A stretch of DNA of 40,792 nucleotides from Oscillospiraceae bacterium (lineage in GTDB: Bacteria; Bacillota; Clostridia; Oscillospirales; Oscillospiraceae): NCBI GenBank assembly GCA_017397565.1, contig JAFQIL010000001.1, positions 1-40,792 on the forward strand. Reading direction: 5' to 3'. This document shows, piece by piece, positions 1-40,792 of the stretch (positions within the stretch are counted from its first letter, which is position 1; each line of letters starts with the position of its first letter). Made by a program: the position numbers and the translations under genes. Below the pieces are notes generated by a model. That model worked only from the letters and a program-made list of their open reading frames with translations, did not search any database and had not been told where the DNA came from.

Positions 1-356
1 AGCTCTACTATGAGCACGATTAAGAAAACCACACACAAACAGATGCAGACGAGAATCTTAAAGAGTGTGTGGCGCATTGCCCATGCTGCAGCAATAATTG
101 CACCCCAAGGTCCTCCCGAAGCTGTACCGGCGGCAATCTCTGCAACTGCTTTTCCGCCTTCAACACCAGCTTTTACCGTTGCTGCGGCCGCGTTTGCTGT
201 AGCTTCAGCACCTTTCGCAGCTGCAGTTGTTGCGGCAGTTTTACTTGCTTCTTTGCCGACGTTAGCTGCTTGTTTTGCTGCTTTGGCGGCGTTTTGCGCT
301 GCGGCACCATAACTATCAGCGCCGTCGCCGATTTGTTGTTTGTTCGGCTCTGCCAT
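1..356 (-). CDS. Partial ICE membrane-anchored protein, probably the N-terminus of a C40/CD1108-type cell-wall hydrolase
   Basis: An open frame starts at the ATG at 356 behind a strong GGAGGTG ribosome binding site and runs off the left edge, giving 118 codons with no stop. It opens with MAEPNKQQIGDGADSYG. A long Ala/Lys-rich helical stretch with repeated AAKAAK and ATANAAA-type segments follows, and then a hydrophobic segment around LVCICLCVVFLIVLIV that looks like a single membrane anchor. This layout matches the N-terminus of the membrane-anchored lytic transglycosylase/NlpC-P60 proteins of clostridial conjugative elements, which open the cell wall for the transfer channel. The catalytic part would lie outside the window, so the enzyme call is inference from N-terminal resemblance and position directly downstream of the VirB6-like gene. 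The Ala-rich ORFs on the opposite strand here are shadows. Confidence 0.6.
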   Translation of the reverse strand, partial: MAEPNKQQIGDGADSYGAAAQNAAKAAKQAANVGKEASKTAATTAAAKGAEATANAAAATVKAGVEGGKAVAEIAAGTASGGPWGAIIAAAWAMRHTLFKILVCICLCVVFLIVLIVE

Positions 357-417
357 TATCTGCACCTCCTATATTCAACTGCATATGGCAGTGTTATTTT
401 CGTTTTTAAGAGGCAAA

Positions 418-446
418 CAGCCGAACCGGGAATACCGATTCGGCTG
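418..446 (-). terminator. Intercistronic hairpin between the VirB6-like gene and the partial wall-hydrolase gene
   Basis: CAGCCGAA at 418-425 pairs with TTCGGCTG at 439-446, and an inner CGG/CCG extends the stem after one mismatch. The tract after it on the minus strand is only weakly U-rich. It may be a partial terminator or an mRNA-processing structure. Confidence 0.4.
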
Positions 447-457
447 TCGCCATTGTT

Positions 458-2545
458 TTACCTCTTACGCTTAGGAGACTTGATTTCGCCATCATTTCTG
501 GCTTCAGGTTCTCCATAACGGGTAGGCGTTGATTTATAGCGAACTGTATCAACGTTGACCGTTCGCACATTGTCACCGTCATAAACGGGTTTACCGTTTT
601 CAAAGACGGGTCTGCGATCCACAGCAGCCTCACCGTGAATTGCATACCATTGACTTCCGTTGACGTCCTCGAATACCTGATAATCTCCACGAGGGGGAGC
701 AAACTGGGAGGTATCGTAGAACATCGTACCGGAACCGTTCTCGTGTCTGACTTCAAAGTGTCCGTCGAGTCTTTCGGAGCCATCCACAGAAGAAACAGGC
801 TGATCGAATCCTGGCATAAACTGTTGGAAATAAGCCTGGTTGTATGCATAAGCTTCGTCACCGGCCTCAAACTGAGGAGCATCCGCGTGCTGTTGCATAG
901 CATACCAGTCTACACCGTTTGCAGCCGTCATAACCGTATGAGGCGCATCCGGCTCATCATAGTAAGCACTGTTGTACCACATAGTGTTGTGGCCATCGTG
1001 ACTTGCTTCGATAACACCGTCGCCAACGGTTCTGAGGGTTGTTCCGTCCGCTGCATCCGGGAATGTGGCAGCAACTTGTGCAGCTTCAGCAGGGCTACCG
1101 TTAAACTGAGGAGCATCGTAAAATGCACCTGCACCGGGACCGCTTGCCATTTGATACCACTGACTGCCATCCGATGCCGTAACAACGGAATGAGGTCCGT
1201 CAGGTTTCTCAAATTGTGCTGCACTGTACATTGCGACTGAAGTTTCCTTTCCGTCCGCACCCACAACCTTGGCTGTGATTTGACCACCGGTGATTTCGGT
1301 ACCCGAAACATTCATACCACTCATATGAGGCATATAGTTTGCGAGACTTCTATCTGCAATATCTCCGGCAATCGTACCGGACATATTCGGTGTTCGTGCT
1401 GCGACGGAAGCGATAGAGTCACCAGTCAACTGCGCACCGTTACGTGCGGCCATACCACCAAAGGCTCTGCCAACAAATCCAATTGTTCCACCGGCGCCCA
1501 TACGCTGACCGCCTTGCACAACAGCATCTCGAACATAGCTGTTGCCCTTGAACATGTTTGCGAACCCGGAAGCAAAACCGCTTGCTGCGGCACCGGTACC
1601 TGTGGCAGTTGCACCACCAAATACGTTACCCGCACTCCTTGCGCCGTGTCCAATGCCTGTGACAACTCTTGCTGCCATCAGAAGCTCCATACCCATACTG
1701 GAACCGGTCTGAGCCACGTTAAGCCCGATTGACGCCAGATAAGAGTCAAACTTCTGCGCAGTTTTGAGGAATGCCAAAGCACAGAACAACCAAAGGAATA
1801 CGCTTCCGTATCCGGTAGATAAGGCACCGCCGTTTCCGATGTAGGCACCCATCGAGGAGTTGAAGCCTCGTAGGAACCACACATTCATAACGAGCAATAA
1901 GAGCTGGGATCCAACCATACGACACCAGCTTCTGAAAACCGGTGTCGTTGCTTTTGAGGCACCCATAGAAAATGCCAGAGGTGACGTATAGCAGAGTACA
2001 CCAACCACGATATATCTCTCGACCGTTTCAAGCAACAACTTGAAGTAGTTCCAACCCAATGCAATCTCCAAAATAACGAGTAGCAATAGCCCGACGACGG
2101 ATATGGTCGCTATGAGCGTTGTCAGTCCGTTCATCAGCATTGCCTCTATACCCGCAAAGGTAAAGTCCTCTGCGGTCATCTGGATATCCATTAGGGCTGT
2201 GTACGGTGCTGTGGCGATGTCGAGGCACATTGAGAATATCGGCTTGGCATAACCGATAAGCAGTGCAAATAACGCACTTCTACCAATCAGTGCCCACGGA
2301 TTTTCCGCATCTGTAACCGGCCCACCGAATACTCGGAATAATTGCCAGACCGTGATGAGGAAGAGAAGAGCCCAAGCCGTATACTGCATAACAGTGAAGG
2401 CTTTACTTACGAAGGGGAAATATTCTTCCATGGCGGTCATGTCTGTGCCAAGCGCCTGCAGGAACATACCTGAGACGGCATCCATCAGGTCGGTTACAAC
2501 AGAACTGACCCATGTAATTATCCCTTCAAATATCCAGTCAAGCAT
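458..2545 (-). CDS. VirB6/TrbL-like conjugal transfer membrane protein (CD1112-type) with C-terminal repeats
   Basis: This 695-residue protein starts behind GGAGGTGATAGCCG. The N-terminal 265 residues hold about six hydrophobic segments (near 52-73, 89-107, 140-160, 175-195, 207-226 and 246-262). This is the arrangement of the VirB6/TrbL inner-membrane channel subunit of type IV secretion systems, and it closely resembles the CD1112 family of clostridial conjugative elements. Residues 285-430 are Gly/Ala-rich with low complexity. Residues 438-650 contain three imperfect repeats beginning near 438, 521 and 607. Each has an M/T-Y-x-SA/TS start, a P-x-x-x-H/Y-x-V core, a D/N-G-x-x-WY motif, and an end in AP/RP-x-F. 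The last residues are very basic (KSPKRKR). The pilin-like gene lies 35 nt upstream in the same direction. The channel role is established for the family, and the repeat function is unknown. Confidence 0.85.
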   Translation of the reverse strand: MLDWIFEGIITWVSSVVTDLMDAVSGMFLQALGTDMTAMEEYFPFVSKAFTVMQYTAWALLFLITVWQLFRVFGGPVTDAENPWALIGRSALFALLIGYAKPIFSMCLDIATAPYTALMDIQMTAEDFTFAGIEAMLMNGLTTLIATISVVGLLLLVILEIALGWNYFKLLLETVERYIVVGVLCYTSPLAFSMGASKATTPVFRSWCRMVGSQLLLLVMNVWFLRGFNSSMGAYIGNGGALSTGYGSVFLWLFCALAFLKTAQKFDSYLASIGLNVAQTGSSMGMELLMAARVVTGIGHGARSAGNVFGGATATGTGAAASGFASGFANMFKGNSYVRDAVVQGGQRMGAGGTIGFVGRAFGGMAARNGAQLTGDSIASVAARTPNMSGTIAGDIADRSLANYMPHMSGMNVSGTEITGGQITAKVVGADGKETSVAMYSAAQFEKPDGPHSVVTASDGSQWYQMASGPGAGAFYDAPQFNGSPAEAAQVAATFPDAADGTTLRTVGDGVIEASHDGHNTMWYNSAYYDEPDAPHTVMTAANGVDWYAMQQHADAPQFEAGDEAYAYNQAYFQQFMPGFDQPVSSVDGSERLDGHFEVRHENGSGTMFYDTSQFAPPRGDYQVFEDVNGSQWYAIHGEAAVDRRPVFENGKPVYDGDNVRTVNVDTVRYKSTPTRYGEPEARNDGEIKSPKRKR

Positions 2546-2580
2546 CGGCTATCACCTCCATTCCTGCTTGACCCGGATGC

Positions 2581-2973
2581 TTAAATGGTGACAGTGCCAC
2601 CACCGCCGCTACCACCGGGCGAGTAATTTCCGCCGGCGATGAGAGGCTGCAAATACGCAACGATGAAGCCGAGAGAGTTGAGAATGATCCAGGTGATCAC
2701 GATTCTCTTGAGCCACTGCGTCGCTTCGTCCACTGCACGCTGATTTCTCGAAACCATTCGGATAATCAGGGCAATGGCACCTACTGTGACTGCCACGATG
2801 GTACTGATCGCCACAATCTGACCGTAAATGTCCTGCATAATCGCTGAGAAGCGATCCCAGATCGTTGCGGCCATAACGGGATGCATAGAGAAAATCATTG
2901 CACACGCCGTTCCGACGAGCGACCAATAGGCGGATTTCATTTTGCTACCGCCCAGCCTGAGTTGCTTAATCAT
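2581..2973 (-). CDS. Small two-helix membrane protein, VirB2/TrbC-like pilin candidate of the ICE
   Basis: I chose the ATG at 2973 (130 residues) because AAGGAGGT sits 9 nt before it. The longer frame to 3012 would start inside this leader and the terminator region. The protein has a basic N-terminus, a first hydrophobic segment ending near an Ala-x-Ala site (about residues 14-36, signal-peptide-like), two further hydrophobic segments near 54-75 and 90-112, and a Gly-rich tail ending in GGSGGGGTVTI. An amphipathic linker, NQRAVDEATQWLKR, joins the last two helices. This size and layout fit VirB2/TrbC major pilins, and VirB6 follows directly, as is common in type IV secretion operons. A pilin role is inference. 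It could instead be another small ICE membrane protein. Confidence 0.55.
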   Translation of the reverse strand: MIKQLRLGGSKMKSAYWSLVGTACAMIFSMHPVMAATIWDRFSAIMQDIYGQIVAISTIVAVTVGAIALIIRMVSRNQRAVDEATQWLKRIVITWIILNSLGFIVAYLQPLIAGGNYSPGGSGGGGTVTI

Positions 2974-3010
2974 GCCTGTGTACCTCCTTTTTTTCAGATT
3001 TTCGGGCAAC

Positions 3011-3054
3011 AAAAAAAGCCGTCTCTTTCAAGCATTTCTGCTAAAAGAAACGGC
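3011..3054 (-). terminator. Leader terminator (attenuator) in front of the transfer genes
   Basis: GCCG at 3018 pairs through an 11-bp stem with CGGC ending at 3054, with one G-U. On the minus strand it is followed directly by seven Us (3017-3011). It lies between a consensus promoter and the pilin-like start at 2973, with only about 38 nt from the U-run to the ATG. Confidence 0.8.
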
Positions 3055-3089
3055 CTCGTCTTCACCCGAGCCCAGTTTTGGACGATACA

Positions 3090-3118
3090 ATTATAACACA
3101 TTCCCATTCTCTTGTCAT
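3090..3118 (-). promoter_or_regulatory. Sigma-A promoter for the ICE transfer genes
   Basis: On the minus strand, ATGACA (3118-3113) is followed after exactly 17 nt by TATAAT (3095-3090). A TG one base before the -10 makes it an extended -10 promoter. Transcription should start near 3083 and meet the leader hairpin within about 30 nt. Confidence 0.75.
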
Positions 3119-3127
3119 CGGCAAAAC

Positions 3128-3149
3128 TGTGCCAATTTTGTGCCAATTT
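3128..3149. repeat. Tandem 11-bp direct repeat upstream of the transfer promoter, possible activator site
   Basis: TGTGCCAATTT occurs twice back to back (3128-3138 and 3139-3149). The spacing is one helical turn, and the repeat ends 9 bp before the -35 of the transfer promoter. Its position suits an activator binding two adjacent half-sites. The upstream ArpU/RinA-like gene is a candidate partner by proximity only. Confidence 0.5.
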
Positions 3150-3156
3150 ACTGTCA

Positions 3157-3792
3157 CTATTCAAGGTTCTCCAAAAGGGTAAGCATATCAAACCAAAAAT
3201 CAATTCCAATAGCAGGCGTTGCCCACAAACGAATTGAAAGAATTGTGATTGCCTGCTGACGAAGCCGGTAATATGTTCTCTTCGAGATTTCAAGCTGATC
3301 AATCATCTCTTGCAGGGAAAGATGCTCCGTTGCAATGTAGGTCATGTATATGACGTCATACAAGAGCTTTCCGTTACCTGGCTTGCTCTTGAGCACAGTT
3401 AGAGCTTCGTTGACTCGATCAAAAAGCAGTCTCGACTTGCGAACACCTTCCATTCGACCTTCAAGCTTACGGTTTCCCATAGCCATTTCCATGTCAACCT
3501 TATCTATCAGCTGATCAATATGCTCAAACGGAGTGTCCAACTCTGCAGCAACGTCTGTAGGGAAACACTCAAGAACCCATGCAATTGTTCGATAGTGTTG
3601 CAGAAGCATCTTGGTATTGTGATAGCTGGTTTGTGTCCTTTTTTGCTGTGCTGTGCGGATCTTCTCATTATCAATCTCGTGATCTCCGAGAATCCCACGC
3701 TTTGTCAGAAGTGAAATGAAAGCGTCTGACTGCGCTAATATGCGGTCTTCTTGCTGCTCATACAGCGATTTTTCGTCTGTTTGGCGGGTCAT
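3157..3792 (-). CDS. Putative ICE transcriptional regulator with ArpU/RinA-like C-terminal helix-turn-helix
   Basis: The start at 3792 (211 residues) follows AAAGGAGAT. A TTG seven codons earlier lies over the ribosome binding site and is unlikely. The N-terminal two thirds are charged and helical. The C-terminal part, near 160-190, reads LSLQEMIDQLEISKRTYYRL and continues with a hydrophobic helix. This is the layout of the sigma-region-4-like helix-turn-helix in phage late regulators of the ArpU/RinA type. The start overlaps the preceding ICE gene by 35 nt, so the two are probably translationally coupled. The gene ends just before a tandem repeat and a strong promoter that read into the transfer genes, so it may activate that promoter. 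The family call rests on pattern only. Confidence 0.45.
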   Translation of the reverse strand: MTRQTDEKSLYEQQEDRILAQSDAFISLLTKRGILGDHEIDNEKIRTAQQKRTQTSYHNTKMLLQHYRTIAWVLECFPTDVAAELDTPFEHIDQLIDKVDMEMAMGNRKLEGRMEGVRKSRLLFDRVNEALTVLKSKPGNGKLLYDVIYMTYIATEHLSLQEMIDQLEISKRTYYRLRQQAITILSIRLWATPAIGIDFWFDMLTLLENLE

Positions 3793-4849
3793 ATGTAAAC
3801 ATCTCCTTTGCAATTATCGTTATATCCACAGGCGCACAAGGCCCACGGATTTTACTCGTATCTATAACTGGAGGGGAACATATACATTTACCCTTGCAGT
3901 CATATATACACTTCTTACAATTCGAGTGAGAAAAATACGCGTGTAATATATATGGGTCAAAAAGTGCAACGCGATTTTTAGGCGGAGTGTTTTCACTCTC
4001 GTCAGCGTATTCCATCAAGAGTTGGCGACTGTACAAAGCAATCAGTCTGCCGATATTCTCATGATCAGAACCCACTTTCTGCTCATTCTCTGCCAAAATG
4101 CGTATTTCGACAATTATACGCTCGATTTTCTCGGACTCCGGCATTGTAAACTCTGTATCACTTGGATACAGTTTATTGAAAATGAGGCAACCATAAGCGC
4201 CGGGAAGACGGTGCAGCTTAAAAGCATCCCCATGCTTCTGAAAGAAACGCCACACTTTAGTCTTTTCCCAGTTCCATCGCTGTCCCAGGGTTTCCAAAGT
4301 TAGTACGGTACCGAACTTACCAAACTGCACGATCGGTGCCAAAAAAGAAAACGCATTGCCAAAATCTCCGGATACCGTGTGGCACCACAGATCAAGCCAT
4401 GCGTCTGCTTCATCAAATATGTAGTTTTGTTCGATGAGTCTGTCAGTAATGTTGCGAGGGAGGCAGAGGAAGCCATACCCTTCGGTAGCATAAACCGAAC
4501 CGTTCATACACTCCTCGCCGGAGCATTCGACAACCCAGTCTGTTATTTGATATGTGAGCTTCTTAGTCTTTGCATTTAGTGAATATCTCACATAACCGAG
4601 CTCAGAGAGCTTAGAAAGCGCCTCAAGGCTCTGTGCGCGGCTTCTGGAGCCAAGTATACTCTTTAACCCCACAACGCCTCCAGACCACATTCCGGGGCTT
4701 ACAGCGTTAATGTGGCCGCAATAAGAAGCTTGTCCCTTACGGAACGCCGCACGGGATGCAAGTTTCGCCCAGGCACTCATGATACCTTTGCCTTCGGGCA
4801 GATGATTTCGGGGTAATTTAACCCACTGATACTTCATCAAGCATTTCAT
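3758..4849 (-). CDS. ICE protein with winged-helix-like N-terminus and C-terminal cysteine cluster, function unknown
   Basis: The ATG at 4849 (363 residues) is preceded by AAAGGAGGTG. The frame extends 23 codons further but would swallow that site and a hairpin. Residues 60-110 (SILGSRSRAQSLEALSKLSE, then a beta-rich stretch ending near TDWVV) look like a winged helix. Residues 165-225 look like a second DNA-binding-like module (GTVLTLETLGQRWNWEKTKV). The C-terminus has Cys 311, 314, 318, 322, 324 and 338 in a CX2CX3CX3CXC pattern, which could bind zinc or an iron-sulfur cluster. Two winged helices in an ICE hint at a replication initiator or regulator, but I do not recognise a named family. 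It overlaps the next gene by 35 nt. Confidence 0.6.
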   Translation of the reverse strand: MKCLMKYQWVKLPRNHLPEGKGIMSAWAKLASRAAFRKGQASYCGHINAVSPGMWSGGVVGLKSILGSRSRAQSLEALSKLSELGYVRYSLNAKTKKLTYQITDWVVECSGEECMNGSVYATEGYGFLCLPRNITDRLIEQNYIFDEADAWLDLWCHTVSGDFGNAFSFLAPIVQFGKFGTVLTLETLGQRWNWEKTKVWRFFQKHGDAFKLHRLPGAYGCLIFNKLYPSDTEFTMPESEKIERIIVEIRILAENEQKVGSDHENIGRLIALYSRQLLMEYADESENTPPKNRVALFDPYILHAYFSHSNCKKCIYDCKGKCICSPPVIDTSKIRGPCAPVDITIIAKEMFTYDPPNRRKIAV

Positions 4850-4873
4850 AAGGGACACCTCCTTTGTTTTTAT

Positions 4874-4908
4874 ATAAAAGAAGGGCGACCTCAATAATGA
4901 AGTCGCCC
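4874..4908 (-). terminator. Intercistronic terminator-like hairpin in the ICE
   Basis: GGGCGAC at 4883-4889 pairs with GTCGCCC at 4902-4908. On the minus strand UUCUUUUAU follows. It lies between the stop at 4924 and the ribosome binding site of the gene starting at 4849, with no promoter visible after it. Confidence 0.6.
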
Positions 4909-4923
4909 AGCAAATCATTTCTA

Positions 4924-5406
4924 TTAAATTCTAACAACAAGACCCACCAGTTGATCTGTTGGAACACCAACGAGAAACCAACCGTCTCCCATTTCAATGC
5001 GGGTAGGAACCCACTCACCGTCGATGAGGACATCTAAGCATTCACCGCAGTGTAGACCACCATAGTAATCCAATAATCCAAAACGAATATCCATTCGGCC
5101 ACTATCTTCATCAGTGACCATCGTACCTTGTCTTTTCATAAACTCCTTTCCGGAATCGTCAGAGGTTTTTTTCTCCAACTCTTTCTTATATACCTTTCTT
5201 AAATATTCATCAAAAATAGTTCTGCGAATCAAGACCTTCTTTCCAATTTTATAGACAGATCCAGCTTCACGTGCCATACGGGTAAACACCTTTAGACCAA
5301 GTCCATAGTAATCGGCGCCTTGATATAACGTAATAAAATCATGCTTCTGCATCTCGATGTCTTCATCATCGAGCATGTCTGAGAACATCCAAAGGTTTCC
5401 GCTCAT
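4924..5406 (-). CDS. DUF6462-like DNA-binding domain fused to a DUF5348-like domain
   Basis: This 160-residue protein starts at 5406 behind GAAAGGAGGATC. Residues 25-72 (ITLYQGADYYGLGLKVFTRM, then AREAGSVYKIGKKVLI and an IFDEYLRK end) match the pattern of the preceding 90-residue protein and of DUF6462, a small excisionase-like fold. Residues 103-158 (GRMDIRFGLLDYYGGLHCGE through a W-V-P-T-R-I-E core to GWFLVG) resemble DUF5348. The ATGA overlap at 5403-5406 couples it to the upstream gene. Such proteins are common in clostridial conjugative elements, and a role in excision or element regulation is inference. Family names are from memory of the sequence pattern. Confidence 0.6.
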   Translation of the reverse strand: MSGNLWMFSDMLDDEDIEMQKHDFITLYQGADYYGLGLKVFTRMAREAGSVYKIGKKVLIRRTIFDEYLRKVYKKELEKKTSDDSGKEFMKRQGTMVTDEDSGRMDIRFGLLDYYGGLHCGECLDVLIDGEWVPTRIEMGDGWFLVGVPTDQLVGLVVRI

Positions 5407-5675
5407 TTCTGATCCTCCTTTGAGAGAAGTGTACTTGGCTCGTGGAACCTCTCCAAGTACTCCTCAAAGATATCTCGGTTAATCAAGACAGTTCCGTCCA
5501 TGCGATAAATTGCACCTGCTTCGCTGGCAAGCTCCAGTATTTTCTTGTGTTGCAGGCTATAAATAATCTCTGCATCCTTATAGCGTAAAAACTGCCGACG
5601 AATCCTCTTAGCACTTTCTCTGACATCGTTACGTTTCTTCAGGTCATAGTATGCTTTTGTCTCTTCACTAATCAT
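5403..5675 (-). CDS. DUF6462-like small DNA-binding protein, possible excisionase
   Basis: This 90-residue protein has an AAAGGA site upstream of the ATG at 5675. Its core, from FLRYKDAEIIYSLQHKKILE through LASEAGAIYRMDGTVLINRD to IFEEYLERF, fits the DUF6462 pattern. That pattern is a helix, a turn and a K/R-rich wing, similar to Xis and MerR-type excisionases. It is the ICE gene nearest the lysS junction, where excisionase-type genes are often found. The stop overlaps the next start by 4 nt. The protein is an evident paralogue of the N-terminal half of its neighbour. Confidence 0.6.
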   Translation of the reverse strand: MISEETKAYYDLKKRNDVRESAKRIRRQFLRYKDAEIIYSLQHKKILELASEAGAIYRMDGTVLINRDIFEEYLERFHEPSTLLSKEDQK

Positions 5676-5729
5676 AAAATTCAGTTCCTTTCAGATTTGA
5701 TTTTCTGTCATGACAAAAGCAGACCCAAC

Positions 5730-5776
5730 GAAAAAAGAGAACACCTCTTGAAATTTCTTTCAAAAAAGTGTTCTCT
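5730..5776 (-). terminator. Terminator between lysS and the ICE genes
   Basis: AGAGAACAC (5736-5744) pairs with GTGTTCTCT (5768-5776) over a long, imperfect AT-rich inner stem. Six Us follow on the minus strand. It can terminate greA-lysS transcription and shield the element from it. Confidence 0.75.
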
Positions 5777-5918
5777 AAATAGCAAGTGCTATATTGTGTT
5801 TTGTCCTGTCAACTATTCATACTGCGTTACAATCCTTCAAAATAATATGAAAGATTGTTGTCAATTTGTTGTCAACTCGGATTTGAGATGCCGAAAACCC
5901 TTGATTTTACTGGGTTTT
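5777..5918. other. Junction between conjugative element and chromosome, with a 10-bp direct repeat
   Basis: This AT-rich stretch lies between the element's first terminator and the lysS stop. TTGTTGTCAA occurs at 5855-5864 and again at 5866-5875, an 11-bp period. A related TTGACA core lies near 5808 on the other strand. Such repeats next to an element end suit recombinase or excisionase arm sites. The exact att core cannot be set without the other end of the element. No integrase is present on this side. Confidence 0.4.
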
Positions 5919-7412
5919 TTAGTCGAGAGGCTTCATCGTGGGGAACAGGATGACCTCGCGGATGGTGTCGTTGTTGGTCAGCAGCATCACGGTACGGTCG
6001 ATACCGATGCCCATGCCGCCCGTGGGGGGCATGCCGTATTCCATAGCGTTGAGGAAATCCTCGTCCATCATTTCGGTCTCATCGTCGCCACGCTCACGCT
6101 GCTCCACCTGCTTTTGGAAGCGGTTTCTCTGATCGATAGGATCATTCAGCTCGGAGTAGGCATTGGCAAGCTCACTGTGGCAGACAAACAGTTCAAACCG
6201 CTCGGTAAGCCGGGGATCTTCAGGACTGCGCTTGGTCAGGGGGCTGACCTCCACAGGATACATGGTGATGAAGGTAGGCTGGATCAGATGCTCTTCCACT
6301 CTCTGATCGAAGCAGGCATACAGAGCATTGCCCCAGGTCTTCTCGGCAGCATCCGCCAGCTCCACGCCCTTGGCAGCCGCAGCGGCAACCGCCTCAGCAT
6401 CGTCGGTGATGGCACCAAAATCGATACCCAGGTATTCCTTAACCGCATCCACCATGGTCAAACGGCGCCAACCGGGAGTCAGATCGATCTTCTCGCCCAT
6501 CCACTCCACTTCGTAAGTACCAAGGATCTCCTTGGCCGCGCCGGAGATGATGCCTTCGGCGATATCCATCATATCGTGGAAGTCGGCATAGGCCTGATAC
6601 AGCTCAACACTGGTAAACTCGGGGTTATGCTTGGGGTCCATACCCTCATTGCGGAAGATTCTGCCGATCTCATACACCCGGTCCATACCGCCAATGATCA
6701 GCCGCTTCAGGGGCAGCTCGGTGGCGATACGCATATACATATCGATATCCAGAGTATTATGATGGGTAATGAAGGGACGGGCAGAAGCACCGCCGGCGAT
6801 GGTGTTCAGCACCGGGGTTTCTACCTCAATATAGTTCATATTGTCCAGGTAAGCGCGCATGAACTTGATAAACTTAGAGCGAATGATAAAGTTCTGCTTT
6901 ACCTCGGGGTTTACCATCAGGTCCACATAGCGCTGACGGAAACGGATCTCCTTGTCCGTCAGACCGTGGTACTTTTCGGGCAGGGGCAGCAAAGACTTGG
7001 AAAGCAAAATAACGGACTTGGCACGGACAGAGATTTCCTCAGTCTTGGTCTTGAAGACTTCGCCTTCCACACCCAGGATGTCGCCAATGTCGTTCTTCTT
7101 GAAACGGGCATACTCCTCCTCACCCAGCTCATCGATCTTCACAAACAGCTGGATCCGGCCGGTGCTGTCCTGCAGATCACAGAACATGACCTTACCCTGA
7201 CCCCGCTTGCTCATCAAGCGGCCGGCAACCCGGACGATCTTGCCCTCGTAGCCTTCATAATCAGCCTTGATGGCGGCGGAATCGGCATTGAAATCGTACT
7301 TGGTCTGGACAAAGGGGTCCCGACCCTCAGCCTGCAATGCCGCCAGCTTTTCCCGGCGGATGGCGGCCTGCTCAGATACAGGCAACTCGGCCTGCGGTTC
7401 AAACTTTGCCAT
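5919..7412 (-). CDS. lysS: Lysyl-tRNA synthetase, class II
   Basis: It charges tRNA-Lys with lysine in the cytoplasm. The 497-residue length is normal for bacterial LysRS. An N-terminal OB-fold anticodon-binding domain spans roughly 55-155. Class II motif 1 is YIEVETPVLNTIAGGASARP, motif 2 lies in RIFRNEGMDPKHNPEFTSVE, and motif 3 is GMGIGIDRTVMLLT near the end. The start at 7412 follows GAGGGCTAAG, which includes the greA stop, so only 3 nt separate greA from lysS. The intact C-terminus (ILFPTMKPLD) shows that the conjugative element next to it did not truncate the gene. No T-box is visible, and the operon promoter precedes greA. Confidence 0.97.
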   Translation of the reverse strand: MAKFEPQAELPVSEQAAIRREKLAALQAEGRDPFVQTKYDFNADSAAIKADYEGYEGKIVRVAGRLMSKRGQGKVMFCDLQDSTGRIQLFVKIDELGEEEYARFKKNDIGDILGVEGEVFKTKTEEISVRAKSVILLSKSLLPLPEKYHGLTDKEIRFRQRYVDLMVNPEVKQNFIIRSKFIKFMRAYLDNMNYIEVETPVLNTIAGGASARPFITHHNTLDIDMYMRIATELPLKRLIIGGMDRVYEIGRIFRNEGMDPKHNPEFTSVELYQAYADFHDMMDIAEGIISGAAKEILGTYEVEWMGEKIDLTPGWRRLTMVDAVKEYLGIDFGAITDDAEAVAAAAAKGVELADAAEKTWGNALYACFDQRVEEHLIQPTFITMYPVEVSPLTKRSPEDPRLTERFELFVCHSELANAYSELNDPIDQRNRFQKQVEQRERGDDETEMMDEDFLNAMEYGMPPTGGMGIGIDRTVMLLTNNDTIREVILFPTMKPLD

Positions 7413-7415
7413 AGC

Positions 7416-7892
7416 TTAGCCCTCGCGGGAAACGCTGACCACCTTCAAGGAGAAGGAGCCGGCAGGTGCGTTCACGGTAAAGGTTTCACCGGCAGCCTTG
7501 CCAACAACAGCACGGCCGAAGGGAGAATCGTCGGACAGCTTGCCCTCCATGGGGTTGGCTTCCTGAGAACCGGTGATGCGGTAGGTAGTCTGCTTGCCGT
7601 TGGCATCTTCCACCACGATGGTGCAGCCCAGGCCAACACGACCGGTGGCTTCGTTTTCATCCTCGATGATTACAGCATGAGAAAGAACATCCTCAATTTC
7701 AGCAATGCGGCCATAGAGCTTAGCCTGCTCGTTCTTCGCAGCATCATACTCAGAGTTTTCGGAAAGGTCACCGTAGGAACGGGCTTCTGCGATCATAGCC
7801 GCGATCTCACGCTCCCGGGTGGTCTTCAAATAATTCAGTTCCTTTTCCAGATCAGCCAGACGCAGACTGGTAATTTTATATTCCTTAGCCAT
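7416..7892 (-). CDS. greA: Transcription elongation factor GreA
   Basis: GreA enters the RNA polymerase secondary channel and stimulates cleavage of backtracked transcripts. The 158-residue length is standard. The N-terminal coiled coil carries the signature EARSYGDLSENSEYDAAKNE, with the acidic tip residues present. The C-terminal FKBP-like domain contains SDDSPFGRAVVGKAAGE. The start at 7892 follows GAAAGGACT. It heads a greA-lysS operon. Confidence 0.97.
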   Translation of the reverse strand: MAKEYKITSLRLADLEKELNYLKTTREREIAAMIAEARSYGDLSENSEYDAAKNEQAKLYGRIAEIEDVLSHAVIIEDENEATGRVGLGCTIVVEDANGKQTTYRITGSQEANPMEGKLSDDSPFGRAVVGKAAGETFTVNAPAGSFSLKVVSVSREG

Positions 7893-7936
7893 ATATACAA
7901 GTCCTTTCTTAACTAAAAATGTCCATAGGTTTAATT

Positions 7937-7965
7937 ATTATAGAAGATTTTTCCCATTCAGTCAA
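7937..7965 (-). promoter_or_regulatory. Promoter of greA-lysS
   Basis: On the minus strand TTGACT (7965-7960) and TATAAT (7942-7937) are spaced by exactly 17 nt. This gives a leader of about 40 nt before greA. Confidence 0.85.
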
Positions 7966-8006
7966 GAAATTTTTCCTTTTTTCTTAGGAATAGGCATACC
8001 GGCAAA

Positions 8007-8304
8007 CAAATTGCCATTTATCGGGCTGTAGGGGACTTATTTTCCCGTCCCTTCGAAAAGCAACCACGAACCGAAAGAACTGTCATTGCGAGGAGGGCGA
8101 ATGCCCGACGTGGCAATCTCCCGGTACAAATTGCCGACTTTTTCTAAGGTTAAATAGGGATAATCGCCTGATTTGGCTTATCTTTACAACCTTTCCAAAG
8201 AATGTACTTGGTTCCGGGAGATTGCCACGTCGCTTTGCTCCTCGCAATGACAGCGTTTTTGGCAGGTGGTTCCTATATTGAAACTCCCCGATAAACGGAA
8301 ATTG
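8007..8304. repeat. MITE-like composite repeat with an inner TGTCATTGCGAGG-type inverted repeat
   Basis: The outer ends are CAAATTGCCATTTATCGGG at 8007-8025 and its degenerate inverse at 8286-8304. Inside, about 40 bp beginning TGTCATTGCGAGGAG (8081-8124) recurs inverted at 8214-8252. The left arm carries a 5-nt insertion. The inner word is a dispersed repeat known from many bacterial genomes. No gene is supported in this gap, and the ORF across it is repeat translation. Confidence 0.75.
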
Positions 8305-8328
8305 ACAAATCCCTCCGTTTCGGCAAAG

Positions 8329-8357
8329 AACCGGAGAAGCGGATTGCTCCTCCGGTC
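8329..8357 (-). terminator. Hairpin downstream of the ABC exporter operon
   Basis: ACCGGAG and CTCCGGT form a stem just after the stop at 8364. The 3' tract UUCUUUG is a weak U-run, so termination strength is uncertain. Confidence 0.45.
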
Positions 8358-8363
8358 TCATTT

Positions 8364-10193
8364 TTAACTAACAGCGTCAAACTGGGCCTGGTAAAGCTGG
8401 CGGTAAAAACCGTCTGCCGCCATCAGCTCAGCATGATTGCCCTGCTCTACCACCTGTCCGTCCCGCATCACCAGAATATGGTCCGCCGAACGGATGGTAG
8501 ACAGCCGGTGGGCAATAACAAAGCAGGTCTTTCCCTCCATCAGCTTCCACATAGCCTGCTGGATCTGCTCCTCCGTCCGGGTATCCACATTGGAGGTTGC
8601 TTCGTCCAAAATCAGCATATGGGCGTCCAAAAGCATGGCTCTGGCAATGGTCAGCAGCTGCTTCTGCCCCTTGGAAATGGAGCTTCCGTTGTCTGTCAGC
8701 ACCGTGTCATAGCCCTGAGGCAGACGGGAAATGTAGCTATGGATATGGGCCGCTTTACAAACCCGGATCACATCTTCCAAGGTGGCATCGGGATGTCCGT
8801 AGGCCACATTCTCAAAAATTGTACCGTGGAACAGCCAGGTATCCTGCAGCACCATGGTGTAGGCTCTTCGCAAACTATCCCGCTTCAAGCCCCGGATATC
8901 CTTGCCATCCACCAAAACCGCACCGTTATCCACATCGTAAAACCGCATCAGCAGGTTGATGATGGTGGTTTTTCCCGCGCCGGTGGGGCCTACTATGGCC
9001 GTCAGCGAACCCGGCTTTGCGTGCAGGGAGAAGTCCTTGATAATAGGCTTGCCGGGATCGTAGGAAAAGTCCACATGCTGAAGCTGCACATCGCCCTTTA
9101 CCTGGGTCAGCGTCTCAGCATCAGGCGCATCCTCCTTTTCCGGCTCGGCATCGATCAGGTAGAATATCCGCTCGGTAGCGGCAAAAGCGCTTTGGAGCTC
9201 CGCGATAATGTTGGCCACCTCGTTGATGGGGCCGGAAAACTTCCGGGAGTACATCACAAAGCTGCTCAGATCGCCTAAGCCGATCTTGCCCCCCAAAAAC
9301 ATCAATGAGCCAAACATACAAACCAACGCCAGAGAAAAATTATTGATACAGTTGACCGACGGGCCGGTGATGGTACCGTTGGCTTCCGCTACGGTATAGG
9401 CATCCACCGCCGCCTGATTCTTTTCGTCAAACCGGTCTACAACTTCCTTTTCCCGGCCGTAGGCCCGGATGGTCTTCTGCCCGGAGAGCATCTCTTCCAC
9501 GAAACCGTTGAGCTGTCCCAGCTTGGCGCTGCGCTTGCGAAACAGAGGGCGCACCACGCCTGTCAGCCACTTGGTAAAGAACACCGTTACCGGGATCGTT
9601 ACCAGGAAGATCAGTACCAACCTGGGCGCGATGCTCAGCATCATACCCAAGGAAACCGAAACTGTAACGATGCTGTTGAGGATCTGCAGAAGATCCGTAG
9701 ACAGGGACTGATTCACCGTATCTACATCGTAGGTAACGGTACTGATCAGGTCACCGGTCTGATAGCCGTCAAAAAACCGAACCGGCAGGCGGGACATGTT
9801 CTCAAAAATGTCGTGGCGCATCTGCTTGGCAATCCCCCGGGACATCCGGATAGTGACAAAGTTCAGAAGATAGGACAAAACCGAGGAAAACAAATAGCAG
9901 ATCGCCATCGTAATGACACAGCGGATCACCACCGGCATATCCACAAAGCCGCTTTCCGTATCGATAGCATTGATAGCCTTGCCGGACAGCTTGGGGCCAT
10001 ACAGGCTCAATATGCTGGAGGTCAGGGATAATGTGATGGCTAATATCAGCAGAAGCCGGTTTCTGCCTAAGTATTTCCAAAGCCGTTTCAGCAAAACGCC
10101 TTTGGGAAGCTGGGCCTGCCGGGCACCTCTGCGGTCACCGCTGACCTCTTGGCGGGTCAGCCGCCCTCCACCGATCAAATTCGGATTTGCCAT
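8364..10193 (-). CDS. Heterodimeric ABC exporter subunit with the catalytic Glu (BmrD/TM288-like)
   Basis: This is a half-transporter of 609 residues with a six-helix membrane domain (about 45-325) and a C-terminal nucleotide-binding domain. Walker A is GPTGAGKT at 402-409, Walker B is LILDEATS with Glu 531, and the switch His is 562. The signature is ISKGQ (506-510) instead of LSGGQ. This is the degenerate half expected when the partner provides the good signature. The start at 10193 follows GGAAGGAGG, one nucleotide after the partner's stop. The pair with a MarR gene suggests drug or lipid-like export driven by ATP. The substrate cannot be read from the sequence. Confidence 0.9.
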   Translation of the reverse strand: MANPNLIGGGRLTRQEVSGDRRGARQAQLPKGVLLKRLWKYLGRNRLLLILAITLSLTSSILSLYGPKLSGKAINAIDTESGFVDMPVVIRCVITMAICYLFSSVLSYLLNFVTIRMSRGIAKQMRHDIFENMSRLPVRFFDGYQTGDLISTVTYDVDTVNQSLSTDLLQILNSIVTVSVSLGMMLSIAPRLVLIFLVTIPVTVFFTKWLTGVVRPLFRKRSAKLGQLNGFVEEMLSGQKTIRAYGREKEVVDRFDEKNQAAVDAYTVAEANGTITGPSVNCINNFSLALVCMFGSLMFLGGKIGLGDLSSFVMYSRKFSGPINEVANIIAELQSAFAATERIFYLIDAEPEKEDAPDAETLTQVKGDVQLQHVDFSYDPGKPIIKDFSLHAKPGSLTAIVGPTGAGKTTIINLLMRFYDVDNGAVLVDGKDIRGLKRDSLRRAYTMVLQDTWLFHGTIFENVAYGHPDATLEDVIRVCKAAHIHSYISRLPQGYDTVLTDNGSSISKGQKQLLTIARAMLLDAHMLILDEATSNVDTRTEEQIQQAMWKLMEGKTCFVIAHRLSTIRSADHILVMRDGQVVEQGNHAELMAADGFYRQLYQAQFDAVS

Positions 10194-10194
10194 G

Positions 10195-11916
10195 TCAGAC
10201 CGCCTCCTTCCCGTCGCCCATCTGCGTTTGCGCGATGTGCCGATATTCGCTGCAGGTTTCCATCAGCTGCCCATGATTGCCTGTGCCGATAACCTTTCCG
10301 TCGTCCAGCACCAAAATCAGATCCGCATGGCGCAGACTGCTGACTCGTTGGGCAACCAGAACCGTCGTGGTGTGCCGGTAGCCTTCCCGGAGGGCATGGC
10401 GAAGATTGGCATCGGTCTGATAGTCCAAAGCAGAAGAAGCATCGTCCAGCACCAAAATCTCAGGCTCGCCTGCCAAGGCCCGGGCGATCAGCAATCTCTG
10501 CTTTTGTCCGCCGGAGAGGTTATTGCCCCGAACCGCTACGACGGAATCCAGGCCTGCTTCCTTTTCTGCGATAAAGCCGGAGGCCTGGGCATCCCGCGTC
10601 GCTTTCCGCTGTCCCTCCACCGAAATATCCCGGAAGAACTGAATGTTCTGTCCGATGGTTCCCTCCGTCACAAAGTCGTTTTGGAACACTACACCAAACT
10701 TTTTCCGAAGTGTTTCCGACGGTATGGCCCGGATATCCACGCCGTCGATCAGAATTTTGCCGGAATCGACATCATAAAGCCGCATAAGAAGATTCAAAAT
10801 CGTACTCTTTCCGGATCCGGTGGAGCCAAGAATACCCAGAGTTTGTCCATGCTCCAGCCGGAAGCTCAGGTTGCTGATGTTGTCACCCCGGCCGGTATAG
10901 GAGAAGGATACATCCCGGAATTCGATATGGGGCGCATGTTCTTCCGCTTCTTCCCAGGGAAGCACCGCCATATCCTCCGGCATATCCAGCACATCCGCCA
11001 CCCGGCGAGCACTGGCTTCACCCTTGGACCACATCACAAAGATTCGGGTCACGCCCATCATGGCATTGAGGATCATGATAAAATACTGCACAAAGGCCAC
11101 GATGACAGTAGCATCTGTCTGTCCGCCCCGGACCCGAATCGCCCCAAGGAGCACCACCAGGGTCAAGCCCATATTCAACACCAAATTGGAAGACGGGTTC
11201 GTGATGGCTGTGATAGAGCCTGCTTTCTGATCTACAGCGGTAAGGTTGCTGTTCACTTCATGGAACCGGGCCTTTTCATGCTCGGTCTTACTTAAGGCCC
11301 GAACCACCCGGACACCGGTGATATTTTCCTGCACGGTACGCACCACTTTATCCAGCACCGACTGCTGTTTGGTGTACATGGGCAAGCTGAATTTCGTCAC
11401 AAAATACACAATGATACCAATCAGTGGCAGCAGGGCGATGGGGATCAGGGCAAGACCGGCATCCATGGTCAGCATCATAAAGATACCGCCCACCAACAAA
11501 ATCGGTGCCCGAATGCCCATACGCTGGATCCGCGCCAGCATTTGGTTGATATTGTAGGTATCGCTGGTAAGCCGGGACTCAGCGGAGGATACCGTCAGAT
11601 CATCCATCTGCCGGGAAGACAGGTTCATCAGCTTCTGGAACAGATCATGACGGATAGCCTTGGTGATCCTGCCGGAGGATTTTGCGCTCATGCGGTTGGC
11701 AACCACATTCAGCGTCAATGTCGCAACGGCGCACAGAATCATCATTCCACCGTAAAGGAACACCCGGGAGACATTCCCCGCCTCCGCACCCCGGGAAAGA
11801 ATGAATTCCATCAAGTAAGGGATCCACAGCTCTGCCATAGCGCCAAGGCATTTAATCAGCAAGGTTAAGCATATGTAGCCGATATAGGGTTTGATGTAAG
11901 GATACAATCTTCTCAT
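10195..11916 (-). CDS. Heterodimeric ABC exporter subunit with the degenerate Walker B (BmrC/TM287-like)
   Basis: I chose the ATG at 11916 (573 residues), preceded by GGAGGAGC. A frame extending 37 codons upstream overlaps marR. Six membrane helices lie within about 10-295. Walker A is GSTGSGKS (364-371) and the signature is the canonical LSGGQ (467-471). Walker B ends LVLDDASS, with Asp 492 where the catalytic Glu normally is. The switch His is Gln 523 (VAQR). Together with the partner's ISKGQ this gives one consensus and one degenerate ATP site, as in TM287/288 and BmrCD. marR ends 2 nt upstream, so the three genes form one operon. Confidence 0.9.
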   Translation of the reverse strand: MRRLYPYIKPYIGYICLTLLIKCLGAMAELWIPYLMEFILSRGAEAGNVSRVFLYGGMMILCAVATLTLNVVANRMSAKSSGRITKAIRHDLFQKLMNLSSRQMDDLTVSSAESRLTSDTYNINQMLARIQRMGIRAPILLVGGIFMMLTMDAGLALIPIALLPLIGIIVYFVTKFSLPMYTKQQSVLDKVVRTVQENITGVRVVRALSKTEHEKARFHEVNSNLTAVDQKAGSITAITNPSSNLVLNMGLTLVVLLGAIRVRGGQTDATVIVAFVQYFIMILNAMMGVTRIFVMWSKGEASARRVADVLDMPEDMAVLPWEEAEEHAPHIEFRDVSFSYTGRGDNISNLSFRLEHGQTLGILGSTGSGKSTILNLLMRLYDVDSGKILIDGVDIRAIPSETLRKKFGVVFQNDFVTEGTIGQNIQFFRDISVEGQRKATRDAQASGFIAEKEAGLDSVVAVRGNNLSGGQKQRLLIARALAGEPEILVLDDASSALDYQTDANLRHALREGYRHTTTVLVAQRVSSLRHADLILVLDDGKVIGTGNHGQLMETCSEYRHIAQTQMGDGKEAV

Positions 11917-11918
11917 AC

Positions 11919-12347
11919 TCAGTGCTCCTCCATCCATTGGGCTGCCCGATCCCGCATTTTCGACAGCATAGTAATCAGCATCTGCCGTTCCTCTTCCGTA
12001 AGATCCTGGGCTGCCAGAGCTTCCCAATCCCGGAAGGTCTGACGGATCTTTGGCAGAGCCTCATAGGCTTTTTCCGTAGGATACACCAGCATCGCCCGCT
12101 TATCCTCCTCGGAGGGGCTCCGGGTCACAAAACCGGCTTCCTCCAAGACCGCCACCTGCCGGGCTGCATTGCTCTTGTTGACAAAGACACGCTTTGCAAG
12201 CTGCTCTTGGGTCATCCCCGGATTCCGGCAAAGGGTTATCAAATAGCTGGCATGGATCGCCTTGAGCCCCAGCGGTGCCAGCTCCTCCTGTCGGTAAGCC
12301 GCGGCACACCGGGAGATGGCACTAATGTTATGCATCAATGCAGGCAT
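11919..12347 (-). CDS. MarR-family transcriptional regulator of the ABC exporter operon
   Basis: This 142-residue protein has the MarR winged helix. The segment MTQEQLAKRVFVNKSNAARQ is the helix-turn-helix, and VTRSPSEEDKRAMLVYPTEK is the wing with the usual D-x-R contact. The start at 12347 follows GGAGGTG. The gene is first in an operon with the two exporter subunits, and a perfect 11-bp-arm palindrome overlaps its own -10 box. Autorepression relieved by a ligand is the expected mode for this family. The ligand is unknown. Confidence 0.92.
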   Translation of the reverse strand: MPALMHNISAISRCAAAYRQEELAPLGLKAIHASYLITLCRNPGMTQEQLAKRVFVNKSNAARQVAVLEEAGFVTRSPSEEDKRAMLVYPTEKAYEALPKIRQTFRDWEALAAQDLTEEERQMLITMLSKMRDRAAQWMEEH

Positions 12348-12365
12348 GATTACACCTCCACGAAT

Positions 12366-12391
12366 AAAATAGTTGCGTTTGCAACTATTTT
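12366..12391. promoter_or_regulatory. MarR operator palindrome
   Basis: AAAATAGTTGC (12366-12376) is a perfect inverse of GCAACTATTTT (12381-12391) around a 4-bp centre. It covers the -10 box of the marR promoter, so binding would block transcription. Confidence 0.8.
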
Positions 12392-12415
12392 AACATAGAC
12401 CATCTCCTCTGTAAA
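12387..12415 (-). promoter_or_regulatory. Promoter of the marR-ABC-ABC operon
   Basis: TTTACA (12415-12410) and TAAAAT (12392-12387) lie on the minus strand, spaced by 17 nt. The -10 lies inside the operator palindrome. Confidence 0.75.
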
Positions 12416-12425
12416 GCCTGTTTTC

Positions 12426-12456
12426 GAAAAAAGCGGACTGCAAAAATGCAGTCCGC
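12426..12456 (-). terminator. Terminator of the S41 protease gene
   Basis: GCGGACTGCA (12433-12442) and TGCAGTCCGC (12447-12456) form a perfect 10-bp stem. UUUUUU follows on the minus strand. Confidence 0.88.
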
Positions 12457-12464
12457 CTGTTTGT

Positions 12465-13628
12465 TTATTCCGTTAAGGCTTTGATGGCGCTTTGTATCTG
12501 AGGGTCTTCCTCCGGGTCTAAGGTTCCGGCATAGATGGCTGCGGCGGTTTTATCATCCACCGGCACTACCACATCCGGCATAATTCCTACACCTTCCAGA
12601 TGTTTGCCCTGAGGCGTATAATACTTACCGATGGAAAGTCCCACAGCAGAGCCGTCTTGCAGCTTATATGTCACTTGGTAATTTCCCTTACCCACTGTTT
12701 TTTCGCCCACAACCGTTGCCCACTCATATTCCTGCAGAGCCGCGGCAAAAAATTCTGCTGCAGAGTAAGAATTTCCGTTTACCAGCACCGCCATGGGCAT
12801 TTCCAGGCAAGCCGCATCGGAATTTTCTACACTTTCTCTGCCCTTGTTATCTTTAGACCGGAACAGCGCGCCTTCCGGGAGCAGATAGTCCAAAACACTG
12901 ACCAGCTCTGTGACCCGACCGCCGGGATTATTCCGCACATCGAAAATCAGCTTCTGCGCCCCTTCATCCAACAGCTTTTGAACGGCTGCCTTGGTTTCCT
13001 TGGCGCAATTGGCATTAAAATTCACAATGGTGACAAGACCGATATTTCCGGGCAGCATTTTTGCCTTCGCCACCGGGGTCTTCACCATAGCCCGCGTGAC
13101 TGCAACCGTAGACTCCACCCCGTTTCGCAGGTAAGTGATCTGTACAGTTGTACCTTCTTTTCCCTTGATGAGGCCTTGCACTTCCCCTGTGGTCTTGCCA
13201 ACGATGCTTTGGCCATCTGCCGCAATGATCAGATCACCGGGTAACAACCCGGCCTTCTCAGCAGGACCGCCTTCCGCCACCGCAATGATCAGCATGCCGT
13301 TTTCCGTATCTTGGCCGCTGATAGTCACACCAATGCCCACATAGGCATTATTGTTCTGTTCCATCTGGGCTTCATATTCTTCCGCAGTCATGTAATAGCT
13401 CCAGCGGTCTCCCAATGTCTCGATCATCGCCTGCGCTGCGGCGTCTTCCAATTCTTTTTGGTCCGCACCGTCCACATAGTTATTTAAGATGAGATTTTCC
13501 AGCTGCTGCAGCTTATTGGAGCCCATCAGGGTTCCGTTGCTGAAAAAAACAACCGCTACAGTCAGCACAACAGCAGTAACTGCCACCAGAAAATGGGTCA
13601 ATACCAAAAAAATCGGTTTCTTATTCAT
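12465..13628 (-). CDS. Carboxy-terminal processing protease, S41 family with PDZ domain
   Basis: I chose the ATG at 13628 (387 residues) because AGGAG lies 8 nt before it. A GTG three codons earlier overlaps that site. One N-terminal membrane anchor (about 8-31) places the enzyme outside the membrane. A PDZ domain spans about 92-180, with AYVGIGVTIS and AEKAGLLPGDLIIAADG. The S41 core contains NNPGG and LVNGNSYSAAEFFA, where Ser 289 is the likely nucleophile. TVGKGNYQ supplies the general-base Lys 314. It is the last gene of the ftsE-ftsX-M23 cluster. B. subtilis likewise has ctpB beside ftsEX. A role in processing cell-wall hydrolases is inference from that context. Confidence 0.92.
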   Translation of the reverse strand: MNKKPIFLVLTHFLVAVTAVVLTVAVVFFSNGTLMGSNKLQQLENLILNNYVDGADQKELEDAAAQAMIETLGDRWSYYMTAEEYEAQMEQNNNAYVGIGVTISGQDTENGMLIIAVAEGGPAEKAGLLPGDLIIAADGQSIVGKTTGEVQGLIKGKEGTTVQITYLRNGVESTVAVTRAMVKTPVAKAKMLPGNIGLVTIVNFNANCAKETKAAVQKLLDEGAQKLIFDVRNNPGGRVTELVSVLDYLLPEGALFRSKDNKGRESVENSDAACLEMPMAVLVNGNSYSAAEFFAAALQEYEWATVVGEKTVGKGNYQVTYKLQDGSAVGLSIGKYYTPQGKHLEGVGIMPDVVVPVDDKTAAAIYAGTLDPEEDPQIQSAIKALTE

Positions 13629-13649
13629 ACACACCACTCCTATACTGAT

Positions 13650-13680
13650 GATCCCACAGCCTGAAGCAGGCTGTGGGATC
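13650..13680. terminator. Strong intercistronic hairpin between the M23 and S41 genes
   Basis: GATCCCACAGCCTG and its perfect inverse form a 14-bp stem with a 3-nt loop. There is no U-run in the minus-strand direction, so it may stabilise or process the mRNA rather than terminate fully. The U-rich side is on the plus strand. Confidence 0.6.
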
Positions 13681-13686
13681 TCTTTC

Positions 13687-14994
13687 TTACTTCAGCTTTA
13701 CATAGTCCGCGGGATTGACATAGGTGCCGTTATAGCTGATACCAAAGTGCAGATGCACGCCGGTAGAGCCACCGGTAGTTCCCTGTCCGCCAAGCTTCTG
13801 GCCCTGGGCTACATACTGCCCTACCGAAACCTCCGGCCATTTATACATATGCAGATAGTAGCTTTCAAAGCCGTCCAAATGGTCGATGATCACATAGTTG
13901 CCGGCAGAAACAGGATCATAACCCACTTCTCTGACAACACCGCCACGGGTAGCAACCACATCCCAGCCGGACCGGCCTGCCAGGTCAACACCGTTGTGCA
14001 TCAGCCAGCCATAGCCCAGAGGATGGTCACGCATACCGAAGGGACTGGTCAGCTTTATGTAACTGGTAGGCACCAGCCAGGTCGTGCCGGTCTGATCCAA
14101 GGTGGGAATGCCGCCGGTGCCGCCGGTGTTACCGCTGCCTGCAGGTCTTGTAGGAGGCGCAGTGGTGGTAACAATAGATGTTGCCAGCCAAGCCAAATAC
14201 TCTTCGTGCTTCTTGGCGGCATCGTAGTCCTTATTTGCCTGCGCCAGCTGCTTCAGAGTTTCCTCTTCCTGCTTTTCCATTTCCCACAAAAGGTCAGCAT
14301 ATTCATCGCCCTTTGCTTCCAGCTGGATCAGCAAACCATTGGCTTCTTCAATCTTCGCCATCAGACCGCTTTCCGTAGACTGGAGCTCGTCCTTCATTTG
14401 CTGCAGGGAGCTCTTTTCCGTCAGCAGTTTTTCCTGAGTCTCTTTGACTACTTTGGCAGCTTCCTCCATTTCCTTCAGCCGACGGCTGTCGGAAGCGGCG
14501 ATCTCTGCCACCATATTGAGGCGGTCCAGCAGATCGTAAAAATCATTTGCCTGGAACAGCACCAACCAGTAGGACATGGTGCCGTCTTCTTCCATGGCAC
14601 GGATCCGCTCTTTGTTCTTTTTGTTGAGCTCATCCAGCCGCTTCTGGGCAGCATCCAGCTCCTCCTGGGTATCTGCGATCATCAGCGCAAAAGAGGCTAT
14701 CTGATCGTTGATGTTTCGCACCTGGTCGTACATCAAAGAAACCTGCTGCTCGATCAGCTGCTTTTGGCGAACAATGTCCTTGATCTCGCTGACATTGGCT
14801 GCCATTTGGCTTTCCAATTCCTTAATTTGGGCATCCTGCTTCTTCTTTTCTTCCTTCAGCGCGTCGATCTGGGTTTGGATCTCGCTGGAAGACGCGGCAC
14901 GGGCACCGGGCAGAATGTTCACAATCAAGCCCAAAAGCATCACCAAAGCCAAAAGGCCGGCCAGTAGCGATACCCATAATCTTTTATTCTTCAC
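13687..14994 (-). CDS. M23 murein endopeptidase with coiled coil, EnvC/PcsB-like partner of FtsEX
   Basis: It cuts peptidoglycan peptide bridges outside the cell. The start is a GTG at 14994 behind AAGGAGACC. It has a signal peptide (residues 1-33, ending ARA), a long coiled coil (about 36-270), and a linker rich in Gly, Thr and Pro. The LytM/M23 domain runs from about 305 to 432, with zinc ligands H333, D337 and H416 plus H382 and H414. Coiled coil plus LytM directly downstream of ftsX matches hydrolases whose activity is gated by the FtsEX complex (EnvC in E. coli, PcsB as a functional analogue). The start lies 29 nt after ftsX. FtsEX control is inference from gene order and architecture. 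Confidence 0.9.
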   Translation of the reverse strand: MKNKRLWVSLLAGLLALVMLLGLIVNILPGARAASSSEIQTQIDALKEEKKKQDAQIKELESQMAANVSEIKDIVRQKQLIEQQVSLMYDQVRNINDQIASFALMIADTQEELDAAQKRLDELNKKNKERIRAMEEDGTMSYWLVLFQANDFYDLLDRLNMVAEIAASDSRRLKEMEEAAKVVKETQEKLLTEKSSLQQMKDELQSTESGLMAKIEEANGLLIQLEAKGDEYADLLWEMEKQEEETLKQLAQANKDYDAAKKHEEYLAWLATSIVTTTAPPTRPAGSGNTGGTGGIPTLDQTGTTWLVPTSYIKLTSPFGMRDHPLGYGWLMHNGVDLAGRSGWDVVATRGGVVREVGYDPVSAGNYVIIDHLDGFESYYLHMYKWPEVSVGQYVAQGQKLGGQGTTGGSTGVHLHFGISYNGTYVNPADYVKLK

Positions 14995-15023
14995 AATTGG
15001 TCTCCTTCTTAGGGGTAGTTGTA

Positions 15024-15911
15024 TTATACGTTCATGAATTTCCGGATAGAAGTCCAGCTGCCCACGATGCCGACAAACAGGCCGGCTGCGGCAAAGGTGA
15101 TCACCATGGGCATCAACAGCTGGTTAAAGGGAACAAATTGAAACAGGTTCAAACTGTCTACCGCGTCCAAACGAGCCAGGAGCAGATTGTACAGGAACCA
15201 CTCCAGGCCAAAGGCAATTCCGGCGCCCAGCATACCCAAGGTAAAGCCTTCTACCACGAAGGGCAGTCGGATAAAGCCATTGGTAGCGCCCACCATCTTC
15301 ATAATGGCGATCTCATCCCGGCGGTCATACATAGCAAGCTTGACCGTATTGGAAATAATCAGCAAGCTGACTACCAGCAAAACACCGATGACTGCAATAG
15401 AAACGATCTGCAGCACACTTTGCAGCGTAGAAAAGCCTTCTGCCAGCTCATAAGATGCAGAAACCTTTGCCACACCGGGAATTTCCTTCAGCTCTTCCAC
15501 TGTTTCTTTCATCAAAGAGTTATCCACCAACACCACACGGAAACGGTGGCGCAGGTCGCTGGCTTCTACACCGCTGAAGGACTCATCACCCTCGTGGTCT
15601 GCAATAAAATCCTTCAAAGCTTCCTCCCGGGTAATAAACTTCCGGTCAAAAACATTTTCCAGTGTGCTGATTTTGGCGCCCACACTCCGCGCTTCCGCCT
15701 CTGTGTAAGTTTCGTCCACATAAACCAGGACCTCGTTGGTCTTATTCAGGTCCTCCACCATGATGCCCACATTATAGGTCAGGCAGGAGAAGCTGCCAAC
15801 GATCAAAAGGCAGGCCACTGTAACACAAACGGCCGCGAAGGACATAAAGCCGTGGAGGAAGATTCCCCGGATGCCCTCTTTTAACAGATATCCAAGATTA
15901 TTGATCTTCAT
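15024..15911 (-). CDS. ftsX: Cell division protein FtsX
   Basis: FtsX is the membrane subunit of the FtsEX complex, which transmits ATP hydrolysis to wall hydrolases. The start at 15911 ([13 protein letters not shown], 295 residues) lies within the end of ftsE, so the genes overlap by 14 nt and are translationally coupled. The 16 extra in-frame residues upstream lie over ftsE. The first helix is near 20-45, an extracellular loop spans about 45-165, and three further helices follow. The cytoplasmic motif YDRRDEIAIMKMVGATNGFI is typical of FtsX/MacB permeases. Confidence 0.95.
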   Translation of the reverse strand: MKINNLGYLLKEGIRGIFLHGFMSFAAVCVTVACLLIVGSFSCLTYNVGIMVEDLNKTNEVLVYVDETYTEAEARSVGAKISTLENVFDRKFITREEALKDFIADHEGDESFSGVEASDLRHRFRVVLVDNSLMKETVEELKEIPGVAKVSASYELAEGFSTLQSVLQIVSIAVIGVLLVVSLLIISNTVKLAMYDRRDEIAIMKMVGATNGFIRLPFVVEGFTLGMLGAGIAFGLEWFLYNLLLARLDAVDSLNLFQFVPFNQLLMPMVITFAAAGLFVGIVGSWTSIRKFMNV

Positions 15912-16587
15912 AGTGATAATACCCATCCATTCCGTCGCTGATAATGAGGCCCTCATCAATGGCGATGACCCGCTTGTGGAACCGCTCCACCAAATCCTTG
16001 GCGTGGGTGACCACCAGCATGGTGGTGCCCAGGTTGTTGATTTCCATCAACAGGCTCATGATCTCCAAAGACCGGGCAGGGTCCAGGTTACCTGTAGGCT
16101 CGTCGGCAATGATGGTGGACGGATTGTTCACCAGAGCCCGGGCGATGGCCAATCTCTGCTGCTCACCGCCGGAAAGCTCGCCGGGATGCCGGCGGCTCTT
16201 GGTATCCAGACCGACCAAGTCCAGCACATAGGGTACACGCTCCCGGATCTCCCGTTCCCTGGCGCCGATGGCCCGCATAACAAAGGCCACATTCTCATAA
16301 ACCGTTTTATTCTCGATCAAACGGAAATCCTGGAACACAACGCCAACTGTGCGGCGCATATAGGGGATCTCTCTTTTGCGGATCCTATCCAAAGAGTAGC
16401 CATTGACATGAACCTTACCGGAGGTAGGTTTCAGCTCGCCGGTGATCAGCTTAATGATGGTAGACTTGCCGGAGCCGGAGGGGCCAACCAAAAAGGCAAA
16501 CTCTCCGTCTTCGATCTGCATGGAAACGCCCTTCAGGGCCTTGTTGCCCACGGAGTAGGACTTCACAACATCGGTAAATTCAATCAT
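15898..16587 (-). CDS. ftsE: Cell division ATP-binding protein FtsE
   Basis: FtsE is the ATPase subunit of FtsEX, peripheral to the membrane. The 229-residue length is usual. Walker A is GPSGSGKST near 36-44, the signature is [15 protein letters not shown], and Walker B is [12 protein letters not shown], all intact. FtsE-typical sequence includes [25 protein letters not shown] site precedes the ATG by about 10 nt. It is the first gene of the ftsE-ftsX-M23-S41 cluster and has its own near-consensus promoter. Confidence 0.96.
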
Positions 16588-16618
16588 AATATCTCTGCTC
16601 CATCTTTAATGTAACCAA

Positions 16619-16647
16619 ATTGTAACACATTTTAGGTGTTATGTCAA
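16619..16647 (-). promoter_or_regulatory. Promoter of ftsE
   Basis: TTGACA (16647-16642) and TACAAT (16624-16619) lie on the minus strand with 17-nt spacing, about 32 nt before the ftsE start. Confidence 0.85.
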
Positions 16648-16654
16648 TCCCTGT

Positions 16655-16691
16655 TGAAAAACAAGAAACGGGCCGTATGATCACACGGCCC
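16655..16691 (-). terminator. Terminator of the CdaR/PucR-type regulator gene
   Basis: GGGCCGT (16670-16676) pairs with ACGGCCC (16685-16691). On the minus strand GUUUCUUGUUUUUC follows. It separates the regulator gene from the ftsE promoter. Confidence 0.75.
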
Positions 16692-16702
16692 TGTTTTGAA
16701 TT

Positions 16703-17794
16703 TTATCCACGGCTCTCCCGGGAAGACAAGTACTTACGAACCATCAGTGCCACCTTAAATACGATAGCATGGTCAAACTCACGCAGATCCAGCCCGGTGA
16801 GCTTCTTGATCTTTTCCAAACGGTAAACCAAGGTATTCCGGTGTACAAACAGCTTACGGGAGGTCTCCGAAACATTCAGATTGTTCTCAAAGAACTTGTT
16901 GATGGTAAAGAGTGTCTCCTGGTCCAAAGAATCAATAGAATTCTTCTTAAACACCTCATCCAGGAAGATCTCGCACAAGGTGGTAGGCAGCTGATAGATC
17001 AGCCGTCCGATACCCAGGTTCTCATAGTGCATGATGCTTCTGTCGGTGTCGAACACCTTGCCAACTTCAATTGCCGTCTGCGCTTCCTTGTAGGAATCTG
17101 CCAGGGCCCGCAAATGCTCTGCCACCGTACCGATACCAATGACCGTGCGGATAAACAGTTCATTTTTTAAGATATCTTCCATACCCTGCGCGATCTTTTC
17201 CAGATCCTCTGAGGTAGTGCCGGAAGTGATCTGCTTTATCACGGCAATGTCGGTTTCGTTGATGCTGATCACAAAGTCCTGGTTCTGATCCGGGAACATA
17301 CCGCTAAGAACATCCACAGCAGACACATCTCCATGACCCACCTGACGAACCAAGAACACGGCACGGGGGGCATCGGTTGCAAAGCGCAGCTCCTTGGCCC
17401 GGATATAGATATCACCGGGCAGAATATTATCCATGATAATATTCTTGACAAAGGTGCCTCTGTCGTGCTTTTCTTCATAATACGTTTTGGCACCGTTCAG
17501 GGCAATATAAGCCATCTGACAGCTGATTTTTGCTGTTTCGTCTGTACCGGTACAAAATACCGCGTATTCAAAAAAGCCTGCGTTGCTCACGATGCTCCGG
17601 AAGGTCTTCTGACCAAAGGTTACCACCTGGTCGGTGCTGTTAGCCACCTTCAGCGCGGCATCCTGCCAACGCTGCCCCAGCTGTGACGGGTCGGTACAGG
17701 AAATAACGCTGCCCTCAGTATCCAGCACACCAAAGGTACGGTCAGACACTTCCTGCAGCTGAGTAATTACATTCTGAAACACATTATTGGACAT
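16703..17794 (-). CDS. CdaR/PucR-type transcriptional regulator
   Basis: This 363-residue protein has the PucR/CdaR layout. A divergent sensing N-terminus (about 1-130) is followed by a GGDEF-like central region. The C-terminal helix-turn-helix, near 305-355, reads NLNVSETSRKLFVHRNTLVY and continues RLEKIKKLTGLDLRE. Relatives sense small metabolites such as sugar diacids or purine breakdown products, but the ligand here cannot be told. It has its own promoter and terminator and stands directly upstream of ftsE. There is no direct sign that it controls ftsEX. The start at 17794 has a G-rich site (AGGGGGCTG). Confidence 0.85.
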   Translation of the reverse strand: MSNNVFQNVITQLQEVSDRTFGVLDTEGSVISCTDPSQLGQRWQDAALKVANSTDQVVTFGQKTFRSIVSNAGFFEYAVFCTGTDETAKISCQMAYIALNGAKTYYEEKHDRGTFVKNIIMDNILPGDIYIRAKELRFATDAPRAVFLVRQVGHGDVSAVDVLSGMFPDQNQDFVISINETDIAVIKQITSGTTSEDLEKIAQGMEDILKNELFIRTVIGIGTVAEHLRALADSYKEAQTAIEVGKVFDTDRSIMHYENLGIGRLIYQLPTTLCEIFLDEVFKKNSIDSLDQETLFTINKFFENNLNVSETSRKLFVHRNTLVYRLEKIKKLTGLDLREFDHAIVFKVALMVRKYLSSRESRG

Positions 17795-17852
17795 TTTTGC
17801 AGCCCCCTATCAGAAAATTGCATAAATACGGTTTTCACAAAATTTCCCCGTT

Positions 17853-17881
17853 ATTATATAGCAGTTTTGCGCAATTTGCAA
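17853..17881 (-). promoter_or_regulatory. Promoter of the CdaR/PucR-type regulator gene
   Basis: TTGCAA (17881-17876) and TATAAT (17858-17853) on the minus strand are spaced by 17 nt. Confidence 0.8.
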
Positions 17882-17994
17882 GTACCTTTTGACATATTAT
17901 TGCAAAATGTTCCTGTATTTTTGGATGTATTGACCGATTTTTGTCTGACTTTGTCCCGTTTCTTATCCCCCGCATCCGAAAAAATGCACAAAGG

Positions 17995-18699
17995 TTATTC
18001 CTGCATTTCCAGCCGTGCCACCTCTTCTTCCGTCAGCTGTCGGGTCTCCCCCCGGGGCAGATCGCCCAAAATCAAAGATCCTTCTGACTTGCGTTCCAGA
18101 TAGGTCACAGGCATTCCCCGGGAGGCCATCATCCGCCGCACCTGATGGTATTTTCCTTCACAAACTGTGATCAGACTTTCTCCCGGACCCAAGGGTTCCA
18201 GCCGGGCACTGAGACATACTGTCCCGTCCCGCAGAGTCAGCCCATCGGCAAAGGCCTGCACATCCTCCCCGGTTGCCGTTCCCTCATGGCGAGCATAATA
18301 AACCTTGGGTACCTCCTTTTTGGGGCTGATAAGCCGATGAAGGAGATCTCCATCGTTGGTAAACAGCAGCAGTCCCTCCGTTGCCTTATCCAGCCGCCCT
18401 ATGGGCTTTAAGTCCCGGTTTCGGTATTCCGGAGGCAGCAGCTCCATGACTGTTTTTTCCTCTTTATCTTCTGTAGCCGTTACAAAGCCCGCCGGTTTGT
18501 TGAGCATTACCACCAAGCGGCTGTCTGCCGCCAAAGGCTCACCGTGCAGGCAGATTCTCTGGGTAGCAGGATCTACCTTACGGCCGCTGTTCCGCTCCAC
18601 CTTGCCGTCCACTGTCACCGCGCCGCTTTTAACCAACAGCTTTACCTGACTGCGGGTGCCTGCCCCCCGGTCTGCCAAAAATTTATCCAATCGTTCCAT
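17995..18699 (-). CDS. rsuA: 16S rRNA pseudouridine synthase, RsuA family
   Basis: It isomerises a uridine in 16S rRNA (U516 in E. coli RsuA). The 234 residues comprise an N-terminal S4 RNA-binding domain (MERLDKFLADRGAGTRSQVK) and a catalytic domain with the family motif GRLDKATEGLLLFTNDG, where the Asp is the nucleophile. The C-terminal KYHQVRRMMASRG motif is typical of RsuA/RluB/E/F. The ATG at 18699 follows GGAGAAGCT. It is divergent from the DUF4830 gene, separated by 72 nt. RluB-type 23S specificity cannot be fully excluded. Confidence 0.9.
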   Translation of the reverse strand: MERLDKFLADRGAGTRSQVKLLVKSGAVTVDGKVERNSGRKVDPATQRICLHGEPLAADSRLVVMLNKPAGFVTATEDKEEKTVMELLPPEYRNRDLKPIGRLDKATEGLLLFTNDGDLLHRLISPKKEVPKVYYARHEGTATGEDVQAFADGLTLRDGTVCLSARLEPLGPGESLITVCEGKYHQVRRMMASRGMPVTYLERKSEGSLILGDLPRGETRQLTEEEVARLEMQE

Positions 18700-18771
18700 A
18701 GCTTCTCCGTTCTATCCCTGTCCACCGATGAATAGGCTAGAATGCCAATCACTTAACTGGAGGGATCTGAT

Positions 18772-19305
18772 ATGCTGGTTATGACCGCAAAGGTCAATAA
18801 GAAGAAAATCGCCATTATTCTGGCTGCCGCCCTGGTGCTGATCATCGGGCTGGTACTGCTCTTTGGCGGCAAAGATGATGCGCAGCCCACCGTCTCTGTG
18901 GATGCCGGTGGCAACGAAGGACGGATCGCGTTTTTGGAGGGCTTCGGCTGGAAGGTTGCCGCATCCCCAACGGAATCCGGTCAGGTTCGTATTCCCGCAA
19001 AAACCAGTGAGGTATTCGAGCGATACAACGCCCTGCAAAAATCCCAAGGGTATGACTTGAGTGCCTATGCCGGTAAAACGGTTATGCGTTACGTCTATAA
19101 GATCACCAATTACCCCGGTGCCACAGAGCCTGTGTACGCCACATTGCTGGTCTACAAGAACCAAATCATTGGCGGAGACGTTACCGACACCTCGGCCAAG
19201 GGTGTTGTCCGGAGCTTCCGTATGCCACAGGCTCAGCAAACGCCCACCACACCAAGCACCGTCCCCCCTACCGAGCCCCAAGGCACCTCTGCAGGAAAAG
19301 ACTGA
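18772..19305 (+). CDS. Membrane-anchored DUF4830-like protein
   Basis: This 177-residue protein has a basic start and a single N-terminal membrane helix (about 11-31, IAIILAAALVLIIGLVLLFG). An extracytoplasmic domain follows with the DUF4830 pattern: F-L-E-G-F-G-W, a V-R-I-P-x-x-x-x-E-V segment, YNALQKSQGYDLSAYAGKTV and a YKITNYPG motif. The tail from about 155 is Pro/Thr-rich and probably disordered. GGAGGG lies 7 nt before the first ATG. The function of this family is unknown. It sits between rsuA and the FMN riboswitch, and no functional link is evident. Confidence 0.7.
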   Translation: MLVMTAKVNKKKIAIILAAALVLIIGLVLLFGGKDDAQPTVSVDAGGNEGRIAFLEGFGWKVAASPTESGQVRIPAKTSEVFERYNALQKSQGYDLSAYAGKTVMRYVYKITNYPGATEPVYATLLVYKNQIIGGDVTDTSAKGVVRSFRMPQAQQTPTTPSTVPPTEPQGTSAGKD

Positions 19306-19335
19306 TTTTTCTTATCTTATCACAAACGGGGATGC

Positions 19336-19364
19336 TTGACAACTGCAGCTAAGCGTGTTATTCT
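19336..19364 (+). promoter_or_regulatory. Promoter of the riboswitch-ribU transcript
   Basis: TTGACA (19336-19341) and TATTCT (19359-19364) are spaced by 17 nt, just upstream of the aptamer. Confidence 0.8.
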
Positions 19365-19377
19365 GTAGAAAATTGCA

Positions 19378-19656
19378 TAGATCTTCAGGGCGGGGTGCGA
19401 TTCCCCACCGGCGGTGGGTAAGTTCTGAAAATATTTTACAGACGGACAGCAAGTAATTTTGTTGCAGATCAAGTTTTGAAGTTGCGGGAATACTTTGTGT
19501 ATGCCGCAACTTCAAAATGCAGATATGCGGCAAAAGATCCGCTGTTCCGGCGTAATAATATTTTCAGAGGTTACCCGATAGTCCGCGAGCGTTCAAGTAA
19601 CAGGCGCAGAACCGGTGTAATTCCGGTACCGACAGTAAAGTCTGGATGGAAGAAGG
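19378..19656 (+). ncRNA. FMN riboswitch (RFN element) with an unusually long P3 arm
   Basis: The conserved 5' half AGGGCGGGGTGCGATTCCCC then ACCGGCGGT, the GTCCGCGAGC block, and the 3' half GCAGAACCGGTG, ATTCCGGTACCGACAGTAAA and GTCTGGATGGAAGAAG identify the FMN aptamer. P1 pairs the CTTC near 19383 with GAAG near 19651. Between GGCGGT and GTCCGCGAG lies a P3 domain of 161 nt (19416-19576). It closes with GGGTAA/TTACCC and continues with a TCTGAAAATATT/AATATTTTCAGA helix. It carries a perfect 14-bp hairpin (19474-19487 with 19504-19517). Binding of FMN should favour the terminator just downstream and shut off ribU. Confidence 0.95.
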
Positions 19657-19677
19657 TCGTATATCGTTTACTTTTTA

Positions 19678-19707
19678 TGCCCTGAGTTTATGCTCAGGGC
19701 ATTTTTT
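19678..19707 (+). terminator. Expression-platform terminator of the FMN riboswitch
   Basis: TGCCCTGAG (19678-19686) and CTCAGGGCA (19693-19701) form a perfect 9-bp stem followed by six Us, 14 nt before the ribU start. Confidence 0.92.
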
Positions 19708-19720
19708 GTGAGGTGTGCTT

Positions 19721-20371
19721 ATGAAAAAGAAATCTTCTGCGAAAAAAATAGTTTTGATCGGTATGCTGGCTGCCATCGCTTATATCATGGTATTTTTGAT
19801 CCGAATTCCTGTGGTCGTCTTTCTGAAGTATGAGCCCAAGGATGTGATCATCACCATCGGCGGCTTCCTGATGGGTCCTCTTGCCGCCTTTTTTATATCG
19901 CTGACGGTATCTTTGGTAGAGATGCTGACCATCAGTGACACCGGCCCCATCGGCGCTTTGATGAATCTGCTGTCTTCCTGCGCTTTTGCCTGCACAGCGG
20001 CTCTGATCTATAAGCGGCGGCATACCCTTGGCGGTGCCGTTTTGGGTCTTGGCGTGGCATCTGTTGTCACCGTAGTCGTCATGCTGCTGTGGAACTGGCT
20101 GATCACACCGCTGTACATGGGACAGCCCCGGGAAGCTGTGGAAGCCCTGCTGCTCCCGGCTTTTCTGCCTTTCAATCTTTTGAAGGCCGGACTCAACAGC
20201 GCATTGGTTTTGCTGCTGTATAAGCCGCTGGTCAGCGCGCTCCGAAAAACCAGGTTGGCAGATACCCCCGCCGCAAAACCCGGTTCTTCCAAAATCGGCA
20301 TTTATCTGTTGGGAGCCGGCTTGCTGGCCACCTGCATTTTGCTGCTCCTCGTTTTAAAGGGTAAAATCTAA
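19721..20371 (+). CDS. ribU: Riboflavin ECF transporter S component RibU
   Basis: RibU binds riboflavin in the membrane and works with a shared ECF energising module that is not encoded here. The ATG at 19721 (216 residues) has GAGGTG 5 nt upstream. An in-frame GTG two codons earlier is less likely. Six hydrophobic segments fill the protein. The N-terminal stretch VFLKYEPKDVIITIGGFLMG and the loop GPIGALMNLLSS are typical of RibU. The FMN riboswitch directly upstream gives independent support for the substrate. The C-terminal helix after about residue 190 is longer than in minimal S components. Confidence 0.93.
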   Translation: MKKKSSAKKIVLIGMLAAIAYIMVFLIRIPVVVFLKYEPKDVIITIGGFLMGPLAAFFISLTVSLVEMLTISDTGPIGALMNLLSSCAFACTAALIYKRRHTLGGAVLGLGVASVVTVVVMLLWNWLITPLYMGQPREAVEALLLPAFLPFNLLKAGLNSALVLLLYKPLVSALRKTRLADTPAAKPGSSKIGIYLLGAGLLATCILLLLVLKGKI

Positions 20372-20407
20372 ATCATAACCACCGACCGGTGGTTTCCTTA
20401 CGCAATA

Positions 20408-20436
20408 AAAGCCGTCCCCAGGTTGGGGACGGCTTT
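20408..20436. terminator. Bidirectional terminator between ribU and the convergent membrane-protein gene
   Basis: GCCGTCCCC (20411-20419) and GGGGACGGC (20425-20433) form a perfect 9-bp stem flanked by AAA and TTT, serving both strands. Confidence 0.8.
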
Positions 20437-20445
20437 GGCTTATTC

Positions 20446-21132
20446 TTATTCCGGTGTATGTATCATTGTTTCCGGGGGTTCCGGAAGCACCGGTTTTCTG
20501 GGCGGCATTCCCAAATCTTTATTGCGGCATACAAAGATAAAGATGGCTTCGATCCCCAGAAAAATACTCAGCAGCAGAAACAAAACACGCTTTCCCGGCT
20601 CGCAGGAAGCATACAGGTCATACAGTGCCTTGTAGTAGAACACAGTTCTGAACACCGCAGCGCCCAGCATCAAAAGCAGCAGACCCACAAATCCTAACGC
20701 GCCAGTCTGAGCTGCCAGCATTCCTTGGGTGGGATTCCAGGAAGGCAGCATGGAAAAGCCAAAAACAAAGGCATAGCCCACACTTGTCGCCAGTAAAACG
20801 GCAAATACGCCGGAAAGGATCGGCAGCCATTTGCGTTTATTTTGGGTCTCACCGCTGACAACATATCGATACTGGTCAGAAATACAACCCAAAACCCAAC
20901 TACCGGCGATGGGCAGCCACGCCAGCCAGGGGTGTCGAATATTTCTGCGTTTGGCAATGGCGCTTAGGCTTCTTGCCTGCAGCACCCACATAAAAACACT
21001 AAGGCCGAGCATACCAACATAGTAAATAATATCATTGATGGCCGTAAACGTTTCCAAAAAACCTTCCGCGCCAATACCGCCGATATCCAGCCCGTCAAAT
21101 CCGAAGCCAAACAGATCTTCCGATAATCCCAT
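20446..21132 (-). CDS. Uncharacterised multi-pass membrane protein
   Basis: This 228-residue protein has a Gly/Phe-rich N-terminus (about 1-30) followed by five or so hydrophobic segments. Between the first two are a basic stretch (AKRRNIRHPWLAWLPI) and a DQYRY motif after a GSWVLGCIS segment. The tail is Pro-rich and probably cytoplasmic. The start at 21132 follows ACAGGAGGG. A plausible promoter lies upstream on the minus strand (TTGCAA, 17 nt, TAAACT). Similar proteins with an RHPWLAWxP core occur in Clostridia, but I know of no assigned function. Confidence 0.75.
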   Translation of the reverse strand: MGLSEDLFGFGFDGLDIGGIGAEGFLETFTAINDIIYYVGMLGLSVFMWVLQARSLSAIAKRRNIRHPWLAWLPIAGSWVLGCISDQYRYVVSGETQNKRKWLPILSGVFAVLLATSVGYAFVFGFSMLPSWNPTQGMLAAQTGALGFVGLLLLMLGAAVFRTVFYYKALYDLYASCEPGKRVLFLLLSIFLGIEAIFIFVCRNKDLGMPPRKPVLPEPPETMIHTPE

Positions 21133-21201
21133 AGGTTTCCCTCCTGTTTTTCTGTTTGTAATAGTTTACCATACTCCTAAAATAATTGCAACGGCTTCTG
21201 T

Positions 21202-21236
21202 AAAAAAGCACCGCAGGAAAACCCCTGCGGTGCTTT
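21202..21236 (-). terminator. Terminator of htpG
   Basis: GCACCGCAGG (21208-21217) and CCTGCGGTGC (21224-21233) form a 10-bp stem. UUUUUU follows on the minus strand. Confidence 0.9.
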
Positions 21237-21240
21237 ATCC

Positions 21241-23130
21241 TTATTGCATCAGCTTGCAAACAAGCTCTGTGTAGGCAATGGGGTCTTCCAAAGGAAGATC
21301 TGCCATCAGCTGGGCCTGGCAGCACAGCAGCTGGGCATAATCCTTAGCTTTCAGAGGATCTTCGGTCATGGCTTTCTGCAAAGCCCGCACCGCGGTATGC
21401 TCCGGGTTCAGCTCCAGAATCCTGCCGACGCCGAATGCCATTTCCGGATTGACCCGTTTCATATATTTTTCCATCTCAAAGCTCATGCCGGCATCGGGAG
21501 TCATGCACACCGGGGCATCTCCCAAATTGGCAGACAGCCGCACTTCCTTCACCTGCTCGCCCAAAGATTCCTTCACAAAGGTCAGGAAGCCCTTTAATTC
21601 CTCTGCCTTTTCCTCGGCAGCCTTTTTCTCCTCGTCAGTCTGCAGGCCCAGATCCTCGGTGGTTACATTGCAGAAAGCCTTTTCGCTATAGGTCATCAGT
21701 GTCTGGGGGATAAACTCATCCACCTCATCGCCAAAGAGCAGTACATCGTAGCCCTTATTTTCCAACGCCTTGACCTGAGGCAGCTTGGCAAGACGCTGGG
21801 TGTTCTCACCGGGAGCGAAGTAGATCTTCTCCTGCCCCTCTGCCATAGCATCCACATACTCCTGAAGCGTCACCAGCTTACCCTGCTTATGGCTATAGAA
21901 AAGCAGCAAGTCCTGGGTGGCATCCTTGTGGGCACCGTAGTCTGCTACCGCGCCGTATTTCAGCTGGCGGCCGAAAACTGCGTAAAACTTTTCGTATTCT
22001 TCCCGATCCTTTTCCAGCATGGTCTTCAGCTCGCTGCGGATCTTCTTCTCGATACCCCGGGCGATCACCGTCAGCTGACGGCTGTGCTGCAGCATTTCCC
22101 GGCTGATGTTTAAGGAAAGATCCTGACTGTCTACCACACCCCGGACAAAGCGGAAATGCTCCGGGAGCAGCTCTTCACAAGATTCCATGATCATCACACC
22201 GGATGAATACAGCTGCAAGCCCCGCTTAAAGTCCTTGGAATAGAAATCAAAGGGTGCTTTGCCGGGGATATACAGCAGCGCCTTAAAAGAAACCGTACCT
22301 TCCGTGGTGAAATGCACCGTGCGCAGAGGCTTATTGTAGTCGAAGAATTTCTCCCGGTAGAAGGATTCATATTCCTCCTGGGATACATCCTTCTTGTTTC
22401 TGTGCCAAATGGGCACCATGGAGTTGAGGGTCTCCTCCTCAGCATAGCTTTCATATTCCGGCTTATCTTCGGGAGAGTCTGCCTTCTTCCGGGATTTGGT
22501 AACCTCCATGCGGATGGGATAGCGGATATAATCAGAATACTTCCGGATCAGACCGCGGAGCTTATACTCATCCAAAAATTCGCTGAATTTATCTTCCTCG
22601 GTATCCGCCTTCAGGGTCATAATGACATCCGTACCGGGATAGTCTCTTTCCGCTTCCTCAACGGTATAGCCGTCGGTGCCGTCAGAGGTCCAGCGCCAGG
22701 CGGTATCTGCGCCGTACTTCTTGGAAATGACGGTGACAGAGGACGCCACCATAAAGGCAGAGTAGAAGCCCACGCCGAACTGGCCGATGATGTCGATATC
22801 CTCCTGCTTTTCCATAGCCTGCTTGAAGCCCAAAGAACCGGACTTGGCAATGGTGCCCAAATTCTCTTCCATCTCTTCCCGGCTCATACCAATGCCGTTA
22901 TCGGAAACCGTCAGGATTCCGGCATCCTTTGCCCGGGTGATGGTAATGGCAAACTCATCCCGGCTGATGCCCACCTTGTCATCCGTCAGCGCCGTATAGG
23001 CCAGCTTATCGATGGCATCGCTGGCGTTGGAAATGATCTCCCGGAGGAAGATCTCCTTGGTGGTGTAGATGGAGTTGATCATCAGATCCAGAAGTCTTGC
23101 GGACTCCGCTTTGAATTGCTTCTTTTCCAT
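21241..23130 (-). CDS. htpG: Molecular chaperone HtpG (Hsp90)
   Basis: HtpG is the bacterial Hsp90, an ATP-driven dimeric chaperone in the cytoplasm. I chose the ATG at 23130 (629 residues) because GAAAGGAAGCG precedes it. The longer frame would run through the CIRCE operator. The GHKL ATP site is intact, with REIISNASDAIDKL (catalytic Glu and Asn), SDNGIGM and GQFGVGFYSAFMV. The middle-domain Arg region and C-terminal dimerisation domain follow at normal length. A perfect CIRCE and a TATAAT box overlap its start of transcription, pointing to HrcA control. Confidence 0.96.
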   Translation of the reverse strand: MEKKQFKAESARLLDLMINSIYTTKEIFLREIISNASDAIDKLAYTALTDDKVGISRDEFAITITRAKDAGILTVSDNGIGMSREEMEENLGTIAKSGSLGFKQAMEKQEDIDIIGQFGVGFYSAFMVASSVTVISKKYGADTAWRWTSDGTDGYTVEEAERDYPGTDVIMTLKADTEEDKFSEFLDEYKLRGLIRKYSDYIRYPIRMEVTKSRKKADSPEDKPEYESYAEEETLNSMVPIWHRNKKDVSQEEYESFYREKFFDYNKPLRTVHFTTEGTVSFKALLYIPGKAPFDFYSKDFKRGLQLYSSGVMIMESCEELLPEHFRFVRGVVDSQDLSLNISREMLQHSRQLTVIARGIEKKIRSELKTMLEKDREEYEKFYAVFGRQLKYGAVADYGAHKDATQDLLLFYSHKQGKLVTLQEYVDAMAEGQEKIYFAPGENTQRLAKLPQVKALENKGYDVLLFGDEVDEFIPQTLMTYSEKAFCNVTTEDLGLQTDEEKKAAEEKAEELKGFLTFVKESLGEQVKEVRLSANLGDAPVCMTPDAGMSFEMEKYMKRVNPEMAFGVGRILELNPEHTAVRALQKAMTEDPLKAKDYAQLLCCQAQLMADLPLEDPIAYTELVCKLMQ

Positions 23131-23153
23131 AGTGCTTTCGCTTCCTTTCATTT

Positions 23154-23180
23154 TTAGCACTCTAATTGTTTGAGTGCTAA
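23154..23180. promoter_or_regulatory. CIRCE operator of htpG (HrcA binding site)
   Basis: TTAGCACTC at 23154-23162 and GAGTGCTAA at 23172-23180 are separated by exactly 9 bp. This is an exact match to the CIRCE consensus. It directly follows the htpG -10 box (TATAAT, 23183-23188 on the minus strand) and so covers the transcription start. Confidence 0.95.
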
Positions 23181-23182
23181 TA

Positions 23183-23210
23183 TTATATCGCACTTTTCCA
23201 AAAATGCAAC
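23183..23210 (-). promoter_or_regulatory. Promoter of htpG
   Basis: TATAAT (23188-23183) has a weak TTGCAT -35 at 16-nt spacing on the minus strand. CIRCE begins 2 nt downstream of the -10. Confidence 0.65.
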
Positions 23211-23239
23211 CCCAAACTAAAAAGTTCTTTCTTTATTTA

Positions 23240-23578
23240 CAAATTGCCATTTATCGAACAGTAAGGGGCGGGTTTCCCGCCCCTTATGGCGGCGAAGCCG
23301 CAAAGGCTCCCCTTGTCAGGGGAGCTGGCAAAAATGCCGTAAAAATGGCATTTTTGACTGAAGGGTAGTCGTATCTCTCCCTCAGTCAGCCTGCTTAGGC
23401 TGACAGCTCCCTCGTCAGAGGGAGCCTTTTGGGTGCTCTAACCAACTGCCCGGTAAACGGGAATTTGAACATTTACACAAGGCAACGAACCGGGCGGTGG
23501 GACAGAGTAACGACTATCGACAGACAGGCAGTCCCGAAATTGTCTGCGGGCACTGCCCGCCCGACAAATGGGAATTTG
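23240..23578. repeat. Composite intergenic repeat block between htpG and the ABC-F gene
   Basis: CAAATTGCCATTTATCG at 23240-23256 has two inverse partners, at 23449-23467 and 23560-23578. The first interval contains a module (23303-23428) beginning GGCTCCCCTTGTCAGGGGAG and ending in CAGCTCCCTCGTCAGAGGGA, with the hairpin CAGTCAGCCTGCTTAGGCTG near its end. The second carries GCGGGCACTGCCCGC. There is no coding gene in this gap of about 490 nt. Confidence 0.75.
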
Positions 23579-23674
23579 AAAAAAAGAAAATATTAGGAAT
23601 CTTCCATTGATTATTTGGGAATTTGTGTTATTATTATAATGAATGATTATGTGCTTAAGCTAAAGGAGTATAAC

Positions 23675-25279
23675 ATGATTACTGTATCTAACCTCGGTAT
23701 GCAATTTGGCGGTCAGTGGCTGTTCCAGCATGTTGACCTGCAGTTCCTCCCCGGCAACTGCTATGGCATTATCGGCGCCAACGGTGCGGGTAAGTCTACT
23801 TTTCTTCGAATCCTCACCGGCGATCTGGATTCCACCACCGGCAGCATCTCCATTGAAGCGGAAAAGCGGGTTTCTGTTCTGAAGCAGAACCAAAACGCCT
23901 ATGACGATTACACCATCCTGGACACCGTCATCATGGGCAACCAGCATCTATACGATGTGATGAAGGAAAAGGATGCTATTTACGAAAAGCCGGATTTTTC
24001 TGACGAAGACGGTCTCCGGGCCGCAGATCTGGAAGCAGAATTTGCAGAGCTGGGTGGCTGGGAAGCAGAATCCGACGCATCCCGTCTTTTGCAGGGTCTG
24101 GGCATCGGCACAGACCTGCACTATGATATGATGGGCGATACCGACCCCCGTCTGAAGGTTAAGGTACTGCTTGCCCAGGCGCTGTTCGGCAATCCCGACA
24201 TCATCATGCTGGACGAGCCCACCAACAACCTGGATATTGAAGCCATCAACTGGCTGGAGGATTTCCTGCTGGACTTCCCCGGCATGGTCATCGCCGTCTC
24301 CCACGACCGCCACTTCCTGAACACCGTGTGTACCCACACCGTGGATATCGACTACGGCAAGATCAAGATGTATGTGGGTAACTACGACTTCTGGTATGAA
24401 TCCTCTCAGATGGTTCAGGCCATGATTCGCAACAAGAACAAGAAAAACCAGGAAAAGATCGAAGAGCTGCAGCTGTTCATTCAGCGGTTCTCTGCCAACA
24501 AGTCTAAGGCCAAGCAGGCGACTGCCCGCCGCAAGCTGCTGGACAAGCTGACTGTGGAAGAAATGCCCTGCTCTACCCGCCGGTATCCCTTCGTTGGCTT
24601 TATGCCGGAACGGGAGCTGGGCAAGGACGTGCTGACAGTAAAAGATATCTCTGTCACCGTAGACGGCGTGAAGCTGCTGGATAAGGTCTACTTCTCCGTA
24701 GGCCGCAACGATAAGATCGCTTTCGTCGGCGAAAACGAGCTGGCACAGACTGCCCTGTTCAAGGTCCTCATGGGTGAGCTGGAGCCGGACGAAGGCAGCA
24801 TCAAGTGGGGCATTTCCACCGTTCGCTCCTATCTTCCCAAGGACAATTCCGAATACTTTGAAGGCAACAAGATGGAGCTGGTAGACTGGCTGCGTCAGTA
24901 CAGTGCCAAGAAAGACGATGTGTACCTCCGGGGCTTCCTTGGCCGGATGCTTTTCAGCAACGAAGATGTTTTCAAAAGCGTGGATGTTCTCTCCGGTGGT
25001 GAGAAGGTCCGTTGTATGCTAAGCCGAATGATGCTTTCCGGTGCCAACGTGGTGCTGCTGGACCAGCCCACCAACCATTTGGACATGGAATCCATCCAGG
25101 CCGTCAACAAGGGTCTGGAAGCCTTCACCGGCGTTGTACTGCTGGCCTCCCACGACCACGAAATGCTTGAGTCCACCTGTAACCGGGTCATCGCCTTCCA
25201 GCCCGACGGCACCATCGTAGACCGTTATGGCACTTATGACGATTATCTGGAGTGGATGGCGCAAAACAAGCAGCAATAA
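23675..25279 (+). CDS. ABC-F ATPase of the YbiT/YkpA type with one degenerate ATP site
   Basis: ABC-F proteins act on ribosomes in the cytoplasm and have no membrane domain. I chose the ATG at 23675 (534 residues), 6 nt after AAAGGAG. Domain 1 has Walker A GANGAGKS (34-41) and Walker B MLDEPTNNLD (Glu 181), but its signature is TDPRLK (156-161) instead of LSGGQ. The interdomain helical linker spans about 240-300. Domain 2 has signature LSGGEKVR (from 439), but its Walker A reads GENELAQT with Gln 358 for Lys, and its Walker B reads LLDQPTNHLD with Gln 464 for Glu. The architecture fits the YbiT/YkpA subgroup. Antibiotic resistance is not implied by anything seen. Confidence 0.9.
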   Translation: MITVSNLGMQFGGQWLFQHVDLQFLPGNCYGIIGANGAGKSTFLRILTGDLDSTTGSISIEAEKRVSVLKQNQNAYDDYTILDTVIMGNQHLYDVMKEKDAIYEKPDFSDEDGLRAADLEAEFAELGGWEAESDASRLLQGLGIGTDLHYDMMGDTDPRLKVKVLLAQALFGNPDIIMLDEPTNNLDIEAINWLEDFLLDFPGMVIAVSHDRHFLNTVCTHTVDIDYGKIKMYVGNYDFWYESSQMVQAMIRNKNKKNQEKIEELQLFIQRFSANKSKAKQATARRKLLDKLTVEEMPCSTRRYPFVGFMPERELGKDVLTVKDISVTVDGVKLLDKVYFSVGRNDKIAFVGENELAQTALFKVLMGELEPDEGSIKWGISTVRSYLPKDNSEYFEGNKMELVDWLRQYSAKKDDVYLRGFLGRMLFSNEDVFKSVDVLSGGEKVRCMLSRMMLSGANVVLLDQPTNHLDMESIQAVNKGLEAFTGVVLLASHDHEMLESTCNRVIAFQPDGTIVDRYGTYDDYLEWMAQNKQQ

Positions 25280-25304
25280 GTAATCTCATGCGGCGCAGCC
25301 GCCT

Positions 25305-25478
25305 TGGCTCCCCTTGTCAGGGGTGGATTTCCCCGCTAGCGGGGAAAATGTCCGCAAAGCGGACAAAAGGGGCGCGGGCCCGGCAGGGCTGGCAAAAATC
25401 TCTGATTTTTGGCTGAGGGGTAGTTTCTCTCCCCCAGTCAGCCTAATCGGCTGACAGCCCCCTCGTCAGAGGGGGCCA
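25305..25478. repeat. Hairpin-rich repeat between the ABC-F and argS genes
   Basis: GGCTCCCCTTGTCAGGGG begins the module. It ends with the pair CAGTCAGCCTAATCGGCTGA and CCCCTCGTCAGAGGGGG. This is the same family as the module at 23303-23428, here with extra small hairpins (CCCCGCTAGCGGGG and TCCGCAAAGCGGA) inserted. No separate argS promoter or T-box is seen in the gap. Confidence 0.7.
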
Positions 25479-25516
25479 AGACGCAAACCGCCGTACATTA
25501 TTTAGGAGTAATGAAT

Positions 25517-27265
25517 ATGGAAAAAATCTTAGACATTATTACCGCCAAAATGCAGCAGGCCTTCGTCGATGCCGGCTATGAGGCTTCTTTCGGCCGGGTC
25601 ACCGTATCCAACCGGCCTGACCTTTGCGAATATCAGTGCAACGGCGCTCTCAGCGCTGCCAAGCAGTACAAATGCGCTCCCATTCAAATCGCCAATGCCG
25701 TAGTGGAAAAGCTGAATGCCGCCGACTATGACATGGTAGAGGCGGTAATGCCCGGCTTCATCAACCTGAAGCTCAGCGGCGCTTTCCTGCAAAGCTATCT
25801 GGAGGAAATGCGGACCGCCGAAGATTTCGGTGTCAGCAAGCCCGGTGCCGGCAAAACCATCGTGGTGGACTACGGTGGTGCCAATGTAGCAAAGCCTTTG
25901 CACATTGGCCATCTGCGCCCTGCCATCATCGGCGAGGCTTTGAAGCGGCTCCATGCTTTTATGGGCTACAATACCATCGGTGATATCCACTTGGGCGACT
26001 GGGGTCTGCAGATGGGTCTGATCATTGCAGAATTGCAGGAGCGTCAGCCGGAGCTTGCCTACTTTGACCCCAATTTCACCGGTGATTACCCCACCGAGCC
26101 TCCCTTCACCCTGTCCGATCTGGAAGAGATCTATCCCACCGCTTCTGCCAAGAAGAAAGACCCGGAATTTGCCGAAAAAGCTCACATCGCCACCTATGAG
26201 CTGCAGCAGGGTCGTCGTGGCTACCGGGCTATCTGGAACCACATCATGGGCATTTCCCTGCCTGACCTGAAGCGGATCTATGACCACCTGGATGTCCATT
26301 ATGAAAAATGGCTGGGCGAAAGCGATGCCGACCCCTACATTCCTGCTATGGTTGAGGACCTGAAAAAACGCGGTCTTGCGGTACTCAGCGAAGGTGCCTG
26401 GGTGGTTCCCGTAGCCGAGGAAACCGACAAAAAGGAAGTTCCTCCCATGATTCTGGTAAAGTCCGACGGCTCCGCCATCTATGCCACCACAGACCTTGCC
26501 ACCATTTTGCAGCGTATGCAGGACTGGAAGCCGGAAAAAATGCTCTATGTTACCGACAAACGTCAAAATCTGCACTTCGAGCAGGTTTTCCGGGCCGCTA
26601 AGAAAAGCGGCATTGTCCCGGTGGAAACGGAACTGGAGCACGTTGGCCACGGCACCATGAACGGAGCTGACGGCAAGCCCTTCAAGACCCGCGACGGCGG
26701 TACGCTGCGTTTGGAGCAGCTGATCGCCGACATGACTGATTTTGTCCGGGGCAAGGTTGTGGAAAACAAGATCGTGGATGAAAGCGAAGTGGAAGCCACC
26801 ACTGCCAAAATTGCCTTGGCTGCCCTGAAGTACGGCGACCTGAGCAATCAGCCCACCAAGGATTACAACTTTGATCTGGAGCGTTTTGCCGCTTTTGAAG
26901 GCAACACCGGCCCTTACATTCTGTACACCATCGTCCGGATCAAGTCCATTTTGAGCCGGTACGGTGCCTGGGAGCAGCTGCCCATTCAGCTGCCGGTAAG
27001 TCAGGAGGGCAAGGATCTGATGCTGGCCATTACCAAGTTTGGTCCCACCATGGAAGCTGCTCTGGCAAACTCCGCACCCAATCAGATCTGTGCCTATATC
27101 TACGAGCTGGCCGGCTGCGTCAACAAATTCTACCACGAAACTCCCATTTTAAAGGAAGAGGACGAAAACCGGAAGGCCGGTCACATCGCCCTGATCGCTC
27201 TGTCCAAGAACATTTTGGAAAAGTGCATCGAGATCCTGGGCTTCTCCGCCCCGGAAAAAATGTAA
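25517..27265 (+). CDS. argS: Arginyl-tRNA synthetase
   Basis: It charges tRNA-Arg. The ATG at 25517 (582 residues) is 8 nt after AGGAG. An ATG two codons earlier is too close to it. An N-terminal Add-1 domain (1-100) precedes the class I catalytic core, with VDYGGANVAKPLHIGHLRPA (HIGH at 129-132). The loop NGADGKPFKTRDGG is the usual KMSKS-lacking equivalent of ArgRS. A DALR-type anticodon domain forms the C-terminus, which ends FSAPEKM. The length fits the bacterial form. Confidence 0.96.
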   Translation: MEKILDIITAKMQQAFVDAGYEASFGRVTVSNRPDLCEYQCNGALSAAKQYKCAPIQIANAVVEKLNAADYDMVEAVMPGFINLKLSGAFLQSYLEEMRTAEDFGVSKPGAGKTIVVDYGGANVAKPLHIGHLRPAIIGEALKRLHAFMGYNTIGDIHLGDWGLQMGLIIAELQERQPELAYFDPNFTGDYPTEPPFTLSDLEEIYPTASAKKKDPEFAEKAHIATYELQQGRRGYRAIWNHIMGISLPDLKRIYDHLDVHYEKWLGESDADPYIPAMVEDLKKRGLAVLSEGAWVVPVAEETDKKEVPPMILVKSDGSAIYATTDLATILQRMQDWKPEKMLYVTDKRQNLHFEQVFRAAKKSGIVPVETELEHVGHGTMNGADGKPFKTRDGGTLRLEQLIADMTDFVRGKVVENKIVDESEVEATTAKIALAALKYGDLSNQPTKDYNFDLERFAAFEGNTGPYILYTIVRIKSILSRYGAWEQLPIQLPVSQEGKDLMLAITKFGPTMEAALANSAPNQICAYIYELAGCVNKFYHETPILKEEDENRKAGHIALIALSKNILEKCIEILGFSAPEKM

Positions 27266-27271
27266 GAAAAG

Positions 27272-27297
27272 CGGGACTGTTGCTTCGGCAACAGTCC
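27272..27297 (+). terminator. Hairpin downstream of argS
   Basis: GGGACTGTTGC and GCAACAGTCCC form a perfect 11-bp stem around a TTCG loop, 7 nt after the stop. The plus-strand U-run is absent, so it may work mainly as a 3' stability element. The minus strand has UUUUCUU after it. Confidence 0.6.
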
Positions 27298-27355
27298 CTA
27301 AAATTATCCATCAATCCATATTTTACAGATATCGAAGCAGTACAAACCACTCAAT

Positions 27356-27552
27356 AAATTGCCATTTCTCGGTGAGTTTATTCGTAGGGCGGGCTCATGA
27401 GCCCGCCGACCAAGTTGCATTATTTCAAGCAGTTTCGTCCATTGTTTCGGTATATTTTGCAAAATACAAACTTTTTAAAATCCGGGAAGTGATCGGCGGA
27501 CTCATGAGTCCGCCCTACGAATCCTAACGAAACTCCCGACAAACGGGAATTG
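27356..27552. repeat. MITE-like repeat with CATGAG-centred hairpins at both ends
   Basis: The ends are AAATTGCCATTTCTCGG (27356-27372) and the inverse CCCGACAAACGGGAATTG (27535-27552). Inside, TTCGTAGGGCGGGCTCATGA (from 27382) and its inverted counterpart ending near 27521 each contain a palindrome centred on CTCATGAG. The centre is AT-rich and non-coding. Confidence 0.7.
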
Positions 27553-27604
27553 GTAAATGTTTATACAGGTCACCCAGGCAAAGCTTTCCTTATGTCATTT
27601 TTTA

Positions 27605-28117
27605 TCATAGGCACTTACGGTAATGATCCAAGATATACGGGATCTTGTCTCTGGGGTGGAATACCTCTTCGCTGTGGGTATAGGTAAAACCGCAGCTAAG
27701 CTGGAGCTTTTTCGAGATCAGATTCTCCCGGCGGCAGCTGGAAACAAACCTTTCCGCGCCCAGCTGATCCCGGGCATAGTCTGTCAGCAGATTCAAAATT
27801 TGCTTTCCATAGCCTTTCCCCGTAAATTCCGGCCCAAGGGCGATGCCCGTTTCTCCCCACACGCCGGGAGCTTGCTTCGCCATGCCCGCCCAGCCGATTG
27901 CCTGATTCGATTTTTTCTCGATCACCGTCCAGTGATAATCGTGGGCTGCCTGAAACGCCAAAGTGCGCTCCATCCGGGAAATGGCCGCTTCTTCCGACTG
28001 CGTCACATCCCATACCATATATTTGGCGCTTTCCGGTCGACTCCAAATATTACGGTACAAAGCCTGCCAGTCTTCCATAACTGCCTTTCGCAGAATCAGA
28101 TCTTTGGTTTCCAGCAT
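27605..28117 (-). CDS. GNAT-family N-acetyltransferase (RimJ/RimL-like)
   Basis: This 170-residue protein starts behind GAGGAGAG. The N-terminal LETKDLILRKAVMEDWQALY and central WTVIEKKSNQAIGWAGM are typical of Acetyltransf_3. The acetyl-CoA loop is seen as GPEFTGKGYGKQILNLLTDY, and the C-terminal strand motif follows with KKLQLSCGFTYTHSEEV. RimJ/RimL-type enzymes acetylate protein N-termini or small amines, and the substrate here is unknown. It follows the pseudo-P-type ATPase gene in the same direction but is separated from it by a terminator. Confidence 0.85.
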   Translation of the reverse strand: MLETKDLILRKAVMEDWQALYRNIWSRPESAKYMVWDVTQSEEAAISRMERTLAFQAAHDYHWTVIEKKSNQAIGWAGMAKQAPGVWGETGIALGPEFTGKGYGKQILNLLTDYARDQLGAERFVSSCRRENLISKKLQLSCGFTYTHSEEVFHPRDKIPYILDHYRKCL

Positions 28118-28136
28118 GATTCTCTCCTCACAGTAA

Positions 28137-28167
28137 AAGGGGTTGTTGCAAAAAGTTGCAGCAACCC
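28137..28167 (-). terminator. Terminator of the rlmB-pseudo-P-type ATPase operon
   Basis: GGGGTTG and CAACCCC form the outer part of a long stem with one mismatch. UUUU follows on the minus strand, directly before the GNAT gene. Confidence 0.7.
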
Positions 28168-28174
28168 CAAATTG

Positions 28175-30244
28175 TTATACAGACCTTGTCCATTCCGTGA
28201 TCAGCAGGCCGGGAAGCACCCAAACCAACTCATACAGCAGAAGATTCATAGGGGTCAGCAGATGGTTTGCGCCTACGATTCCCAGCACCAGCATCATCAC
28301 AAGACCCAAAATACCGCCCAGCATATGCACCGCCACACCGGCAGACCATGCAATTTTCAAAGCCCGGGCACCGGTAACCGCATAGGCAGCACCGGACAGA
28401 TTTTCGCCGGTGGTCAGCGCCATGGCAGGAAGCTCCTGATCCGGCTGAACCTGAGACAGTTCCCGACGCACAGCCCGATCCGGGAAGGCCATTTTCCGTG
28501 TGTTCACGCCGAATTTTCCACGAAGGAAGCTCTCTGTCAGCATAAAATCACCGGTGGTCAGCATAGGTATGAGTTTGCGGTACGCACACAATGTGGTAAG
28601 TCCCGCAGCCACGCTCTTGTTTTTGGTATAGGTAATGGCAAATACACCGCAAAGCTGTCCATCAATAGCCGCATACACCGCCTGATTGACCCGGGTGCCT
28701 TCCGGCATATCCACGCCCATATCCTGCATAAAGGTCAGAGTACCCATCAGCACCGCTTCGTTATTGACCACACCGCCGATGCCGCCTGAATAATGCTGCA
28801 GCTGCTGAGCTTCATAATGATAACCGTTGCGGCTGTCCAGCAGCTGGGCAAACAAAGGCGCTGTGCCGTCTCCGTCTGCGCTCATCAGCGCTGCGGTATA
28901 CGCTACTACTTCATCAGGATCCCGGGTCCCGTAGAATTTCACACCGTTCATCTTGGTATGCCCGGCAGGGAACAGATCCTGATCGCCCAGAGGGAAGACC
29001 GCATCGCCGCACAGCTTTTTCACGCCCTGCCAGCCACACAGCACAGCCCCTACCTTATGCAACCGCCGTTCCAAAATTGCCATAGGACGGCTTAAGGTAA
29101 TATAAGTCGTTGCCGGAACCGCCACCAACAAGGCGGAAGCAAAGGCCTGCATTCCCTGCTCCATGCCCTGGAGCACGCCGGCTGTGGCGCCGATGGCGAT
29201 ACTGACAAACAGGGCTACGATAGCATAGACCGACAAGGTCTTTTCCGGGCCGGTGGACTTGTTGTAATTGTCCATAAAGTCCTCAACCTGACCCTCTCCC
29301 CGGAGGATACCGGCACGGCCCTCATAATAATCCGGCACTTGAACCAGACTGTGCAATCTGTTTGCTTTGCGCATGGTGTCCATCTGACCCATTTCCGTGT
29401 TGCGGACATGGTAAGCACCCCAAAGAGACATAGTCATATTCAGGCTGAAGGCACCGCAGCAGGGCAGCCGCTTTTGCTGCAGGCACAAAACACCATCCAC
29501 CAGGCAGGCCAGGAAGCTGAATACCAACAGGGTATTCAAAGAGAAACGGCGTTTGAACAGGTCGCCAATGCCCTCCATCAGCTGATAGCTGCCAAACATA
29601 GCCGACAGCAGCAACGCCAGGAACTGCCAAAAAATCATCAGCCGCAGCCGCTGCGCCGGAATATAGTTCATGCTGTACAGGAAAGTCGCGCCAATGGCAG
29701 CCACGGCGATCAGCAGGTTTAGGAAAATTGCAGCCTGCAGCTTGCCGAGGCCCTGTTCTGCCAGCTCATAATACCGTTTTTCCGGACCGGCGATCAGCTT
29801 CCGCTTCAGCTCCTGCAACCGGGACTTGGGACGAAAAACAATGGGCTGGGGCGGTACATACTCTCCGATGGGCTGCTCGTACTCAGGCTCCCATTCTTCT
29901 GAGAAGGGCTCTACAGGCTCTTCTTCCGCAACGGGCTGTTCATAGGCATCCTCCGGCAGAGAAAACCGCACGGTATCGCCCAGATCCTGTTTCGGTGGGG
30001 ACTGTACCGGTGCATCCAGCCGTACGGTATCCTGAGATACTGTATCAAACCGAACGGTATCCTGAGAAACCGCGTCAAACCGCAAAGTATCCTGGGGCAC
30101 TGTATCCAACCGCACAGTATCCTGGATAGGATCCGGTTCTTCCGCAATGATTTCTTCCGGTTCCAGCTGTTCCGATTCAGAACCGAACTCTTTTAAGATA
30201 TCATCCAGGTCAAATGCCTGCTCCTGGTTTTTATTCTCATCCAT
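28175..30244 (-). CDS. Degenerate P-type ATPase-like membrane protein with an N-terminal DTVRF repeat tail
   Basis: This 689-residue protein starts behind AAGGAGG. Residues 1-140 are acidic and cytoplasmic. A ten-residue unit, QDTVRF-D-x-V-S, repeats from 41 to about 80, with a further DTVRF at 90-94. Hydrophobic segments lie near 169-190, 203-220, 236-255, 338-357 and 368-384, with a final pair at 632-656 and 663-684. The 385-630 loop follows the P1-type ATPase order. VPATTYITLSRP replaces CPCAL-x-x-x-x-P, GDQDLFPAG (420-428) stands where DKTGTLT-x-G is expected, GGIGGVVNNEAVLMG is N-domain-like, and LTTGDFMLTESFLRGKFGV resembles the TGDN region. No DKTGT, TGES or HP motif is present, so pumping is unlikely. 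The family call is inference. rlmB lies 12 nt upstream. Confidence 0.6.
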   Translation of the reverse strand: MDENKNQEQAFDLDDILKEFGSESEQLEPEEIIAEEPDPIQDTVRLDTVPQDTLRFDAVSQDTVRFDTVSQDTVRLDAPVQSPPKQDLGDTVRFSLPEDAYEQPVAEEEPVEPFSEEWEPEYEQPIGEYVPPQPIVFRPKSRLQELKRKLIAGPEKRYYELAEQGLGKLQAAIFLNLLIAVAAIGATFLYSMNYIPAQRLRLMIFWQFLALLLSAMFGSYQLMEGIGDLFKRRFSLNTLLVFSFLACLVDGVLCLQQKRLPCCGAFSLNMTMSLWGAYHVRNTEMGQMDTMRKANRLHSLVQVPDYYEGRAGILRGEGQVEDFMDNYNKSTGPEKTLSVYAIVALFVSIAIGATAGVLQGMEQGMQAFASALLVAVPATTYITLSRPMAILERRLHKVGAVLCGWQGVKKLCGDAVFPLGDQDLFPAGHTKMNGVKFYGTRDPDEVVAYTAALMSADGDGTAPLFAQLLDSRNGYHYEAQQLQHYSGGIGGVVNNEAVLMGTLTFMQDMGVDMPEGTRVNQAVYAAIDGQLCGVFAITYTKNKSVAAGLTTLCAYRKLIPMLTTGDFMLTESFLRGKFGVNTRKMAFPDRAVRRELSQVQPDQELPAMALTTGENLSGAAYAVTGARALKIAWSAGVAVHMLGGILGLVMMLVLGIVGANHLLTPMNLLLYELVWVLPGLLITEWTRSV

Positions 30245-30256
30245 GAAAAATCCTCC

Positions 30257-31036
30257 TTAACCCAAACGCTGCCGCACAGCCTCATACAGCAAAATAGAGG
30301 CTGCCGCGGAGGCATTCAGGGAAGATATCCTGCCGTTCATAGGAATATGCACCGTCACGTCACAGTTTTTCCGCACCAGCGGGCTCATCCCCTGCCCCTC
30401 ATTGCCAATGACGATGGCTGCCGGGCCTGCCAAATCGGCCTTATACATAGGAATCGAACCTTCTGCCGCTGTACCGAAGATCCATACACCCCGGTCTTTC
30501 AGCTCGCTGATGGCATTGTTGATATTGACCACTCTGGCCACTTTCATATATTCCACCGCACCGGCAGAAGCTTTTGCCACCACCGCCGTCAAACCTACGC
30601 TGCGGCGTTTAGGAATGATAACGCCGTGGGCACCGGCACATTCCGCGCTTCGCATAATAGCGCCCAAATTATGGGGATCCGTCAGCTCGTCACAAATAAC
30701 GATCAGCGGCGCTTCTCCCCGACTTTCCGCCTCCTGCAGAATATCCTCAATAGTGGCATATTCATGGGCAGCCGCCAGGGTAATCACGCCCTGGTGGGCA
30801 TGGGTGGTGCTCATAGCATCCAGCTTCCGACGATCCACCGGCACAACCACCGCACCGGCCTCCTTGGCCTGGGCAGCCAGTCGCTGCAGCGCACGGTCTG
30901 TATCACCGGCGGCAATAAACACCTTGTCAATGGTACGGCCGCTGCGCAGGGCTTCTGTCAGGGCATTGCGGCCTTCCAGCTGACCCTCGATCTCCTCCAC
31001 AGGTGCCGGGGCATTCCGGCGATGCTTCTCATTCAT
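30257..31036 (-). CDS. rlmB: 23S rRNA (guanosine-2'-O-)-methyltransferase RlmB, SpoU family
   Basis: It methylates a 23S rRNA guanosine (G2251 in E. coli) using S-adenosylmethionine. I chose the ATG at 31036 (MNEKHRR, 259 residues). Ten further in-frame codons overlap the leader. The N-terminal SpoU substrate-binding domain begins IEGQLEGRNALTEAL. The SPOUT knot motifs are intact: ICDELTDPHNLGAIMRSAEC, AIVIGNEGQGMSPLVRKNCD and IPMNGRISSLNASAAASILL. It heads an operon with the pseudo-P-type ATPase gene. Confidence 0.93.
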   Translation of the reverse strand: MNEKHRRNAPAPVEEIEGQLEGRNALTEALRSGRTIDKVFIAAGDTDRALQRLAAQAKEAGAVVVPVDRRKLDAMSTTHAHQGVITLAAAHEYATIEDILQEAESRGEAPLIVICDELTDPHNLGAIMRSAECAGAHGVIIPKRRSVGLTAVVAKASAGAVEYMKVARVVNINNAISELKDRGVWIFGTAAEGSIPMYKADLAGPAAIVIGNEGQGMSPLVRKNCDVTVHIPMNGRISSLNASAAASILLYEAVRQRLG

Positions 31037-31093
31037 AAGCTTCCACTCTCCAAATCCGGCAGCCAAAAGGCTGCATCTGTCATAATTAGTATC

Positions 31094-31122
31094 ATTATAC
31101 CAAATTTTTTCTCTGTCGACAA
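31094..31122 (-). promoter_or_regulatory. Promoter of rlmB
   Basis: TTGTCG (31122-31117) and TATAAT (31099-31094) on the minus strand are spaced by 17 nt. Confidence 0.75.
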
Positions 31123-31176
31123 CTGGTATTTTTCCTTTGTTACAAAATTGCCGTAAAGAATTTATAAAACTTTCAT

Positions 31177-31205
31177 TTGAATTTTCCTTTCTATAGGAGT
31201 ATAAT
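31177..31205 (+). promoter_or_regulatory. Promoter of the phosphoglycerol transferase gene
   Basis: TTGAAT (31177-31182) and TATAAT (31200-31205) are spaced by 17 nt. This supports the downstream ATG at 31246 over the ATG at 31177, which lies within the -35. Confidence 0.78.
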
Positions 31206-31245
31206 GCGTACTATAGAAAATAAGATCACCGAAGAAGGTTTTCCT

Positions 31246-32784
31246 ATGACTGCAAAAACCAACAAACAATCCCGTCCGGGGCGGAAGCTTCTGATCTTTC
31301 TGGGGATGACTTGCCTGTGTCTGATCTCCCTGCTGGCATTTTTGTGTTTCTTCTCTGCCCGGTGGTATGTCCGGGTCTATGGCCGAATCGGCTTTGACTC
31401 TGTGTTATATACCCTCACCAGCAGTCTCAGCGGGACACAGTGGGATCTCATCGAGCAGTATCTTATCCACGCTGCCCTGCCTGCCTTGGGCTGTACTTTG
31501 GGCGTCAGCCTGCTGCTGTTCCTCCCTTGGAAATGCCTGCGAAAGCTCCAAAACCGGCGCACATTGGCTTCCTGTATCAGTCTCCTTTTAAGTCTGGCAC
31601 TATTGCTCCACGCCGCCTTCAATGTGCAGTTTGTGGACTATGTGATTGCCATTTCCAGCAACTCCGAGCTCTACCAGGAGCAATACCGGGATCCCAAGGA
31701 TATCCAAATCACCTTCCCCGAAGAAAAGCGGAACCTCATTTATATCATGATGGAATCCATGGAGACCAGCTATCTGTCACAAGAGTTAGGGGGCGCACTG
31801 GAATACAATCTGATTCCGGAGCTGTATGATCTGGCGCAAGATAACATCAACTTCTCCCACAATGACGGTGTAGGCGGTTTCCGGGAGGTGTCCGGCACCA
31901 GCTGGACCATCGGTGCCATGGTAGGTCACACCGCCGGTGTGCCGCTGAAGGTTCCCGAGGGGATCAAGGATTGGCAAAACGGCTACGGAAAAGACGGACA
32001 TTTTCTTCCCGGTCTTTCCAACCTGCAAACCGTGCTGAAGGAAAACGGCTATTATCAAGCCCTGATGGTGGGCTCTAACGCCAACTTTGGCGGCAGAAAA
32101 ACCTACTACGAAACCCACAATGTGGATAAGGTCTATGACCTGTATACCGCCAGAAAAGATGCCATCGTTCCTCCCGGCTATTTTGTATGGTGGGGCATGG
32201 AAGATCTGCATCTGTATGAATATGCCAAGCAGGAGCTTACGGAGATCTCCAAACAGGATCAGCCCTTTGCCTTTACCATGCTGACTGTAGATACCCATCA
32301 TATCGGCGGCTACAACTGTGAATACTGTAACAGCGAACACGAAGAAAGCTACGAAAACGCCATTTCCTGCGCCAGCCGGCAGCTATTTTCCTTCGTGGAA
32401 TGGCTGAAGCAGCAGGATTTCTACGAAAACACCACAATTATCATCACCGGCGACCACTGCTCTATGGACAAGGGTTATTTCAGCCGTAATGTGGATGAAA
32501 ACTACACCCGTCACGTCTACAACTGTTTCATCAACGCGGATGCTACCCCACATCAAACCAACAATCGGCAGTTCAGCGCCCTGGATATGTTCCCCACCAC
32601 CCTGGCCGCCATGGGCTGCACCATTGCCGGCGACCGGCTGGGTTTGGGTGTCAACCTCTTCTCCAATCAGCCTACACTGATGGAACGAATGGGCTACAGC
32701 ATCTTTTATAAGGAGCTGGCCAAATCCTCTGCGTTCTACGCCGAGCATTTTTACGCAGAAGAAGATATCATCCCCAGTACCTGA
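31246..32784 (+). CDS. MdoB/LTA-synthase-family phosphoglycerol transferase (sulfatase fold)
   Basis: Relatives transfer phosphoglycerol to polymers or glycolipids at the outer face of the membrane. I chose the ATG at 31246 (512 residues) with GAAGAAGG before it. A longer frame overlaps the promoter. Three membrane helices lie near 14-37, 74-95 and 108-128. The alkaline-phosphatase-like domain follows. Its candidate metal or catalytic residues are E170 in YIMMESME, Thr in GTSWTIGAMVGHTAGVPL (about 218), D349 with THH, and D403/H404 in TGDHCSMD. The GTSWT-x-x-x-MV motif is closer to MdoB/OpgB than to classical LtaS. A role in glycerol-phosphate decoration of the envelope is inference. Confidence 0.85.
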   Translation: MTAKTNKQSRPGRKLLIFLGMTCLCLISLLAFLCFFSARWYVRVYGRIGFDSVLYTLTSSLSGTQWDLIEQYLIHAALPALGCTLGVSLLLFLPWKCLRKLQNRRTLASCISLLLSLALLLHAAFNVQFVDYVIAISSNSELYQEQYRDPKDIQITFPEEKRNLIYIMMESMETSYLSQELGGALEYNLIPELYDLAQDNINFSHNDGVGGFREVSGTSWTIGAMVGHTAGVPLKVPEGIKDWQNGYGKDGHFLPGLSNLQTVLKENGYYQALMVGSNANFGGRKTYYETHNVDKVYDLYTARKDAIVPPGYFVWWGMEDLHLYEYAKQELTEISKQDQPFAFTMLTVDTHHIGGYNCEYCNSEHEESYENAISCASRQLFSFVEWLKQQDFYENTTIIITGDHCSMDKGYFSRNVDENYTRHVYNCFINADATPHQTNNRQFSALDMFPTTLAAMGCTIAGDRLGLGVNLFSNQPTLMERMGYSIFYKELAKSSAFYAEHFYAEEDIIPST

Positions 32785-32796
32785 CGATTTTTAAGC

Positions 32797-32832
32797 CCAC
32801 GCCATGATAACCCATGGCGTGGTTCTTTTTTC
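32797..32832 (+). terminator. Terminator of the phosphoglycerol transferase gene
   Basis: CCACGCCATG (32797-32806) and CATGGCGTGG (32813-32822) form a perfect 10-bp stem followed by UUCUUUUUUU. Confidence 0.95.
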
Positions 32833-32843
32833 GCATAGACGAG

Positions 32844-32892
32844 CCAATTCCCGTTTATCGGGCTGACGCCCGAATGGATAATTGGCAATTTG
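32844..32892. repeat. Minimal copy of the ATTTATCGGG-type end repeat pair
   Basis: CCAATTCCCGTTTATCGGG at 32844-32862 faces a degenerate inverse at 32868-32892 with only about 5 bp between them. It is the same end motif as at 8007 and 23240 but without an inner module. At 32943-32966 the hairpin GCAACAGTCC/GGACTGTTGC follows. This hairpin recurs at 36210. Confidence 0.6.
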
Positions 32893-32990
32893 TTTGGCAG
32901 ATAAATGTAGAAATATCTGTGTTGCCCGGTCAAGCCCTCGCAAGCAACAGTCCACCGGACTGTTGCATTTAGATCGTTCCCATATCCCCA

Positions 32991-33029
32991 AAAAAAGAAA
33001 AGCACCCCAAAGGGGTGCTTTTCTTTTTT
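32991..33029. terminator. Terminator of tRNA-Gly, perfect 18-bp stem
   Basis: AAAAAAGAAAAGCACCCC and its exact inverse enclose a 3-nt loop. It directly abuts the CCA end of the tRNA on the minus strand and also works as a plus-strand terminator. Confidence 0.92.
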
Positions 33030-33102
33030 GGAGCAGGGTACGGGAATCGAACCCGCCTTCACGGCTTGGGAAGCCGTTGTATTACCGATATACGAACCCT
33101 GC
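33029..33102 (-). tRNA. tRNA-Gly(CCC), CCA end encoded
   Basis: The cloverleaf is complete. The acceptor is GCAGGGT/ACCCTGC and the D arm is GTAT/ATAC. The anticodon stem ACGGC/GCCGT encloses the loop TTCCCAA (anticodon CCC). The T arm has GGTTCGATTCC. The discriminator T is followed by an encoded CCA. Confidence 0.95.
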
Positions 33103-33181
33103 GCATTGATGGTATTATAGCAAAGCATTTCTCAAAAAGCAACCATTTTTTGTCGAGTTCCGCTGTGCTTTACAATTATTG

Positions 33182-33219
33182 AGAAAACCGGATCTGTCAA
33201 AAAACAGATCCGGTTTTCT
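33182..33219. terminator. Bidirectional terminator downstream of the DUF6809-like gene
   Basis: AGAAAACCGGATCTGT and its perfect inverse form a 16-bp stem with a 6-nt loop and an A/T-rich base, between the tRNA-Gly and the small gene. Confidence 0.85.
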
Positions 33220-33278
33220 TTTCAGCGGCAGTATCATTGACGCGTTGAGAATCGGAAACCAACAAATGGTTGAGAAGC

Positions 33279-33584
33279 CTAGGGATTTTGTAATTCGGTA
33301 AACAGGCGCATACCGATCTGTACGCCTGCACAGAACGCCTGCCGGGAATGAGAAATACACAGATCCACCGTATGGGAATAAACCTGTTCACAATCCGCCC
33401 AAGAGAGTTTAGACAGCGCGTTGTCCAAATTCTGAAACTGGCAGCGAATGACGGCGCCGTCGATGGGATTGGCATCGGTGTAGTAGTAATAAAGCGCATC
33501 CAGCAGGGATTTGGCATCGGTATAGCCAAAGTTGGGCGACTGTTCGGCAAGAAAAGATTTTAAATTTGCAATGTAACGGTTCAT
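33279..33584 (-). CDS. Small helical protein, DUF6809-like, in a regulatory island
   Basis: I chose the ATG at 33584 (101 residues), behind AGGAG. The frame upstream runs through the operators. The sequence is helical. An N-terminal MNRYIANLKSFLAEQ leads to LLDALYYYYTDANPIDG, a middle LDNALSKLSWADCEQVY and a C-terminal AFCAGVQIGMRLFTEL. The L-x-x-L-YY start and the F-x-x-G-x-x-x-G-x-R-L-x-x-E end recall DUF6809, a family of unknown function. It is transcribed away from two XRE regulators. Its promoter shares a three-operator region with theirs, so all three genes probably form one regulatory unit. Base composition here is more AT-rich than the flanks. Confidence 0.6.
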   Translation of the reverse strand: MNRYIANLKSFLAEQSPNFGYTDAKSLLDALYYYYTDANPIDGAVIRCQFQNLDNALSKLSWADCEQVYSHTVDLCISHSRQAFCAGVQIGMRLFTELQNP

Positions 33585-33605
33585 AGTATAACTCCTACTT
33601 ATATA

Positions 33606-33633
33606 TTGACACATATTTGTGCCAATATATAAT
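33606..33633 (+). promoter_or_regulatory. Promoter of the XRE regulator genes
   Basis: TTGACA (33606-33611) and TATAAT (33628-33633) are spaced by 16 nt. The first operator lies between the boxes. Confidence 0.82.
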
Positions 33634-33671
33634 GGCACAAATATGTGCCTTTGTCAACACAAATTTGTGTC
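33608..33671. promoter_or_regulatory. Three 16-bp operators in the divergent control region
   Basis: O1 GACACATATTTGTGCC (33608-33623), O2 GGCACAAATATGTGCC (33634-33649) and O3 AACACAAATTTGTGTC (33656-33671) are near-identical dyads. Their centres are 26 and 22 bp apart. They overlap both divergent promoters, as expected for a repressor encoded by one of the adjacent XRE genes. Confidence 0.82.
33629..33657 (-). promoter_or_regulatory. Promoter of the DUF6809-like gene
   Basis: On the minus strand TTGACA (33657-33652) and CATTAT (33634-33629) are spaced by 17 nt. Its -10 occupies the same bases as the opposing promoter's -10, so the two are mutually exclusive. Confidence 0.65.
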
Positions 33672-33699
33672 TTCTGCTATTATAATTTTGGGTGATAAT

Positions 33700-33912
33700 A
33701 TGGAAACTTACGAAATTTTAAGAAATTTAAGAGAGGATCGGGATCTTACGCAACAAAATATTGCCGACCTTCTGAAAATCGGTCGGACAATGTACCGCAG
33801 ATATGAAACAGGCGAAACGGAGATTCCGATTCGGCATCTGAAAGTTCTTTGCACGTATTATGGCGTTACTTCAGATCATGTATTAGGTTTGTCCGGTAAG
33901 GCGAAGAAATGA
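33700..33912 (+). CDS. XRE-family transcriptional regulator
   Basis: I chose the ATG at 33700 (70 residues), behind GGGTGAT. The longer frame runs back through the operators. The protein is a single Cro/C1-type helix-turn-helix domain: LRNLREDRDLTQQNIADLLK, then IGRTMYRRYETGETEIPI and the helix-5 motif YYGVTSDHVLGL. It is the first gene after the three-operator promoter and so the best candidate for the repressor that binds it. It follows the divergent DUF6809-like gene and precedes a second XRE gene by 24 nt. Confidence 0.9.
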   Translation: METYEILRNLREDRDLTQQNIADLLKIGRTMYRRYETGETEIPIRHLKVLCTYYGVTSDHVLGLSGKAKK

Positions 33913-33936
33913 AAGTATGCAGGGGCGAGTAGATGT

Positions 33937-34146
33937 ATGCAACGTCTGAAAGAATTAAGAACCAAGAGACATATTTCCCAGGTGGAGCTTGCCATGGATC
34001 TGAACATGAACCAAAACAGCATCAGCAGATATGAAACCGGTGAACGGGAAGCAGATTATGAAACGTTGATTGCTTTTGCAGACTATTTTGGTGTTTCCGT
34101 AGATTATTTATTGGGCCGTACGGATAATCCCAATGTGGTGAAATAA
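33937..34146 (+). CDS. Second XRE-family transcriptional regulator
   Basis: This 69-residue helix-turn-helix protein reads MQRLKELRTKRHISQVELAM, then QNSISRYETGEREADYETLI and YFGVSVDYLLGRTDN, a complete Cro/C1 domain without an extra sensing domain. AGGGGCGAG lies upstream of the ATG. It is probably cotranscribed with the preceding XRE gene, with which it shares the fold but little sequence. Paired small XRE genes of this kind are frequent in prophage and element control regions. No structural phage or ICE gene is adjacent. Confidence 0.88.
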   Translation: MQRLKELRTKRHISQVELAMDLNMNQNSISRYETGEREADYETLIAFADYFGVSVDYLLGRTDNPNVVK

Positions 34147-34201
34147 GGCTTCGCCCGGATAACAAAGAATGATAGCATTTTATTTACAGGAGGATATCGA
34201 T

Positions 34202-35248
34202 ATGACGAAAAAAGTACGCTGGGGTGTTATCGGTGCCGGTGGCATTGCGGACCGTCGCACCATTCCCGGTATGATGCTCTGTGACAATGCGGAGCTGGTG
34301 GCGGTTATGGAGATCAATATGGAGCTGGCAGAAAAGTGCCGTGCCAAGTGGGGCTGCAAGAAGGCCTATGACAGCGAGGCTGCTCTGTTGGCAGACCCTG
34401 AGGTGGATGCCGTTTACATTGCTTCTCCCGTGTTTTTGCACGCAAAGCAGGCTATGGCTGCGGCTGATGCCGGCAAGCATATTCTCATCGAAAAGCCCCT
34501 GGCTATGACCGCTGAGGAAGGTCAGAAGGTGGTAGAGCACTGTAAGGAAAAGGGGGTTCTCATTGCCGCCGGTCTGATGATGCGGTTCGGCGCTTATGTA
34601 CAGGCCATGAAGAAGGCCGTGGCAGAGGGGAAAATCGGCAGACCCGTCTCCGGCTATGCCCAGTTTACCGGCTGGTATCCGGATATGCCCGGTAACTGGC
34701 GGCAAAGCAAGAAAAACGGTGGCGGCGGCGCTATGATGGACATGGGCGTTCACTGCATCGACCTGATGCAGTACATTCTGGGCACCAAGGCCAAGGATGT
34801 GGCCGCCTTCAACGATACCATCAGCTTTCGCTACGATGTGGAAGACACTTCTACTGTGCTGATGCGGATGGAAAACGGTGCTCAGTGTGTGGTGCAGTCT
34901 AACTTTAACATTGCCGATGATGCCGCCAAGTGGCGCATTGAGATCTTCGGCGAGGAAGGTCGTCTGATCGGTGATACCGTCATCGGTCAGGTAGACGGCG
35001 GCAAGCTGGACGCCATGTTCCTGGGCAAGCAGGGTGGCTACGATGCTCAGCAGGATAAGAAGGACGGACAGCGCACGCAGATCCAGGTGGAATTCGGCAA
35101 TATGTATGCCCGGGAGATCGAAAGCTTCTCCAATTCCATCCTCACCGGCGCACCTGTGGAAGTCCCTGCCGAGGAGGCGGTACAAGTCCAAAGAATTATG
35201 GAAGCGGCCTACCGCTCCAGTGATGAAGGCGTGACAGTGAAGCTGTAA
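34202..35248 (+). CDS. Gfo/Idh/MocA-family oxidoreductase
   Basis: These enzymes oxidise or reduce sugars and related polyols with NAD(P). I chose the ATG at 34202 (348 residues), 8 nt after AGGAGG. The Rossmann fold begins RWGVIGAGGIADRRTIPGMM. The diagnostic HILIEKPLAMTAEEG carries the EKP motif, and GGGAMMDMGVHCIDLMQYIL holds the usual catalytic Asp and His region. The C-terminal beta-sheet domain is complete. No sugar transporter or pathway gene is adjacent, so the substrate is open. Confidence 0.92.
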   Translation: MTKKVRWGVIGAGGIADRRTIPGMMLCDNAELVAVMEINMELAEKCRAKWGCKKAYDSEAALLADPEVDAVYIASPVFLHAKQAMAAADAGKHILIEKPLAMTAEEGQKVVEHCKEKGVLIAAGLMMRFGAYVQAMKKAVAEGKIGRPVSGYAQFTGWYPDMPGNWRQSKKNGGGGAMMDMGVHCIDLMQYILGTKAKDVAAFNDTISFRYDVEDTSTVLMRMENGAQCVVQSNFNIADDAAKWRIEIFGEEGRLIGDTVIGQVDGGKLDAMFLGKQGGYDAQQDKKDGQRTQIQVEFGNMYAREIESFSNSILTGAPVEVPAEEAVQVQRIMEAAYRSSDEGVTVKL

Positions 35249-35255
35249 TAGAAGC

Positions 35256-35286
35256 CCCCTCGGCGGACAATCCGCTGAGGGGACTT
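35256..35286 (+). terminator. Terminator of the oxidoreductase gene
   Basis: CCCCTCGGCGGA (35256-35267) and TCCGCTGAGGGG (35271-35282) form a 12-bp stem with one G-U, followed by ACUUUAAUU. Confidence 0.75.
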
Positions 35287-35343
35287 TAATTGGGAAAGGT
35301 TGAAGCAGAGCTTTAGAAGGCTGGGCCGTCCTTTCAAGTCCCT

Positions 35344-35409
35344 CCCGCCCGGAGGGCGAAATAAAGAAGAGGATACCCCTTGTGGGTATCCTCTTCTTTA
35401 TTTGGTACG
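35344..35409. repeat. Duplicate of the tRNA-Arg 3' flank and terminator
   Basis: These 66 bp match 36254-36319 with one difference (C at 35379, T at 36289). They contain the 20-bp-stem hairpin AAATAAAGAAGAGGATACCC and end in TGGTACG, the last bases of a tRNA-Arg CCA end on the minus strand. Confidence 0.9.
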
Positions 35410-35446
35410 GGTGTTCATAACGGACTTGCTCTTGTTTTACGAGTTA

Positions 35447-35950
35447 CTATTCAACTTCCACACTGTTCGCCCACAGATAAAACAGATCTTCTAGCTTAGG
35501 CGCATCAGAAGTCATACATAAAAACTGAACAATCCAAAAGGCATTAGAGCCTTTATAGGAATAGGAATAGCTTCTGGTTCCATTCTTATCTCTCACATAG
35601 AACCAAAGATCATCTTGATTCTGTGGCTTAATACCTGTATGACCGTTATTCGCAATGACATTACCTGTGTACTCTTCCAAAGAACGATCTGCCAGTCCTT
35701 CTTCTAGCAAAAAATCTTCTTTTAAAACAACTACGCCACAATAATTTGACACATAGTACGCATAAAAGCCCAATTCGCTCTTTTTCTCTACAAAATTTTC
35801 TGTAAGTGTAAGCTTGATTCCGTCCTTTTCGAAAACCTTAGGTTCTCCAATGGAGTCGTTATCGGGTATAATCATTATTTGAGGAAAACAACCACATAGT
35901 AAAAGCGTGCAAGATAATAACAAAGAGATTATAGTAAGTAACTTTTTCAT
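35447..35950 (-). CDS. Putative lipoprotein of unknown function
   Basis: I chose the ATG at 35950 (167 residues), with AAGGAG upstream. The signal peptide MKKLLTIISLLLSCTLLLCG ends in a lipobox-like LCGC, so the mature protein is probably lipid-anchored outside the membrane. The rest is a compact, mostly beta domain, with GIKLTLTENFVEKK, ELGFYAYYVSNY and ENPxx-free polar stretches, ending FYLWANSVEVE. I do not recognise the family. The gene is distinctly more AT-rich than its neighbours and lies inside an inverted-repeat-flanked insertion, which suggests recent acquisition. Confidence 0.75.
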   Translation of the reverse strand: MKKLLTIISLLLSCTLLLCGCFPQIMIIPDNDSIGEPKVFEKDGIKLTLTENFVEKKSELGFYAYYVSNYCGVVVLKEDFLLEEGLADRSLEEYTGNVIANNGHTGIKPQNQDDLWFYVRDKNGTRSYSYSYKGSNAFWIVQFLCMTSDAPKLEDLFYLWANSVEVE

Positions 35951-35973
35951 ACCTAAATTCTCCTTTTTATTGA

Positions 35974-36002
35974 ATAGTAACATAAACACAGAATGATTGC
36001 AA
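35974..36002 (-). promoter_or_regulatory. Promoter of the lipoprotein gene
   Basis: TTGCAA (36002-35997) and TACTAT (35979-35974) on the minus strand have 17-nt spacing. The promoter lies inside the inserted cassette. Confidence 0.72.
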
Positions 36003-36125
36003 TACTTTTGTCCTATACCATAACGAGCAGGGAATTTGTAAAGCAAATTCCGTTTCAGTCCGTGATGCTTACTGAAAAAGAAAAATCGAGTGTCCATAAC
36101 TGAAGTCCGTTATGAACACTCGATA

Positions 36126-36146
36126 TGGTACGCCGGAAGGGACTCG
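36126..36146 (-). pseudogene. tRNA-Arg 3'-end fragment
   Basis: These 21 bp equal 36313-36333: CCA end, discriminator, acceptor 3' strand and the start of the T arm of tRNA-Arg(CCG). The rest of the tRNA is absent. Three hairpins follow (36152-36177, 36187-36208 and 36210-36232), the last identical to the one at 32943. Confidence 0.8.
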
Positions 36147-36271
36147 CTTGCGTTGCCGTCCGGGATTGGACGGCAACTAAGGTGTCCTGCCCGTCCAGCC
36201 GGGCAGGAGCAACAGTCCACCGGACTGTTGCATTTTAGACTTTCGAGTCCCTTCCCGCCCGGAGGGCGAAA

Positions 36272-36313
36272 TAAAGAAGAGGATACCCTTTGTGGGTATC
36301 CTCTTCTTTATTT
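36272..36313. terminator. Terminator of tRNA-Arg, 20-bp stem
   Basis: AAATAAAGAAGAGGATACCC and its exact inverse abut the CCA end of the tRNA on the minus strand. The AT-rich stem base supplies the U-tract in both directions. Confidence 0.9.
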
Positions 36314-36388
36314 GGTACGCCGGAAGGGACTCGAACCCCCAACCCTCGGAACCGGAATCCGATGCTCTATCCATTGAGCCACCGGCGC
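36313..36388 (-). tRNA. tRNA-Arg(CCG), CCA end encoded
   Basis: The cloverleaf is complete. The acceptor is GCGCCGG/CCGGCGT with a terminal G-U. The D arm is GCTC/GAGC and the anticodon stem TCGGA/TCCGA holds the loop TTCCGGT (anticodon CCG). The T arm has GGTTCGAGTCC. Discriminator A is followed by an encoded CCA. Confidence 0.95.
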
Positions 36389-36402
36389 GTTTGCCTCACA
36401 GC

Positions 36403-37434
36403 CTAGCTATTATAGCAGGTCTTTTCCCATTTGTAAAGGGGGCATTTTGTAAAATTCTGCAAAGGGAAATAAGAATTCCCGGACGGTTCTGTCCGGGAAT
36501 TCTCTCTCCAATAGGAGCTGTTGAAATTTTGTGCGGCATTGACCGAAGGGATGGTATTGATTCCGGAAAGATCGGAAAGCACAACCCGTCTGGAACATAG
36601 ATAATGCTCCTGATAGTAAGGTTCACTCAGATCGTTGATGGTGACACCCCGGGTGCTGCTGGCATGGAGCACCTGATTGTTGCCGATATAGATGCCTACA
36701 TGACTGTATAGAGATCCCACAGAGGTGGTGTATTTGAAAAACACCAGATCTCCGCATTGCAGCTCTTCCTTTGGGATGATAATGCCGCTTTGCGGCTGCT
36801 GGAACACGGCGCGCTGCAGACAGTAGCCGGTGGAAGCGAAGATATATTGCGTAAAACCGGAGCAATCAAAGCCCCGCGGACTGGCGCCCCCGGCGACATA
36901 AGGAACGCCTTGATAAGCGAGGGCGGTATTTCGCAGCGCACTGGTGATACTCAGCGCCTGGGTGGCAGTATGATTGGCCAGATAAGTGGTCTCGCTGCAA
37001 TCCGGGCTGCAGCGCACCCGGTATGTACCGTCTTCATCCAAAGCTACCTGCTCTTTGATAATGTATCCGGTCATATCAAAGCAGTCAATCTGATAATAAG
37101 CGCCGGCATCGCCCGAAACGGTAAGTGTCGCGCCATCTTCCAGACAGCCGATAATAATGGCATCCCGGGCGGGGATGATGCGCACTTTGGTGGCGGCCCG
37201 GACAGGGGCTATCGGGGGTTCTATGGTGGTGTCAGGTGTTGCAGGTAATTCAGCAGCAGTGTTGGATGCTGCCGGAGCTTCGGTGTCAGACAGAACAGGG
37301 ACCTGTGCGATATTGCTTACCGGTTGCGTGACAGCTGTGCCGGACAGGGCCAAAACGGGCGTGGCAGGCTGGAGCAGCATTGCAATGCCGAGCAAAAAGC
37401 ATAGCCAGCGAATTCCCGGAAAAATGCGTTTCAA
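36403..37434 (-). CDS. Secreted SH3-NlpC/P60 cell-wall hydrolase
   Basis: It is a probable D-Glu-type endopeptidase acting on peptidoglycan outside the cell. GGAAAGGA lies 8 nt before a TTG at 37434, which I take as the start (343 residues). An ATG at 37452 lies within that site and has no ribosome binding site of its own. A signal peptide spans about 1-30. A low-complexity Ala/Pro/Thr linker runs to about 78, an SH3-like domain covers about 80-135, and the NlpC/P60 domain about 165-300. Its triad is Cys in GFDCSGFTQY, His in SHVGIYIG and a third His in QVLHASS. The last 50 residues are Asn/Ser-rich with no domain seen. Confidence 0.9.
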   Translation of the reverse strand: MKRIFPGIRWLCFLLGIAMLLQPATPVLALSGTAVTQPVSNIAQVPVLSDTEAPAASNTAAELPATPDTTIEPPIAPVRAATKVRIIPARDAIIIGCLEDGATLTVSGDAGAYYQIDCFDMTGYIIKEQVALDEDGTYRVRCSPDCSETTYLANHTATQALSITSALRNTALAYQGVPYVAGGASPRGFDCSGFTQYIFASTGYCLQRAVFQQPQSGIIIPKEELQCGDLVFFKYTTSVGSLYSHVGIYIGNNQVLHASSTRGVTINDLSEPYYQEHYLCSRRVVLSDLSGINTIPSVNAAQNFNSSYWRENSRTEPSGNSYFPLQNFTKCPLYKWEKTCYNS

Positions 37435-37545
37435 AAAATCAATCCTTTCCATAGCAGGGAAAAGTTACAATCTGGTTACACATTATAACACCGAGATTAC
37501 GAAAAGTCAAGGGAAATAAGGAAACGCAATCCCGGGGTTAGCAAA

Positions 37546-37586
37546 AAGTTGCTATTTATCGAGAATCCCCGATAAACGGGAATTTG
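37546..37586. repeat. Minimal end-repeat pair downstream of the P-loop gene
   Basis: TTGCTATTTATCGAG (37549-37563) directly faces CCCCGATAAACGGGAATTTG (37567-37586). It is the same motif family as at 8007, without an inner module. Confidence 0.6.
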
Positions 37587-37604
37587 AAACAGAACATTAG
37601 GAAG

Positions 37605-37642
37605 AAAAGAAAAAACGCGCCGCTGTAACACACAGCGGCGCG
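37605..37642 (-). terminator. Terminator of the P-loop protein gene
   Basis: CGCGCCGCTGT (37616-37626) and ACAGCGGCGCG (37632-37642) form a perfect 11-bp stem. UUUUUUCUUUUCUU follows on the minus strand. Confidence 0.95.
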
Positions 37643-37658
37643 GGAAGAAGACTTATAA

Positions 37659-38066
37659 TTACAGGTACTTCTTGACTTCCTCAGATGCCAAGGCAGGATC
37701 ATCGGAAATAGTAATGGTAATGTTCATGTTATTTGCCTCGGCAAACGCAGCACACCAAGCCACGAAAGCTTCGCCGGTTGCGCGGTCATTGCCGATGGTC
37801 TTATACAGGTTGTCGATGTAAACGTGGGTAATATCAAAGTTGCCAGCGTGCAGACCGCTGAGCAGGCCTTTCAGCATATCACTATTGGCAATGCCGTACT
37901 CCTTGGAGTCTACCAGACGGACACGGTAGTTGACATCATAGGTCAACTTCTTGCCGTACTCGATACAGACAACATCACCGTTGGCGGTAGAGAGAACCTC
38001 GTTGATGGAGTCGATCATCTTCTTGGTTTTGCCGGAGCCCTTCAGGCCCATAATCACATTAATCAT
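37659..38066 (-). CDS. Small P-loop protein of unknown function
   Basis: This 135-residue protein starts behind AAAGGAGG. Residues 1-16 (MINVIMGLKGSGKTKK) hold a clear Walker A GLKGSGKT. A Walker B-like strand, THVYIDNLYKTIGND, follows near 80-94. The remaining strands (DVVCIEYGKK and ITITISDDP) suit a minimal RecA/kinase-like fold. Such short proteins are sometimes labelled PilT-like in clostridial genomes, but nothing here supports pilus retraction. It is monocistronic with its own promoter, a palindrome in its leader, and a terminator. Confidence 0.8.
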   Translation of the reverse strand: MINVIMGLKGSGKTKKMIDSINEVLSTANGDVVCIEYGKKLTYDVNYRVRLVDSKEYGIANSDMLKGLLSGLHAGNFDITHVYIDNLYKTIGNDRATGEAFVAWCAAFAEANNMNITITISDDPALASEEVKKYL

Positions 38067-38086
38067 CGGATTTTTCCTCCTTTGCT

Positions 38087-38098
38087 ATGCCAATATTG
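38087..38098. promoter_or_regulatory. Palindrome in the P-loop gene leader, possible operator
   Basis: GCCAATATTGGC is a perfect 12-bp dyad located between the promoter and the ribosome binding site. It may bind a repressor. No regulator is adjacent. Confidence 0.4.
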
Positions 38099-38109
38099 GC
38101 GTTACTGTA

Positions 38110-38138
38110 ATTTTAACAGGTATGTGCAAATTTTGCAA
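38110..38138 (-). promoter_or_regulatory. Promoter of the P-loop gene
   Basis: TTGCAA (38138-38133) and TAAAAT (38115-38110) on the minus strand have 17-nt spacing. Confidence 0.78.
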
Positions 38139-38172
38139 CAGTAATTTTTAGTATTTCACAGGAAATTCAAAA

Positions 38173-39477
38173 TCAGTTTTCATAACCGGGCTTGCCCAGC
38201 AGCTTGAACATATTCCGTTTGTAGAATTCCACACCGGGCTGGTTAAAGGGATTCACCCCCAAAATATAGGCACTGACACCGCAGCACAGCTCAAAGAAAT
38301 AGAACATTTCACCCAGCTTTTCGTCGTTTAGCTGACCCATATCCATGGTGATGACAGGCACATCACCGTCTACATGAGCGGCCAGTGTTCCCAGGAAGGC
38401 CTGCTCGTCCACAAAGTCCAGTGTCTTACCGGCCAGGTAGTTCAGACCGTCCAGATTTTTGTAGTCGGAGCCAACGGTGTAGGTCTGCTCGGGAGCATTG
38501 AAACGGATCATGGTCTCAAAAATATTGCGTTCGCCCTGCTGGATCATCTGACCCAGAGAGTGGAGATCGGCAGTGAATTCCGCGGTGACAGGGAAGATGC
38601 CCTTGCCGTCCTTACCTTCGGACTCACCGAACAGCTGCTGCCACCAGCCACCCATCATCTTAAAGCCGGGCTCAAAGCTTTCCAGCAGCTCGATGCATTT
38701 GCCGTTGCGGTACAACAGATTCCGAATACCGGTATACAGCCATACGGGGTTTTCAAAGGAGCGCAGGTCATAGGTTTCCTTGGCTTCCCAGGCACCGGCC
38801 ATGACTTTGCCAATGTCGATACCGGCGACTGCCATAGGCAGCAGACCCACGGCGGTGAGAACACTGTAACGACCGCCGGCGTTTGGAGGGATCACAAAGG
38901 TTTCCCAGCCTTCTTCTGTAGCCATCTGACGCAGAGCGCCTTTGCAGGGGTCGGTGATGGCATAAATGCGCTTTTTGGCACCGTCAGTGCCGTATTTGCG
39001 CTCCAGCATCCATTTCAGACCCCGGAAAGCAATGGCAGGCTCGGTGGTGGTGCCGGACTTAGAGATCACAGCCACGGAAAAATCCTTGCCCTCCAGCAGA
39101 CGCATCAGTTCGTTCCAGGCGCGGGTACTCAGACCGTTGCCGGCAAAGAAGATCTGGGGATCACCTTTCCCTTTGCCGATGTTGTGATTACAGCCCTGCA
39201 GCAGCTCGATGGCTGCCCGGGGGCCTAGGTAGCTGCCGCCGATACCGATGACAACAAAAACATCGGAATCCGAACGGATGCGGTCAGCAGCCAAACGGAT
39301 GCGGCGCATTTCTTCTGTTTCACTGGGGACAGGCAGATCCAGCCAGCCCAGAAAGTCATTGCCCTCACCGGTGCCTTCGGTCAGAGTCTGGTGGGCAGTA
39401 AAAACCTCTTTCTCTATAGCCAGCAGATCCGGCAGGGAAAGCTGACCCCATACATTGGAAATATCAACTTTGATCAT
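38173..39477 (-). CDS. pgi: Glucose-6-phosphate isomerase
   Basis: It interconverts glucose 6-phosphate and fructose 6-phosphate in glycolysis. The 434-residue length fits the short Gram-positive type. The sugar-phosphate-binding segment is VISKSGTTTEPAIAF and the family signature is NAGGRYSVLTAVGLLP. The catalytic C-terminal region has GVNPFNQPGVEFYK. AAGGAAGGA lies 8 nt before the ATG. It is divergent from the glucokinase gene, which makes the preceding substrate, so the two share a control region of about 175 bp. Confidence 0.96.
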   Translation of the reverse strand: MIKVDISNVWGQLSLPDLLAIEKEVFTAHQTLTEGTGEGNDFLGWLDLPVPSETEEMRRIRLAADRIRSDSDVFVVIGIGGSYLGPRAAIELLQGCNHNIGKGKGDPQIFFAGNGLSTRAWNELMRLLEGKDFSVAVISKSGTTTEPAIAFRGLKWMLERKYGTDGAKKRIYAITDPCKGALRQMATEEGWETFVIPPNAGGRYSVLTAVGLLPMAVAGIDIGKVMAGAWEAKETYDLRSFENPVWLYTGIRNLLYRNGKCIELLESFEPGFKMMGGWWQQLFGESEGKDGKGIFPVTAEFTADLHSLGQMIQQGERNIFETMIRFNAPEQTYTVGSDYKNLDGLNYLAGKTLDFVDEQAFLGTLAAHVDGDVPVITMDMGQLNDEKLGEMFYFFELCCGVSAYILGVNPFNQPGVEFYKRNMFKLLGKPGYEN

Positions 39478-39519
39478 AGAGATAATCCTTCCTTTCCAAA
39501 TTAATAGCTAACTAACTTT

Positions 39520-39548
39520 ATATTACCGCAAAAAACGGAGAAACGCAA
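39520..39548 (-). promoter_or_regulatory. Promoter of pgi
   Basis: TTGCGT (39548-39543) and TAATAT (39525-39520) on the minus strand have 17-nt spacing. Confidence 0.6.
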
Positions 39549-39609
39549 GGGGAAAGAAAAAACTTATAGAAAAAACGTTATAAGGTATAGCTTTTCCTTT
39601 TGAGAAATT

Positions 39610-39615
39610 GTATAA
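39610..39615 (+). promoter_or_regulatory. -10 box of the ROK glucokinase promoter
   Basis: TATAAT lies 37 nt before the start. The -35 region at 16-18 nt spacing is poor, so an activator or other element may help. Confidence 0.5.
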
Positions 39616-39652
39616 TCAAGAAAACCAAATGACTTGCCGGGAGGTATAACAG

Positions 39653-40597
39653 ATGCAATATGGCTTTGGTGTCGATATTGGCGGCACAACAGTAAAGATC
39701 GCCTTGTTTGATATAACGGGAAATCTGCTGGATAAATGGGAGATCCCCTCTGTAACGGAAAATGAAGGCGCAGCGATCCTGCCGGATACCGCGGCATCTA
39801 TCAAAGAGTATATGCGTGGACATGATCTGCAAGCCCAAAATATCATCGGTATCGGCGTTGGTGTTCCCGGCCCTGTGGATAATGCCGGCGTGGTCAACGA
39901 ATGTCAGAATCTGGGCTGGGGCGTTTTCAATGTACGAGAAACGTTGGAAAAGCTCACAGGTTTCCCTGTCCGGGTGGGCAACGATGCCAATGTGGCGGCT
40001 TTGGGTGAATGCTGGAAGGGCGGCGGCAGCGGCTGCGCCAATCTGGTCATGGCCACCTTCGGCACCGGCGTTGGCGGCGGAATCATCATCGATGGCAAGC
40101 CCATCAACGGTGCCCATGGTGCCGCCGGTGAGATCGGACACATGGTTCTGGATGCCCGGGAGACAGAATACTGCAACTGTGGCAAGCGGGGCTGTACAGA
40201 ACAGTATTGCTCCGCCACCGGCGTGGTTCGGCTGGCAAAGCGGTACCTGGCAGCCCAGGATTGCCCCAGCAGCCTTCGGGCATTGGAGAAGATCACCGCA
40301 AAGGATGTGTTTGATGCCGCCAAGGCAGGGGATGCCGCTGCAAAGGAAATTTTGGAGCAGGTCTACGACTATATGGGTCAGTTCCTGGGCAGCCTGTGTG
40401 CAGTGATCGATCCGGAGGTGGTGGTCATGGGCGGCGGCATGAGTCGGGCCGGACAGCAGCTGGTGGATGGCGCAGCCCGGTATTTCCCCCGTTATGCCTT
40501 CCCCGCTACCAAGACCGTCCGGTTTACTCTGGCGACCTTGGGTAACGATGCCGGCGCGGTAGGCGCCTTCAAGCTGGTGCTGGACGAGCTTGGATAA
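39653..40597 (+). CDS. glcK: ROK-family glucokinase
   Basis: It phosphorylates glucose with ATP. The ATG at 39653 (314 residues) follows GGGAGGT. The ATP phosphate loop is FGVDIGGTTVKIALFD. The sugar-binding GNDANVAALGE carries the catalytic Asp, with GTGVGGGII and GAAGEIGHMV after it. The ROK zinc motif is CNCGKRGCTEQYCSATG, where the three Cys and the GHMV His bind zinc. Divergent pgi supports glucose as substrate, but other hexoses or N-acetylmannosamine cannot be excluded. Confidence 0.93.
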   Translation: MQYGFGVDIGGTTVKIALFDITGNLLDKWEIPSVTENEGAAILPDTAASIKEYMRGHDLQAQNIIGIGVGVPGPVDNAGVVNECQNLGWGVFNVRETLEKLTGFPVRVGNDANVAALGECWKGGGSGCANLVMATFGTGVGGGIIIDGKPINGAHGAAGEIGHMVLDARETEYCNCGKRGCTEQYCSATGVVRLAKRYLAAQDCPSSLRALEKITAKDVFDAAKAGDAAAKEILEQVYDYMGQFLGSLCAVIDPEVVVMGGGMSRAGQQLVDGAARYFPRYAFPATKTVRFTLATLGNDAGAVGAFKLVLDELG

Positions 40598-40610
40598 TAC
40601 TATGATATGG

Positions 40611-40641
40611 AAACACCCGCGGTTTTTCACCGCGGGTGTTT
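40611..40641 (+). terminator. Terminator of the glucokinase gene
   Basis: AAACACCCGCGG (40611-40622) and CCGCGGGTGTTT (40630-40641) form a perfect 12-bp stem with a weak U-tail. Confidence 0.75.
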
Positions 40642-40652
40642 GCGTGAAAAGT

Positions 40653-40792
40653 CAAATTTCCGTTTGTAGGGGAGTTGCAATAGAGCGAAAGGCTTCTCCT
40701 TGAGGAGAAGCTGTCACACCCCGGCACTTCGGAACCGGGGTGTGACTGATGTGGTGTAGCCGCGCAGCGGCGTAAAACGCTGCAAAATTATC
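40653..40792. repeat. Composite intergenic repeat, cut by the window edge
   Basis: CAAATTTCCGTTTGTAGGGG (40653-40672) matches the end motif. GGCTTCTCCTTGAGGAGAAG (from 40691) with CTGTCA and a later TGACTGATG resembles the module at 23303-23428, here with a hairpin CACCCCGG/CCGGGGTG inserted. No gene is supported. Confidence 0.55.

Follow-up and report, generated by a model that had tools for sequence, protein, structure and literature searches.

The window, the 40,792-nt stretch of Oscillospiraceae DNA analysed here, carries on its minus strand a 689-residue open reading frame (28175–30244) that we annotate as a predicted pseudo-P1B-type ATPase gene, on the basis of its matches in relatives, its dN/dS and an hhalign comparison of its family with CopA-type ATPases. 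Immediately upstream on the same strand lies rlmB (30257–31066), encoding the 23S rRNA G2251 2'-O-methyltransferase, which scores 239.7 bits on TIGR00186 (E = 3.1e-71; cut-off 160.15 bits). The end of rlmB lies 12 bases upstream of the pseudo-ATPase gene, and its TAA overlaps the AAGGAGG that precedes the next ATG. Divergent from rlmB, a frame at 31177–32784 encodes an LtaS/phosphoglycerol-transferase-like sulfatase.

A first search of relatives recovered a homologue of the 28175–30244 protein in 59 of 60 genomes, comprising 37 of 37 from the genus (its own genome counted) and 22 of 23 from other families, and the frame is therefore not a chance one. Against six relatives its dN/dS was 0.081, 0.124, 0.168, 0.196, 0.177 and 0.197, compared with 0.016–0.095 for rlmB, indicating that the pseudo-ATPase gene is constrained, yet less so than its neighbour. 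Values of 0.08–0.20 against six relatives rule out a pseudogene; this is a real gene that encodes a membrane protein and is under purifying selection. The hydrophobicity profile shows six main hydrophobic blocks, and two of these could each hold a pair of helices.

The assembly from which the window derives is 60.55% complete and consists of 89 contigs. The closest named loci belong to Oscillospiraceae metagenome-assembled genomes (89% identity, L094), and loci named Faecousia, an Oscillospiraceae genus in the NCBI taxonomy, are 47–60% identical. One genome, G017, has two pairs of rlmB and pseudo-ATPase genes (L030 and L061), the second encoding a protein 40% identical to that of the window. 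Stops in the frames of the G515, G551 and G492 homologues are terminal stops only, and the remaining listed homologue rows have no internal stop, apart from two genomes: in G047 the homologue is spread over two frames, and in G057, a single metagenome-assembled genome, an in-frame TGA between the first membrane part and the A-domain loop splits the gene (L035:4125-6557), for which a split protein, an error and decay are all conceivable.

Distribution and the rlmB neighbourhood

Long matches to the protein (best E below 1e-60, our own cut) occurred in 137 of the 147 genomes of its order and in 24 of 26 families. The order, which we take to be the Oscillospirales of GTDB, is a major gut order. 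Across a class-wide sample of 391 genomes the gene was present in 17 of 18 from its own order, the exception being G390, and in 0 of 373 from other orders of the class, none of which gave a match better than 3.6e-37. In a phylum-wide sample of 299, all three genomes of the own order passed 1e-40, and 0 of the 296 others did. The pseudo-ATPase family is thus seen in one order only.

Both genes were found in 136 of the 147 genomes of the order. In 129 of these 136, rlmB lay on the same strand and at most 2.6 kb upstream, a distance measured to the match, which often omits much of the N-terminal tail; counted by locus, rlmB was the same-strand upstream neighbour in 122 of 131 distinct loci. The preliminary description had asked whether rlmB is always adjacent: the association is the rule, but in seven of the 136 genomes the two genes are on different contigs. 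One of the seven (G473) has a pseudo-ATPase gene that reaches the contig end, and another (G037) has obg upstream of the gene and rlmB elsewhere. Because of G037, and of G524, where the gene is present and no rlmB match was found at 1e-25, we conclude that the two genes can be separated.

Genes beyond the pair vary. A paralogue of EF-G (NF009381) comes next on the same strand in 30 of 131 loci and lies downstream in five of the 22 further families retrieved (f13, f15, f18, f19 and f22), and the window has in its place an acetyltransferase-like frame with only a weak model match. EF-G paralogues of this type were annotated at L114:374-2443, L034:2086-4188 and L036:1862-4030, lying downstream of the pseudo-ATPase in the families of L034 and L036. 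Separately, L031:966-3011 encodes an RlmB with a long N-terminal extension, a 682-residue frame whose methylase domain is C-terminal.

Read from gene order alone, the fixed rlmB neighbour, at times joined by EF-G, hints at a link to translation. The competing explanation, to which we give only slightly less than even odds, is that the pairing is inherited gene order only and the protein has no connection with ribosomes; gene order is the sole link between the two genes, and both the parted pair of G037 and the changing genes beyond it would fit such an account. Against it, each of the 24 families that have the gene includes a genome with rlmB upstream, an order that persists while the flanks change, and eight genomes lack both genes. 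Of the ten genomes of the order without a long match, two, G449 and G040, carry rlmB close to where a contig stops (G449 also has the beginning of the pseudo-ATPase gene there); in the other eight rlmB too is missing at 1e-25, with only weaker matches to it. These eight include G390, G480, G504 and G541, each at least 95% complete and two of them from one genus, making true joint loss likely in these four, although assembly gaps could mimic it.

Descent from P1B-type ATPases

We compared the family with pumps profile to profile. Aligned by hhalign, 30 family members matched 11 genuine CopA-type ATPases with a probability of 99.9 and E = 1.3e-36 over 524 columns, and the genus alignment alone gave E = 3.2e-14 over 225 columns. 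Control comparisons of the family profile with a reversed CopA alignment, EF-G, RlmB, a MATE protein and an LtaS-like sulfatase, the last two represented by single sequences, gave E values of 0.2–0.78. With a significant match on one side and negative controls on the other, homology to P1B ATPases is firm, and it is secure through the family only: the window protein by itself matched no Pfam model, was borderline against the P1B model TIGR01525 (E = 0.013), and gave E = 0.018 and 0.068 against the copper-transporting ATPase chains 7si3 and 7xuk. This HMM–HMM result, with neither reversed nor unrelated controls significant, bears out the kinship that the preliminary description had proposed.

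Searches with individual members agree with this picture. Fourteen of the 30 matched the CopA model PRK10671 (best 3e-16) and 11 of the 30 matched TIGR01525; their NCBIfam matches comprised five P1B models, with one member each for two SepX/GlpR models and TIGR01620. P-type Pfam models matched 0 of 30 members at 0.01, one member matched Extensin_1, Pfam found no metal-binding domain in the 30, and no Pfam or NCBIfam model specific to the family emerged from searches with these members. In the opposite direction, the family profile retrieved genuine ATPases of other orders (best E = 3.6e-37), with only the core covered where the match was listed. On this sequence evidence, the window protein is almost certainly a P1B-derived pseudo-ATPase.

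The alignments comprised 30 homologues (A1), 16 homologues (A2), 73/80 loci (A4) and 11/16 true ATPases (A5). For motif counts, 143 homologue rows and 16 true ATPases were aligned to one profile. Homologues identical over their last 250 residues were counted once (131 loci; 143 rows), a row needed more than 250 aligned residues to be included, L035 contributes two rows through its split gene, and 16 frames with DKTGT were set apart.

The order of parts follows that of a P1B pump. Residues 165–282 (29399–29752) form the first membrane part, putatively MA, MB, M1 and M2, with three hydrophobic blocks of which the third fits two helices, in agreement with hhalign. They are followed by an A-domain remnant without TGES at residues 283–340 (29225–29398) and by one long hydrophobic block at residues 341–386 (29087–29224), putatively M3 and M4 in agreement with hhalign, in which VPA replaces CPC. 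GDQDLFPAG, at residues 420–428 (28961–28987), aligns column by column with the DKTGT loop; GGIGG, at residues 487–491 (28772–28786), corresponds to the N-domain GxG[IV], and TTGDFMLTES, at residues 563–572 (28529–28558), to TGDN. Two final hydrophobic blocks, putatively M5 and M6, occupy residues 631–689 (28178–28354). This succession, from the CPC position to the final helices, is the one that the preliminary description had read from the sequence, and the profile–profile alignment reproduces it. With CopA/ZntA-type pumps (PRK10671, TIGR01525) the family thus shares the order of P and N domains, the second glycine of GxG and the TGD aspartate, and its hydrophobic blocks and hhalign alignment could accommodate their 4+2+2 helices. 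Unlike them, it lacks DKTGT, TGES, HP, the motif III lysine, GDGxND and CPx, has a shortened A domain, and possesses a new N-terminal motif and a DLFPxG loop.

Lost, rebuilt and retained motifs

A P-type pump cycle cannot run without the aspartate loop, the phosphatase loop and the GDGxND segment. Each of the three is altered or missing throughout the family. D[KR]TG appears in two of 143 rows, both times in the N-terminal tail, so that DKTGT is absent from its place in 143 of 143 rows; the suggestion that the motif had degenerated into GDQDLFPAG in the window protein holds, and so does its extension to the homologues. The aspartate of DKTGT is the residue named for P-type ATPases in one report (PMC10654040). 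At its column the family has D in 20 of 143 rows and T or S in 58; lysine is outside the six commonest residues at position +1, as is glycine at +3. The loop that takes its place, xDxDLFPxG, has its own conservation, with D or E at +3 in 135 of 143 rows (D in 125), F or Y at +5 in 134, P at +6 in 136 and G at +8 in 109. A likely half-way state is seen in some families, for example VMVDAKDLFPKG (L037) against VIFDKTGTITKG in a genuine ATPase used in the hhalign comparison.

Other catalytic parts have gone altogether. By our reading of the hhalign alignment, about 66 template residues of the A domain, TGES among them, have no counterpart in the family, whose loop has a median length of 58 residues; TGE[SA] occurs in three of 143 rows, none of them in the A loop (two in N-terminal tails and one in the N domain). 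The same reading places a deletion of about 34 template residues from GDGIND onward, and GDGxND occurs in 0 of 143 rows, as does CP[CHS] at the M4 position. At the column of the HP histidine, 16 of 16 true ATPases have H, and the five commonest residues in the 143 homologue rows are G (93), S (22), A (5), L (4) and T (4). The motif III lysine is outside the five commonest residues at its column, and GN has mostly become GT or GS. The preliminary description was therefore right that TGES and HP are missing, with a list that was incomplete: the A domain is also shortened and the GDGxND segment deleted. Its proposal that the fold is kept may hold for the helices and the P and N domains, as far as sequence can indicate, but not for the A domain.

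Retained positions include the TGD aspartate in 134 of 143 rows, the second glycine of GxG in 141 and a later glycine (G501) in 142, so that some ligand binding remains conceivable. A nucleotide or phosphate sensor, in which the N/P-like domain binds nucleotide without hydrolysis and reports to a partner, would draw on these residues. We nevertheless consider a sensor unlikely, given that the HP histidine is mostly G or S, that GN is mostly GT or GS, that the motif III lysine is uncommon and GDGxND lost, and that the conserved glycines may be structural.

In the membrane, the last helix has the near-invariant W675 (0.95 weighted), and P377, at the CPx position, is conserved at 0.78 weighted. 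This proline and the preserved P1B order of the membrane part would suit an ATP-independent permease or channel, in which substrate would cross the helices passively and the cytosolic domain would be no more than a gate. Among the 45 most conserved columns, however, the membrane part contributes W, Y, G and P, one S/T position (T238) and an aromatic column at C262, with no charged or thiol residue conserved family-wide, and we regard such a transporter as quite improbable. As for a non-canonical HAD enzyme acting through the DxD of the new loop, which resembles HAD phosphatase motif I and has D at +3 in 125 rows, the first D is present in only 88 of 143 rows and is elsewhere often H, Y, S or A, and motifs III and IV are gone, so that poor conservation rules out DxD as a phosphatase site and leaves this reading with next to no credence.

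Ahead of the membrane part the window protein has an N-terminal tail of about 150 residues, which is longer elsewhere in the family. Near its tip, FDLDDILKEF at residues 11–20 (30185–30214) belongs to a motif, FDLxDILxEF, that has the highest mean information of any segment where alignable (2.08 bits against 1.0–1.6, with 34% of the weight gapped). A loose form is present in 114 of 143 rows and absent from 29, distant families among them. Outside the gene, 638 kb of two genomes (1,893 frames of at least 80 residues) contained two loose matches, neither of them N-terminal, leaving unsupported the idea of a general docking signal common to many proteins. In 1.53 Mb of loci the motif had 27 distinct matches, the window gene included, and 12 of the 15 near protein ends were in putative RlmB frames. 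The RlmB linker has a similar YxxxDDILxEA stretch, ATIEDILQEA in the RlmB of the window (30257–31066); the likeness is weak and resembles a common helix start, and mimicry would be an idea only.

Further along the tail, residues 41–77 (30014–30124) consist of tandem QDT[VL]R[LF]D repeats. The pattern [DE]T[VI]R[LF] occurs 56 times in the 94 tails of the genus set, where shuffling gives a mean of 0.09, and 0 times in the remaining 49, among them two, L062 and L063, from the same genus. DTVR[LF] resembles a phospho-Thr docking consensus; with no occurrence in the 49 tails outside the genus set, docking of this kind is not the function of the family, and we set these repeats aside as sites with a family-wide role.

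A putative membrane scaffold or receptor

Loss of the pump motifs, purifying selection and the same ribosome-modifying neighbour together make a new, non-pumping membrane job probable. Since helices and a P/N-like domain are kept, the active-site loop is rebuilt and the motif at the tip of the tail is retained, a scaffold or receptor fits, although we hold this mode of action to be evenly balanced between right and wrong. The sensor or scaffold role that the preliminary description had thought possible is likewise still a guess. As a whole, our best explanation, to which we give a probability of roughly 0.5, is that the protein may be a P1B-derived pseudo-ATPase serving as a membrane scaffold or receptor. 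The sequence shows what became of the CopA-like pump: the loop with the catalytic aspartate, the phosphatase loop, the GDGxND segment and the CPx site are gone, and the membrane part and a P/N-like domain in the cytosol are kept. The rebuilt xDxDLFPxG loop, together with the motif near the tip of the long, probably disordered cytosolic tail, would then bind a soluble partner. Expression may be tied to that of RlmB by a common and probably translationally coupled operon, an arrangement in which the gene order is observed and the transcript presumed. Given this operon, one may guess at a partner from ribosome modification or translation. A more specific form of the proposal is a long shot: the dead pump would act as an order-specific anchor, its N-terminal motif and rebuilt P/N domain holding RlmB, the EF-G paralogue or ribosomes at the Oscillospiraceae-type membrane.

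Well-known pseudoenzymes exist among kinases and in other families. Our literature search found no described family of free-standing dead bacterial P-type ATPases; it covered few subscription papers and is weak evidence of novelty. An analogous precedent for a degenerate P-type ATPase module is offered by the protist guanylyl cyclases (PMC6592433, PMC7858053). In these, above all in PfGC-beta, a P4-ATPase-like domain with degenerate signature residues is kept beside another function; in PfGC-alpha, according to the same reports, the ATPase aspartate could not be replaced, so that this module is thought to be active. Unlike the window protein, the module described there is eukaryotic, of P4 type and fused to a cyclase.

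The presence of the pseudo-ATPase gene in 137 of 147 genomes of the order, as half of a fixed gene pair, leads us to expect a basic function, one that no Pfam or NCBIfam model names. The missing pump parts make the question of whether the protein pumps directly testable.
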